In this document: one piece after another, positions 1-64,000 of the stretch | Layout: each line of letters begins with the position of its first letter | How positions within the stretch are numbered: the stretch's first letter is position 1 | Source: Meandrina meandrites | Taxonomy: Eukaryota; Cnidaria; Anthozoa; Scleractinia; Meandrinidae | Length of the DNA stretch: 64,000 bases | Direction: 5' to 3' | Assembly (NCBI GenBank): GCA_963693305.1 | Contig: OY855907.1 | Location: 34,776,301 to 34,840,300, forward strand | The notes under the pieces: model-generated | The model's database searches: none | What the model saw: the letters and a program-made list of their open reading frames with translations, nothing else | Told to the model about the DNA's origin: nothing | Made by a program: the position numbers and the translations under genes

Positions 1-514
1 ATAAGTCAGCCTTTTCTATTATCGGGATTGAAAGTGAAGTAGAATTATTGTTGGCGAGAGCAACAATCTTTGCGCCGCCTCGAAACATAGAAAACTGTAC
101 CATATGTTCACAACATCGTGCATCCCTCAGCGTCAGCTGGAAGCGCAGTTCTACTAAGTGTGCCATACCAGTGAGCTTGTCGAGGCACAATACAACTACC
201 AGTAAAAAGCCAAAAGCAGAGAGAGGCTTAAGTAAGTTGGGCTCGCAGTTTGTAATGAAAGAGACAGAAATCTTTCTTCTAGTCGGCACGGGTGAGTCAG
301 TTTGCTTTTATTTATACCACAGTAAAGTTACTAACAGGTACCTTTTTACATTTAAATTCTTAATTCCGATCTGATCTGGGAACAATGGATATGCCTCATC
401 TAATTCCTATCATCAGAAACGCGCATGCTCCAGTTAACCAGGCACAAATCAATCTCATTCCCAGCACCTGCGTTCCCCTTGACCAGCGTTCGGGAAACTC
501 AACGGCTGTGGGCT
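1..514. other. Intergenic stretch, no supported gene
   Basis: Open frames here lack ATG context, splice sites or a recognisable domain. I see no RNA gene and no clear repeat boundary in it. It may hold intron or upstream sequence of the dehydrogenase gene whose 3' exons lie at 3404-4912, but no exon with a Rossmann nucleotide-binding motif was seen. Confidence 0.4.
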
Positions 515-1033
515 AATCCAAAACCGGAATGAACCGGAATCGGAATCTGGTTACGGTTTAATTGTGCGCGTGCGCCGGAGATTGTGGTGAAACGAAAAAG
601 TTTTCAACAGCCAATATTATATTCGGTCGACTTTTTGGCGGGCTTTCAGATTAGCTCAAAGATCCAGATCCCTGGCACAGACCAGAAGGATCGCCGCCTC
701 TGGGAACGACATTTTCGTACATAAAAAAGCGCCATACATCAGCCGAATTGAAGAGTTTTTGAAAAAGTGTAGCTGCCACCAGTGATAAGGTACTTTTCTG
801 TTTTGCTGTTGGGAATTAGACAAAAATGTTTTTTTTTTGGATTTTGTAAATGAATGAATCCCTCGCCCCTATAGGTCTAACATTGGGACTGAGCGATGTC
901 ATGTAATCCAAAACAGGAACCAGAATCTGGTTACGCTTTGATTGTGCACGTGCGCCGGAGATTGTGGTGAAACGAAGAAGTTTCCAACAGCCAATTATAT
1001 TCGGTCGACTTTTTGGCGGGCTTTCAGATTAGC

Positions 1034-1287
1034 TCTTTCGCTGGCGTTATTTAGATTTGCTACACCGTGCTGACGAGTTCCAAAAAGAACGAAACAGCTG
1101 TCCACGGTTGCAATCCCACTATATCGGTTCTAGTCGTGTTGGTGTCTCACAAAGTTTACTTTTTATGTAGTACGATCAGCCTTGCAGTATTGTTTGTCAT
1201 TTATCATTTTCACGCTGATCAGATCCCTTGCTGGATCCTACATTAGCAGCATTTTCGTTTGCGGTCCCTTGCTTTAAAGTTGTGTTT
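1034..1287 (+). mobile_element. 254-bp hammerhead-bearing insertion (retrozyme or Penelope-terminal fragment)
   Basis: The insertion interrupts one unit of a tandem duplication and is flanked by an 11-bp target-site duplication (ttcagattagc). It carries a hammerhead ribozyme core near its 5' end. Its 3' half resembles the tail of the Penelope-like element at 31140-31460: both contain 'gctgatcagatcc', then 'ggatcc', then a 'cccttgct..aaagtt' segment, in the same order and strand. Known biology: Penelope-like elements and animal retrozymes carry type I hammerheads with very short stem III. Whether this is an autonomous-element end or a monomeric retrozyme cannot be decided from one copy. Confidence 0.7.
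1055..1114 (+). ncRNA. Type I hammerhead self-cleaving ribozyme
   Basis: All conserved core pieces are in order: stem I 5' strand CCGTG (1065-1069), core CTGACGA, stem II GTTC/GAAC with a CAAAAA loop, core GAAA, a minimal palindromic stem III region (ACAGCTGT), cleavage triplet GTC (1100-1102), and the stem I 3' strand CACGG that pairs with CCGTG. Stem I can extend through an internal loop (ATTTGC against GCAAT). The very short stem III is the form reported for Penelope-like elements and animal retrozymes, where dimers may be the active form. Cleavage is predicted after position 1102. Confidence 0.75.
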
Positions 1288-1971
1288 TTCAGATTAGCAC
1301 AAAGATCCCGATCCCTGGCGCAGACAGGAAGGATCGCGGCCTCTGGGTACGACATGTTCGTAGAGTTTTTGAAAAAGTGTAGCTGCCACCAGTAATAAGG
1401 TACTTTTCTGTTTTGCTGTTGGGAGTAAGATTTTGTAAATGGATGTATCCCTCGCCCCTATAGGGCTAACATTGGAACTGAGCGATGTCATCGCTTTTAA
1501 AGACGCTAAGCGAGAGTAAGTTAACTATGGAAACTCTGCGAAGAATTCCAATTATTTTAAAGTGTGTGCTCTGATAATTTTCACCCCGAGGTAACAGATC
1601 CATCTGAATGTCAAAGACCCCAAAAGTATTACACACAAGTGGTAGCCATTAGCCCTTCCCATCCAGCTTTGTCCTCACACAAGCAGTGAATAATGAGGCC
1701 ATTTTCCCTCCCTCCCTCCCGACCCCACAACACCCCCCCCCCTCCCCTCAAAAAGGGCTACAGGCTGCTCACCTCTTACATTATTTCCTTTCACGACAGA
1801 AATTCTAAAAGGGACGTAAGTAATTTCTTAAAGTATTTTTTGCTTTTGAAAATATTACTTCATAGGTATGCGTTACAATCTTCCACTAACATAAAAAGCA
1901 TCACGCATAACGCAAACTGTCGTGACCTTTGACCGTATGTTTTTTAACTATTCAGTGTAACTTCTATGTTA

Positions 1972-2456
1972 TGCATCAGTCAATTCCAGCAGTGCCCATC
2001 CCCCCCCCCCCCCGGGCAACCCCGGGGCATTTCCTAATGTTGCCCGTCCCGGGGGTGGGGCATTTGCGTACCTCGGGTTGACCCCCGGGCATTTGACACG
2101 TGGTTTCGAAACCGTGGAGTGAGTCGCGTATTCGTGATGGAGGCGTTTATAGGCCAAGACGTGGACTACGTTGCAGATTAGCTAGTCCATGAAGGACTAG
2201 AGAAGCTCGTCGATGTTCATGGATGTTTTTAAAGGTATATTTTCTCAATTTTAGATTTTTCTTCATTGTCAAGAAGCAACAACTTGTATTATATTCTTAT
2301 ACCACCTACCGAGAGATTGAAAACAATCAGCCCGGGAGCGGGGCATTTGCCCGGTTCCCTCATCCCCACCCCGGGGAATTTACCAAAGAAATGCTAATGC
2401 TCGGGGGTCAGCCCGGGGGGGGGGGGGCATGGGCACTGCTGGAATTGACTGATGCA
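1972..2456. mobile_element. 485-bp MITE with TTA target-site duplication
   Basis: Terminal inverted repeats begin tgcatcagtcaattccagca at 1972 and end with the reverse complement at 2456; the next ~100 bp, rich in C and G runs, also match in inverted orientation. TTA lies immediately outside both ends (1969-1971 and 2457-2459). A 3-bp TWA duplication is typical of PIF/Harbinger elements, so this is probably a nonautonomous member. No transposase is encoded. Confidence 0.75.
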
Positions 2457-2639
2457 TTACGCTTTGCTAACAAATTCATCAGATGGACAAGAACTGGACT
2501 GTATGCTTACAGGTATGTCATCGTTTTCAAGTGTAAAGACATGTTTAACGCAAAAATTTAAACCAAAACCAGGGTTCAAACCAGGGTTCTTGCGTGAATG
2601 CAGGGAAACATGGCATCAGAACGATAATATGCAAATTTG

Positions 2640-3403
2640 TTGAGATTTTGGTCAAATTTCCCAGATTTCGCTGGCGTTTTAAAACGCGCTCGCTGCAAAA
2701 CCCAAACTAATTTTTACATGTAGTTAAAGAAGAGTCTTTCGGCATTTTATAGCCATAAAATTAGGCGGATTGAAGAATGGCCACACATTGAAAAGTACTG
2801 TTGTTATTATGAAGTGAAACTGTATTTACTTAAGCAGTAATAATATTGTCATCAAAGAGCGTTACTTTCGCTGTGAAAATTAGAACCTAGAACCGAAACA
2901 CAGGCGTGAAAACATTGTTAAATTCTTCTTCTTTAAATATATGTTTCTAATTTCCAAAGATATAACTTCTAACAACAACGCGAAAACGTTTTTGCGAATG
3001 CTAAATTTTGCTAATTAGTTCGGCTATTTTTAGCCTTCGGTAGTGCGAAATCAATTTTCTCAAATATTTCCGAAAGTTGGCCGTATTTTGAAAATTAAAC
3101 CCCAAAACCTTTGAAAACTTGTTAAAAACTTTCTAGAAATTGAAAATAAATGCAAGATTTATTTTTGACCGTGGCCGCGATTTTGACATTTTGTGCGAAA
3201 AATCTGTGCATTCGCTCTTAAGAGCACAAATGCGTGCTCTTGTCGCGAAATTTAATTTGGCCAACGTATTAGGATTCGACAAATCGATGGCTTTTATATA
3301 CCCGTACACAATTTGAATTTTCCGCCCAGTTTAGAATGCCTCGTAAGCTGTTGTAGCAGTACAGGGAACAGTATATGTAGCTAACAGTTGCGTTTGTTTC
3401 TAG
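2640..3403. other. AT-rich intergenic or intronic DNA
   Basis: No open frame with coding character, RNA gene or bounded repeat was seen. It probably belongs to the intron upstream of the dehydrogenase exon at 3404, because that exon begins with a splice acceptor. Confidence 0.4.
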
Positions 3404-4912
3404 TTAATAACGCTGGTATTGGATGCGTTGCGGTCTTGGAATGCATGACCATGCAGCACATCAAAGAGATGTTTGACATCAATTTCTTTGGAGCTGTGCG
3501 TCTGATCCAGGCCGTGCTCCCTGGCATGAAAGCGAGGCAGGATGGCTACATCGTCAACGTGAGCAGTGTTTTCGGGATAACAGGCGGGCCGTTTAATGAC
3601 ATGTACACTGCCGCAAAGTTTGCCATGGGAGGCTTAACAGAGTCGCTGGCGCCTGTATTGAAACAGTTCAATATCAAGTAAGCGAATTTTGTCTGTAATA
3701 CTTGCTTTACGTGAAATAGATACAGTGTAATTTTTACAAGACTTAAAAAGAAAATGCTTGTTTTCTGAAAAAAAAAAGGTTTTTTTTAAAGGAACAGACG
3801 CTAAAATTCAAAATCCCAAGCTATATTTCATCGGTAAAATACAGAATGAAGGCATGTTCTGTCCGCAAACGTCGAAGTTAAGACACATTGTACAGCATAA
3901 TAAACAGTAGCACGTGAAAGTACTGCTCAATAGCTTTCATTTGAATGGTTACACACTAGGGTTTCATCCACAGACCTAAAAGTTAGAACCACCTTGTACA
4001 GCGTAATAAACAGAAACACATGAAAGTACTGCTCAATAGCTTTCATCTGAATGGTCGCACACCAGGGTTTTATCCACAGACTTAAAAGTTAGAACCACCT
4101 TGTACAGCATAATAAACAGTACCACATGAAAGCACTGCTCAATAGCTTTTATTTGAATGGTCACTTTGCACTAGGGTTTTATCCACAGACTTAAAAGTTA
4201 GAACCACCTTGCACAGCATAATAAACAGAACCACATGAAAGTACTGCTCAATAGCTTTTATTTGAATGGTCACTTTGCACTAGGGTTTTATCCACAGACT
4301 TAAAAGTTAGAACCGCCTTGCACAGCATAATAAACAGAACCACATGAAAGTACTGCTCAATAGCTTTCATTTGAATGGTCACATGCTAGGGTTTCATTCA
4401 CAGACCGAAAAGTAAGACGCTCGCCGTTTGTATAGCATAATGAAAAGACTTCTAAAAACATTGTTCTGTCCATAGCAAAGTTAATCGGCCTAAGATTCCA
4501 TCGTAAAGAAGAATTAAAGGGGCGTTTTGTCCGCGCACCTTAAAACTATTATAAAGTAACAGAAATTTTCAATTTTTACAGGATCTCATTAGTCGAGCCA
4601 GGCCCTGTGGTCACTTCCTTCATCAGCAACTTGAAGGGCATGGCAAGTAAAGTAGACATGTCGTCCGCTGACCAGAAGTCCGTCCAGCTCATGCAGTCTG
4701 TAATTGCCCGGATGACCGACTTAACTGCCAACGTGGGACAGAAGTCTGAAGAGATCGCTGATACGATTAAAGAAATTCTCCTGTCGTCTAAACCTCACAT
4801 CAGATACCTGACTAACAAACAGTATGGGCTAGAAGAGGCGAACTCTAAGTTGTGTGATCTGACAGGCGACAAGCTCGTAGACGTGTTGGAAAAACGTTTT
4901 TTTAAGAACTAG
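3404..4912 (+). CDS. Short-chain dehydrogenase/reductase (retinol dehydrogenase 8 / 17-beta-HSD1-like), 3' part
   Basis: Two exons are visible: 3404-3677 and 4582-4912. They join in frame across a GT..AG intron (..NIK then ISLVEPGPV..). The first begins in the conserved NNAG motif (VNNAGIG), followed by the catalytic Ser region (NVSSVFG) and the YTAAK active-site Tyr/Lys, then the PG motif (EPGPV) after the junction. These are classical SDR landmarks; the spacing and the EPGPV segment resemble RDH8/HSD17B1 oxidoreductases acting on retinoids or steroids with NADP(H), but the substrate is inferred. The N-terminal Rossmann exon (TGxxxGIG) was not found upstream, so the gene is partial: its first exon(s) lie left of the window or have been lost. 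The stop codon is at 4910-4912. Confidence 0.8.
3890..4430 (+). repeat. Intronic minisatellite, five ~107-bp units
   Basis: Inside the dehydrogenase intron a unit containing 'cataataaacag', 'tactgctcaatagctttcat' and 'agggtttcatccacagac' repeats head-to-tail about five times (units start near 3892, 3995, 4102, 4211 and 4320). The middle copies are nearly identical and the outer ones more diverged, as expected for unequal exchange. Confidence 0.85.
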
Positions 4913-4919
4913 TGAAAAC

Positions 4920-5337
4920 AGAATGTATTTTCTCGTTCACTGGATTAAACAAAACGTATGCATGTGGGTCGGTTGAAACTGTTTCGTTGCAGGCAGAAAG
5001 TATTGAATTTAATTTTTACGGGGGAGTAATAACTGTTGATCATAAAATGAGAGTTGTATGGTGATTAATGAATTCTGATATGAGCTCGTTACTTTGGTTG
5101 ACTCAGAAGTGTATTTACTGAAATAAGTAAACGTATTAATAAAACTATTCAAGGCAATTCGTGACGTGACCGCTCGTCATTTGTTCTTGGCCTTAACTGG
5201 TAAAGCGGCGAAGTCCTCCGTTAAACGGACTGTTGGAGAATCTAAATGAATTTAATTTAGTTATTAAGCCCTATATTTATAATAACCAAAATCACACGAA
5301 AATTGACACGTTCAGTCAGCTTGATTTCAACTGATGC
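4920..5337. other. 3' flank of the dehydrogenase gene
   Basis: Presumed 3' UTR and flank. An AATAAA-type signal occurs near 5138 (attaataaaactattc), a plausible polyadenylation signal about 225 bp after the stop. Nothing else is recognisable. Confidence 0.35.
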
Positions 5338-5580
5338 ATTGTAGCCGAATGGTTTGGGAGTTAGGGCGCTGGTCTTCTTTTCAGATGTCCTGGATTCAAG
5401 CTTGTTAGACTTGTTCTGCCTGGTATTCCCGAGTCACAACTACTCCTCCAGTTTAGAGTATGTACTGTCCATTTTCCCTAAAATTCCGAAGATAAGCAAA
5501 TGGAAATACCCCCCCCCCCCCCCCAAAAAAAAAAAACAACAACAACAACAACAAAAAAAGTAGACGTAGGGTACAGAGCC
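5338..5580 (+). mobile_element. Degenerate tRNA-derived SINE
   Basis: The segment starts with a leucine/serine-tRNA-like head (tagccgaatggtt..agggcgctggtctt..ggattcaag) that retains A-box-like and B-box-like promoter elements. It is followed by a non-tRNA body and a C-run, A-run and CAA-repeat at 5510-5558, which fits an A-rich retroposon tail. The body is diverged. Confidence 0.5.
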
Positions 5581-5859
5581 ATATTGGAATTGGAAGTGCA
5601 AAATACAGTCCCCACCACCAAAGGAAAAGATTTTCGGATTCAATTCGATTTTTGGTCGAAACTGATCGAATGTACATCATTATTGGTCCACAGGCCCTGG
5701 AACCTGAGGAGTACAAATCAAAGATTTTTGTTCACTACGAAAATGAGGTTAAGAAGGAACTTCGTATGTTTGACGACGCTGAAGGCTCGTGATATGCCAC
5801 GGGGAAACCAGGGGAGACAGGAAGGGCGCGTATAGTTTCGTATAATTTCTAAAACATCT

Positions 5860-6470
5860 AGGCCGCTTAAGAGCAAAGTCATTTAACTAACATCTTTGTT
5901 TATTATCAACATTTTGTTTAATAAGGCAGTTATCCTTGTTTTGTTTATTAACAATATAACGTGCCTGCACGTTCTAGATCCTGACTTCTTTGGGTCCGGA
6001 GCTCTGGAGCGCAAACTTCCTTCGGGACCCACAGTACTAGGTGCATTCTTAAATTGATATACACAGAGATGCTGTCAGAATTTTATACATTTGAACTTCT
6101 AAATAAAGCTGAAATGTGTAAATGTCCTTATCAACGAACCAATGCAAAATAAAAGTGAAGTAACCTCTAATGCGAGTATCCAAAACTTCTTCAATACATT
6201 AATTCGGCATTAGTTCTTCATCGGCGTTTAGCGTGTAATCTGTTTCTTCTTTTCCATGAGCCATCCCTTCCTCGGTTTTTGAATCTATTATTGAAAGAAG
6301 ATAGCATCACCATTTCAACTGTGCCTTGATTATTTTGCATTGCAACATGTTCACTTTCAAGTTGTGTTTTCATACTGCCTACCTTGCTGTTCTCGACGGA
6401 TAATCATCTTGAGATCTCTGCGCTTCAAGACCCTGTAATATAAAGGTAATTTAAAAAACTTTGTGCCCGC
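5860..6470. other. Intergenic stretch, nothing recognised
   Basis: AT-rich DNA between the SINE and a foldback element. No gene, RNA or bounded repeat could be supported. Confidence 0.35.
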
Positions 6471-6712
6471 AGGGCCGGGTTGTTCGAAAGCCGATTAACG
6501 CTAAACCAGGATTAAAAGTTAATCGAGAGTTCAATTTCTCTTGTATAAAAGTGTTTTTATTGCGGATGTTTTGTTAAGTTTGAGATTAGTTGACGTCAAA
6601 ACTGGAGGGAAAAAAATATAAACAGAAAACCTCACTGAAAAAATAAAATACTGAAATAAAAATTCACGCTAATACTGGATTAGCTTAATCGTGCTTTGAA
6701 CAACCCGGCCCT
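6471..6712. mobile_element. Foldback MITE, ~242 bp
   Basis: It begins agggccgggttgttc and ends with the inverse (gaacaacccggccct). Further inside, 'gattaacgctaaaccaggatt' is matched by an inverted, imperfect 'aatactggattagcttaatc' block. The inner part is AT-rich and noncoding. No convincing target-site duplication was found. Confidence 0.6.
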
Positions 6713-6937
6713 GGGATCAAAAAGACGAAAATCCATTGTGGGGAGGGAGGGGGGGGGGGGGGGGGGAACTCTCCGAGGAGGACCTTGTATATTGCACCAA
6801 CCGGGATGGTGGAAATGTTATTTATGGTCCCGCTTAGGGTCTTCATTCTTTACCTTTTTACAGCTGCTACAGGGATACCATTTTCTATTGAAGCGTTACC
6901 TATTAATTAACTGCATTAATTCTAATAAGCCCAGCAC

Positions 6938-9208
6938 TTACTCAGTCAATACGAGAGCAGCTACCATCAGCAAAGCCATGACTAGGAAACAAAACCCGTT
7001 CAAACCAACACGGAGAAACAGAGGATAAATGGAGTTAAATATGGCGGCTCCAAATAAAGTGCAAAGCGTTTCCAGAGTTGCAACGGCAGCGAATAATGCG
7101 CCTGAAGAGGAAAAATAGTCTGATTGTTATCAAATCTGTTCTGTGTCGAAGAGTGCTTTGGATTTGGTTCTTTAAAATATTTGGCAGAATTCCTGTCTGC
7201 TCACTAATCGAGAGGTATGGCCATAATGAGCTAAGCTAAGCTAAGAGGGTGGCAAAGTGGTGGTGGGGGGGCGTCTTGATCCCATTTCACGCACAACTTT
7301 TAACCAAATTCACGTGTAGCATATACTTAAAACAAAATATTCACGAATCCCGCTTATTTTCTTGCTATTTTCACGCGTCACGGTCTAATTTTTTCCCTTA
7401 TCACGCGACACGCATAAACCCTCTGCTACCCTCAGGTAAGCTAAGCTAAGCTAAGCTAAGCTAAGCTAAGCTAAGCTAAGCTAAGCTAAGCTAAGCTAAG
7501 CTAAGCTAAGCTAAGCTAAGCTAAGCTAAGCTAAGCTAAGCTAAGCTAAGCTAAGCTAAGCTAAGCTAAGCTAAGCTAATGAGTACATTTTTTCGTGGTC
7601 TGCGAGCACTCTTTTGGTTCACCGATTGTGCACCATGTTAGAACTCCTGCGGAAAACGTCGACCACCACCTAACTCCGGGCCATTATAGGCTTCTGGAAA
7701 TGCTCACTAAATGAGCAATATAAAAACTCGAAAAACCGGTTACTCTACCCTGTTCGTCTGGATCAACCATCTTGGACATCATGGCTCTGATGATTGGCGT
7801 TGGGATGCCACCAAGACAAGCTACAAAGGGAACTAACAGCACAACAGGTGATCGACATAGATTTTCTTCCTTACGATATTAATACATTGCCAAGCATGCA
7901 GTCAAATGCAGAGAATACAGATAACTATCAACACAAGAGAGTACTAGGGCCAAGTTCTTCAAAACACGATTAAGCTATGTTCAGTTAGGGGGAATGACCT
8001 TAATTTACTTCACAAATGACAACTTAAGATTCTTTCTCTCACGATATTATGTTCTTCATGGACTAGTACTCCTGGTAATATACTTTTAAATTTAACTTAC
8101 CAATGAAAAACGATGTTTTGTTTCTTACAAACGCCATCATGACCAATGAGCAAGTCACGGATACCATTCCTACTTGCATGAGAGCATGTTCTGATAAAAT
8201 CATCCGCAGAAATTTCAGTCCTAAAACGGCTCCAACAGCTTGAACGAAAAAGCTTGTTGCTAGGTAATAGCCAATTAGAATTGAGTTACAGCATAATGGC
8301 CGGTCTATAGCGTACAGTACAATAACGCTCCCAAAGCCAATTGAAGACACGATCATAAGACCAGAGGCTAGCATAAGTATGCACATGCGCCATCGCTCGC
8401 CAGAACGAGGGTTCGTGAAGATGTGTATAATAACCCGGATGTGATCCAGGCTGAAGACTTTTACATTAGAATTTTCCATTAAATGTTTCGCTCTTGATTC
8501 CGGAAGTTTCAAACCTACGTAAAACAACGCAAAAGTGTGAAGTGAAAGTATCATCAGATATGGCGCTTTGTAACCAGTCTTGTTTATTAGCCACCCACTA
8601 CTCAAGTGGCTCAACATGCCGCTAATAAAAGCGGTCGCTTCCAGGATTCCAAGACGAAAGGCACGCTGAGATTCCTCCGTAATGTCCGCCATATACGAGA
8701 ATACAGACAAAACCATCGTAGGAAAAAAGCCACAAATGCCATTAATAAACCCCGCTAAGAGTAACGTTTGAATTGGAAGGTTAAAATAGATAACCCATAA
8801 TATTATTGCCGACTCCATGGCACTGCCAAATATGGGCAGACCCATGACCCTTCGTCGTCCCGCTCGGTCGGACCAAGCTCCCAAAAACAGCGCAACCAAG
8901 AGTGACGGCGCGCTGGCGGAGAAGACTAGGCCGAGTTGCATGAACGATGCTTCTGATTGGACCTCCTTTTGTAGTTTTAATGTTTCTTCATTCCGCGCAG
9001 CTGGAATGGAATTGCAGTTGCTCAAACTTGCCGTTGTGTTGTAAATAATGCCTTTCTCTTCGGCTATTCTCCGATGAATGTACTGCTGAATAACTGGGAC
9101 GTGAAGAATTATGCCGAACGCATAACAAAATATCACCGGTTCTACAGTAATTTTGTTTACACAGCATTCTGGTTTGTCCTCCTCCAGAGAGTTAGAAGCC
9201 TCCGTCAT
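6938..9208 (-). CDS. SLC46 / proton-coupled folate transporter-like MFS protein
   Basis: Three exons on the minus strand: 9208-8101, 7865-7749 and 7101-6938, joining in frame to 462 codons plus stop. This matches the usual 450-500 residues of the SLC46 family (PCFT, SLC46A2, SLC46A3), 12-TM major-facilitator carriers of folates or related small molecules. The ATG at 9208 follows a purine-rich context (gaaATGa). The N-terminal half has a long extracellular loop with N-glycosylation sites (NTTAS) after TM1, the MFS loop 2-3 signature SDRAGRRR and a helix-rich core. Exon 2 carries the family-like GGIPTP..RAMMSK..DPDEQG segment, completed at the exon 2/3 junction by GALFA. Exon 3 ends VLTE-stop; a good donor (GTAAGT) overlaps that stop, so a further small exon is possible. 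Substrate not inferable. Confidence 0.85.
7231..7579 (+). repeat. CTAAG pentanucleotide microsatellite with an insertion
   Basis: About 29 perfect CTAAG units run from 7436 to 7579. A short array of the same unit lies at 7231-7245; the two are separated by ~190 bp of G-rich unrelated sequence. It lies in the intron between exons 2 and 3 of the SLC46-like gene. Confidence 0.95.
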
Positions 9209-9289
9209 TTCTCCGCAGTTAACTTGCAAGAAATCAACAACCTGAGAGATGGTTCAAGTCGTTTAAAGCACCAACAGTTAAAATGACAA

Positions 9290-11780
9290 GTTCGTCATTG
9301 TGGGATAACAATCTAGAATATAAAAGGCAAAGAAGGCTATAGTAAGTTCATGAAATATATGAAAGGATATCAGAGCAGAGACTCCCGGCCCTGGCATGCG
9401 ATACTTCCCGACGATTTGGTTGCAAACGTTTAGCACGCGTTTCTCTACGTACGTTCCCTGAAACCCTTACCCTGTTTCAGATCAAGTTATGGAATTTTAC
9501 TTAGCCTATTTCAGACCTGACCCAAAATTCAAAACAAAAAAATAGGTCTTTTAGAAGAATAATTCTTAACTTCTCGCCAGAGTACATGAACTATACTCTA
9601 TTTCAGACCAAAATGGTCAAAATCTATTTCAGACAATGGCCAAATCGACTCGAAAACAATAACCCTTAGCTTGGGATCACACATCCCTGTATAGCTTATA
9701 GAGGGGATCGAGCCCCCCCCCCCCCCCCCCTTCCCCCCGGCCCTTCCCCCTTCTGCCTTCCCCACTCATTCCTTTCTTCTGCGTGAGGAGAAGGGAAGTG
9801 AAGTATACCGTCTGCTGGTTCGGGTCCCCTGACCTAAATGGCTGTCGAATTCTCACACTTTTGTTTTGCTAAATTCGAAGATTTTTTGAAAGAAGATTAT
9901 GTTTTTGAATTGCTAGTTCTTCGACTTTACAATTCTTCCCAAGTTTCTACTTCCAAATTTGCCAATATCAACAACAGCCATATCAATCTGTCAATATCCT
10001 GCTCGAAAACCTTTGATACAAACAGTCAAAACAATATATTTTTTTAAGCCAGCGTCAACATTTTTAAATCCTTTTTACTAAAATTTTTAACATGCCCTGG
10101 CTACACACCCAATATTTTTAAACAGTCATTGTGTTCTTAACGAAACAAAATTAAAACTGACGAGACAGCTTAATATTTTTGTTTGTTTATCTCAGTACCA
10201 CACTAATAGATTACATCTTTATATCTAAATACTGACGAGTTCGGAATCGAAATAAGTTCCAAATATGTTTTCTCTTGGGAAACCCCTAGCAAATTAAGGC
10301 AGGACTTAACTTGTGTTTGAGTAAAATTTCTAGAAGTTTAAAGAAGGGATAGAAGAAAGAAAATTATTTTTGGAACACTAACCTACAGTTGACCATCTCG
10401 CAAGTGCACCCCAGGTTGGTAGCGACTGTAATGGCGTCCATCTACTAATTTTCGACTGCAAATTCTATTTTTAAAAGTACATTAAATCTTCACTACATTT
10501 CTTATTTCGCTAAATTTTCTTAATCTCTTTGAGAAAAACTATCTCCTCCCAAACTTTCCCCAAAATCGCCCAAAAAATTTACAAAACACCGCAAAACATA
10601 TATTCGTGTAGTAAACATAGACATTTTGGATTACTTAAAACGCGAATGAGATATTCGCGTTAAACCAAAGTTAAGCGGCGGAAAAACGGCCTTCATGTAA
10701 TGGTTTATCTTACAGCTACAAAGTCAAGATAACCGACCCGGGGGTGTCAACGAACTTATCTTAACTTCGAGGTTATTTTAAGCTTATAATTTTAAGCTAG
10801 TAATTAACCTCTCATCATGTTTTGACCTGATTTAAAATGACATTGTCATCCTTATCCCCCGGCCAGTAAATAATTACAGTCTAGCTACCCGACTGACGTT
10901 TTCACTTACCCCATCAGGCGACCAAGATGTTTACAACTCAGTTTACAACCTTTTTCCGCGGAACATAAAACGGCGTAATCTCGAGGACGTTTTTGACAGT
11001 TTTCTTTGAAATTATTTACAAGCTCTCATTGATTGCTCTTTGCTTGTTTGGAATTTCCACCAATTAGACGCCAGAGTTTGTGTTGATTTCGACAAGAGTT
11101 TTGCTGGTACCAGTGAAGCGAAAAAAACTATGGACATATATAGTATGACAACTCGCGTTACTTGCCATATGGGAAGTTCAGTCATGGTTTGCATTTGATT
11201 CACGTTACACATGTATTCGCGAATGTCAGCAAATCTCTAGAGCTTTTGCACCCCAGCTGTGGCTGGCGAAAGAGGAGAGCGGCAAAAATCGCGGGAAGCG
11301 CGAAAACTGATGGCGAAAACGGCTTAGTCCCCAGTTTTCGCGCGGCCGTTATTCGCTCACTGTGTTCGAAGATTGGCCATGGCCTACTGCCTTGTCAGGT
11401 CGAGCGCAGCGAGGGCTGCAAGATCCTGTGAAGATCTGTATAGAAAAGGCCGGGGGTCGATACTCTCTCACGCGCGCTTGGTTAATAAGTCATTTACAAC
11501 ATCAGAATCACTTTACGATTCAAAATATTTAAGATTTATTTAAAATAGTTGTAAAAGCCTTCACGTTCCGAAAATCAGAACATATTGTACTAACAATAAA
11601 GTACCCTGACAGCTGACAAGTTAGGAGCCCGTCCATGACGCAGCTCCTCAAAAAATGTCAGCCGACAAACTGACGTAAAATGAGGATGTAATTAAACCGA
11701 CAAGACTTCCTCAACGAGTCGTTAAACATCATCAAGCCAGCCTCAACGATTGCCAAGGGAAAGTGGTGCATCTCTGACAC
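9290..11780. other. Intergenic region without a supported gene
   Basis: Between the SLC46-like gene and the MITE at 11781 there is AT-rich DNA with a poly-C tract at 9715-9730. Several short open frames have no ATG context, domain or conserved look. The SLC46-like promoter should lie just right of 9208, but no TATA or other motif stands out. Confidence 0.4.
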
Positions 11781-12000
11781 TGGGGACCTTCAGATTACGA
11801 AGTACGAGATTGAGTATGAGCACGACTCGAATTTCAATCCAGTTATGTTCCCAGAGCACTCACTCGTCCCTGTTGCTGACCAGTTGAAAAGAAGACTATC
11901 GGTACGAGATTGGAGTGAAATGTGACAATCCAATGCAAAAACACTAGGTTTGAAAAGTCCTACTCGTACTAAATCTTGTATCTTGATCTGAAGGTCCCTA
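11781..12000. mobile_element. MITE, ~220 bp (GGGACCTTCAGAT family)
   Basis: Inverted ends: ggggaccttcagat near 11781 and its complement (atctgaaggtccct) ending near 11998. The next ~40 bp in each arm are also related (tacgagattgagta.. against ..tactaaatcttgta). A second copy lies at 26078-26290. No coding capacity. Confidence 0.6.
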
Positions 12001-12384
12001 TTGCATATGTGACAACTCGCTTGGATTATCCGGGAGTCACCCGGATACATAACGAATCTCCCGGTGTTCCATACAGGTTACCAAGGGCGTTTTCCATTCG
12101 ACCAAAAATTCCAGTTCGAAATTGCGGGTACGGGTATTCCTACGAAAAAGCAGGGCCGAACCAGGGGCTTGCCTTGGTAAACAGGTTTCCGATAAAGGCT
12201 GTGCATTAAAGTGGAAAGAAGTGTTTTTTTTTTCTGATTATTATTTTAATTGCCTCGGTAAGATTTTCGTCTTTTTCGGTGCTTTATGACGACGAGGAAG
12301 ATTGGTTACCAGTTTGCTTCTTGCGTCATCTCCTGCGAAAAGAGCCCTCGAGCATAGCTCAACCAGCGGTTACATTTATCCAAG

Positions 12385-15300
12385 ATGGCGGACGCACAAG
12401 GTGGCGGCGACTCTCAGGGTGAAATATTACTTCAGTGTCTTGTTAAAAGAAATACAGAAACATTGTGGAGTAATCGTGATTTTCTGCGTTGTCTTATCTT
12501 CCTTTTTATTCAGATAAAAAGGGAGAAAACCAAACTGTCGCACCGTCAACTACCGCCGAAGGTGGAAAAATGGTAAGGTGTAGTGTGGCTTTGTTCGTCT
12601 AAGTGCCCCTATATTCTGTTAATGTTGCATATGTCTAGAAATAAAAATTTGTGGCAATTCGCATGTACATAACCGGTTTATTAATGTCAAAATTTTAAGC
12701 TTTCTCCCGGTGAGCTCAATAGATGAAAAGCAAGATTTCATTATGGTTGAGTTGAAAACACTGACCCCCGGTCCCCGGACTACCCATTGACCCCCACTTT
12801 GTAAAAGAACATTTGGTTGATAATTTATGGAAGTCTCTAGGGGTAGTCCATTGGATAGTCCATGAAGTAGTCTGTAGGGTAGTCCACAGAGTCAGGATTC
12901 GTGTTTTCAACTCACCCAATCATTGTAGATAAATTGATATCATCATTGGGCACCAAGTGTTCCATAGGGCATGAACAAAGTTCTTCCATTATGGTCTCTG
13001 TTTGACTGACTGTTTGGTCTCGCTCCAACTTTTCCATCCAAATCCATTCTGCCCCTTTTCCACCATTCAAACGATATCTTGAGCACTTGTACATATTTTT
13101 GTCAAATTAAGAGAAAGCGTAAAATATTTAAAACTGCTACTAATAAGTTGGTAATTTACTGAGCAGAGAACAATTCAGAGTGTAATCAGGTATTAAGTAT
13201 TTTCAAGATTGGCCGAGTACACACTACGAGTCAGGGTAATTTAAAATTTATAAGCATGATTACTCTGATTTTTGAAAAAAGAAATACCATTATTCATCGG
13301 TCTGGTCTGTTCTGACAAGTGGTACCACAGGACCACCCCTTGAAGGCTTGGGGCATTTTGTCTTGTAAAATTCAAAGCAAACCAAGAAATCAAAGGAAAT
13401 TTATTGGGTGACTAGTTTCATTGCTTCAACTGCTATTTATCAATAGGCGGTTTTAATTTGTCACAGTAATTGTCGACATTCATAAATTGCCACCCATAGT
13501 GAACCATAGAAAATCTCTTTCAGATAAGTCACTGCCCTTTGGATGACTGGACAGCTGACTGGCGAAAACCCAGTATATGACCTCGCTCATCACGAGTCCC
13601 CTATAGCTTAGTCATAGGTTCGACTCTCATTGGGGAACTCGGACAATCTCTTTTCCTAGTATTTGACTTGAGAACACTTCTCCACTTATTTTTAATTTAT
13701 CTAAGTCACCATTTCACTTATCACTTATCATCTAATAATTTTTATTTCAGGCTCAAGGATCATCCAGCCAGCAAAAGAGTACAAAAGGCCAACAACAGGG
13801 AAAAGGAGGCAAACAGCAGAAAAGCGGCAAGAAACAAGACAAACAAAAACAACAGCAACAACAACAAAAAGCTGGTCCACAGCCCAGTGGAAGTAAGGGT
13901 GATAAACAAGCATCTAGCAAGGATGAGAAACCATCTGTTGCAGGAGGTGATGGCAGTGAACAGCCACAGAAGACCAAAGCAGAGCTGAAAGCTGAAAGGA
14001 GAGCCATACAGGTGAAAATCATTCTTTTAAAATTTCTTTGTGTTTAAATATTCATTATCAAATATAGATAATTATAATGTGGTATACAGGCATAGAAACC
14101 AGTAATGGGTAACCTGTGGAGCTCTCAAATGTCTCAGCCCTCTAATACATTTATAAGTTCTTTCCGCACTCATTATAGAGCATGCACACAACCATTATGT
14201 GCAGTTCTATTCTAAGGACTCATGGATTTCATTCCTGGTGGGGACTCATCACTTTCAACTTGTAAAGTGGAAGGTTTAAAACTGTGCGTTGAGCATCTCT
14301 CAATACTTTGTAATAATTATTTTACAATTAAATTTGCCTCCATCAGGAAGCACAAAGAGCAGCGAAAGCCCAAAAGCAGGCAGATACAGGAATTAAGCAC
14401 AAGACCAGTGCTGAAGGTACCTGTTACGGTTCATGAATTTAATGTTATATTATAATTAAAAGTACAGCTGGGTACTCATTCGCCATCACTTAACAAAACA
14501 AATACATGTGCACACCCAGTAAAAGGGAGGGAGGAGTGAAAAGAGCACAGTCAGCCAAAACAGCACCCCCTTACACAATTGCGACATTTTCAAATTAGCA
14601 TGTTTCATATGCCATTACAAACCCAAGTCTTAGCGGCTTTTATTAATGCCATAGACAGCTGCAGACCAGAATCGGCTCATCAGCCTACATGCAATTTAAA
14701 AATGTAGTTAAAATTTGTATTTTATTTTTTATTGGTAGGAGCTCATCTTGTTCGGGTGGCTCTTGATCTTCAAGCAGATGACGAGAAAGTTCAAAAGAAA
14801 GTGGCCAAGAAATTAGCAAGACAACAGGTGCATTGAATAATAGAACAATTATCATCCTGCTTAAGTAACCTTGCAGTATAACATCAGATTTTAGCCAACT
14901 CCACCTCTGGTCTTACCAGCTAATTATCAGACAATATTTTGCATGATTTTGCAGGATAATTGTTAAGTATGGGATGATTTTTAAAGAGTAAATTATTTTT
15001 TTGGTATTAACATGAAACATTCATTTGTCATAAGCATGAGACAAACTTAAGTTAAAATTTTAGTCCCCGATGGGAATTGAACCCATGGCATCCAAGATAC
15101 CAGTTGGGTGCCCTAACCACTGAGCTTCAAGAAAGTCTTAGGATGCTTTCCATAAGTCAGAACTGGCTGGCTGGTTCAGTGGTGTTGAATGTAAAATGGG
15201 CCTTTTCCATGAGATTTTTTCCACAAATCCACCATACAATAATTATTTATGTATTGACTGATTTGACAGGACAAATCTGACCAACAACGGAATTCTGTTC

Positions 15301-18300
15301 TTGAATGCACCAGTCTGGCCGGCCAGTTCTGGTTCAGAGCCGGTGGAAAGCACCCTTAATGAACTAGGCCATATAGTTTACTAGGTTCATCAATTTTTGT
15401 TGTGAGTACATTAATAGAAGTTCAATTCTTACACCTTTTTGCAGGTTCCTCAACGCACAACACCTCAGAAGAAAGTTGGTTTATTTTCCCACCTTCATCA
15501 ATATGAGAAGGACTTGTCGTTGACACAAGAAATAAGGTGCAATGTGTATAATAGTTAAATACATTTGATATTGTGTAAAAATTAGTGCAAATGATTATCA
15601 CTTATGACAAAACAAATTTTATTAATTCATGATATTCACTACCTGGCTGTGTACACTTTGTACACTGTACATGTAAGTACCTGTAGTTTTCTCTACTTTG
15701 CTTATGATTCCACTGCCAGAGTTCTTCTTTGTTTTGATAAAAGCACATCTTAGAGATCGAATAAGTAAGGCTTGAGGGAATATTATACTACAAAAATTAG
15801 CGAAAATAATAAATGACATTTCAACACCTTCAACATTTTACTTGACAATGGCATCCCAAAGATGTTGAAATGTCGTTTATTATTTTCGCTTATTATTGTA
15901 TTGAAAAAATCATTTTTTTAAGGGTAAAGCTGCATTGGCTACCACATGCCTATTTTTCTACAGTTGACTCTTGATAACTTGAACCTTCATGAAATCTAAA
16001 TGCGGGTTTGATTATTATCAAGGATATTGCATCATGTAGTAAGAAATGGCCAGAAGGGGAATAAAAAAAAAGTTTGAGTTGGTGAGTTTTTGGGTTGCAA
16101 CTGTATTTCTGCCCTATATACACCTTTTCATTTGGTTTTATGAATGCACCAGGGTATTACGAGTTTTGAATTGCTGCAGTTTGTTTCCAAATGGGAATAT
16201 AAGAACTGAGTAAAATGCAGGCATCTAACAACTTTCTCCGAGGGTCTTCCTGAATTAACACTGAGGAATGCATACTTTATTTTGATTGAAAAAAACATTT
16301 AACATTGTGGCCCTGCATCCAGTAAAAGTGACAAGCTCTGATGAGTTTGAAAAAAATATGGCAGCCATGGCAATAAGTAGAATGTGGCTTTCAATAATTA
16401 AACCTGAAGGTGATATGTGATCTTCGCAGTGAATTTCCAATTTAAGCAATTGGAATAAAGAAGCCTGAATAAAATCAGGGCTTCAACGGGATTCGAACCC
16501 ATGACCTCGGCGATACCGGTGCGATGCTCTACCAACTGAGCTATGAAGCCACACATTGGGAGGGATTGACAATTGACCTCGCTCCCAATGTGTGGCTTCA
16601 TAGCTCAATTGGTAGAGCATCGCACCGGTATCGCTGAGGTCATGGGTTCGAATCCTGTTGAAGCCCTGATTTTTTTTCAGGCTTCTTTATTCCAATTGCT
16701 TAAATTGGAAATTCACTGCGAAGATCACATATCAACTTCATATATAATTATCCGCAGTTCATATATGAATCATTTCATATACATTACATCAATAATTAAA
16801 CCCCTCAGTCTTTTAACAAGGTGGTTTTTTATTTCTGCCCGCAAAGTTTGGGAAGCGCAGGAAACAGCCACATTCATCCAGCGATAATCACCCTTGGTGT
16901 ACAGTATGCTAAGGGAATCATTTGTGGATCGAATGCCAGATGCGTTGCTCTACTTCTAGCCTTCAAAAAGGTAAGGCTGTAAATAAATACTGTAAAATTC
17001 TGAAAATAAGGCCCTCCCCCCTGCCCTCAGAATTTAAGCCCTCTAAAGAGATTAGACACAAACATTCTTCCAAAAAGTTGCTATCAAAGGCACTGAAAAA
17101 CCATGTAACTTGGGGTTTCCCGATATTTGATTCCAGTGCTAAAAAGATATACACAACATTTATTTTGTAAATTTGCCAAAAAAAGTGATCACTCATAAAC
17201 TACCACAGCTGTTAAAGTTTTGGAATTTTGAATTCCCTGATGCAACTAGCAGTTACTTTGGATATAATATGTTAGCCTTGCACTTGACAGTCAGGCCTTC
17301 ATGTGAGTGTTATTTCCTAAAATTTGGGGTTTAATTCGCTTATAGTATTTATTATACATGTACTACATGTATAGCAGGACAAGACAGTAGCCAGCAAGAG
17401 GAAAAATGAAGTACTTGCCTCATCTAGATTTTACCCCAAAATTGAAATCAAAATATTTTTTGTTGGAAAATAATCCTCAGTCAAATTCGTTCTCTCACTG
17501 GAGAAATACCTCTTGAAAAATGCTGAAAATAGCGTTTCAGGGTTTCTAGATTTCAGACCCCCCCCCCCCCCCCCCCCCCGCCTCATCTTTGTCAAAAGTT
17601 TGACTGGCCCCTAAAGTAGTTACACTGTATATATGTAACTATTCATTATTTAAGTAAGCATTATTTTCACAAGTCTTGTTTTGACAGTTAATTGCAGATT
17701 ATGTCACTCCACCACAGAAGGAGCTATGCAGAGACCTTGATTCAAAGATTAAACCAAATATTAGGTAATAGTGCAAATTTTCACTGACAGTGGTGCAGAT
17801 CAAACCATCTTGTTTTGTTCCAGTGCTCCTCTGTTTTTGATCAATATATATATATATTTTTTATTAAATACTTTTTTGTGCATCTAGCCTTAATTTGTGT
17901 TTTAACCTGACACAATACCTCAAAAATTTGTTGCATTTCTCTTAAGTGACAGCTATTACAACTGCATATTAGTATCATGGTTAACAGAGTTTTTTCATTT
18001 CATGCCCCATGTGTAACAATATTTGGAGGTTCTGTCTCCATGTTGCCTTTGAGCAGAATCAGAAACTGCACAAAAAAATAATAAAAGAAAATAACAAGCA
18101 AAACAAAACAGAAAACAAAGCCCCTGGCAACCAGGATACATTATTATAGGAAGTCTTTTTTTGCTGTCATGGCAGTGTACATTTCTCCCACATTGAGAAA
18201 ACCTATTCCTTATAGCAGTATGCAAGATGTACTTGACAAATTTTACATGGCATAGCTGTAATGAGTGTCCTGTAGTTCAGTGTTAAAGTAGTTGACCATT

Positions 18301-20043
18301 GTGTTAGGAATTATGCAGTAGGTTTGACTCTATCTGGGAGAACTTCGAATCTTTTCTCCAGTAGATTGTCTCACTTGACTTATTGTTGAATATCTTTCCC
18401 ATATTTTCCTTTACTCCACAGTTTCTTGACCCAATGCCGTCCACTGTCTGTCAGTATGGGTAATGCCATCAAATATCTGAAACTGCAGATTACCCACACT
18501 CCACCTGATATGGCTGAAGATAAGGTAAATGTCATGTTTGTAACAGGAGGGGGTGGGGTGGGGGAGTTAGTATGTGAGGAAACATGGCCACGCTTAGTCT
18601 TTCTTCAAGGGTGGTTACACCCGCAATAACTTAACCATAAGGTCACAAACAGTGTGTACTCTGCCAAGTGCCTTCCATTTGATCAACGTGCACTCATGGA
18701 AACCAGCCTTTTCAGATTAAGGACCACATGTAGTTTACACGGGTGACCCCGCAGTGACAGGTACAAGACAGGTGTAAGATAAACGATCTTTCGGCACGCG
18801 CCGGTAAGGTCAGTAAGTCAAGTAACAAAAAAGTTATTTCTCCGTTTCGGCGATTTCTAAAAGAAGAAATAACAAGCCATTGAAAGAACAATGAACTATA
18901 AAGAAAAGAAAAAAACAATAAGCTAGTCCATACATACTAATGAGCATAGGCATATTTATGCAGCGTATACGCACATACATGTACGCAAATACGCATACGC
19001 GCGTATGCGCAAAAGCATACGCATATTTCGCGTATATTTTGGGACGCTTATTTCTGAGCGGTACTGTAACAAGGAATATCATTTTCTTGTGCTTGCACTT
19101 TCGGTTTATGCTCGTGCTTGTGCTAGCATCAGTTCGGTTTCCACTTACATGTACATTTTTGTGCTTGCTCTTGCCTCTTACATGAAAACCAACTAGTTAA
19201 AAGATAAAGTGTTCTTTAGTTTGACTTTGCTTATAATAAGAGTATTCCAATCTAACGAGAGACTGTTTTCTATTCGTCAGGCTAAAAACAACCTTATACA
19301 GAGCATCGACAAGTTTATCCAGGAAAGAATTGTTTTAGCTGGGGTAGCTATCTCCGAGACCTATGCAAGAACTAAGATCAATGATGGGGATGTAATTCTC
19401 ACATACGCTTGGTATGCTCAATCAGTATTTTGTTAGCTCGTCTAATGGTAGCCGGGGTAAATAGATATCTGTGATACTGGCTGCGTAGCCCCACAGTCTA
19501 GGTTTCCACAGATCATTAAACGGTCAGGAAAAAATAACTTGAAAATCCTTGGATGTCAGGGACAAGTCACTGAATTTCATTTGGAGTCCGAGAAAATTGA
19601 CATTGTGAAGAAAGTCAGGGAAACTTGAAATGATAGCACCACTGATTTAGGAAGAAACATTTCAGGTCAGTGTGATCTCAGCAATGCTTTTTTTTTCTCT
19701 TTAAAAGCGGAGGTTGGAGGCCACCTCTTTATCTGACATTTTGTAATTATTTGGTCGAGGGAATTTTATTCTCATCAGGCAAAAGTCAGGGAATTTTGAA
19801 AACTGATGTCTGTGGTTACCATGCTTGTAATTCTACTGGTCCTCCAGTGTAGCAGTTGCTATTGTTTGCGGACTAGGGGCATTGTTCCTGTTGTTTGTTC
19901 TATTGTTCTCTTGAAGATAAGGGTAGTGAGTCATTCATGTGAGAGATCTTGCGAGAGCTGCTATCCGACCCCACCGGAAAATAATTTATTAAGGGAAAAT
20001 CAAAATTCACGCCAATCCTGATTTCTGATTCTGTCTTTAATTG

Positions 20044-20103
<60 letters not shown>

Positions 20104-22580
20104 AGTCAGTCAGTCTGTCTGTCTATCAGTCAGTCTGTCAGTCTGTCTGTCTCTGTCTGATAGCGCAGGGTTAAACATTATAAATTAATACTTTACTAAG
20201 TTTTCTTTTTGTTATAATTTTCTTTTTAGTTCCTCGTTAGTCTTGAAGATTTTAAAAGATGCGCACAATGCCGGAAAGAAATTCAGAGTGGTGGTTGTTG
20301 ACTCCAGACCAAAGTTTGAAGGTAAGTTTTATTATTTTGTTCCTTGGCTTAAGTTTAAGGTAGAAGCCTATTTCAAAAACTTACGTGATCCTCGGTAATC
20401 TTCGGAGACCCTTCGGTCAAACTTTGGCAATCTTCGGAATACTGCGGTTGGTTTTCGGTAATCTTGGAAAGTAGTCGAGCTATTTTGAGAAATCTTTGGA
20501 GGTATTTGAAACCCTTTCCGATGGCTTTTCGGTTATGTTTTTGGTGATTTTCAGACTTCCGGTTAAGTTTGATAATCTTTGGGTAAGTTAAGACCTTTCT
20601 ACAACTGATTTACATTTGCTAAATGATCACGATATATTTGAAAATTAAACTAAGAAAACTAAGCTGTTGATTACCGTGGTAAATAAAGTTGTGCAATACA
20701 CAAGATTTGCACAATTTGTCTAGGATCGAGAATTTGTGCCATACACGTGGCTTGTTGTTCGCGTCAATTTAATTTGAGCTCAAAGTCGCTCTTCTAAGAT
20801 TATGACCACATATTTCGCGCTAAAATGAAACACGGTCGCACGCCCTGGCTGGCACACTCTTTGACTATAGACATATACTAGAAATGTTGTGCTGGTACTT
20901 GATTCTTAAGTTTCCTAACAATTTGCGCCTCCATTCATTAGGTCGCGAGTGTCTAAGAAGATTAGTGAAACACGGGATAAGATGTTCCTACGTGTTGATC
21001 AGCGCTATATCCTATGTTATAAAAGAGGTTGGTGAATTTTAAAGGAGTTAAAAATTTGTTCGGTGATAGACTCTGTAGACTCTGTCGTACAATACTTGAA
21101 GGCCTCACGTTTAACTTTTAGTCGTATTTCTATGGATCTAATGCACGTCTTTATCTATTAGTACGGTCAGGTGCAGTAAAGTACAGTGCTGACTGAGAAT
21201 TAAAATGTGAACTACGAGAAACTAATGCGTGGTTCCGGGTCCAGGTTCCAACGTCAAATCGTATGTCATAACCTTTGGTTAGGCTTTAGCCAGTTGCGAT
21301 TGAGGAATTATCATTTGAAATATTAATTTGTCGTGTGATATAATGCACCTAAGAACCGTAAGACGAGAAAATGTCGAATGCTCCTCAGCTCAACTTTGGT
21401 TAAAGGGTCATCATTTTATTTTTGATTGTGTAGGACTTTGCGGCTCAGGCAAATTAAAATGTGTCAACTGACAAATGGCCAGCATTGCAGCTGGAAGAAT
21501 GAGCATTACTATTCAGGACATTCACGTCAAATTAGCTAAGATACATTGTTTTGTTTCTCTCTCGTCTCTTATCCATTCCTAGGTGTCAAAAGTGTTCCTT
21601 GGCGCCCATGCTCTGCTCGCCAATGGTTACGTCAAGTCACGTGTTGGTTCGTCAATGGTCGCTATGATGGCCCAGGCCTCCAACGTCCCGGTGCTTGTCT
21701 GTTGTGAGACGTACAAGTTCTGCGATAGAGTTCAGACTGATTCGTTTGTTTCCAATGAGCTGAGTAAGGACATACGACATTAGTAGCTAGCACCGTAAAA
21801 AAAAGTTTCTTTCTCCTCGAAACTGCGGGAGGCACGGTGGCCTTATGGTCAGTGCGCTGGCTTCCGATTTATGCGGTCGGGATTCGAGCTCTTCCCGGGG
21901 TCAATGTACTGCGTTCTTGGACAAGACATGCTACTCTCGTAGTGCCTCTCTCCACCTACTTGTCTAAAAGTGTCTTATAATGCTATCCCATTCGTGGTGT
22001 TGGGGGAAGGGTGGGGGGAGGGTGATAGCGGTACTCGTAGTTACTTCATACCAAGAGCGGAATAAAGTGCCATCCAGCCGCCCGGTCGAAGATTTTCCCG
22101 TCGGGCAAACTGACACCTTTTCAGTCACAAGGGCCAAGGCAATTGGCCTGCTGACTTAATCATAACAAAGTAAATTTCGACAAGCGGACAAATTTTTCCA
22201 GGAAAGCAAAATTTAGGAGCTGCTTGTCTAAAATGCAAGCTGGAATTCAATTTCATTTTTTAATCCTAGCGTACAAAAGTAAGCTCACCAGAGAGAGAAA
22301 AAAAATAAATCTTCAAGCCCTCAAATAATATTACGTTTGAAAATCGATCTGGACTTTAATGATCGTTTCTCTAGGCGACCCAGATGACTTGGTACCGCTG
22401 AACAGGGAAAGCCCGGATGTTCTATCTGACTGGCGTGACGTCAACTCCCTTCACCTACTAAACCTAGTTTATGACGTCACTCCACCTCATTTCGTCTCCA
22501 TGGTGATCACCGAAGTGGGAATGATTCCCTGCACGTCGGTACCAGTAGTACTACGAGTCCAGAACCCCGAGCAGCAGTAG
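12385..22580 (+). CDS. EIF2B4: Translation initiation factor eIF2B subunit delta
   Basis: Fourteen exons, all bounded by GT..AG and joining in one frame: 12385-12418, 12514-12572, 13751-14011, 14347-14416, 14739-14827, 15445-15536, 16847-16970, 17688-17764, 18422-18524, 19281-19411, 20230-20321, 20942-21027, 21583-21763 and 22375-22580. The sum is 1605 nt, 534 residues, close to the human protein (about 520). eIF2B is the GDP/GTP exchange factor for eIF2 in the cytosol; delta is a regulatory-core subunit that senses phosphorylated eIF2-alpha. The N-terminal 170 residues are low-complexity, Lys/Gln-rich with a [10 protein letters not shown] segment typical of delta. From about residue 190 the IF-2B alpha/beta/delta fold is present ([82 protein letters not shown]). 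It ends ..VQNPEQQ-stop. Acceptor 16846 (aaag) was chosen over a nearby cag because only it keeps frame. Confidence 0.96.
13751..14011 (+). other. EIF2B4: EIF2B4 exon 3: Gln/Lys-rich tract
   Basis: This exon encodes the low-complexity N-terminal extension, including a run of six glutamines in a KQ-rich context near protein residue 65. Length-variable, charged N-termini are normal for eIF2B delta. The frame is fixed by the following [10 protein letters not shown] segment. Confidence 0.9.
15062..15136 (-). mobile_element. tRNA-like SINE head in EIF2B4 intron 5
   Basis: Read on the minus strand it has an A-box-like gctcagtggttagggcacc and a B-box-like gggttcaattcccat with tRNA spacing. The acceptor stem ends do not pair well, so it is a tRNA-derived repeat rather than a functional tRNA gene. 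Confidence 0.55.
16411..16734. mobile_element. Two tRNA-derived SINEs head-to-head, forming a palindrome
   Basis: A SINE on the minus strand (16562 down to 16411) and one on the plus strand (16582-16734) are near-perfect inverted copies separated by 19 bp (16563-16581). Each head holds an A-box (tagctcagttggtagagc) and a B-box (gggttcgaatcc), and ends in the tRNA-like gaagcc; the bodies share 'ttccaattgcttaaattgga'. The head encodes the accidental reading [12 protein letters not shown], which I recall as frequent in predicted coral proteins (recollection, not checked). It sits in intron 6 of EIF2B4. Confidence 0.85.
18240..18360 (+). mobile_element. Degenerate tRNA-derived repeat in EIF2B4 intron 8
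   Basis: Weak A-box-like (gtagttcagtgttaaagtag) and B-box-like (aggtttgactctatctggga) elements occur with tRNA-like spacing. It is strongly decayed and noncoding. Confidence 0.35.
20043..20160 (+). repeat. GTCT tetranucleotide microsatellite
   Basis: About 15 perfect GTCT units (20045-20102) are followed by interrupted gtca/gtct units. Located in EIF2B4 intron 10. Confidence 0.95.
21834..21970 (+). mobile_element. tRNA-derived SINE in EIF2B4 intron 13
   Basis: The head is tRNA-like (ggcacggtggccttatggtc..gtgcgctgg..gggattcgagct). The body carries 'ttcttggacaagaca', a motif recalled from widespread metazoan SINE tails. Inserted about 70 bp after exon 13. Confidence 0.65.
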
Positions 22581-23286
22581 TACATTACATTTTACCTTAC
22601 GTGAAGTAACTCATTGGTGTTGGTGAGAAACGACTGAGACCGCGATTTTCGGGAAAGGCGTTGCTAAGCAATAGGATGTATCGTCGTCGCGAGCTTGCGG
22701 TGCTCTTGTCTTATTGGCCAATCCAAATCGAAAAGAGTACGGGTCGGGACTTCCCGTAGCGGAACCTATTTGCCCGAGTGAGCTTCGACTGATTTTTGGA
22801 CCGCATCCATTTGAAACCAGTCTCCTGTGAAACGTCTTTGGCTTATTATCTTTGAACACGTGATCATTTTGTCGCTACGAATGATAACTCTCCGTTGGTA
22901 AATTTGAAAGTCGAAACAGCTAAGGAACAGTGTAACGTTGTATGCTTGTATAGTTACAGATAAATGTCCAGATAAATGATAAAAAGAAGATAAAATTTGA
23001 TTGCAACTAAACTAGTAGTAATCCGAGTTTAGGGGTCGACCTTTGATGGATAGTCAGGCAGTGGCAAGAGACCAACATCGTCGGCATACTATGCCTTTTG
23101 CCTCACTTAGAGCGACATGTAGTTTGTTTGTATTGAAACCGCTGCGGTCTGCGCATGTTTGCTGCTTATTGCGCTAACACGCGAGGCAAGGGAGAAACAT
23201 TGTTTATATCATGCGTTCTGTAATTTCGTCTTTAGCAATGACGTCTTCTAGAGTAAATACAAAACAACAGTAAAAATGACTTCTAA
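22581..23286. other. 3' flank of EIF2B4
   Basis: Presumed 3' UTR and intergenic DNA. No second gene, RNA or clearly bounded repeat seen. Confidence 0.35.
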
Positions 23287-23730
23287 AATATAGTCGAATT
23301 CCTATCAAGCGGCCACCCATTATGCGGCCACCCCCTATTAAGCGGCAAGTTGTTGAAGTCCCGAAACTGTTGTCAGTGCAATACTGTAAATAAACGGCCG
23401 CGGCCACCTCTTTGCCGTCCCGATGAGCGTTCTTCCATTGTATTAACCCCTATTCAGCGGCCAGCAAGAATGTAATATACAATATTTGGCTTTGTTTTCA
23501 CACAAGGTCGGCCAGACGAGTCTATTAAAGAAAGCTACGGTTGATAAAATCATTCAAACAGAGATTTATTGTCGTTTCGATGTGATTCCTTGATTTCTTT
23601 TTAGGCTATTTAGTATTGAAATAACGTGATCTTTCTAAAAGGCGTTATGTTAATTTCTTACGAGCCCCTATTAAGCGGCCAGTTGCCGTTTTCCCAAGGG
23701 TGGTCGCTTAATTGGGGTTCAACTGTAATG
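23287..23730. mobile_element. Interspersed repeat with 'aagcggcca' motifs
   Basis: Several direct and inverted copies of a tattaagcggcca-type motif occur (near 23305, 23335, 23450, 23670), ending in 'ggtcgcttaattggggttca'. The structure suggests a MITE-like noncoding element; ends and target duplication are not resolved. Confidence 0.5.
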
Positions 23731-23954
23731 TACGTACTACTGAATTAAATTAATTTTAACAACCATGTCACGAAACCTAGCTACCTGGCCAGATTCGATC
23801 TTACATTACTTCGGCTGTTTTCCTTTTCTATACCATTGTCCTTTTTATAATTGTACTCTCCGTCATGAAAGTAAAAGTTCATACAAAAACACTGTTTAGA
23901 CAATAATCTCAATAAAATTTTACGTAAAAAACGTTTCCTTAATGAGTCGAGTTA

Positions 23955-24665
23955 TCAAAACACACAGAATCGGCCCTCCATTCGTTCGATTATTTCTTCA
24001 AGGATCCGACAATAATTAATGGGTTCGAGCAGATCACAGAGCTCTTCGTAATCTTGTTTCAATTCTGCCAAGCTGAAAGAACGGGCCTTGTGTATGCAAT
24101 CTGTTATGAGCCTCTCCAATTTGTATTCCTGAGCAAGAATTATCAAAATTAGCACTTGTTCCTTCTCCGGATTGGATTGCATTTGCTGTGGTAAAAAATC
24201 GGTAAAGTATTCCCGAATGTTCAAACGACCTGCACAAATGGAACCAGAGGCAGCCACAAGGAAGTCTTCGCACTTTTCAAGCAGAACCTCTATTTGATAT
24301 TCGTCGGCGAGTTTCAACAAGTAAAAACAGGTTTCGATCACAATTGGTCTCTCACCGAGAGAGTACACCATAAGGATCAACTCTTGAAATTCAACGTGCT
24401 TTTTGCCAGGAAGAGCGATTTCTGATTTTGTCTTTTCCAAAAAGTTCGACGAGAACATTTTGTCGAAGACGAGGGAGCAACGTGATAAAACCCACCGATG
24501 AACGTGGAACATTTGTTCCTCGACTACAAAGATCACATCGCTTGATGCCCACACTTTGGAGAAATCGACTGCGTAGAAAACGCCTTCTTTTTTCATCACA
24601 TCACGGGTAAGGTCTATGGCTTGTGGAGGATCTGTATTGGTGTCCGCTTTTTCTTCGCCGACCAT
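23955..24665 (-). CDS. BTB/POZ domain protein, intronless
   Basis: Single uninterrupted frame of 236 codons from the ATG at 24665 to the stop at 23955. The open frame extends 10 codons upstream only through a GTG, so this ATG is chosen. Residues ~30-130 form a BTB/POZ fold: the DVIFVVEEQMFHVHRWVLS strand-helix core, then SLVFDKMF, then the hydrophobic LLKLADEYQIEVLLEKCEDF helix pair. The C-terminal ~100 residues are helical (ILAQEYKLERLITDCI) and resemble the region after BTB in BTB-BACK proteins, but no Kelch or MATH domain follows. BTB proteins dimerise and many are Cullin-3 adaptors; the partner here is unknown. Lack of introns beside intron-rich neighbours suggests retroposition or a recently expanded family. 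Confidence 0.85.
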   Translation of the reverse strand: MVGEEKADTNTDPPQAIDLTRDVMKKEGVFYAVDFSKVWASSDVIFVVEEQMFHVHRWVLSRCSLVFDKMFSSNFLEKTKSEIALPGKKHVEFQELILMVYSLGERPIVIETCFYLLKLADEYQIEVLLEKCEDFLVAASGSICAGRLNIREYFTDFLPQQMQSNPEKEQVLILIILAQEYKLERLITDCIHKARSFSLAELKQDYEELCDLLEPINYCRILEEIIERMEGRFCVF

Positions 24666-24699
24666 TATTGTAATCAAAATAAACGCACTTTGCACTGTT

Positions 24700-25790
24700 A
24701 TTCGCCCGGCTTTTGTTGATGTTTTGGTTTGGTTGATCTAATTGGCATGCAACACGCATATTCGTGTTAGGACTTGTAAACATGTAAATGATTTGCTGCG
24801 CGTTTATTGGCTACGTTGACTGCGGTTCTCTGGTTCTGCTGCTCCGTTTATTGGCTCGTTTAACAATAACTTTTGCGTTTAGGGAAATTTTATGCCATTT
24901 CGGCCAAGTTAGCTGGTCGTTAATTGCATTTTCTTTTATTCAATTCGAAAGAAATATTAGATCTCTGATTAACAAAACAACATAATGGGTTTTGTATTCT
25001 GCTTTGGTCATATACTGCTGGTTACACAAGGATCTCTGTTTTTAAGTTGTTTCTGTTCACCTGAGCTAACTGAAGAGATTTCAACTTATTCATTTTAAAC
25101 TCGAAAATATTTAAAGAAAGTACGTATTTATTGGTTAAATCTGGCAGCTAGCCCTGTTGGATAAAAGTTTTATCATTTAGCTACTGATCTTTTCACAAGT
25201 TTCCGAATTCTTATTCATCTACGTAGCTTATTTGATTTAACTGCGTTAGCAACAAGCGTTCCTCGCACGATCGAGGGTCTTTTTATAACGTTGCAGGGCA
25301 AACTTAGATGAAAATATGAGTAGCTAAATTAACCTGCCTGATCAACCCAAGGGATTGTAAAACACATTGAAGTACAACTTCGCCAAAATAAACCCAGGAA
25401 GATTAACTAGCAGGCTGTTTTAATTGCTTTTGGAACGGACCATTTGCAAAGATGTTGAACAGAATCTAAACAATAAATGAAATTCAACAACAAGTTAAGG
25501 TTAACTATCGTTTTTAAAATAACAAACCTTTTAAATGAGTGTTTCAACTCTAATATGTTCGATTCTTCAACAGTGCACTGTTTTGCTTAAACAATACCCG
25601 AGAGATAACACGTGCTATTGGCTATTGTACCGGTAAAGCACATGGCTATCGTGATTATATAAAAGCAATGTACCCACACATTTCAGTGGCTTTTAATTTG
25701 GCTGAATAAACCGCAGCTGGGTGTTGGATGAACCGAAGAAAGGCTTCAAAATCTCGTTATCGGAGGCCTATGGGCATTTTGTCGGGACGA
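24700..25790. other. Intergenic stretch upstream of the BTB gene
   Basis: AT-rich sequence, no supported gene. The BTB promoter should lie just right of 24665; no clear core motif. Confidence 0.35.
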
Positions 25791-25950
25791 TATGAAATAA
25801 GCCAAGCGGCAAAATCGTCGATGGACTAGCATCCCATCTAGGGAGGAGTAGAAATATTCCTAGTCGCTTCATGCTACGGAAACCGGGATAAGCTCCGGTC
25901 TGATGGACGACTAGGCTCGTATGCAGACTTTACATACTTTACCTAGATCT
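25790..25950. mobile_element. Short interspersed repeat
   Basis: A compact noncoding block containing 'cttcatgctacggaaaccgg' and 'ggctcgtatgcagactttac' looks like a dispersed SINE-like repeat. This rests on recollection of similar blocks in cnidarian genomes; no second copy occurs in the window. Confidence 0.35.
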
Positions 25951-26077
25951 TACTAATTAGATGCGAGGGTAGTGCTAGAAGAGTATCAGCCATTGGTCTT
26001 CACAGCGAGCGCAGCGAGTTCCATAAAAACATCGATGGCTCCGAGCAAACTTTGTTAATAGGGACCTTCAGATCAGA

Positions 26078-26290
26078 CAATGATCGGAGTACGCGAGTAC
26101 AAGATTGAGTATGAATACGACTTATCAAACCTAGTGCCTATATGCGTTTGACTATCATGCACATTTATACACCAATTTCTTACCTATAGTCTTCCTTTCT
26201 AATAACTGGTCAGCAACAGGGAAGAGTGAAGGCTCCGGGAATGTAACTAGATTGAAATTCGAAAGTCGTACAATTGCGAGCGCAAGGAAT
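26078..26290. mobile_element. MITE, second copy of the GGGACCTTCAGAT family
   Basis: Starts tagggaccttcagatca, followed by 'gagtacaagattgagtatga' as in the copy at 11781-12000. Distal parts also match that copy in inverted sense (ctggtcagcaacaggga against tccctgttgctgaccag). The right terminus is poorly preserved. Confidence 0.5.
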
Positions 26291-26570
26291 GAACAAATGC
26301 CCATTCTTTTTGGCGGCAAGCTTAAACTTACATCTGCACTTGCTTCACGTGTGAGCACTGGTGACGCAAATGCCAGCTCAAACACAAGCAAGATGGCGGA
26401 CACGCCATAGTGGGAAAAGACTTCAACTGCGTCTGCGTACACTTTACGTTCCTTGCGTTTTACGTGACGTTGTGAACGTCGCTTGCATATGCGTTTGCAT
26501 TTACGCTTGCATTTGCATCGCACGTGTATACCAGGTTTTGGCCTGCGTCACAGTAGCCTGCCAATGTAGA

Positions 26571-26729
26571 TGTTGTGGTTTAAATTTATCTTTGGTTTAA
26601 AATTTTTCAAACCAGCTTGGTTTTGATTTTTCATTGTCCCATATTCATTATCATAACCTGAAACAAAGGGAAATAAAAATCAAACTGGTTTGAAAAATTT
26701 TAAACCAAAGATAAATTTAAACCACAACA
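26571..26729. mobile_element. 159-bp foldback MITE with TAGA duplication
   Basis: Two ~60-bp arms form an almost perfect hairpin, beginning tgttgtggtttaaatttatc and ending with its complement. TAGA flanks both ends (26567-26570, 26730-26733). The TGT..ACA ends and 4-bp duplication resemble Ginger-type transposons, although it shares no longer sequence with the element at 52866-57882. Confidence 0.75.
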
Positions 26730-26739
26730 TAGACGAACG

Positions 26740-28420
26740 TATTTCCGACTGACCCTTTTCTCCTTTTCGACGGATACAAGGGACAGAAAGAAACGAGGGT
26801 GTCAATGGGGGAAACCGTCAACCGTCAAACCAAACGGCCTAAAATTTAACCGACTATATCATGAAAAAGTAATTCTCACCGTCAAAAAACAGTTATTATT
26901 AGCCGTCAAAACGGCTTAAAGGTCTCAAATTTCATAATTTCAGCTGGTTAGTTCCATTTCAAAATATTTCTTGGGGAAAATATCAATAATTTCATTATTA
27001 TTAGAAGTCTTGGAGTACGTTTTCACTTGATTTTTTTCAAAGACCAAAACAACCTCCACAACACAAAGGAAAATATAAAAAAAAAAAAAAAACACACAAA
27101 AGTTCAACCGTGAAAAGCCCTGAAATTGAACCGTCAGCCGTCAAAGCAACTGTTCACTTTTCGGAAAACCTTTCAGCCTGGGGTATTACCTTACAATATA
27201 CCAGCCGCCTGAAGTGGTTTATTTACTAATTATACACAGATTGATCACAAGCTTTGTGACTACGTAACTGCTAAAGAACAATTATTCCATCAGAAAAAAC
27301 ATGATAGCTAATAGTTTACATTATAGCCTGATGCTGGAATAGCAACCATCGGCTGAGCTGCAATACATGTTTGTTGCAGAGGAAATTGTCCAGCTCTTCG
27401 TCGCCTACACCGTGACCGCACATTGTCTTCCTGAGTGAAAAGAACAAAATTGTTTTGTCAGCTTGATAGTACGGCCATGTAAATCACGTTTTTTGGCTAG
27501 CATTTGTATTTTAGAAAGTATAGTGCGAACTATAGTTTGCAAGTATAGGAATTCGTAGAATTTACTTTGGTAATGAAAGTTGATTCGCGAAATGATTACT
27601 TCTTATTCTGCATGCTTAGATAAATGCCAAAAGACGTTTACTTAAGGTCGCGCTGGACCCTTGCTATAATTATGTATGCATTTATTTTAAGAGTATGCAC
27701 GAACTGCGACGACTGAGGCCGACAACAATCGAAATATTCATGAGAATATATTTCTTAAAGTTCTTTGTATAAGTAATTACACGTTATTGTTCTCCGCTTT
27801 GTGTCCTGTGCGCTGGAACATAGGGAATTATCATAATTCAGCATAATTAGATTCGAAGCTTCGAATAAAGCGCACGTTGTTGTAAACACTGACTCGGTTG
27901 GTCTTCGGAAGCGGCAAAACCTGCAGTTTTGTGTCCAAGTTTTCTCCACCGATACAGAATTTCATGACTTGATTTGCAAGGAACATAAACTTGGTGTACT
28001 CTACAGTGTGTTCAGTTCTACTAGTCCTATGTTCCCGTTGATTTGTTTTTCTTTTGTCCTCTCGAATTAAGGTTAGCGAGTCACTCATGTGAGATGACCT
28101 TGCTGCAAATCCCATTTTCCAGCCAAATGTTTGCCCCAATATAGTTCCTAGCCCTAAGTTTATCAAAATTTTCCACTTTCACTTTCAAAACCACAAGCCA
28201 TACCATAAGCCAAACATGTGAACAAGATCGATGCGTGTCTTGAAGAGCGAATCCCTTTTTTAAAATTATTCTTCAGTACTCAAGCTACATTTCTTAGAAC
28301 TGTCGTCACCAGTTCGTTTCTAATCATTTAAGTTTAGGTATGGCTAAAGAGGAAAGGATGGAAATGAACAGCCATTGCATTCTCAAACTTCATACAATTA
28401 TGTTCAATAGGTTTCGCTGT
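26740..28420. other. Intergenic stretch without a supported gene
   Basis: Contains an A-run (27070-27090) and a ~110-bp segment at 27329-27440 that resembles 57946-58052. No open frame has coding support. Confidence 0.35.
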
Positions 28421-29659
28421 CACAGAGCATCACATCCTCCCCCCGGGTGGGGGGGAGGGGTACTCCCTATAGTAGACTATAAGGGGAGGCTCCGCCCCAA
28501 AGGGGTATTCTTTTGAGTTTGTAGGTATATAAAAGGGTAGGGACCTCACAAGTTGGAGTATACGAAAAAGCCGGCTAGGGAAAACTGTCATCTAGGTATT
28601 TACAAGGGCCTTTCAAAATATCTTGAACAGAGCCTCTGAACAGTCGATTCATTTAAACATAGTTAATAGAGGGAAATGGTTAGGAAGCCCGGCAAACATC
28701 AAAGGAGCAAACAAAGAGCCCAAAGTTGAGGTTGGAAGGTCCATGACCGTGCACATCTTTTGTTTTGCGCTCATACACTATAGTCCGGGAGCTAATGTAT
28801 TTCCGTGGGCATTTTGAGAAGAAAGCAAGCCAGTGGCCTAGAAGTGTTTAGTAGACCACAAGGAACTCAAAAAATGTTGTTGACAATTTTGTAAAGCGCC
28901 GAGAGGGTATTAATAGGATGTTTAAAAATGACCTGTGTGATCCAGCATGGAAACGAGGCTGAAAAGTTTTAAATGGCCATAACTTCTTTCTAGTTGGAGA
29001 AATATCAACCAAACTAACCAGATATGCTAAGTAAACAACACTCTAGCTAGTAGAACAGTTATTTCAATATACATGGGTCACGTGATAGATCTAGCATGAA
29101 ATCGATGCTGGAAAGCTACCCATTGAAAAAGGCTCGATATGTATGGTGGAGTCAAGGCCTAACTCAGGAGATATACTTGCTAGACAGCCCTGAACCTAGC
29201 AAATTGCTTATTTTTATTAATGAGAGTCACGTGATTGACCTAGCATTAAAACGAGGCTGGCAAGTTTTGCTTGATGAAAATGAAAAGAACATGTGTGTCA
29301 TCCCGTTAAAAATGTATGTATGTCATCCCGTTCAAAAAAAGCCACATTATCTGGAGCCACAAAAACAGTACAGATTGATTCAATTGATAGTCACGCCACC
29401 AAATTATTGGTGAACCATAAATCATAATAGGACCACAGGCTTACCATCCTATGTTTGTGAGGTCATAGCATGCCCCATATAAATATTCCAATTTTCTCGC
29501 TAATCGCTATTGTAGAAATTTAAACTTCCTAAAATCGGCTTTTTACTGCTGTCCATTTGGAATAAAATTAATTAGAAGTATTTTAGCAAGGTTTAAGTTT
29601 GTTTTTTTTTACAGTTTTTGAAGCGTGCGAGAGCAGTTCTATGAGTTTAAGTTTTGACT

Positions 29660-31105
29660 AGGTTATAGAATATTAATATTTGCACAGAACGACATCCTTT
29701 ATCAAAGACACGATACATTTCCTCATTAATCTTGACCCGCTTGGACAGTTACCTGGTAACACCATACTTTTCACACTCGATGTTGACGCTTGTCGGCACT
29801 TCCTCGACACCCGCGACCGCTCTACGTCCACCATACGCACAGAGGCCCTTTGCAACCTCCTCAGAATGATTCTCAACATGAACATTTTCGATGTCAACAA
29901 CAACTATTACATCCAAAAGCACGGCACAGCCATGGGAACACGCATGGCTCCATCGTGCGCGAATCTATTCCTCGCTAAATTCGAGACAGACGCACTCCTG
30001 CATGCGCCACACCAGCCACATAAGTGGTGGCGTTTCATTGCAGACATTTTCATGATATGGACCCACACAGAAAACGACCTACTTAACTTCATCTCTTACC
30101 TCAACAACCTTCATCCCACTATCAAATTCACTTTGTCACATTCATCTACATCTATCTCTTTTCTTGACGTACAGGTCTCTTTCAACCGGTTTGGTATAGT
30201 TGAGTCAGATCTCTATACTAAACCTACAGACAAACATCAGTACCTCCATGTCACCCCGTACGCACCAAACGAGCCATTCCATTCAGCCTCGCCCTTAGAC
30301 TACGACACATATGCTTTTCTGACGAGACTTTTACATTACGAACTAATGAACTTATCCAATACCTTTATGACTACTACAATCGCTCATTCCTCAAACACGA
30401 GATCCAGCGCGTTCATGCTATCACATGCAACGAAACACTCAAACCCAGTCAGGCCACATCCAACCAACCCAGTCGCGTTCCTCTTGTCATCACATACAAC
30501 CCTTCCAGTATCTTCTATCATACAAAAACACTTTAGTATTCTATCTTCTTCACCACGTTGCACCAACGTATTTACATTTGTACCTCTTGTTGCTTTTCGA
30601 CGGACTGACAACCTTAGTGACATTTGAGTTAAATTGAAATTACGGACTGTCACACAAACTAACCTCTCCAAGGGATCCTTTAGATGCGGCAACAACTGCA
30701 TCACTTGCCACTACAACACCGACGGCCGCACTTACTACACTTTTTCTGCCACTGGGGAAACTATACTTATCCCTGATCAGATAGACTGTAACTCCAAAAA
30801 CCTCATCTACATAGTACACTGTCAACGTTGCAACAAACGATACATAGGCGAGACTAAAAGACGACTCAAAGACCGTTTTAATGAACACCGACGACCAGTA
30901 GACAGACCCATCCCCACCTCCAGGCCTACTGCAATTTCAGACGGTTTTCTTTCCGACGATCATAGGCCTAGCGACATAGAACTTATCCCACTAGAAATCA
31001 TGCATTTCATCTCGTGACGGTATACGTAAAGCTAGGGAAGCGTATCTTATCGAAAGGGGTGAAACCCTTGAAACCAAGGGTATAAACAAATGGGAAGAAA
31101 TGTAA
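29660..31105 (+). pseudogene. Decayed Penelope-like element: reverse transcriptase plus GIY-YIG endonuclease
   Basis: The first frame (29680 to ~30320) reads as the RT palm/thumb of a Penelope-like retroelement: FTLDVDACRHF (diverged motif A), QKHGTAMGTRMAPSCANLF (motif B), then RFIADIFMIW where the catalytic motif C normally reads YIDD; here the first Asp is Ala, so the RT should be inactive. The frame then shifts several times. A later frame (30634-31016) carries a Cys-rich linker (CGNNCITCHY) and the GIY-YIG endonuclease (IYIVHCQRCNKRYIGET..RLKDRFNEH); a further shift near 31005 leads to a C-terminus ending at 31105. The 5' part with the first RT motifs is missing. The RT-then-GIY-YIG order is diagnostic of Penelope-like elements. 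Confidence 0.85.
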
Positions 31106-31139
31106 TATGCTATACAATGAGCTTTATCTATTACCGTTT

Positions 31140-31460
31140 GTAGGTGCACCTTATCTTGTTTATTAGGACTCGTTTGTTTATCCGTTGGTTTTGTTTCAAT
31201 GGTTATTTTTTGAATTGTTATCTTATTATTTTTTGTCTTTGTTGCTTTTTAAAAATTGTAACGTTTTTTTCTTCAGTTGCTCATTCCCTGAAGAAGTCAG
31301 GCCGTGCCTAACGAAATATTGGAAATACAATAGTTTAGTCCAACCGTACGGTCAGCTTTTCTGTTTTTCAGTTACTTGTATCCCTACATTTAGCTGATCA
31401 GATCCAACAGGATCCGGTTCCTTTGTTTTGTCCGTTGGCCCTTGCTAAAGTTTAAACTTC
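31140..31460 (+). mobile_element. Penelope-like element 3' terminal region
   Basis: Follows the endonuclease remnant and includes 'gaagtcaggccgtgcctaac', 'ccgtacggtcagc' and 'gctgatcagatcc'. A second, separate copy of its first ~250 bp lies at 34475-34720, and the last part matches the hammerhead-bearing insertion at 1034-1287. This ties the three loci to one element group. Confidence 0.7.
31290..31345 (+). ncRNA. Hammerhead-like motif in the Penelope tail (degenerate)
   Basis: CTGAAGA is followed by a stem-loop AGTCAGGC-CGT-GCCTAAC (one mismatch) and then GAAA, the order of a hammerhead core. The canonical CTGATGA is altered by one base, and stem III/cleavage site are unclear, so activity is doubtful. 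Confidence 0.4.
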
Positions 31461-32971
31461 CACATCCAAGAATTGGATACCGCCTCTAGAATGTAGCCGA
31501 AAAAATATCTTTCCCCTACTCGCTTTAGTAAGAGCTCCCGGTCCTTGAAAGAACAGTCTTTGAACTATAATCTGGCCAAATTTGAGTCCAATCAGTTCGC
31601 GAATAGTTCTTTTAAACCTTGCTGGAATATCAAATTAGGTCGTATAATTATTTGCTGATTTATCATGATATGTACCAGTAGCTGGGACAATTTATGCAAT
31701 TTACATTCCAGAAGCATCATTCAAATCGTAAAAAAAAAACTGCATAAAAACCAACTTAAACATTGCGAAAATATTTCTAGTTCATTTTATTGCAAATGGA
31801 CAGCAGTAGAAACCAATTTTAGGAAGCTTAAATATTTAAAATAGCGATTATCGAGAAAATTTGAATATTTATATGGGGCATGCTGTGACCTCACAAACAT
31901 AGGATGGTAAGCTTGTAATAGGACGTGACAATTAGGCTTATCGAACAAAGGAAAATGCCTATGGTTTAGAAACAAGAGAGGCACTGTGTCTACTCACTCC
32001 AAAGAGATTTATTCACTCTTCACTTGAAAATCAGACTGGGCTTCATGAGGTGTCAAAAGGTCACCTTGTAACTTTCTACATATCCCCTATATCGATGGCA
32101 GATCTAACGCACAGAATAGGAATACTCCTTATACTATCTGGAAAGAAAAGCGACATTAGAAAAGAGTAAACGGTATCTTTCTTCTCATAAAGAGTACAGT
32201 AAACAGCTACAAAAAAAGATGTAAATTTCATAAAACGTAGGAATTATGGCCATGATTAAATACATTTTTTTCATTTCATCAAGCAAGACTTGACAGCCTC
32301 GTTTCCACACTAGATCAATCACGTGACTCTCATTAACAAACATTAGCAATTTGCTGGGTTCAGGGCTGTCTAGCAAGTATATCCCCTGAGTTAGGCCTCC
32401 ACTCCACCATCCATATTCACCTTTTCAATTGGTAGCTTTCCAGCCTCGATTTCATGCTAGATCTATCATGTGACCCTCGTATATATAAATAACTGAGAGA
32501 AATAACTGTTCTACTAGCTAGAGTGTTGTTTACTTAGCATATCTGGTTAGTTTGGTTGATATTTCTCCAACTAGAAAGAAGTTATGGCCATTTAAAACTT
32601 TTCAGCCTCGTTTCCATGCTGGATCACACAGGTCATTTCTAAACATGCTATTAATACCCTCTCGGCGCTTTACAGAATTGTCAACAATATTTTTTGAGTT
32701 CCTTGTGGTCTACTTAACACTTCTAGGCCACTGGCTTGCTTTCTTCTCAAAATGCCCACGGGAGCTATTTCTCAAACATATGCTCCCCGACTACTATGCA
32801 TGATTACGTAATCGCAATGTTTCTATTGGTTAGTTGTATCAACACACGTAACCACTTATTGTATTTTGTCAGGTTTTGTGCACGGTCAACCCCCAAAATA
32901 GTGAACAAAAACCTATAACAAAGAACTTTGCCAGGCTTCATAACCATTTCCCTCTATTAACTATGATTTAA

Positions 32972-33300
32972 AGGAGCTACTTCTCGGGGATTTCGCAAAT
33001 TTTCGGTCTAAACTGCTCTGGAAATTGGTGGTAGGCAACTTAAGCCACTACAGACTAATGGCTGATAGTGTTCAATAGCTCAGCCAATCAGGTTGCAGAG
33101 TTGCATTATAGTATACTAGTAGAATTCTACTAAAGGAATTTTTTTAATTTGCGGATAGAAATCAAACTAAGGTTAAATATTGATTTCTTGAAGACGCTTG
33201 AAAACAACTTGATCCTAACCATCTGAAGCCAAAGACGCTTGTTAACAGTTCCAGTGCTCTAAAATAGCAATTTTCAATGAAATTCCCCATTATTGTAGCA
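32972..33300. mobile_element. MITE of the GGAGCTnnGTCACG family, truncated copy
   Basis: Begins aaggagctacttctcggg and runs in the same order as the copy at 59851-60230 (for example 'ggtctaaactgctctg', 'aagacgcttg', 'gttaacagttcc'). The right terminal repeat is missing. Confidence 0.65.
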
Positions 33301-33513
33301 GCCCTTCTGTATGTATTTGAAAGGGCTACCACTTTCTATCGAATGTATATGAAGTGAGTACCCATTTCTGTCAATAAAGGGAAATGAAAGGGTTAGGGTA
33401 TGGACCTCGGCACGCCGCCTCCCCATTTTCCCACTGCAGTAAAACGCAAATCTTCAAAATAATTCGTGTTTCCATAAAATTGTATCATTGATAGCTTGAC
33501 AAACCGGACTGAC

Positions 33514-34755
33514 CTGACTCTCTTGTGCATGTGGGGGCTGGTAGCACGAATCGCTGATCCCAGCACTTCCAACGGCAACGGCAATCTCAATGATGGAAAA
33601 GATCAAAACCAATGTAGATATGGCTATCATAGTATTTTCCTGGTCGGTGAGTTCGGGGAATTTGCCCCTACTGATAAAGTAAGCTGTTGAGGAATCTTGA
33701 TCATGAAATAAGTTGCCAGACAATACACCGCTTATTGCAAGGTGATAAGGAAGTAATGTCAAGGCTGACAATACGGCACAGGCCAAGCTCACTGAACTGT
33801 GGGCATTAATCTGTAATAAGTAAACAAGGTGGAGAACGCGACGTCAGAATAAAATGCTCTTGCAAGAAAACTACAAACAGCACATGAAAGAAATACTGAC
33901 TGATTTAGTTTTCCTTTAATATTGTTTTTTGTTTGTTTGTTTCGCGTCTTGCCACAGGCCCCATAGGACGCATTTTTGGACACCTATGGATTATATTCAC
34001 CGAGGTTTTTGTTGAGTTTTGGAGCAGGTTGGAGATGGGGTCGGGGGATATATATGTGACCAGAGCCTAGCCTTACTCGGCCTTCAACATCAGTTTTTGA
34101 GTTCATTTTACTCATAGCCTACTTTAATTTGTTAATGAAAAAAAAAATTGGTTGATATTTTTGCTCGGAAAAAAAAAAGATATTTACAAATACAATCGTT
34201 CTTGGTCAGTTTTTTTATATGTTTATAAAGTCTGATCGACGTGTAAAAGTTAAACTTAATGGACACTTTTCATTGATGTCTTACCAAAGTTGAGGAGGGT
34301 TTTGAAGTGTTGGCCAAAATCAGTCCCATGATTCCAGCCGGCAAGACCTTGGATAAAAAAGAAGATTGAACTGATGATGTACAATGAAATAATAACAAAA
34401 ATGTAATACAAGTTCCTGCCCCGTCCATCTCACCAGATGCATTATTTTTTTGTAAGTTAAGTAGGTCGTTTTTCGTGTTAGCTTGTTTATTAGTAGTCGT
34501 TTGTTTATCCGTCGGTTCTAGTCTCAACGGTTATTTTTTGAATTGTAATCTTATTATCTTTTGTGTTGGTTGTTCAAATTGTAACGGTTTTTCTTTAGTT
34601 GTTCACTCCCAGATGAAGTCAGGCCGTGCCTGACGTAATATTGGAAACATAGTGAAAAGTTCAATCAAACCGTACGATCAGCCTTCCTATTTTTTAGTTG
34701 CTTGTATAACTTGGATGCCCAATATCAATACTGTAAGCTGATAAGGCTGACATAG

Positions 34756-34792
<37 letters not shown>

Positions 34793-35594
34793 TATTCAAA
34801 TATGGTATTTGAAAAGGAGGACCATGAGGTTATCCCTATTCAGGTCCCCTAACTAAAATAACAATCTAAAATTTAAAAATTTAAAACATCTATTGCGTTA
34901 GTAATTAACAATTTAAAATTTAAAAATTTAAAATATCTGCTAAGTAGATAATTGACAATCTAAAAAATTTAAGAATTTAAAATATCTATTACGTAAACAA
35001 TTAACAGTCTAAACATGCTAAAATTTAAAATCTAAAATATCTATGATATCTATAATATCAGGTACAGTGGCATAAGATTAATGAATATTCATCCACTTTT
35101 TAAGGCTTGATTTGAACCTGTTTACATTGATGTCGTTGATGTCGTGTCCGAGCAAATGGTTTGGGCGCCCAAATGGCCTCCATGTTGTGCGACATCGTCG
35201 TCGGACGGCTCACGCGCCCGCCAAACATGCTGCTGGCCATGTTGGCCATGAAAACTCGAATGCATGGTTCTCCTATTTCTATGCATGTACGATTCTTCTA
35301 AATTCTATAGTAATGGCGCTCCGCTCTGCGGCCCTTCGGGCCGCTGGAGCTCCGCTATAATTAGCACTTGTGTTTGAAATGCAACAATGAACGAGGGCAA
35401 AAGATAGTATTCTTTGCATGAAGTTTACATCTCAGTTTACTTACAAGGGCAGCCGTCCAGCATGGAATAAACAAGTAGCTGGTATATATGTAGCGGGCTT
35501 CATATCGGTCCACTATGCCGAGCACGAGAAAGATGACGGCCATCACAATCTGAACGATGGAGATGACTTTTAAGAGAACCCTGTTAAACGCCAT
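33514..35594 (-). CDS. Small four-TM protein, copy A (MS4A-like tetraspan)
   Basis: Three exons on the minus strand: 35594-35445 (150 nt), 34347-34285 (63 nt) and 33810-33514 (297 nt), all phase 0. Their lengths match copies B and C. The protein starts MAFNRVLLKVISIVQIVMAV (TM1), has CWTAAL then PAGIMGLILANTS (TM2), then a helix after INAHSSVSLACAVLSALT (TM3), a ~45-residue polar loop with the family motif ELTDQENTMIAIS, and TM4 (IFSIIEIAVAVGSA), ending in a Pro-rich QPPHAQESQ at the splice donor. The terminal coding exon was not confidently found; a candidate after the acceptor near 33440 would add about 20 codons. Topology recalls MS4A/CD20-like proteins, but that is only a resemblance. It shares a divergent promoter with copy B. 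Confidence 0.8.
34475..34720 (+). mobile_element. Solo Penelope-like tail in intron of copy A
   Basis: Matches 31145-31385 (for example 'agtcaggccgtgcctgacg' and 'accgtacgatcagcc'). It includes a second degenerate hammerhead-like block at 34612-34650: AGATGA, a perfect GTCAGGC/GCCTGAC stem, then GTAA in place of GAAA. No coding region is attached. Confidence 0.65.
34755..35185 (-). mobile_element. 5'-truncated LINE 3' end
   Basis: On the minus strand a short reading frame (35185-35095) ends GRPNHLLGHDINDINVNRFK..WMNIH-stop, resembling the C-terminus of a non-LTR retrotransposon polyprotein. It is followed by a 3' UTR with three ~60-bp imperfect repeats, an AATAAA near the end and a (TAT/AAT)n tail at 34758-34790. 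Dead-on-arrival insertion in intron 1 of copy A. Confidence 0.6.
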
Positions 35595-36034
35595 TTCGTG
35601 TTAAATTTCGACTGAGGTGAACGAAATATTAGACTGAAGTACAATGCGGAAATTCGGTGCATACCGAAATCAAATCCTTTGAAGCGTGACTCAATCCGGG
35701 ATTCGTTTTGCATCTGGCTTTGTCTATATTGCATTGTGCGGCAGGGTCCTTGCCAGCATCAGTATGTGCACGAAAACATCCCACGCAGGAGCTGAATAAA
35801 AAAGGTGGAAGAAACAGCACAGAGTCTTGAGAGGTAAGAGGGGACAGGCATTTGTTAAAACCTGATGGCGCGAAACAGTGGAACAGTTTCGGAAATTTCC
35901 GAAATTATTGCTGTGTTACGTCATCAGTAACCATGGTAACTGAAGTATGGATCACGCGATGTTACAAAACCCACTCACCCAACGTCCTTGTACAGTTGGC
36001 AGTTTTAATACATCTCCCCAAGATCCAATGTAAC
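35595..36034. promoter_or_regulatory. Bidirectional promoter region between copies A and B
   Basis: Only 440 bp separate the two divergent ATGs. Blocks next to each gene are conserved in the second module (62177-62989): 'gttaaatttcgactgaggt' on the A/C side, and on the B/D side a gaacaggca-type block plus a TACGTCAT (CRE-like) site at 35917-35924, about 110 bp upstream of the copy B ATG. Confidence 0.55.
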
Positions 36035-39000
36035 ATGGTGTACAACAGACGAGACCTGAAGGTGATCTCGATCATTCAGATTGTGATGACTGTCATCTTT
36101 TTCGCGCTTGCCATGGTGGAGCGATTTCAAGTGCGTTTCATGTTTTCAAGCTTCTCGTTTGCGCCATGTTGGACAGCCGCCCTTGTAAGTACTGTACACT
36201 GAGATGTTAATTTCGATAGAATACTGTGTCTTCTCCCTTATTCAATGTTATAGTTGAAACGAGCTTGCTTATTGTCGCTGCGAAACTAGATTAGGTTCGT
36301 ATCGATGCGTTATCCATATTGGACCAAATTTGCCTTGATATTATCATCAGCTCACCGGCCTTAGCCATCGAAAGAATATATATATTTTTTCTGTAATCTG
36401 CATGTGTTGCATTCTAACATGAAACATTTTGAAGAGTGTGCACTTTAACCACGAACCTGCATAGGTTTCTTTGGGAGGAGGGGGACATTAGGGATTGCTG
36501 AACACCGCATTACCGCAAAAATATTCGACGGATACCGCAACACCGCAATAGTAAGTCTGTATAGCTGGTGGGTTCGTTGATGCGAGGGCAAAAATTGAGG
36601 CAAAAACAATCGGTGATCGTGGAAACAATGGAATGGCTTTAAAATGGGTGTTAAAACAGTCAGATTGTAGACTAAAATGTGTGATATACGAAGGTTGTTT
36701 CAGGCTGCTTCCGAAACGAACCAAAAACATCCTCGGAGACCCAGGGGCAGTTAGTCGGGGCAAAAATCGTAGCTGCGAAAGTTTTCTATAAAAGTAAAAG
36801 AGCCCCTGGGAAACGAGTCTCTCCAGACCATTTCCAAGCGACTCTGCAAATGCTGGCTCCTAATTGAGCAAAAAAATCCTTTGTATTATTTTGCCGATAC
36901 GATTTTTGCCCAGTTTACTTCGTTTTGCCCCGACTAACTGCCCCAGGGTCTCCGAGGATGGACCAAAAACGGCTAATAATGGTTATACAGACTATCGTTG
37001 ACCAAAACGCCATGAACTGAACGCATCCCGCAGGTTTCGTAAATACCACAATACCACAATTCAAGATTAAAATAGCCGAAATACCGCATGAAAAATTGGC
37101 CAATACCGCAAACCGGACCAACAACCAAGTCACGCCTAAAACACAGCTTACTAGTGCGCTCTACGAAGGAAATAATTGCGTCTATCGTCCTGAAAGATAA
37201 ACTTCACTGTCACTTCATTTCAGTTTAATTGGATCAGTTTTTTTCTCTCAGTGAAAAGTTGCCAGGCGTTTCTCATCCTGTTAATCTTTATTTTTGTTCT
37301 TTTAACCAAGGCGTTACTAGTTGGTATCATGGGACTGGCTTTGTCCGACACGTCTGAACAATCACTGAGTTTGGTAAGGCATAACGTATATTATCCCCAT
37401 CTTTCTCGATAAATCAAATACACATACATATTGTTTTTCTCCAAGCAGTCTGCTAAATTCATAAACATGCTTAATGTATCTTCAACATGCCGAGAAACAC
37501 AAAACAGCGCAACACAGCAACAAGAACATTGCATTGCACTGCACTGCACTGCACGGCACAGAACAGAACAGAACAGCACGGCACGGCACGGCACGGCACA
37601 GCAAAACGAGGCACAATGCAGCACAGCACAGCTGACGACAGCAAAGCATGGCACGGCATGAAACGGCACGGAATAAAGCACTACACTGCACTGCACTGCA
37701 CTGCACTGCACTACACAGCACAACCCATAGCAAAGCATTGCGCCCACAGGACTGCAAGGCCGCACAACACAGTACCACATGGCATTGTACAACACGGCAT
37801 GGCGCTGCACAGCAGAACAGCACAGCACAGCCAAGCATGGTATGGCACGGCATATAGCACTGCACTGCACTGCACCGCACTGCACTGCACTGCACTGCAC
37901 TGTACTGCACTGCACTGCACTGCACTGCACATCACAGCCCAGCGCAGTACAGCACAGCGCAGCATAGCACAGCACAGCATAGCAAAGCATTGCCCCCACA
38001 GCATTACACGGCATACAGCACAGTACACCACAGCACAGCACGGCATAGCAGAACAACGCAGCACAGCCAAGCACGGCACGGCACGGCATACAGCACTGCA
38101 CTGCACTCTACAGTTCAGCACAGCTCAGCACCGCATCACAGGGATCCAATACAAGCGGTGTGACTGTATGTCCGAAGGATATGAGAATATCGACAGGGTC
38201 TTTTTTATAATCGTAAAAATAATGCGAGTAATGTCTACATGTAACGTCAAAATATACGTACATTTACGACAACTGTTTCATTTCGTCGACTCTACGATTC
38301 AAAATGGCGGAATTGAGCTATTTGAATGGTTTTGCGTTGACAGTTTCTCCTGGTTACTAAAAAAGAAATAATAGATAGATAGATATACCTTTGTTTTGAG
38401 CTTACATGTAGACATAACAGGGAATATTTTTACGATACCCTATTTTTGTGATACCCTGTCAATATTATTTTAGATTTCTATATTTTCCAAACATACAGTC
38501 ACAACGCTAGCACATCATACTGCAGTGCAGTGCAAAACAACACAGAAAAGTCCCTATACTGCAAACAGCCGCATTTTTTGTGAACACGTTCGAGCGGTCT
38601 TCGAACGCGAAGTCTGGAGCCAATGTCAAAACTGAGAGTGAGACTGGAGACGTTGAGAACTATGAAATAAATAATGCTTGTTTCGTTAGAGATTTTATCA
38701 TCAAGGGTATCAAATTTAAGATATGGGTTGAGCTATCAAGAGATTTTTGCCCACTTGGCGACATTAATTGGCCTCCTGGTCGGAACGAATTCGTTGTATG
38801 GAAGGCCGACAGTCGTTTTTTCTCTGGTGACGATCGGCGCTTCGCGCTTTCGATCGATACGCGACTGTTAACGATTTTTGAGAAAAAAAGGACTCTTTTG
38901 CAGTCTAAACGTTCCCTATACCCACTCACTTTCTTTCGCTCTCTTTCTTTTAGATTTATGTCCTAAAATCAGTGAGCGTAGCATCTGCCGCAGTATCAGC

Positions 39001-39720
39001 AGCAACAATATACCACTATCAATTGGGTATTGGCGCACTTTTCTATAACAAATACCAGGATCAATATATATATTCTTTTCTTGTGGACAAGGACACGAAA
39101 CTTGAGTTCACCGACCAAGAAAATACTATGTTAGCCATATCTTACTTGGCTATGGTATTTTCCATCATTGAGATCATTCTCGCCTTTGCAAGTGCTAAGA
39201 GCTGCAGCGGTTTAGCCTATGAGCCACCTGGAGAAAATCAGGTACTGAACAACAACGTTTATTCCGTATAGCAGTTTTTGTTTATTTCGAACGCCTTAGG
39301 TTAAAAGTGTTCAAAGCAGGACAAACTTTAAAACAAAGATCCGCGAATGTAGAAAGTGTAAATTGTTGTATGGTAAAGGGTAACAGTTGACAAGCAATTC
39401 GCGTGGGAGGTAGGTAGAGAGGGAGGGAAGACGCACTGTTATAGGCCCTTTGCAGCTAGGCCATCACATGACCTACTTTTTTAGAAAATTATGGGCTATA
39501 ACTTAAAGAATGCCAGAAATGGAAAGAGCATGTCGAAAATAGCAAAATGACCAAGTTGAAGCCCCTGATATTAAAAAAATAAGTTGAAATGCTTGTCAGG
39601 ATGATATGCATGGTTAAGGTTAAAATGTAATAATTATTTTTGTTAATTACCAATTTTCAGGCAGGCAATACGTACAGCCAACTTGGAACCGAACATATCC
39701 CACTACAACCGATGGTCTAG
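36035..39720 (+). CDS. Small four-TM protein, copy B (MS4A-like tetraspan), complete
   Basis: Four exons, all phase 0: 36035-36184 (150 nt), 37311-37373 (63), 38954-39241 (288) and 39661-39720 (60 with stop); 186 residues. TM1 ~ residues 9-29 (KVISIIQIVMTVIFFALAMV), TM2 ~ 46-63 (CWTAAL/ALLVGIMGLALS), TM3 ~ 73-93 (LKSVSVASAAVSAATIYHY), a ~35-residue loop with KLEFTDQENTMLAIS, TM4 ~ 125-148 (VFSIIEIILAFASA), then a cytoplasmic tail with YEPPGENQ and YSQLG. A short TM1-TM2 loop and a longer TM3-TM4 loop are MS4A-like, but identity of the family is not established. It is the only copy whose last exon is clear. Intron 2 contains a large pentanucleotide satellite. Confidence 0.88.
36729..36960. mobile_element. 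Foldback element in intron 1 of copy B
   Basis: Arms of ~42 bp: 'cctcggagacccaggggcag' near 36731 and its inverse ending at 36960, each continuing into the cggggcaaaa/ttttgccccg stretch. The loop is noncoding. A partly related accgcaa-rich stretch surrounds it. Confidence 0.7.
37533..38115 (+). repeat. CACTG/CACGG pentanucleotide satellite
   Basis: Nearly 600 bp built from 5-bp variants of gcac(t/g)g and gcaca, with long pure tgcac runs at 37860-37930. Because the period is 5 and stops are rare, it creates long spurious open frames on both strands (Cys/Ala/Val-rich on minus, His/Thr/Ala-rich on plus). These are not genes. It lies in intron 2 of copy B. Confidence 0.95.
38370..38953 (+). other. 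Remainder of copy B intron 2
   Basis: Contains a short AGAT repeat (38372-38385) and an open frame at 38580-38966 that overlaps the acceptor of exon 3. That frame lacks domain features and differs in frame from the exon, so it is taken as intronic. Confidence 0.5.
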
Positions 39721-39989
39721 CTGTAATGTAAACCAGTTACTATCTTGCTGGCTTCTTGTCAGTGACCGTGAAAAGTCATTACGTCTTATTTTCTTCATTG
39801 CAAACATTATAGACTGTTTGATGTCAAAGAAGTTGTATTGTGACAAAGATATGAAATTAGGTATGAATGGCACAACTCTACAAATCGAGAAAAAATTGGG
39901 AACAGAAGAACAAACATCAGGAGTAATGGCGCTAGCCTCCCAAACAATACCAACTGTTACACCAGCGGACCAGTAGAATTACAAGCTTA

Positions 39990-41140
39990 CGGGAGCTGCT
40001 GCACTACTTGTTGGGGAAGGGGGGAGGGGGAGGGATACAGGTAGGTGGACCCTTGTTGGGTTTCGTTGTCATAAGACAAATTCAAATCCTTGTGGATTAC
40101 GTAAATATTAAACCCTTAGGTTTCTATTCAAGGTGATATATTTTCTTGTTGGTTATGACTTTGGTATAATGCCAAATGACGTCTACTCATACATTTCACA
40201 ATGTTGGATCCGCCATGTTGGATTTTACTTTGTTAACTCATGCCTTAAAAAAACCCAGCAAAAGTCGATATAATTTTATACGAAAAAAAAAATGAAGGGA
40301 TAACAGAGTACAATAAGACTGAAAACTCGAGAAAGAAAACCTGAAACATATCAGAATGAAAAATCACCATGGTAACATCAACAACGGCCGGACAAACAGT
40401 TGTTAAATCAAAGGGGCCGCGGGATAAGCGAGCAGCTACTGGAAGTCATTACTTGCCATGCTTCTTCCCAATTTCTGCATTTAGGTATATAGTTGTACAC
40501 TTTTGCAATACTGTAAGAACTATTGGTAATGTGCATAAAGCACTTTGTTGTTCTGTTGCAAACTTCTTCTTCCCTTCTCGATCGCGGTTTGAGTTAAGGT
40601 AGCATTCATAATGGGCTGCCTGACTGCGCCAGCCCCTATGGTTATTCCAGCAGCCAGTATTTTGTTTGAATTCATTTTTTTCCCTGTAAATATTTGTTGT
40701 AAACGAGTACAAATAAAATTTGTTGCTGTTGGTAACTTTAATGTATGTTGCAAAATAACTTGCGTCGAGTTATTGTTTTACACGGCCATGGAAAAAAATC
40801 ACATCATCCACAATTATTTCACTTTATTTTTAGTTTTTTTTTCGCGCGTTACAACGAAAAAAGTAAAAATGAAGATAAAGCTTTTGTTTTTATTTTCAAA
40901 CACAACGGAAGAGCGACTCGGAGTGGCTATTTTCTAAGCGAAGTAGTCTCGTTGATAAATGTAACACAAGGCCATTCTTGCGTTGCTGCTTTGGAAAAGG
41001 GATAATTAATCTTTTTGTTGTACATGTTTCTTACTATTGAATGTCATTTCTCCCTTGTCCTCTAAAATCAGAAATTTAGGCATCATTTCAAACAATTCAA
41101 CAACAACTTGTCGTTAGAGAGGAGCTGAGGTTTCCTTTAA
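39990..41140. other. Intergenic; weak open frames only
   Basis: Two ATG-initiated frames overlap on opposite strands: 40611-40937 (+, 108 codons, hydrophobic first half) and about 40675-40520 (-, 51 codons, beginning MNSNKILAAGITIGAGA). Neither has a recognisable domain. One may be a small membrane protein or exon, but I cannot support a call. Confidence 0.3.
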
Positions 41141-41523
41141 AGGGGCTTTGTCACGAATTTTAACAAATTTTTGAACAGCGGAAATTTATATTTGTGTTGA
41201 AAGAAACCAAATAATAATGGTCCAATTTTATTAACAATTGCTATATTAGAGCACAGAAACTGTTAACAAGCGTCTTTGGCAGCGGATGGTTATGACGAAA
41301 ATGGATTACAACTTAAAAAGTTGAGGCTAACCTTTTCAAGTTGTTTCCGCGCGTCTTCAAAAAATCGTTATTCGTAGCTGTAGTTTGATTTATATCCACA
41401 AATTAATGTTAAATCTTCCTTTAGATGTTCAAAAATATTGTTTTTCATGGGTGAAGTTGCCTACCACTTATTTCAGAACAGTTTAGACCAAAAATCCGTG
41501 AAATCCCCGTGACAGAGCTCCTG
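41141..41523. mobile_element. MITE of the GGAGCTnnGTCACG family, complete copy
   Basis: Ends aggggctttgtcacg and cgtgacagagctcct are inverted repeats. The inside matches the copies at 59851-60230 and 32972-33300 in inverted orientation (for example 'aagcgtctttggc', 'cagtttagacc'). Noncoding. Confidence 0.75.
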
Positions 41524-41818
41524 TAAGAATGAACAAGATGGGTGCTGCAGTCGTTCTACATGACAATGTTATTTCGAATGATAAAAGTCAGAATGTTCAG
41601 CGGAACCCGAACGCTTAGACAAATTGCTGGCCACACAAGGTTTGCCTTACGAAAGTCTATTCCTGATATCGTTATTCCAGCCAGCATGCGCACTATCCAG
41701 TCTATGTCCACAAGAAACAACAAGAAATATAATACAGAGGCAAGTTGAAACATTTTTATTCACAGTGTTTTGAATGTGAAACCGCTCAGAATATTTAACA
41801 ATTATTCCATGAGCCCGC

Positions 41819-41889
41819 GTTGGATACGAGGTGGTAAATAGCCAACGAGGCGCGAAGCGCCGAGTTGGCTATAACCACTCGTATCCAAC
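41819..41889. repeat. 71-bp palindrome
   Basis: gttggatacgag at 41819 is mirrored by ctcgtatccaac at 41889, with an inner gccaac..gttggc and gcgcgaagcgc hairpin. A related 'gttggatatgag' with neighbouring caattattcca occurs at 58595-58650, so this is probably the core of a small foldback family. Confidence 0.7.
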
Positions 41890-41899
41890 AAGGGCGAAT

Positions 41900-44120
41900 G
41901 TGATAGTATGAGGAGGCGGGAAAATTTGTGGCGCGGTGTTCACTTTTTGAGTTGAATGAAACACGCGAGGAAAGCGAGCGAGAGAGTTTTCTTCTGAAGA
42001 TTTTCCTCGGAAAATCTCCTCGTAAATCGTCTTTTCATCCTGGAAAATTGTGACAACAATTAAGGATAACGGGAAGATCCGAAGCAATAGCTTTTCTGGA
42101 AATTATACGCCTTGTGCAAGACGAGCGAAGCAAGTGTTTACATATTGTACTTGTTTACGGCTCCACGGCTGTCATCAAGACTACTACATTATGCTGAAAC
42201 GAAATTGCACTCAGATTCGATGAAGTTTATTGAAGTATAAAAGGACAAGATCAAGATTGAAAGGTAACAAACTTAACTGAAGTGCTGAGCCACATTTACG
42301 TCTAACACTGAATGAAATTGTGTCAGTTTTCTGGTCTTCCCGTAAATTATTTGCTGCTTTTCTTCTTCGTTCAGTCGCTCTTGTTGTACATTTACAAGTA
42401 TTTTTAACTAAACATTTCGCATCAATCCTTTCAGTTTTACGTAGTTGAGTCAACTATAGCATTTTTTGGTATTTGTGTGGTTTTAGGGAAGGCACTGTCG
42501 ATTATTTCTTGTATAAGCTTATAAACCTCGCCAAATTTGCCATTTTTCTGATGGAACTTTCGCTTCCCGCAGGAAAATTTTTAAACTGAGCGGCACTTGC
42601 CGCACTCGTTTCCCATATAAGGTCAAACGCAGGTATAATGGCTGATAACCGAGATCTAGTAAACCAATCAGAAAGCTAGAATTGCATTATCCGAGGTTGA
42701 GAATTTAATAAAATCCGATACACCCCTGTTCTGTGACTAAAGATAAGAGGCGCTCTCTAACGGGTTATATTAATAGTACTTTGCTTATCACCTCCGAGTG
42801 AACCAATCAGCGCGCGTGGAAAGCACTATTCACTTGTGGGATATATACTAATTATGATCTATAAAGTACAGGTTAACCACACAAATAATAATTATATACA
42901 AAAATAACATATCATCCATTTACGTGCCGCTTTCTACAAAAGTCAACTAAAATCGGCTTTCGGCGGCACAAGTCGAAAAATCGATTTTTCTCATATCTTG
43001 CACAAAGATAGGTCCTAGTGAGAAACTAAACGGACTGCACTTAGTTTGTCCTGACACAGCTTCCTTTCGTAGAAATATGCCAAAAAACGATTTGACTTGT
43101 GTTTATCACTAACGAAAATCTGTTGTTTGAAGTGTAAACAATTGCGTGACACGGCTGGTAAACCACGAATAAAATTATTCTTTTTAAAAGTACGTTTGGC
43201 GCTCTTGTAAGAATTCAGCCAAAAAACTCATGCAAATAAATGGGCCTTGAAGAAGTAGGAGCAATGTGAGATTTTCGCCGTTCAGCCGTTTTGGAAACGT
43301 TGCGTTATCTTTACAAACTTTGATCACAAAATGTTAGACGGTAATTAATTCAGTTAAACTTTATTGAAGTTCTCTCCATCCTGAAGTTCTCACCATCATT
43401 CACAAAACCAGGTCTTATAAAGGAAAGGTTAAGCATTCTCTGATTCACTGATAGATGTAATCACGGGTCGATATTGTTTGGTTATTTCTTTACGTGATCT
43501 AAAGGGAACTCGGGTAATAATTAAAGACATGAAAGTATGTCTTTGCCGATCTCGTCGGATCTGATGCCTGTGTTTTTATGCAAATTTGTCAACACTCGTT
43601 TTATTCTAGTCCTATACAGAAGGAAAATCTAACACTAAAAAATGTTGGCTTAATTCATTTTCAATTAGATATGAACGGTGTAACTGAAAATTAAAGAATT
43701 TTATGGTTGACGGATCAATTGAAAGCAGAACATAACTTTTCCAAGTTATGGACAAAGATCTATTTTCAGCACGAATAGTACCTTTCAAACAAATGAAATT
43801 TTGAATATGATTCATGCCAGAATTTAACGTAAAAGTTGTACCAGCCTTGAATCTAATTTCTTTGGCGACATTTATAATTTATTTTGAGAACGAGATTAAA
43901 TTGAAATCCGTAAATTTGACTCTTCGCTGTTGTGGATAAAACAAAATGTGGATGTTTGCTGTTCTTTAAGTCATTAGTTGGTGGTCAGTGCTTGCAGAGA
44001 CAGAAGGCAGTCTATGGACATAGTCCCACTGCTATCATGCACTAAAAATATAACACAGCACAAGTCACACGATCTGGTCAAGTCACACTGTGTCACGCCC
44101 TAGAAAAGATTTATGGCATA
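41900..44120. other. Intergenic stretch without a supported gene
   Basis: AT-rich DNA. The block 42956-43165 is an inverted copy of 51005-51610 (see repeats). No coding support elsewhere. Confidence 0.35.
42956..43165 (+). repeat. Interspersed repeat, inverted copy at 51005-51610
   Basis: Contains 'acaagtcgaaaaatcgattt', 'gtttgtcctgacacagcttc' and 'gtttatcactaacgaaaatc'. Each is found reversed near 51590, 51500 and 51065. In the second copy the two halves are separated by ~370 bp of extra sequence. Confidence 0.7.
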
Positions 44121-44139
44121 TTGATTCTTCAGATTCGAG

Positions 44140-44440
44140 CGCGCTTTTTTCGCTCGCCCCCAACAACCGAGAGAGTCCCCCCCTTTTTTTTCCTCACTCG
44201 CCCGCTTTTTTCGTCCGCCCCCGACTACCGAGAGAGTCCCCCCTTTTTTTCCTCGCCCCCAACTACCGAGAGAGTGCCCCCTTTTTTTCCTCGCTCGCCC
44301 GCTTTTTTCGTCAGCCCCCAACTACCAAGATAGTCCTTCCTTTTTTTCCTCGCTCGCCCACCTTTTTCGCTCGCTCCCAACTACCGAGAGGGTCCCCCCC
44401 TTTTTTTTCCTCGCTCGCCCCAACTACCGAGAGCCTGGAA
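44140..44440 (+). repeat. Pyrimidine-rich minisatellite, ~50-57-bp units
   Basis: A unit of the type 'aactaccgagagagtccccc' plus T-run plus 'cctcgctcgcccgc' repeats five to six times with length changes in the C and T runs. Open frames through it are by-products. Confidence 0.85.
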
Positions 44441-44459
44441 CAGGCTAAGTGAAAACCTG

Positions 44460-45545
44460 CAAAGAAGTTGTCTGTTCTCCACCCAGTGTTTGAGAATTGA
44501 GAAATCCGTATTATTAGAATTTGATCGAGATCAGTATTACGTATTACCCAAGTAGGATTCGTAGGTGCTTTTTTCTACATACATGCTCGTTGTTGAAATA
44601 TTTTGAAACTCCACCCCGCAAGTCACCCCACGCCCCACGCCCCACCCCTCTCGACCTCTGACATTCCACAGACCTGTTGGCTTCATCCCACCCCGTCCCA
44701 CCCATTTTAAGTACAACAGTTCTCCATCCTCCGATAATTTTCATGGACGTTTCGCATAGAGAAAATTGCCCTTATGCAACTATCGGTGGACAGCTGGATC
44801 AAAAGGACCAGAGAACAGGAGCGGCGAAGAAAAGGGGATTTTCCTTTCAAAGGGGGGTGAGGGTGGAATGTAGTTGGCACCGATTTCATGACAAGAAAAT
44901 TCCGATGTTTTTAAGCAAAAGGGAAGAACTGGTCCTCTTCCTCTCCACTAGATTCACCAGTGATTGCAGTTCATGTCCACAAAAATAATGTGTTTATCTA
45001 GCTAACGTACAGTACTAGAAGACCCTAGAACAGAAATGACACTAGACCAAAAAATATCCCTAGAATGATCATGCAACGAATGAAGTGAAAGTGGGGATTT
45101 TTTTTACAGGTGTACCAAGTATGACTGAAGCGTATTCTTTTTTTTGCCGACGCTGAACGCTATGAATGCGACGTTGCGATGGTTGGGTGCCTGGGACATC
45201 CAGGAGCTTCCACTATTGGCAGCCAGCTCCTAGATGGAGACCGCTGGCAAATCCTGGCAACCCAGCCATGAGCCCCCACGCGGAAGGGAGGACAGGCACC
45301 CGTCACACTGGTAAACAGTGGAAAGAGAGGGAGGGAAGGGGGGGGGGGGGGGGGAAACTTCCTTGAGGACGTGCTGCCACACAAAAACGCTCACTGTAAA
45401 CACTATCCCTGTAATGGCTGCCAACACTTCTCAGTCTGAGCACAAGTGGAAACCTGGCGCATGCACATATCAAAACACCACTGACCAGCAAGGGAATGCA
45501 GGCGCTCTTTGTTGTTAACTCCGTTAAATTGCATTAAACTGCATA
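44460..45545. other. Intergenic stretch; possible gene remnant at 45150-45520
   Basis: 45150-45520 is richer in GC and has codon-like stretches broken by stops and a G-run. It could be a decayed exon or element fragment; nothing specific was recognised. Confidence 0.3.
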
Positions 45546-46882
45546 AAGAAAAAAATTGGTTCGGCGGTTTTCACTATGTTTGCAAGGAAAGTAGGGAAAT
45601 TTCTAAATCTTGTTGTGAATCTAACGTGATTGGCTCCTTGACAGTATGACGTTTGATATAGCCCTTGACGTCATAATCTTTCGTTGGCAATTATTTCTTG
45701 GGATTGATCACCTCGATCACTCTGCCCATTAACTGTCAACATTCTAGCCGCTAATTCGCTTATAACCAGTACTAAGAAATAAGCTAAATGGAACACTTAA
45801 GCTAACATCACGAAGACATTACGACCTTAATTTTTTTTTTGGCTAAAAATGCATTATTTCCAGATTTCTGCCAAAAGATCACAACTTCTAAATAAGGCAC
45901 CGCAATGTGATTTTTAAGTGAAATGTGCGAATTCCATGACGTAGTTAACACTGTAAAAGCCACTCCTTAGATTGACTTACGTATATCAAACGTATATCAT
46001 AACGTTCGTCGCTCATATGAAACTTACTTCCGAGGGCGAGAGGGCATGATGATTTACTAAATTTTTCACTTTCAAGTTTTAAATTACACTGGGTATTATT
46101 TAGCTCGTTATCAGAACGACTTGTTTTGCAGTCAACGGAGAAATCAAATATTGCGAAAACATTACGGTATTTTTAATGTAAAACTTCACCAACTGAAAAC
46201 GAAAATATATATGTACGGCATTGAATCGTTGGTCGCCGTTTTAGCGAACGAATGGACGATATGTAAGGCACTGATGTACTGCGGAGAAAGGCCAGGAACA
46301 GACAGGAGTGGAGGAACTTTGTCCATGCCTTAAGCGCTGACAGTAAGTAAAGATTTTACTTAAATCTTCAGCAGGGAATTGTCGATTATTTATCAACGGA
46401 AAGATATTCTTCATTGAACTAGCACAAGGGACAGCATCTCTCTGCCTAAAATTTACTGAACGCCAAGACTGCGTGTCTATTGAACTGTTCTGCCCGCCAG
46501 TGATTGCTGATTTGGAATTGGAAAGGCATCATTTTTTTGTGAACGTTACCAAGTACATAGTTAAACATGAACAACACAACTCCATCGTCGTTTGAACAAG
46601 ACAGTAGTTTGTCAAACGTTGGCGTCAAAGCAGCCTCACTCTTTATTTTCATTCTCGTTGGTATCTACAGCAACGGACGCGTTATTTACACAGTGCTACT
46701 AGCCGATACTCTTCGTCCAGTTTTGAACCTTTTTGTAGCAAGTCTCAGCTTTGCGGACTTGGCCAGTTGCCTTATTGTAATGCCATTTGTCTTTTTTTCC
46801 CTGGTCTCCGGTGAATGGTTATTTGGAAGCATTTTCTGTACAATACATGCCTTGCTGTGTACCTACTTTTTCAACGTCGCGT
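45546..46882. repeat. Source half of a tandem segmental duplication (GPCR 5' region)
   Basis: This block, covering ~1 kb upstream of the GPCR ATG and its first ~315 bp, is repeated at 49193-50545, offset ~3.65 kb. Long collinear matches include 'gggaaatttctaaat', 'agcccttgacgtcat', 'ccatgacgtagttaacac' and the shared ATG region. Confidence 0.85.
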
Positions 46883-47889
46883 TCCTTAGTATAGCTTCTA
46901 TGGTGTACGAAAGATACCAAGCCATCTACCACAAACGTTTCCCTAGTTTGTCAAACCGACACACTATTATTTTTCTGTGCTTCATCTGGGTTTTCCCGAT
47001 TCCGTTCACTGTGTGTACGTCTCGTCAAGAATTTGCTTACGTTAAACATGCTGGACTATGTTACAACGCTGCTGAAAACTGGAATGCTGCTTCCATCATC
47101 AATCTGCTTGTAAAACCTGCTGGTTTACTTCTCATCCTGTTCTCATTTTGGAAAATCTTTGCTTTCCTTCTTTCTCTTCGACGCCGAGTCAGCCCAGGGC
47201 CCCTTTCCAACGAGGAAAAGTTAGCGTTGACCGCTTTTGTGCAGTCGGCTTTGACGTCGATCGTGTTTGTACTGGTATACTTGATAACGACTGCGCCTAT
47301 CGCGATCTTGGTCATTGTCAACAAGCGAAGAAGAGGCGCTGGAAAAAGCGCCAGCACAGAAGAACTTGGTAGTGCCTTTCTCTGGATGTACTGGCTTCAA
47401 TGCGCCACCAAACCCATCATCTACGTCCTGCGAAGCAAGAGATGCACGAGTTGTCTATGCCAATGGCACTGCACTGAGATGGCGAACGAGAGCACCTCGA
47501 GTCGCTTCAACAGAAGCCCGTCTCACGTCTATGAAGTGCGTGAAGACAGCTTACAAAACAGTTTCTCGGGGATAACTGGTGGGAGGCTCCCAGCCCTTCA
47601 TAGCACAAATGATGAATTCCTCGATCTTTGCCGGATCTCCATTGAGCTGGTGCCTGTGACGGGTGTAACCCGAAGTGTTCACGATCAAGACCAAACAGCC
47701 GGAAAAAATGTGGCGAATGATGCCCGAAGTGTTCCCGAAAAAGGCCAAACAGCTGGGGAAATTGCTGATTGGTCGACACACGACCATTCCGTTTGTTTTC
47801 AAAATGCCATCGAACATTCAGTTGTTTTCATCGAGGACTTGGAATCCTACATTGACGAAAACGAAGAGGTGAATTCGTACCATGATTAA
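46567..47889 (+). CDS. Class A (rhodopsin-like) orphan GPCR, intronless
   Basis: One 440-codon frame with seven hydrophobic segments. N-terminal MNNTT has a glycosylation site. TM1 contains SNGRVIY, TM2 SFADLAS (conserved Asp 2.50), TM3 starts at the conserved Cys of SIFCTIHAL and ends in YERY (E/DRY), TM4 has the conserved Trp (IWVFPIPF), TM7 ends TKPIIY, a variant of NPxxY. TM6 (TSIVFVLVYLITTAP) lacks the usual CWxP. A Cys cluster after TM7 (CTSCLC) could be palmitoylated; the ~150-residue acidic C-tail is long. Ligand unknown; amine/melatonin-like receptors are the nearest impression only. The stop at 47887-47889 is followed in frame by 50 more open codons, so the tail may be longer or recently truncated. 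A damaged copy lies at 50248. Confidence 0.9.
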   Translation: MNNTTPSSFEQDSSLSNVGVKAASLFIFILVGIYSNGRVIYTVLLADTLRPVLNLFVASLSFADLASCLIVMPFVFFSLVSGEWLFGSIFCTIHALLCTYFFNVAFLSIASMVYERYQAIYHKRFPSLSNRHTIIFLCFIWVFPIPFTVCTSRQEFAYVKHAGLCYNAAENWNAASIINLLVKPAGLLLILFSFWKIFAFLLSLRRRVSPGPLSNEEKLALTAFVQSALTSIVFVLVYLITTAPIAILVIVNKRRRGAGKSASTEELGSAFLWMYWLQCATKPIIYVLRSKRCTSCLCQWHCTEMANESTSSRFNRSPSHVYEVREDSLQNSFSGITGGRLPALHSTNDEFLDLCRISIELVPVTGVTRSVHDQDQTAGKNVANDARSVPEKGQTAGEIADWSTHDHSVCFQNAIEHSVVFIEDLESYIDENEEVNSYHD

Positions 47890-48042
47890 GTCCCCGATGA
47901 TGACAATTTCAAGGCTAGTCCAAGCCTTGAAGACGTGTGTAATGACGTACTGGAACTTGAAGATATCGAACGTATGTTCGATGAAGCTACAGTGTATAAA
48001 TTCCCAGCAAAGAGACTGGGCCAGAAATACCTCCTGCAGTAA
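47890..48042 (+). pseudogene. In-frame coding-like extension after the GPCR stop
   Basis: Directly after the TAA at 47887 the same frame stays open for 50 codons to a TAA at 48040. The reading is acidic and protein-like (SLEDVCNDVLELEDIERMF) and continues the acidic character of the GPCR tail. It may be the former C-terminus cut off by a nonsense mutation, or a readthrough product; chance is possible at this length. Confidence 0.45.
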
Positions 48043-48201
48043 AACGCACTGTCCTTAAGCTATGTAAATTATTATCTGTTTCAGATAGAACTCATAAGTA
48101 AAAGTGTCTTTTATCTCGCGGCATCCTACAAAAGAAAGCGTGGTTCTTTGTGGAGCGCAAGACATTGCATTGGGAGCGCGTCTCCAGTGTAGTTATGCCA
48201 G

Positions 48202-48514
48202 TCTCGTCCCCATAGCCCTTTTCGCTTCTTTTAGCCGACTGGGGCCTTGGCACAAGAAACGAAGGGCTCTGGGGACATAGGGTTTTCGAATTAATTCAAT
48301 TTTTTTTGATTGGCTGTTTGAAACAAAGAAATCTTGAGCGGAAGTAAAAACCGCCATGACTGTCCCACACAGTCTTTAGAAACATCACGACTGCATACAT
48401 GAAAACCGGAAGTCCTAGAATCTAGTACTGGAAATCCTGTGTCCCCAGAGCCTTTCGTTTCTCGTGCCAAGGCCCCGCCGGCTAGGAGAAGCGAAAAGGG
48501 CTATGGGGACGAGA
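48202..48514. mobile_element. MITE with ~80-bp TIRs
   Basis: Left arm 48202-48282 starts tctcgtccccatagccctttt; the right arm ends with the inverse at 48514 and matches over ~80 bp, including 'gggccttggcac'. Flanks atgccag and atgcag are similar and may be a degraded target duplication. Noncoding centre. Confidence 0.8.
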
Positions 48515-48529
48515 ATGCAGTCATGCTTG

Positions 48530-49192
48530 CTTGACACGCTCTAAGTGACGTCCAAAGACAAGCCAAACGAAGGTCTCACCTCAAAGTAAGGTGCAAAATC
48601 ACCAAAGAAATCAGAACAAACTGTTAGAAAACATGGACAGTCAAGGCTGTAGAATACTGAAAGGGATTACTAAAACTCTTACCGTTAAATTTCTTTCACA
48701 GGTCGTTATGTAGTTACATGTACTCTACATTTAATGTAAGAGAAGTTAGTTTAAAGAACTTCATTGAAAAGCCGAACTGTCATTTAAAGAACTTCTTATC
48801 TTCCAGAGTCTTTAGATACATCTTTTTATAATGCTTTTTTTCATTTTAACAGTTTTTAACTATTTTTCCTTCATCTCTTAAATATTTTATTGTAAAGCAC
48901 CATGGGCAATTAGTGGATTTGGCACTATAAAAATACTTTTATTTATTTATTTATTAATTTATTTATTTCTTTTACCATCCAAACAAATGTCAATAAATGT
49001 GGTTTACCTAGCTGCTGCCCGCTTTCTTCAGTCACCCTCGCTGGTTATACGATACCAGGTTATACGATACCAGTGAAACTTAAGTGGAATTCCTTATTCA
49101 AGTGAACTTAATTTTGGGTTCATCACAAAACAACACGAAAGAAAAACCGAAAGAAAAGAAAAGAAAAGATAAATGAAAATAAAATAAAAGAA
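48530..49192. other. Intergenic stretch between the two GPCR copies
   Basis: Holds an ATTT-repeat (48935-48968) and a short AAAGA-rich tract at 49150-49170. No gene seen. Confidence 0.4.
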
Positions 49193-50247
49193 TACAGTTT
49201 TGCGGTTTGAAATAACTTTGCTAGGAAAGAAGGGAAATTTCTAAATTTTGTTGTAAATCTCCTTTACAGTAGGACTTTTGTTATAGCCCTTGACGTCATC
49301 ATCTCTCTTAACCAATCATTTCTTGGGATAAATATGTTTTCTTAGATGGCGCTGCCCATTAACCTGTTCTAATCGCTAAGTCGTTTCTCACAAGTACTAA
49401 GGAATAAGCGAAATACAACACTTACGATAACATCACAAACACATTGCGACCTAAAAGTTTTCTTCTTGGCCCAGAATGTCGAAAAAACGTTCATGGAAAA
49501 CAAAATACAATGGAAGATTTCTGTCAAATGATCATAACTTCCAAATAAGGCACCGTAATGTGACTTCCAAGTGAAATGTGCCAATTCCATGACGTAGTTA
49601 ACACGGTAAAAGGCATGGGTTTCCTTACGTACATCGAATAACAATCAAAAAAGAGTTGTTTCCGATTACTATTCAAGTGATTTCATAACGTTCGTCCCTG
49701 ATATGAAACTTACTTCGCGGACCGAGAGCGCTTGAGGATGTACTAAATAGTTCACTTTCAAGTTTTCATTACACTAAGTATTATTTAGCTCGTAATGAGA
49801 ACGGCTTGTTTTGAAATCAACGGAGAAATCAACCCCGGCGAAAACAATACCGTATGTTTAATGTAAAACTTCACCAGCTAAAAACGAAAATATATAGTAC
49901 CGTATTGAATCGTGGATCGTCGTTTTAGCGGACGAATGGACGATTTGTAAGGCACTGATGGGCTGAGAAAGACCTGGAACAGCCGGGAGTGGAGGAACTT
50001 TGTCCTTGCCTTTAGTGCTGACAGTAAGTAAAGTAAGATTGTACTAAAATCTTCAGCAGGGAATTGTCGAATATTTATCAACGGCAAGATATTCTTCATT
50101 GTAACTAACACAAGGCATAGCATCTCTCTGCCAAACATTTACTGAACGCCAAGACTGCGTGTCAATTGAACTGTTCTGCGCGCCAGTGATTGTTGTTTTT
50201 GGAAAGGGGTCATTTTCTCGTGAACGTTACCAAGTACATGGCTAAAC
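49193..50247. repeat. Duplicated GPCR 5' flank
   Basis: Second copy of 45546-46566, with indels. Because the flank was copied along with the gene start, the event was a DNA-level tandem duplication and not retroposition. Confidence 0.85.
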
Positions 50248-50545
50248 ATGAACAACACAACTCAATCGTCGTTTCAAGAAGACAGTAATTTGTCCAACGT
50301 TGGCGTCAAAGCAGCCTCACTCTTTATTTTCATTCTCGTTGGTGTCTACAGCAACGGACGCGTTATTTTCACAGTGCTACTGGGCGATGCTCTTCGACCA
50401 GTTTTGAACCTTTTCGTTTTGCGGACTTGGCCAGTTGCCTTATTGTAATGCCATTTGTCTTTGTTTCCCTGGTCTCCGGTGAATGGCTATTTGGCAGCAT
50501 TTTCTGTACCATACACGCCATGTTGTGTACCTACTTTGCCAATGT
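50248..50545 (+). pseudogene. Truncated GPCR copy
   Basis: Starts MNNTTQSSFQEDS like the intact gene and follows it through TM1 with few changes. A 13-bp deletion near 50420 (between the NLFV and FADLA codons) shifts the frame, and homology ends near 50545, inside TM3. No downstream part is present, so this is a nonfunctional 5' fragment. Confidence 0.88.
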
Positions 50546-50559
50546 ATTTCATATCGTTA

Positions 50560-52860
50560 TTACAGACAGTGAAATCCACCCTAAAACAATTTGTTACTTA
50601 TTTTAGTGTGAGAAACCACTGAGAATAGGTTTAATAGTTGTCAATCGACTATATCGGCCATTTGTATGAGTCAGGATGAGTAGTTTTATCGTCGTATGAA
50701 AAATAGTATAAAACATCAAGCAGAGCACCCCAGTATCACCCCAGTACTTAATTATTAAAGGTAAATACACTACGTATGGACAAAACATCGTACATGTTTA
50801 TCTAATATAAATTTCAGCTGAAAAAAAATAAACAGCACTTAGCTACCCGCGGGAAAAGAACCACCTAAAAAATAGATCCAAATTCGTTAAAAATAATCAA
50901 AGAAGTAAAATTATCTCTTTAAGTTCCTATCTACAATAAGCGGGTCATATCTATTCGTTTTCCAATATTATTACCGACTCTCACTCAAAACTTGAAAACC
51001 CTCGGGAATTGTTACCTGCCGTGTGTCACGCAATTGTTTACACTCAAACAACAGATTTTCGCCGGCAAAATTAGTGATAAACACAGGCCATAGCGGGCTC
51101 ATCTCCCCAGAAATTTTTTTTGATATTATAGCAGATGGGTGTATACTTTACCCATAGAAAGTATTTTTACGATATTTAAAGTTATCGCCTATAGAAAAAA
51201 ATGGCAATGTTTTACTGCATAATTTCGCTTGCGACACATTTGCAAATTTAGTCTGTCAGTTGTGGCTCGTTTCGGGATCAAAACTAATCTCCATTTGTTT
51301 TATTTTTCGCTCAGTCATACAATGAAGACCTGAAAAGATTATAAATATCATTGAAAGATTCATGAACAGCTGTAGTATAATGCGCGAGACGATCAAATTT
51401 TTACAAAATTCAGGGTAACCGGAAGTGGATTTTGAGCCCAAACGGGGCGAAATCGTTTTTTTTTTTTGCATATTTCTACGAAAGGAAGCTGTGTCAGGAC
51501 AAACTAACTGCAGTCCGTTTAGTTTCTCACTAGGACCTATCTTTGTGCAAAATATGAGCAAAATCGATTTTTCGACTTGTGCCGCTGTTCGGTCGAAATT
51601 TGTAGAATGGCTTAGTTAATTAATGAAACAAACCACGACCATAAGTCGTGACGTGTCACGTGACCCCTTAGAAGACCTCATTCCTCATTGGGACTTAAAA
51701 ACTAATTGTATGCTAAATTTGTTTACACTGCCATTCTTGTCGCCTGAAGTAAACTATTGTTAGCAGTACGAGTCTTTGACCGAGGACTTAAGATGACAGA
51801 GCATATAGTGAGGTCGCGAAGAAAACCGGCGAAACGCGCATTCCAACGGGCTTATTTCGCTCGGTTTTTTGTCTCGGCCCGACTGGATTGATTTTGGATG
51901 ACGGTAGCCTGCGTCTCTGGGATTTCGCGAGCGAGGAAGTTTTTTTGCGGCCAGATGCTTTTGTCCTGGCCGCAAAGCCACGTACGGACTAGGTCACGCG
52001 GGCTTCGCCCGCGAGAAAAAAAAAAAAACTCGTGCCCGCTAATCCCGCGAGCTACTCGTCATCCAACATGCTCATGTGCAAGGCTTACAAGGAATAATTA
52101 AATCATTCTGCGACGTTGTGGAAACTTCCGCTGTATAAAGGGTCACGATTGCGGCATACAAATCACTAACTTCAAGACAACTTTTTTTATTACTCTACAC
52201 AGATAAATATATAACTTGTTAAATACAACTTTAAAAGAAAAACAACTTGCTGCTCGTTTACACCATTAAATAAATCGTTAAGTGTTAAGCGAAAACTTGC
52301 AGATACTTTGCGGTCCAATAGTTATTCTAAAACTAAAATATTACCGGCCGGCAGTAAAACATTCTGACAGGCCGGCGGCTAGAAACACGTAGCATTTAGG
52401 TACCTTAATCGTGTAGCAATTATATTTGTTGTTGGAACCCTTTGCCTATTTAAAATTATAACCTATCACTTTAAAAATATTTTGGTTATTGGTGACTCAT
52501 ACGTTTTTTAATGAACGCGTGGTTAACGCCACCATTTTCGGGGGGGGGGGGGGGGGGAACCTTCCCTATATAAACGACGGGGGTGCTCATCGTACCTTTT
52601 TTTTATAGGGGTTGAAATTTGTCGATTGGTGCCATACTAAAATATAAAATGACCCCCGTAAGAGTTATAGCGGTCCCCTGCCCCACCCCCCCCCCCCCCC
52701 CAAAAAAAAAAAAAAAAAAAAGAAAAAAATGACATGTGCTACGCCCAATAATTCGAGGTTCTGGTATCTCTTTGAGGTTCTTTAAAGATTTCCGACGAGC
52801 AACCCCGTCGTTTTAATAGTGGAGTCTTCCCCAGAGCCTTCATACATATGCAAGAACATG
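50560..52860. other. Intergenic, repeat-derived
   Basis: Includes the inverted repeat copy (51005-51610), C/G-rich blocks around 51960-52070, a G-run (52540), and a C-run/A-run (52688-52720). No supported gene. Confidence 0.4.
51005..51610 (-). repeat. Interspersed repeat, inverted copy of 42956-43165
   Basis: Two matching blocks, 51005-51080 and 51450-51610, correspond in reverse to the copy near 43 kb and are separated by unmatched sequence. Likely a noncoding transposon, with the 43-kb copy internally deleted. Confidence 0.65.
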
Positions 52861-52865
52861 ACAGT

Positions 52866-53030
52866 TGTTGAAGACCTAAATGTAATAACTGACCTTAAAT
52901 GTAATAAACTCCTAAATGTAATAACATTTGGCCTTTAATGTAATAAACTCCTAAATGTAATAACATTTGGCCTTAAATTTAATAACACCTAAGTGTGACA
53001 ACATTTGGACTTAAATGAGATGGTTTATAC
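52866..53030 (+). repeat. Left terminal inverted repeat of the Ginger-like transposon
   Basis: Pairs with 57718-57882. Internal direct repeats made of 'aaatgtaataa' motifs with alternating spacers could serve as multiple transposase-binding sites (inference). Confidence 0.88.
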
Positions 53031-53978
53031 TCACGTCATCATTGACGTCATCAAAGGCGTCATTAATCAACTCACTGTTATTGCATAAACCACGTGATCT
53101 GTTGCACCATCTGTCATCTCATTAAAAGGGGTCTTTTATCGCAACGAGTAACATGTGTTTTCGGGTTTGTCACCTGACTGATGACGTCATTGCACTCAGT
53201 TATAGCGGAGCTCTGCAGCGGCCCGAATCTAAGGGCTACAGAGCGGAACTTGGCGGCCATACTCCAGAAATATGTCAACGTTAAGATTATCGTCAGCTTA
53301 TATCCTATTTGATATTGGGCATCCATGTTATGGCCAATTGACAGTTGTCAAAAAGGTATTCGCTGACCAGTATCACATGACTATTTCACGGGCTTACGTA
53401 TTTTTTTATTTTGACCGCTGATTAGGTAATTGTTCTCCACTGGATCGCGGGCTCAAGTCCTATTTTTAATCTGTCTATGGTCTCTAAGTTCAGATTTAAA
53501 TTAAAAATAAAACGGGAAGCACTGCTTTTAGGCTTGGCTAAATCTATCAAGCATTGGAGTGACATTTTATGGTTTCATTTTCGCATGATGAGATATCCTG
53601 GGTCTCAACTGGGCAAATTTCTTATTGTAATTATATATGACTTTATTAATTTTAGTTTATCAATTTTGAACTCAAGGCTATCAAGGGTATAAAATTTATA
53701 ACAGCTAACATGCATCAACGGAGGTAATTTTCTAAACAAATTATGTATTGAAACAACATCAACATTTAAACATTAACAGTTCTGTCCATTTCTTTGCAGT
53801 GAATGGTTACTCTTTTGTCTCTTTTCCTCTTCAGCTTTGTCAAAAAGTCAGTATTTGTTACTTTTCTCTAGACACAACTAACACTAACAAAAAAAGTAAA
53901 AAGTTTGTAACGATACAACATCAGTGTTTAAACATTAACAGTTCTGTTGACTTTGCTTCATCGAAAGATCACCATGAG

Positions 53979-56555
53979 TTACTTTTTTTTCCAAAAAATT
54001 CTTTTGATGACACACCAATCGTATCCGTCTTTCCTAATCTCCAACAAGGCATTGGCCCATTTTGGATCGGAAATGATGCTTTTTAATTCCATGATCAGAC
54101 CGCTTAAGGTACCATATTTCTTGATAAGGCTACGGACACTTATAACAAAAGATTGCACTCCGCCAGAGATATAAACCCTCGGCAACATTCGAGTTAGCCT
54201 TTGCGTCACCGCCCTAAACCGTGTACTGACTCCACATAACGATTGGTATGAATGGCACGCGTTACCGGCAAATAGAGCGGCCGATGATATCAATACCATT
54301 TGGAAGATTTTTTCTAAAAGTTCATTGGGCAGGTTTTCGATGCAACAATCTCTATTGGATCCAGACGCCAATGAGCCAACATCCTCATCAGGAACAAACT
54401 GAAGCGCTATTTGTTCCTCTCCACCCTCAATTATCTGCAAGGCTGTCTCGTTTGGCTGATCACTTTCCTCAACTTCAACCACAACATCTCCCAAGTCATC
54501 CGCACCCTCTTGTTGTTCAATTTCTTCATCACAGTCATCATCATTAACCGTATCACCCATGTCAATGTTTCCTTCAGTTCTACTCGCATATTCCTCCGTG
54601 ATGTCTTCTAGTACCTCCTCACCATTGTCGTGGTCGCTCACAACTGGTTCCAAGGCCACAAAATGTTCCCCTTGATTTTCTGCAAAATGTCCAAGGTACA
54701 CAGTGGCCGTTGCAATACTTGCTGACGGGCTGAACACATGTTGCCCACCAGCTCCCAGGGAAGATACTATTTGAACGTCAATGTTATATAAGTTCGCGGC
54801 CGCATACAGTGTTAGCTGATCCCCATAGGCCCCATCTTGTGACATATGATTTGTATAGTTGCTCCAGGAAGCAAACTCATTATCTGCCAAATGCTCCAAA
54901 AGAGGAAAACCTTCGTTATCGTAGGGGTTGCTTTCTAAGTAATCAACTATTTCTTCCCTCATAGTTTCGGCAGATCTGAAAATCCCTAGCTTCTGAAGCT
55001 GGTGTGAAAGTGCACTGAATTGGCAGTTACCATCTCCTGGTGGGTTATATGCTATTTTATAGCCTTGATCTTCAATAGCCTCGACGTAGTCGTCTTTTCT
55101 CATAGCTATGTGATACTTTTTATAGTGCTGATTTTTTTTCCTTTTTGACAGCTTTGCTACTTTTTGTTTTTGTTTTTCGCGCTGTAGGGTAAGGCTAGTG
55201 ACGTCATCTACAGGGACCCATTTCTTTTCTTTCTTTCCCGTTAGTGGTGAAGTATATGAAACCTTATAGGTATGTAACTGAATGTTTCTTTCTTCTACAC
55301 GAGCCTCAGTTATATGTCGCTTATTAAATGATCTTCCTCTTAGACGCAAATAAACTGTTTCTCCAACTCCGTAAACAGAGGGCGGATTCAGGCGAAGCTG
55401 CGTTCGCTGCGCACGCTTATCACACCTCTTGGTCGCTTTTTGTGCCTGCTTTCGCACTTTAGAAGCTTGCCGGGAACGTAGTTTCCGGTCATTTTCTGTT
55501 GGGCGAATTTTTACAGGGCTAGGGAGACATTCCTCTTCTAAGCCGCTTTCTCGGAGATTATTACATTTCCGTGCAAAATAAATTTCAAATGGTGTTTTGT
55601 GAGCAATTACTTCTTTGGGGTCGTTATTTAGAATCCTTTGGTAAAGAGGAATTTGTTTTGCCCAGTTGACACCGTCCTGACCCATTTTACTAAGGTCGTA
55701 CTCTATCTTAGATCTCAGTGACCTGTGACAACGTTCAACCTTGCCTTGCGACTGGGGGTGCCGAGGGCGACTGTAAATCAATTTAATATCCATGCGCTCA
55801 CAAAGCTTTTTCACGGCTTTTTTGAACTCTCCTCCTTGATCGCTTTGAACTATACGTGGTGCTCCATGCTCCATATAGATACTTTCCAGTTCTTTTGCAA
55901 CGTCCTTGCTTGATTTGTTTGTTAGAGGACGAAGCCAAACGAAACGACTAAAAACGTCAATCACTGTGAGCACGTATCTATACAACTTCCCATTCAACTT
56001 GACAGATCCTTTGCTTCCCATATCCATTAGATCTATTTGGTGTCTCATGTGAACATCTCTAGCTCTAACTGGTTTCAGTGTTGCCTTATTCATAAACTTG
56101 GCATTCCGACGATAGTGACTTTTGTCGGTGTTTAGAATATTTTGTATTTTATCACGACTTAGTCCAACAAAGTTGTCCCTGAGACCGCAAGCTAACTTCG
56201 CTGCGCCAGATCCTTTGGTTCGGTCAAATTCTCTTGCGACTATTTTGTTCACCTCTGAAGATCTTAACATTCGACGTCCATCAAAATAGAGCTCTTTTTT
56301 CCCTTTTTCTTCTTTGACTAATATCCTACCCTTGGCTCTCCAGAATCGAACAGCAGCTGTGCGCATTGCCGTTGTCCGTTCTTTCACTGGTGGCAGGGCT
56401 TTACCTTCAGCAAGATTAATCAGGGCTTCATAAATGTCGTCTGGTAACACAGAAGGCTTCCTGTTTCCTTGTGAATTTACACGATCATCTAAGGCCACGG
56501 AACTATGCAAAAATAATGCCAGTGCAACTGCTATAGCGAAAGCGGTATAACCCAT
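53979..56555 (-). CDS. Transposase: DD35E integrase + OTU cysteine protease + F-box-like domain
   Basis: One intact 858-codon frame from the ATG at 56555. Residues 1-22 are hydrophobic (signal-peptide-like). Residues ~95-165 form the helical region before the integrase core (KGSGAAKLA..GLSRDKIQNIL). The retroviral-type integrase core spans ~170-330, with catalytic D175 (HQIDLMDM), D239 (QSDQGGEF) and E274 (QGKVERCH), spaced 35 as in DD35E enzymes. Residues ~395-455 (YGVGETVYLRLRG.., WVPVDDV) resemble a GPY/F-like integrase C-terminal domain. A Lys-rich linker leads to an OTU domain (~497-637) with D508/C511 (GDGNCQFSAL) and H631 (GEHFVALEP). An acidic stretch (640-705) precedes an F-box-like segment (~739-785, ENLPNELLEKIF..LCGVSTRFR). 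The integrase resembles Ginger/KRBA2-type proteins; integrase-OTU fusions are known in this group, the F-box is the surprise. Deubiquitinase and SCF roles are inferred. Confidence 0.9.
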   Translation of the reverse strand: MGYTAFAIAVALALFLHSSVALDDRVNSQGNRKPSVLPDDIYEALINLAEGKALPPVKERTTAMRTAAVRFWRAKGRILVKEEKGKKELYFDGRRMLRSSEVNKIVAREFDRTKGSGAAKLACGLRDNFVGLSRDKIQNILNTDKSHYRRNAKFMNKATLKPVRARDVHMRHQIDLMDMGSKGSVKLNGKLYRYVLTVIDVFSRFVWLRPLTNKSSKDVAKELESIYMEHGAPRIVQSDQGGEFKKAVKKLCERMDIKLIYSRPRHPQSQGKVERCHRSLRSKIEYDLSKMGQDGVNWAKQIPLYQRILNNDPKEVIAHKTPFEIYFARKCNNLRESGLEEECLPSPVKIRPTENDRKLRSRQASKVRKQAQKATKRCDKRAQRTQLRLNPPSVYGVGETVYLRLRGRSFNKRHITEARVEERNIQLHTYKVSYTSPLTGKKEKKWVPVDDVTSLTLQREKQKQKVAKLSKRKKNQHYKKYHIAMRKDDYVEAIEDQGYKIAYNPPGDGNCQFSALSHQLQKLGIFRSAETMREEIVDYLESNPYDNEGFPLLEHLADNEFASWSNYTNHMSQDGAYGDQLTLYAAANLYNIDVQIVSSLGAGGQHVFSPSASIATATVYLGHFAENQGEHFVALEPVVSDHDNGEEVLEDITEEYASRTEGNIDMGDTVNDDDCDEEIEQQEGADDLGDVVVEVEESDQPNETALQIIEGGEEQIALQFVPDEDVGSLASGSNRDCCIENLPNELLEKIFQMVLISSAALFAGNACHSYQSLCGVSTRFRAVTQRLTRMLPRVYISGGVQSFVISVRSLIKKYGTLSGLIMELKSIISDPKWANALLEIRKDGYDWCVIKRIFWKKK

Positions 56556-57717
56556 GTTGAATCAAATAGAAAGACTCATTACTCTTAGCTAATTGAAGCA
56601 AAATGACGGTATTCAGCACGTGCGCTTTTTCAGACAGATATCAATTAAGTGTCTGGACATCCAATGTACATTTGTGATCTTTGAAGATAACCGGCGAGCG
56701 GCCTGCGATCGGCGAGTTGGTGTTCTTTTTTTAAATTATGAAAGTAATTTTCTTTAATAATATTTTCACAATGTTATTTTATATTAATTATAATTGCAAC
56801 TGTGGAACATTTGTTGAGTATGTCAGTGTTTGATCAAACTCAATTTGCTGTATTATCCGACTTGTTCATTTTAGTAAAACAAGGATTACTGATAAGGGGT
56901 GATAAGGATAACAAGGATAACATCTTATCTCCTGATATCGGAAACTAATTAACTCGCACTTTTGGTCCTTGGATAGCGCTCTTCATTTTGCATTTCAAGA
57001 CAGGCAAAATGTTTGTCGAGTTTGGATGCAGAGTCCAATTATGTTAATCAAACGCAATCATTAAAGCAGGAATTCTTTGTTAAACAGTTTTTCAAACCTA
57101 CAGTTTGGAAATGCTTCGTCATTTGCGAAATATTACCCCATGGGCATAATACAATTGATACTTTTAAAGAAAAAGCAGATTCACATCATCCTACTGGGAA
57201 AATTGTAAACGACCAAAATATCGGACTCTGAGACCTTTTTTTCCAGACACAGTTACGTATATAAAAAAAGGAGACAGATTGAAGGATCGAACTATCCAGA
57301 CTCGCTGTGTGTGGTCTGACAAGAGAGCCAAATCGAGATATAAAAGGCCTTTAAACCATGAAACGACAACAGCTATTTCAAATGCACCTTGCGTCGCGTC
57401 CTGGTGACGTTGTCATCACGGCATCCGGTACCACTGTGATAGTTTTGTCTGGAATTTTTGTTTGGACTGATCAGGTTTTGATTCAAGAACGGACTGATAA
57501 ATCGCTGGCGTCTTGAAAATATTTTCTGCGGAACTATATTGGTTAACAAGTAGATTTAGAAACAAAAACGTCACGCTATTACCAACCTATCGAAATTTGT
57601 TTGTATGAGAAGGAATTTAAAGGCTGGAATAAGGATTCCCGCTTACAGGGATTGTGTGTAGTGTCACGTGATTATTTTACTAAACAACGAGGTGGTTACG
57701 TCAATGATGACGTTTGT
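56556..57717. other. Noncoding right interior of the transposon
   Basis: Upstream region of the transposase gene; expected to contain its promoter. A short open frame (57013-57231) has no recognisable features. Confidence 0.45.
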
Positions 57718-57882
57718 GTAACGTTGTTTCATTTAAGTCCAAATGTTGTCACACTTTGGAGTTTATTACATTTAAGGCCAAATGTTATTACATTTAGGAG
57801 TTTATTACATTTAAGGCCAAATGTTATTACATTTAGGAGTTTATTACATTTAAGGTCAGTTATTACATTTAGGTCTTCAACA
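57718..57882 (-). repeat. Right terminal inverted repeat of the Ginger-like transposon
   Basis: Inverse of 52866-53030, with only a few differences, including the internal tandem units. The element ends at ..cttcaaca, followed by ACAGT. Confidence 0.88.
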
Positions 57883-57945
57883 ACAGTTACTTTCCACGGT
57901 CACCGAGGAAAGGCGAGCGCAATGAAGTTATTGGTTTACATTGTA

Positions 57946-58060
57946 GCCAGATACTGGAATAGTAACCATCGGCTGAGCGGCAATATAGGTCGGTTGCAGT
58001 GGGATTTGTCCATCCCTACGTTGGCTAGACACATTGCCTGCCTGAAAATTAAAAACGATA
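57946..58060 (+). repeat. Segment shared with 27329-27440
   Basis: The strings 'actggaatag..aaccatcggctgagc' and 'ggttgcag..gaaattgtcca'-like blocks recur in the same order at both sites. A short dispersed repeat; its limits are unclear. Confidence 0.5.
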
Positions 58061-58601
58061 AACATTAATTCTCAGTCTGCAGGTTTAGATATCTGCACTG
58101 CTCTGTTTTCTTTTTAATTGACCATGATGATGGTTTTCAGAGGCCCTGAAAAGGGAAGCGGAGGGGGGGGGGGGGGGGGGGGGGAGAGGTGGGTCAAATC
58201 ACATTTCAAATTCTAAATTGCACCCTTATGTCATTTCCCAGCCCAAATGTCCAAATGTCGAGGTGTTACCGAGCAAAAAGCAAAAATCTAAACAACTTCA
58301 TATTTTTCGGTTCTTTAGCTGGATAACTAAGGAAGATGCATGTTGAGCAAATTCTGTTTTTTTACAAGATAAATATCTCTCCCAAATTGATAGATTTTGC
58401 AAGCGGGCTCAACATAATGGTTATATCAGCAATTATTAAAAACTAGCAATGGTATATTGCAATTCCTGAGTTTTGATTGGTTAACAGGCAATGGTATATG
58501 AGCTCATATACCATTGACCACAAATATCGTAGCCGATACACGTCAACGAAAACAGCTGGGGAACTCAAATATTGCAATTCTTTTGAGCGCTTTAAATAAA
58601 A

Positions 58602-58635
<34 letters not shown>

Positions 58636-58677
58636 CGTGGAATAATTGTTAAATATAAGCACATAACGGAAGTAATT

Positions 58678-59005
58678 AGAATCAAAGATAGGCTACTATG
58701 GGATAACATAACTACTGATAGTACTCATCCCCGTCACGAACTGCTTCCACCCCGGAGATCAACGAGACTTAGGAAAAGGGGACACCCTTACATTCTGCCA
58801 CGTGTCAGAACTGAACGTCATAAACGCTGTTTTGTAAACAGATGCCTTTTCAACTTTATCTAATTGTTTCTCATACTTTTGTATTAGTTTGTAATTAGTT
58901 TTTATAGCAGTAAGTTACATGAAATTGTAAGTCCAGACGTATGACTCTGGGCATGTGTCCTTTGCATTCATTTATAATAATAAAGGATTCTTCTTCTTCT
59001 TAATT
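58678..59005 (+). mobile_element. 5'-truncated LINE 3' end
   Basis: 58678-58863 reads in one frame as a non-LTR retrotransposon C-terminus (HPRHELLPPRRSTRLRKRG, then RTERHKRCFVNRCLF..-stop), followed by ~140 bp of 3' UTR and an AATAAAGGA plus TTC-repeat tail. Homology starts abruptly, as in dead-on-arrival copies. Confidence 0.7.
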
Positions 59006-59184
59006 AGTTCGTCCGTTCTCTAGCTAGAAATCTAAGAAAGGTTTTTTTCTTTAATTCTTTCCATACGTAACCCTAAATGTGTTATGTCTAAAGAACCAGA
59101 TTCAGTTTCGAGATTATTTTCTGTCAGTCCAGTGGCGGAATCCCAGTCTCATTACAAAACACAAGTCGTTTCTCGTACCTCCAT

Positions 59185-59380
59185 GAAAAAGGTAAAGGTA
59201 AAACAACTTTATTTATACACGGTTTGTGTTTAAAGCTGCAAGCTTGTGGGGCCGCATGACCGAGGAGTTGAGCTCGGGACAACCGAGAATAAATGCAGAT
59301 AGTGGTGAGAACGGGACTTGAACCCGGGACCTCTGGATTTCAACTCCGGCGCTCTAACCACTCGGCCACGCTGCCTCCAA
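59185..59380 (-). mobile_element. tRNA-derived SINE just downstream of copy C exon 3
   Basis: On the minus strand the head (59380-59305) is a leucine/serine-tRNA-like sequence with gtggccgagtggttagagcg (A-box) and cgggttcaagtcccg (B-box). The body ends in an AATAAA and a tttacc-repeat tail near 59190. It lies ~45 bp after the donor of copy C exon 3. Confidence 0.8.
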
Positions 59381-59422
59381 AGTTAGTTAACATGGTAGAT
59401 TTACAAACTAAACCTGACTGAC

Positions 59423-62176
59423 CTGATTCTCTTGCGGGGGCTGGTACCTTAAATCGCTGCATCGAGCACCCCCAACGGCAAGGGCAATCTCGATGATAGA
59501 AAATATCAAAACCAATGAAGATATGGCTATCATGGTTTTTTCCTGGTCGGTGAATTTGTGTTTTGCGTCTTTATCGGTAAAATGTGAATATCTGCGATAG
59601 GAGGCTTCAGCATCATATATGTTGGAAGACAGGACACCGTTAATGGCCCAGTGATAATGATACACTGTCACTGCTGACACTACAGCACATGCCATGCTCA
59701 CTGAGCTCTGAGCATTAATCTGGAAGGAAACAGCAAGGAAGAAAGGCGAATTCAGGGTGAAAAAAATTTACAAGGCACTGCCAGTATAACAAATGTACTG
59801 AAGAAATAACGAATTTACTTAGTTTTCCTTTCACTTGTTTTGTTTAATTAAGGAGCTACGTCACGGGAAATTCGTGAATTTGTTGGTCTAAACTATTCTG
59901 AAATTAGTAGCAGGCAATTTAATCCATGAAAAAAATCTTTGATCATCTAAAGAACGATATAACCTTAACTTGCAGAAAGAAATCAAACCACGGCTATAAA
60001 TATCGATGTTTTTGAAGACGCGCAGAAACACTTGAACAGTTTAGCCTCAATTTTTCAAGTTGTAATTCATGTTCATCCTAGCCATCCGCAGTCAAAGACA
60101 CTTGCTAACAGTTCAGATACTCTAATATAGCAATTGTTAATAAAAATTGACCATTATTTTTTGGTTTCCTTCGACACGAATATATCTTTTGGCTGTTCAA
60201 AAATCTGTTGAAATCCGTGACAAAGCCCCTTTAATTGCTTACAATAGGAAATTCACTCATCAGACTTCATTTTAACATAATGATAGCCTGCGAGCAGGCT
60301 CACGTTTGGGTCACACGCGCGAGTGATCTGCGAGCGAAGCGATCTGGCGGAGAGGAGTCTGGTCATACGCGTGACACGGCTCAATAAGCCGCTCGCGCGT
60401 ATGATCCAAAGGTGAGCCTGCTCGCAGGCTAACACAATGAATTTTCATCGATTGCCATCATTGATGGGGATTTTTATCAAGTCGAAATACAATCCATTCA
60501 ATTTAAAGGGACGCCGTCGAAAATAAAACATGACATGAAACGAAACGTTTATCATGTAATTTCTGTAATACAGAAAGATTGTAAGGCATTATGGTTGCCT
60601 GTGGCTAAATGAACACTTCCCATTTATATCTTACCAATGTTGAGGAGGGTGTTGAAGTGTTGGCCAAAACAAGTCCCATGATACCAGCTGGTAACACCTT
60701 GGATTATAAAAATACAAAAATAATAAAGCCAGGCTCCTGATAAAACTAGTCTTTATAATTTATTGTTACTTATTTTCGCGGGAAATCAGGCAACGATTTT
60801 GCGTAACCTGCACTGTTGCATGCTGGGTGGAATTCTGTGTTGTGCACATTGCATTCTGGGATCAGTTTTTCCACCATATGATCAGATGGAAGCCATCTTG
60901 AATGTCTTGTAGTCACGGTTTGTAAGAATGAAAACATTTCAAAACATAGTTTAACACAAAGAAAACCTGCTTTGAATACTGATTGAAAAGTCAGTTTTGG
61001 TGATTGAATACCCCCTTAAATTCTATGTCCACAAACCAGGACGGACCATGCTCCTGCTTCCCGTACCAATCCTGAGTGTTTCCTGCCTTTTTGTCCAAAT
61101 TCTATTGCAAAATATTCCGAAACGTTGCGATATTTTCCTCAATTTCTTCTGGTGCCCGCTACCTTGGGGATCCCTTTTCCAACTCCCTCTCACCCCGGCG
61201 CACATCTTACGGTAAATACAAGCGCTGGAATAATGGGACGAAAAGGTTTATTGCTTGTTTTCTTCGGCCGTTAAAACCGAGTCGCGTATATATATGATGT
61301 AGAATGGTCCTTGAAAAATCATGGGCCTCGGCAAATTTTAGGCGAGTCTCGAAATCTCGGCGCGCGCCGCGCAAACTAGAGTTTCAGCATCTCGGGCCCG
61401 CAAAAAATAAAGCTGGTCTCGGAATCTCGAATTTTGAAATTTGAGTCTCCGAGTCTCGCAAACCAAGCGAAAGTCTAATCAGTATGAACCATCACAAAAC
61501 AACTGCAACTATAACGGCAAAATGTAACGTAAACAAAAAAAATGTAAATGTTGTTTATAGTGGTCATGCACTTAGTAGAAAGCTACAGAGCGTTTGACTA
61601 GCCTTTTATTAGTGTCGCGTTGGGATTCTAGATCGCGGCGTCTCGCGCTCGGATATTTGAAACGAGGTGTCCCTGGCTCGGATTCGAATAACATAGTCAA
61701 GTCTCAGTCTAAAATGAGGGTCCCGGCGTCTGGGCGAGTCTCGGATCTTACCATTCTATACCCCAATATATAAAACCTATATATGAAACTTATTTTATAC
61801 ACAATAAAAATGAACAGTAAACCAATATTGCAAGACCTTTTTACATGTGGAAGTCCAAAGTGTATGAAATATAGATCTCAGTTCGCTAGCTGTCGCATTA
61901 AACTAAAACTTGTATTTTGTGCTAACCGGCCTGCAATGACTGAAGGCGAATCATGAGAAGGGAGAGAGGAAAATGATACTGGGCTAATTCTACTCCTCAA
62001 TTTCAGTTACATCTCAGTGTACTTACAAGGGCGGCTAGCCAACATGGCGTAAACAAGAAGCTGGTATACACAAAGCGCACTTCAAATCGATCCACCATGC
62101 CGAGCACGAAAAAGATGGCGGTCATCACGATCTGAACGATCGAGATGACTTTTAATAGAACCCTGTTAAACGCCAT
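59423..62176 (-). CDS. Small four-TM protein, copy C
   Basis: Exons 62176-62027 (150 nt), 60697-60635 (63) and 59719-59423 (297) on the minus strand, phase 0. They match copy A exon for exon (MAFNRVLLKVISIVQIVMTA; PAGIMGLVLANTS; INAQSSVSMACAVVSAVT; HKFTDQEKTMIAIS; IFSIIEIALAVGGA; QPPQENQ). It is closer to copy A than to B. A terminal coding exon was not found downstream; a SINE lies right after the last visible donor. If the exon was lost, intron retention would end the protein after ..ENQVSQV, three residues past the donor. Divergent promoter shared with copy D. Confidence 0.82.
59851..60230. mobile_element. MITE of the GGAGCTnnGTCACG family, complete copy in copy C intron 2
   Basis: Ends aggagctacgtcacgg and ccgtgacaaagcccct; flanks ttaatta and ttaattg suggest a ~6-7-bp target duplication. 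Same orientation as 32972-33300, opposite to 41141-41523. Confidence 0.75.
60285..60430. mobile_element. 146-bp foldback MITE in copy C intron 2
   Basis: Begins agcctgcgagcaggctcac and ends gtgagcctgctcgcaggct; inner cgcgcgagt/gcgcgtatga blocks also partly pair. CG-rich compared with its surroundings. Confidence 0.75.
60720..62020. other. Intron 1 of copy C
   Basis: Noncoding. 61330-61760 is dense in 'gtctcg'/'gagtctc' motifs and partly inverted, so it is likely an old repeat with unclear limits. Confidence 0.4.
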
Positions 62177-62989
62177 TTCACGTTAAATTTCGACTGAGGT
62201 AAAAGAATATTCAACTGAAGTTCAATGCGGAAATTAAACCAAAGCGTGACTCAAGTCATGCTTGTTTACACCCTGCAGGAGGGGGAAGGCGAATGGAGCC
62301 CAGGGGATAGGGGGTGAGGGAGAGGGTACGTTATATCCAAAATAAGCTATGTCATATCGACATTGAGGGCGCTTGAAACGGTGCTTGTATATGACTTTTA
62401 AGCGGTTTTGATCTGAAATTATGGGTTAACCTTCTGGTGTGGAAACTATAGGGACGAGAGTGTCTCTGAGCAAACATGTTTCTCGTTTTTCATCTTTCAG
62501 TAAACAAAAACAAAACCGCCAGTCCAGAGAAGTCACCGCAACTGAAAACTGTCAATCGATGCGACATGGAGAATGATCAAGGTGTTTTTCTCTCCTCCTC
62601 CCCCTTAAGTAGTACATATCATTAAAATAACAAAAACGACCATTGAACAGACACCCACGCCTCGGACTAATGTTTACACACACGCACGTGCGCATCCGCG
62701 CGCGCCCAAATAACGGCTTTACATAAAAAAAAAAAAGAAAAAAAAAAGGCCTTCACAGGGCTTTTAGGGATAAGAGGGAACAGGCATTTTTAAACCCTAT
62801 CAAATACATATATATGGCGATCGCGAAACACTGAGACTGCTTCGAGATACGTGCGCGATCGATATCGACCGTGATACGTCATTAATAACCATGAGCGTCC
62901 TCTACAAAAAACTTCCGCATACAGTTAGCAGTTTCAATCAGTCAATTGATTGCAGTATTTTTGCACGTCTTCCGAAAATCTAGCGTAAA
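62177..62989. promoter_or_regulatory. Bidirectional promoter region between copies C and D
   Basis: Shares conserved blocks with 35595-36034: 'gttaaatttcgactgaggta' next to copy C, and gaacaggca plus a TACGTCAT site (62875-62882, ~110 bp before the ATG) next to copy D. The middle has expanded with low-complexity A/G-rich sequence. Confidence 0.5.
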
Positions 62990-63139
62990 ATGGTGTACAG
63001 CAGACGAGACCTGAAGGTGATCTCGATCATCCAGATTATGATGACCGCCATCTTCTTCACGCTTGCGATGGTGGATCGATTTCAAGTGCGTTTCATTTTT
63101 TCCAGCTTCTCGTATGCGCCATGTTGGATAGTCGCTCTT
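62990..63139 (+). CDS. Small four-TM protein, copy D, first exon only
   Basis: 150-nt exon, ATG at 62990, donor GTGAGT after codon 50. Reads MVYSRRDLKVISIIQIMMTA .. CWIVAL, very close to copy B exon 1 (MVYNRRDLKVISIIQIVMTV). The rest lies beyond the window: no 63-nt exon 2 was found before 64000, which fits the 1.1-kb first intron of copy B. Confidence 0.8.
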
Positions 63140-63512
63140 GTGAGTACTAAACACACTGAAATGTAAACTTCGATAGAATACTGTCTCTCACCCCTCAGTT
63201 AATATTCTTCTCGAGACGAGTCTGCTAACTGTTGCTGCTAAACTATGAAATCGATTAAATTAGAATCGGAACTCTTCGTGTAAATAGCCCTAATGCCTAC
63301 CCTGATAACACTGCCGTAAATTTGCATATTAGCGACTAGCCGGCCTCACGTATTAGCCTTAACAATTGTTTCTCTTGTTGAAACATTTTTAATGACTGCA
63401 ATGGACTGCAATCCAGAGTGCTACCACAAGTAGACCACGCTATGTGTTCGTGGTTAATTAACATTTGTTGACATGAGACGAACAAAAGAAATATTGAAAT
63501 ATATGAGGGTTA

Positions 63513-63870
63513 CGAATAAAGCTCTGAAAATTACATATCTAAATTATTAAAAATTATTAATGAAATGTTAATCAACACGTGTGTCGTGCTTTTCGTCGCC
63601 TGCAGGGCCGTTTGAAGCGTATTTTTACCGAACAACTTTCGGCCGAAGACCGGTAAGAGAGGAAAGGGAGATGTCTCCCTTATCTCTCTTACCAGCCTTC
63701 GGCTGCTTCGGCAGAAAGTAATTCAGTAAAAATACGCTTCAAACGGGCCCTGCAGGCGACGAATAGTACGACACACGTGTTGATTAACATTTCATATTTC
63801 ATTTTTAAACTTTATTGAGATATTCAGAGCAAAGTGTAAATTAGATATGTAATGGTCAGAGCTTTATTCG
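63513..63870. mobile_element. 358-bp foldback MITE in copy D intron 1
   Basis: Outer arms start cgaataaagctctga and end with the inverse at 63870. Further in, 'gttaatcaacacgtgtgtcg' and 'cctgcagggc..gtttgaagcg' are mirrored. The centre is a hairpin (gtaagagag..ctctcttac). Almost the whole element can fold on itself. Confidence 0.85.
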
Positions 63871-64000
63871 CCCCCGGGGGGGGGGGGGGGGTGACTCCCA
63901 TATATGGACTATATGGGTATGTGCCACGGGATAGGGTATGGTTTTTGAGGTTCTCGGTCCTTAAATAGGGTATCATTTCTGCTCCTTTTAGCATTGTGTT
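63871..64000. mobile_element. Start of a G-run repeat, cut by window end
   Basis: cccccgggg plus a G-run, 'tgactcccatatatgg' and 'gggatagggtatgg' resemble the block at 28438-28560 (cccccgggtggggg, 'gtactccctatagt', 'aaaagggtaggg'). Dispersed element with unknown right end. Confidence 0.5.

Follow-up and report, generated by a model that had tools for sequence, protein, structure and literature searches.

A multi-copy Meandrina meandrites DNA transposon whose transposase joins an integrase core, a predicted OTU deubiquitinase and a putative F-box-like segment behind a candidate signal peptide

The window, the whole stretch of Meandrina meandrites DNA that we analysed, is 64 kb long, and its positions 52866-57882 are a DNA transposon of 5,017 bp. 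The element, its flanks and the parts of its protein are as follows.

52861..52865, no strand: left target-site duplication (TSD) ACAGT, from flank comparison
52866..52985, plus strand: left terminal inverted repeat (TIR; TGTTGAAGACC..., with 39-bp sub-repeats)
53979..56555, minus strand: transposase gene, 858 codons in one frame without a stop
53982..54170, minus strand: residues 796-858, conserved tail (GxxSG, IIxSPxWxxAW, IxWK), from the lineage alignment
54171..54338, minus strand: residues 740-795, F-box-like segment (LPNELLEKIF...), from Pfam matches below cutoff and profile comparison
54357..54641, minus strand: residues 639-733, acidic linker, poorly conserved (12.6% mean pairwise identity)
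54642..55088, minus strand: residues 490-638, OTU cysteine protease domain, from Pfam OTU and motifs in relatives
55581..56258, minus strand: residues 100-325, IS481-like region comprising an N-terminal domain and the DDE core, from NCBIfam IS481
55755..56039, minus strand: residues 173-267, Pfam rve integrase core (E 2.6e-14, above the Pfam cutoff)
56490..56555, minus strand: residues 1-22, signal-peptide-like N-terminus (MGYTAFAIAVALALFLHSSVAL), from hydrophobicity and start context in ten lineages
57763..57882, plus strand: right TIR (...CTTCAACA)
57883..57887, no strand: right TSD ACAGT, from flank comparison

The termini of the transposon are inverted repeats reading TGTTGAAG..CTTCAACA or, in a longer form, TGTTGAAGACC...GGTCTTCAACA. 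Sub-repeats of 39 bp make up part of both TIRs, and the similarity of the left TIR extends weakly to about 53053. The insertion junctions read ..ACAGT/TGTTGAAG and CTTCAACA/ACAGT.., giving a perfect 5-bp duplication, and over their outermost 75 bp the TIRs show a single mismatch. A search of the window for the 23-bp TIR tip with up to 3 mismatches gave 2 matches versus 0.00 expected from shuffles. We rejected a 3-bp TSD for the window copy (CAG, with TTGTTG ends), because the TGTTG end is fixed by other copies. A sequence-only reading of this DNA had proposed an intact DNA transposon with a single gene, near-identical TIRs and a perfect 5-bp duplication; all of this is borne out, with one stop-free frame between the TIRs of a complete-looking element.

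The transposase runs from the signal-peptide-like N-terminus through an N-terminal domain without H2C2, a DD35E integrase, a basic stretch and the OTU domain to the acidic linker, the F-box-like segment and finally the conserved tail. NCBIfam IS481 matches the protein with an E-value of 4.4e-30 and 105 bits, short of the equivalog cutoff, 224. DD35E integrases act by cutting DNA ends and joining them, and the triad here is D175, D239 and E274, with a spacing of 35 between D239 and E274 and with E274 lying just past the rve match. The nearest solved structure by sequence is PFV integrase for the integrase part (7.8e-14, residues 191-332) and OTUD3 for the OTU part, the latter a weak match (0.0084, residues 497-603). 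Pfam OTU matches above its cutoff at 2e-10 across residues 506-603, and the catalytic residues D508, C511 and H631 are present, within GDGNC (507-511) and EHF (630-632). Ubiquitin cleavage is the activity of OTU domains, and with the Pfam match and the Asp, Cys and His in place this one is a predicted deubiquitinase. The uninterrupted 858-codon frame, the triad, the two OTU motifs and LPNELL (residues 742-747) all lie where the sequence-only reading had put them, and its integrase-OTU fusion stands, both domains being past their Pfam cutoffs; the signal-peptide-like N-terminus, the copy number and the W837L change described below are additions to it. Two single-sequence structure predictions had mean pLDDT values of 41.8 and 35.2, too low for use; the first was the model consulted for a three-helix F-box fold.

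Elsewhere in the window we noted frames for a BTB domain protein (23955-24737, minus strand), a rhodopsin-type 7TM receptor (46561-47889, plus strand) and an MFS transporter (8063-9253, minus strand). A 316-codon frame at 29677-30627 (plus strand) resembles, by eye, part of a reverse transcriptase and has no Pfam match at 1e-3, and at 37391-38371 more than 230 codons are open on both strands of what appears by eye to be a low-complexity repeat.

We searched the genome that contains the window (551 Mb, 56 contigs) and found at least 62 matches to the whole protein. Six are full-length stop-free copies with 98-100% identity, the window copy among them, and the remaining matches comprise broken and partial copies and diverged ones of about 30-64% identity. 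Residues 1-164 used as a query gave 65 matches. The 26-bp TIR tip occurs 39 times genome-wide with up to 2 mismatches (19 forward, 20 reverse) versus 0 in a backward control, and we therefore infer that the window subfamily has roughly twenty copies. All tallies skip L001-L008, which duplicate the window and loci L009-L015. The scanned viral and prokaryotic contigs held no relative of the element.

Both ends were identified at 20 loci including the window, where TSD lengths from 2 to 12 were tested and none above 7 bp was found. The duplication is 5 bp at 11 of these loci, 4 bp at three and 6 bp at two; three have none, and in the remaining one it lies within a GT repeat and could be either 5 or 7 bp long. 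The end pairs of L018 and L024, for which no TSD was found, are counted among the 20, as is that of L014, which is probably not one element because its TSD is missing and its TIRs differ at 39 of 75 positions. Outside this set, the split copy L026/L028 has a 5-bp TSD; it is one element spread over 11,877 bp, with a large insertion in which another frame is open for 498 codons. Diverged loci L029, L030, L032, L033 and L035 keep TGTTGA tips, L031 and L034 have no end within 4 mismatches of the window tip, and L036 has no pair of ends within that distance. At four loci (L022, L023, L024 and L025) the protein similarity begins only at about residue 132 and the frame changes near residue 475, a pattern that suggests the spread of a defective subtype.

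Since the copies and their TIRs are nearly identical, the element has probably moved recently. Between near copies the overall pN/pS is 0.69-0.87, calculated from 2 to 6.5 synonymous changes, which is uninformative and not low, and for the C-terminal domain it is 1.64 (against L012) and 1.92 (against L013), the two pairs in which that domain has synonymous changes. These values show no sign of purifying selection, the copies being too alike for a useful estimate. The window copy itself carries a private change, W837L (54045-54047, minus strand): residue 837 is L here and W in all 19 other subfamily loci that hold this stretch, as well as in all five diverged lineages with the tail present. Residue 837 lies in the conserved tail, and the window copy, which differs there from all these others, may be impaired or less than fully working.

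The diverged copies allowed us to compare seven lineages: the window subfamily, L029 (with L032 and L035), L030, L031, L033 (with L041, of the same lineage), L034 and L036. Of these, L030 and L036 are represented by broken copies, the L030 one without the end of the tail. The order integrase, OTU, C-terminal domain is the same in all seven. Both rve and OTU were matched in each of the four lineages scanned (E ≤ 1; matches were compared with cutoffs for the window protein only), the OTU histidine is present in 7/7 lineages, and the DGNC core in six, the exception being L030, a copy with stops, which reads GNGNC. With gaps counted and L036 left out, the mean pairwise identity across six lineages is 58.6% in the integrase, 53.3% in the OTU domain, 12.6% in the linker, 28.5% in the F-box-like segment and 29.2% in the tail. 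Judged by these identities, the C-terminal part is more constrained than the acidic linker next to it. Chance capture of a host exon in this copy alone, which on the sequence-only reading's own terms would have told against it, is excluded as the origin of the C-terminal part because the domain aligns, in the same order, in seven lineages. We also noted an intron of about 730 bp (GTAAGT...TAG) in L034, just upstream of the integrase core and before residue 169; L031 has a splice acceptor at the same place, and the window lineage reads through with no intron.

The segment that the sequence-only reading had called F-box-like lies where it was placed, and F-box models are the top Pfam matches in two lineages, the window (0.02) and L034 (7e-4), but no model reaches its cutoff. 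The whole window protein had no Pfam F-box match at E-values up to 10; its C-terminus alone matched F-box at 0.02 and F-box-like at 0.021, both below cutoff. No Pfam F-box-clan match exceeds the gathering score in any of the seven lineages, the best being that of L034 with 19.7 bits versus a cutoff of 24.3. At E ≤ 1, F-box-like matches two lineages (window and L034) and F-box and F-box-like_2 one each, and five of the seven have no F-box match at this level; L031 and L030 have none even at an E-value of 10, and L036 has one only at 4.7. It is thus quite possible that the C-terminal domain is an unrelated helical transposase domain in which LPxE is coincidental. Comparison by hhalign of all seven lineages with four F-boxes of solved structures also fits this alternative, with a probability of just 11.4% over 37 columns, as does the origin of the signal, which comes mostly from the first helix. 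Furthermore, LP is missing in two of the seven lineages (L029 and L033 read LLNNDVLE in place of LPxE), and the C-terminal profile, like the L034 C-terminus alone, gave chance-level matches in the PDB and retrieved no F-box chain. Against this alternative, F-box models come top in two lineages, none of the seven reversed control sequences matches F-box, and the hhalign comparison of all seven pairs first the LP helix and then the VC-rFr segment with their F-box counterparts, as the order in true F-boxes would require. The five lineages that keep LPxE, which were picked for it, gave a score of 22.2 (probability 42.6%, first helix only) versus a maximum of 14.3 among 100 column shuffles of the same five selected rows. 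In our judgement F-box ancestry of the C-terminal segment is somewhat probable, and working Skp1 binding by this putative F-box-like segment is doubtful.

The window protein starts MGYTAFAIAVALALFLHSSVALDD, and nine other lineages, in a division into ten made by eye, have different but similarly hydrophobic starts, for example MKSVLVLALFVCFIALSVATK (L042), MAKPIFCLILLSLVHFHSSSAAS (L034), MCTLLLIVALVCLFFVGLSPAAK (L033) and MFSNVYLLLLLLFCCNIPFGQGG (L036). The 11-residue hydropathy maximum of all ten lies in the top 0.3-1.9% of a background of 379 open ATG frames taken from other parts of the window. The hydrophobicity is kept at an N-terminal identity to the window protein of 9-29% (four lineages); signal peptides evolve in this way, their letters changing while their hydrophobicity is retained. 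Among 19 N-terminal stretches, 13 have an ATG and a hydrophobic segment (followed shortly by a stop in L038 and L053), two are incomplete (L040 and L045) and four lack a hydrophobic start (L046, L049, L050 and L051); the position of L049 suggests that it is the first exon of the L031 lineage. The charge after the hydrophobic segment is positive in L034 (+5), L033 and L042 (both +4) and L036 (+3) and negative in the window (-1), L048 (-2) and L052 (-4), and because it differs in this way among lineages it does not choose between secretion and a membrane anchor. The cleavage site was judged by eye only.

The hydrophobic N-terminus could also be an artefact, if the true first exon lay upstream and residues 1-18 were the pyrimidine-rich end of an intron. 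Codons 2-20 are indeed 51-74% pyrimidine, and a phase-2 YAG lies 47-62 nucleotides past the ATG in six of ten lineages (window, L029, L030, L034, L044 and L048), with others at nucleotides 23 and 68 in L052 and 83 in L033; real introns also occur elsewhere in the gene, in L034 and, as judged by the acceptor, in L031. However, the first 90 nucleotides of L036 contain no YAG in any phase, L042 has none in phase 2, and phase 2 is not favoured over the ten lineages, with 11 phase-2 and 11 phase-1 sites, and these facts weaken the intron explanation. The start context also argues against it, with an A at base -3 in 10 of the 11 scored ATGs (two of which, in L033 and L041, come from a single lineage) versus 32% of background frames, and with an in-frame stop 3-35 codons upstream in 11/11. 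Likewise, in a blastn comparison of the upstream regions of six sequences, similarity between lineages was confined to the terminal-repeat zone; the near-identical L029 and L032 showed additional matching further on. We have therefore mostly set the intron end aside as quite improbable, and most simply the N-terminal segment is a candidate for a true signal peptide or signal anchor.

Taken together, we hypothesize that the element is an autonomous, recently active cut-and-paste transposon, with an OTU domain predicted to deubiquitinate and an F-box-like part that is a diverged docking module, and we lean towards this combined reading. The integrase core would cut and join the TIRs, its cuts being staggered by about 5 bp. 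The OTU domain might deubiquitinate either the transposase itself or proteins where the element inserts, with the effect of letting the transposase survive or of steering repair; this agrees with Bao and colleagues, who proposed a role in transposition or repair for domains of this kind (PMC2836005). The F-box-like domain could serve as a diverged protein-docking module, possibly for Skp1, and the N-terminal signal peptide or anchor would hold the protein at the ER or nuclear envelope for part of its life. A bolder version, which we regard as very unlikely, is that the conserved signal sends the transposase to the ER membrane or nuclear envelope and that it reaches the chromosomes via or beside the ubiquitin machinery of ER-associated degradation, with the OTU domain stripping ubiquitin during extraction and the F-box-like domain engaging the ligase. 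We know of no description of a membrane-routed DNA transposase.

Ubiquitin- or SUMO-cutting domains are carried by Ginger1, Mutator and Helitron elements, and for the reason they are there PMC2836005, in the text available of it, gives only a proposal. A young multi-copy family with intact frames is a place to test why transposons carry deubiquitinase-type domains, and the same protein also holds a module that may dock a ubiquitin ligase. One would not expect an enzyme that cuts DNA to carry a secretory-type signal in lineage after lineage; should this signal work, a parasite of the nucleus would be sending its enzyme via the ER or nuclear envelope.

Fusions of an integrase with an OTU domain are already known, a C-terminal OTU having been described in Ginger1 (PMC2836005), as the sequence-only reading had noted for OTU fusions. 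Its Ginger-type label fared less well. The window protein has no match to one H2C2 spacing pattern before the DDE core and neither a GPY/F nor a YPYY motif, and none of the 20 two-ended loci has the 4-bp Ginger1 target duplication CCGG or CCGT/ACGG. We think it unlikely that the element is an ordinary, already described Ginger1 or Ginger2 element, an explanation that TGTNR ends and a C-terminal OTU, both also found in Ginger (PMC2836005), would favour, and against which stand the three motifs not found, the variable and mostly 5-bp TSDs and the best curated family match, which is the bacterial IS481. As described in the main text of Bao et al. 2010 (PMC2836005), Ginger1 has TGTNR ends, TIRs of 40-270 bp and a C-terminal OTU or Ulp1, and occurs in animals including hydra. 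The window element resembles it in the TGTNR ends, in TIRs of such a length and in having an integrase-type DDE transposase with an OTU domain C-terminal to it, and differs in the motifs, the target and the TSD length just given and in adding an F-box-like domain and a signal-peptide-like N-terminus; that main text mentions neither an F-box nor a signal peptide. With Ginger2/Tdd, in the account given there, it shares TGTNR ends (TGTTG in the window) and the absence of GPY/F and YPYY. Ginger2 differs from our element by its H2C2, its RTATAY targets and TSDs that in animals are 4 bp long, and no OTU is given for it in that text. Set against the Ginger2/Tdd rule of 4-bp TSDs, or 5 bp in TDD-4/5 (PMC2836005), our family has 4 bp at 3/20 loci and 5 bp at 11/20.

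Among open-access titles and abstract openings we found no description of a transposase combining integrase, OTU, F-box and signal peptide; OTU is named for Helentrons in PMC6431247, which in its available part mentions neither F-box nor signal peptide, and the main text of Kojima and Bao 2023 (PMC10045372) mentions none of OTU, F-box and signal peptide. Like IS481 and IS481EU as described in the latter text, the window element has TGT..ACA ends and lacks HHCC, but IS481EU is from parabasalids, with TSDs of about 4, 15 or 25 bp and TIRs mostly under 50 bp, and the TSDs of the window family are mostly 5 bp with none above 7. IS3EU and GingerRoot, in the same description (PMC10045372), are likewise eukaryotic and without HHCC, and GingerRoot ends are occasionally TG..CA, but theirs are usually TA..TA ends with 6-bp TSDs, whereas the window family has TGT..ACA ends and a 6-bp TSD at only 2/20 loci. 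The element is probably a member of the integrase/IS481-like DDE class.
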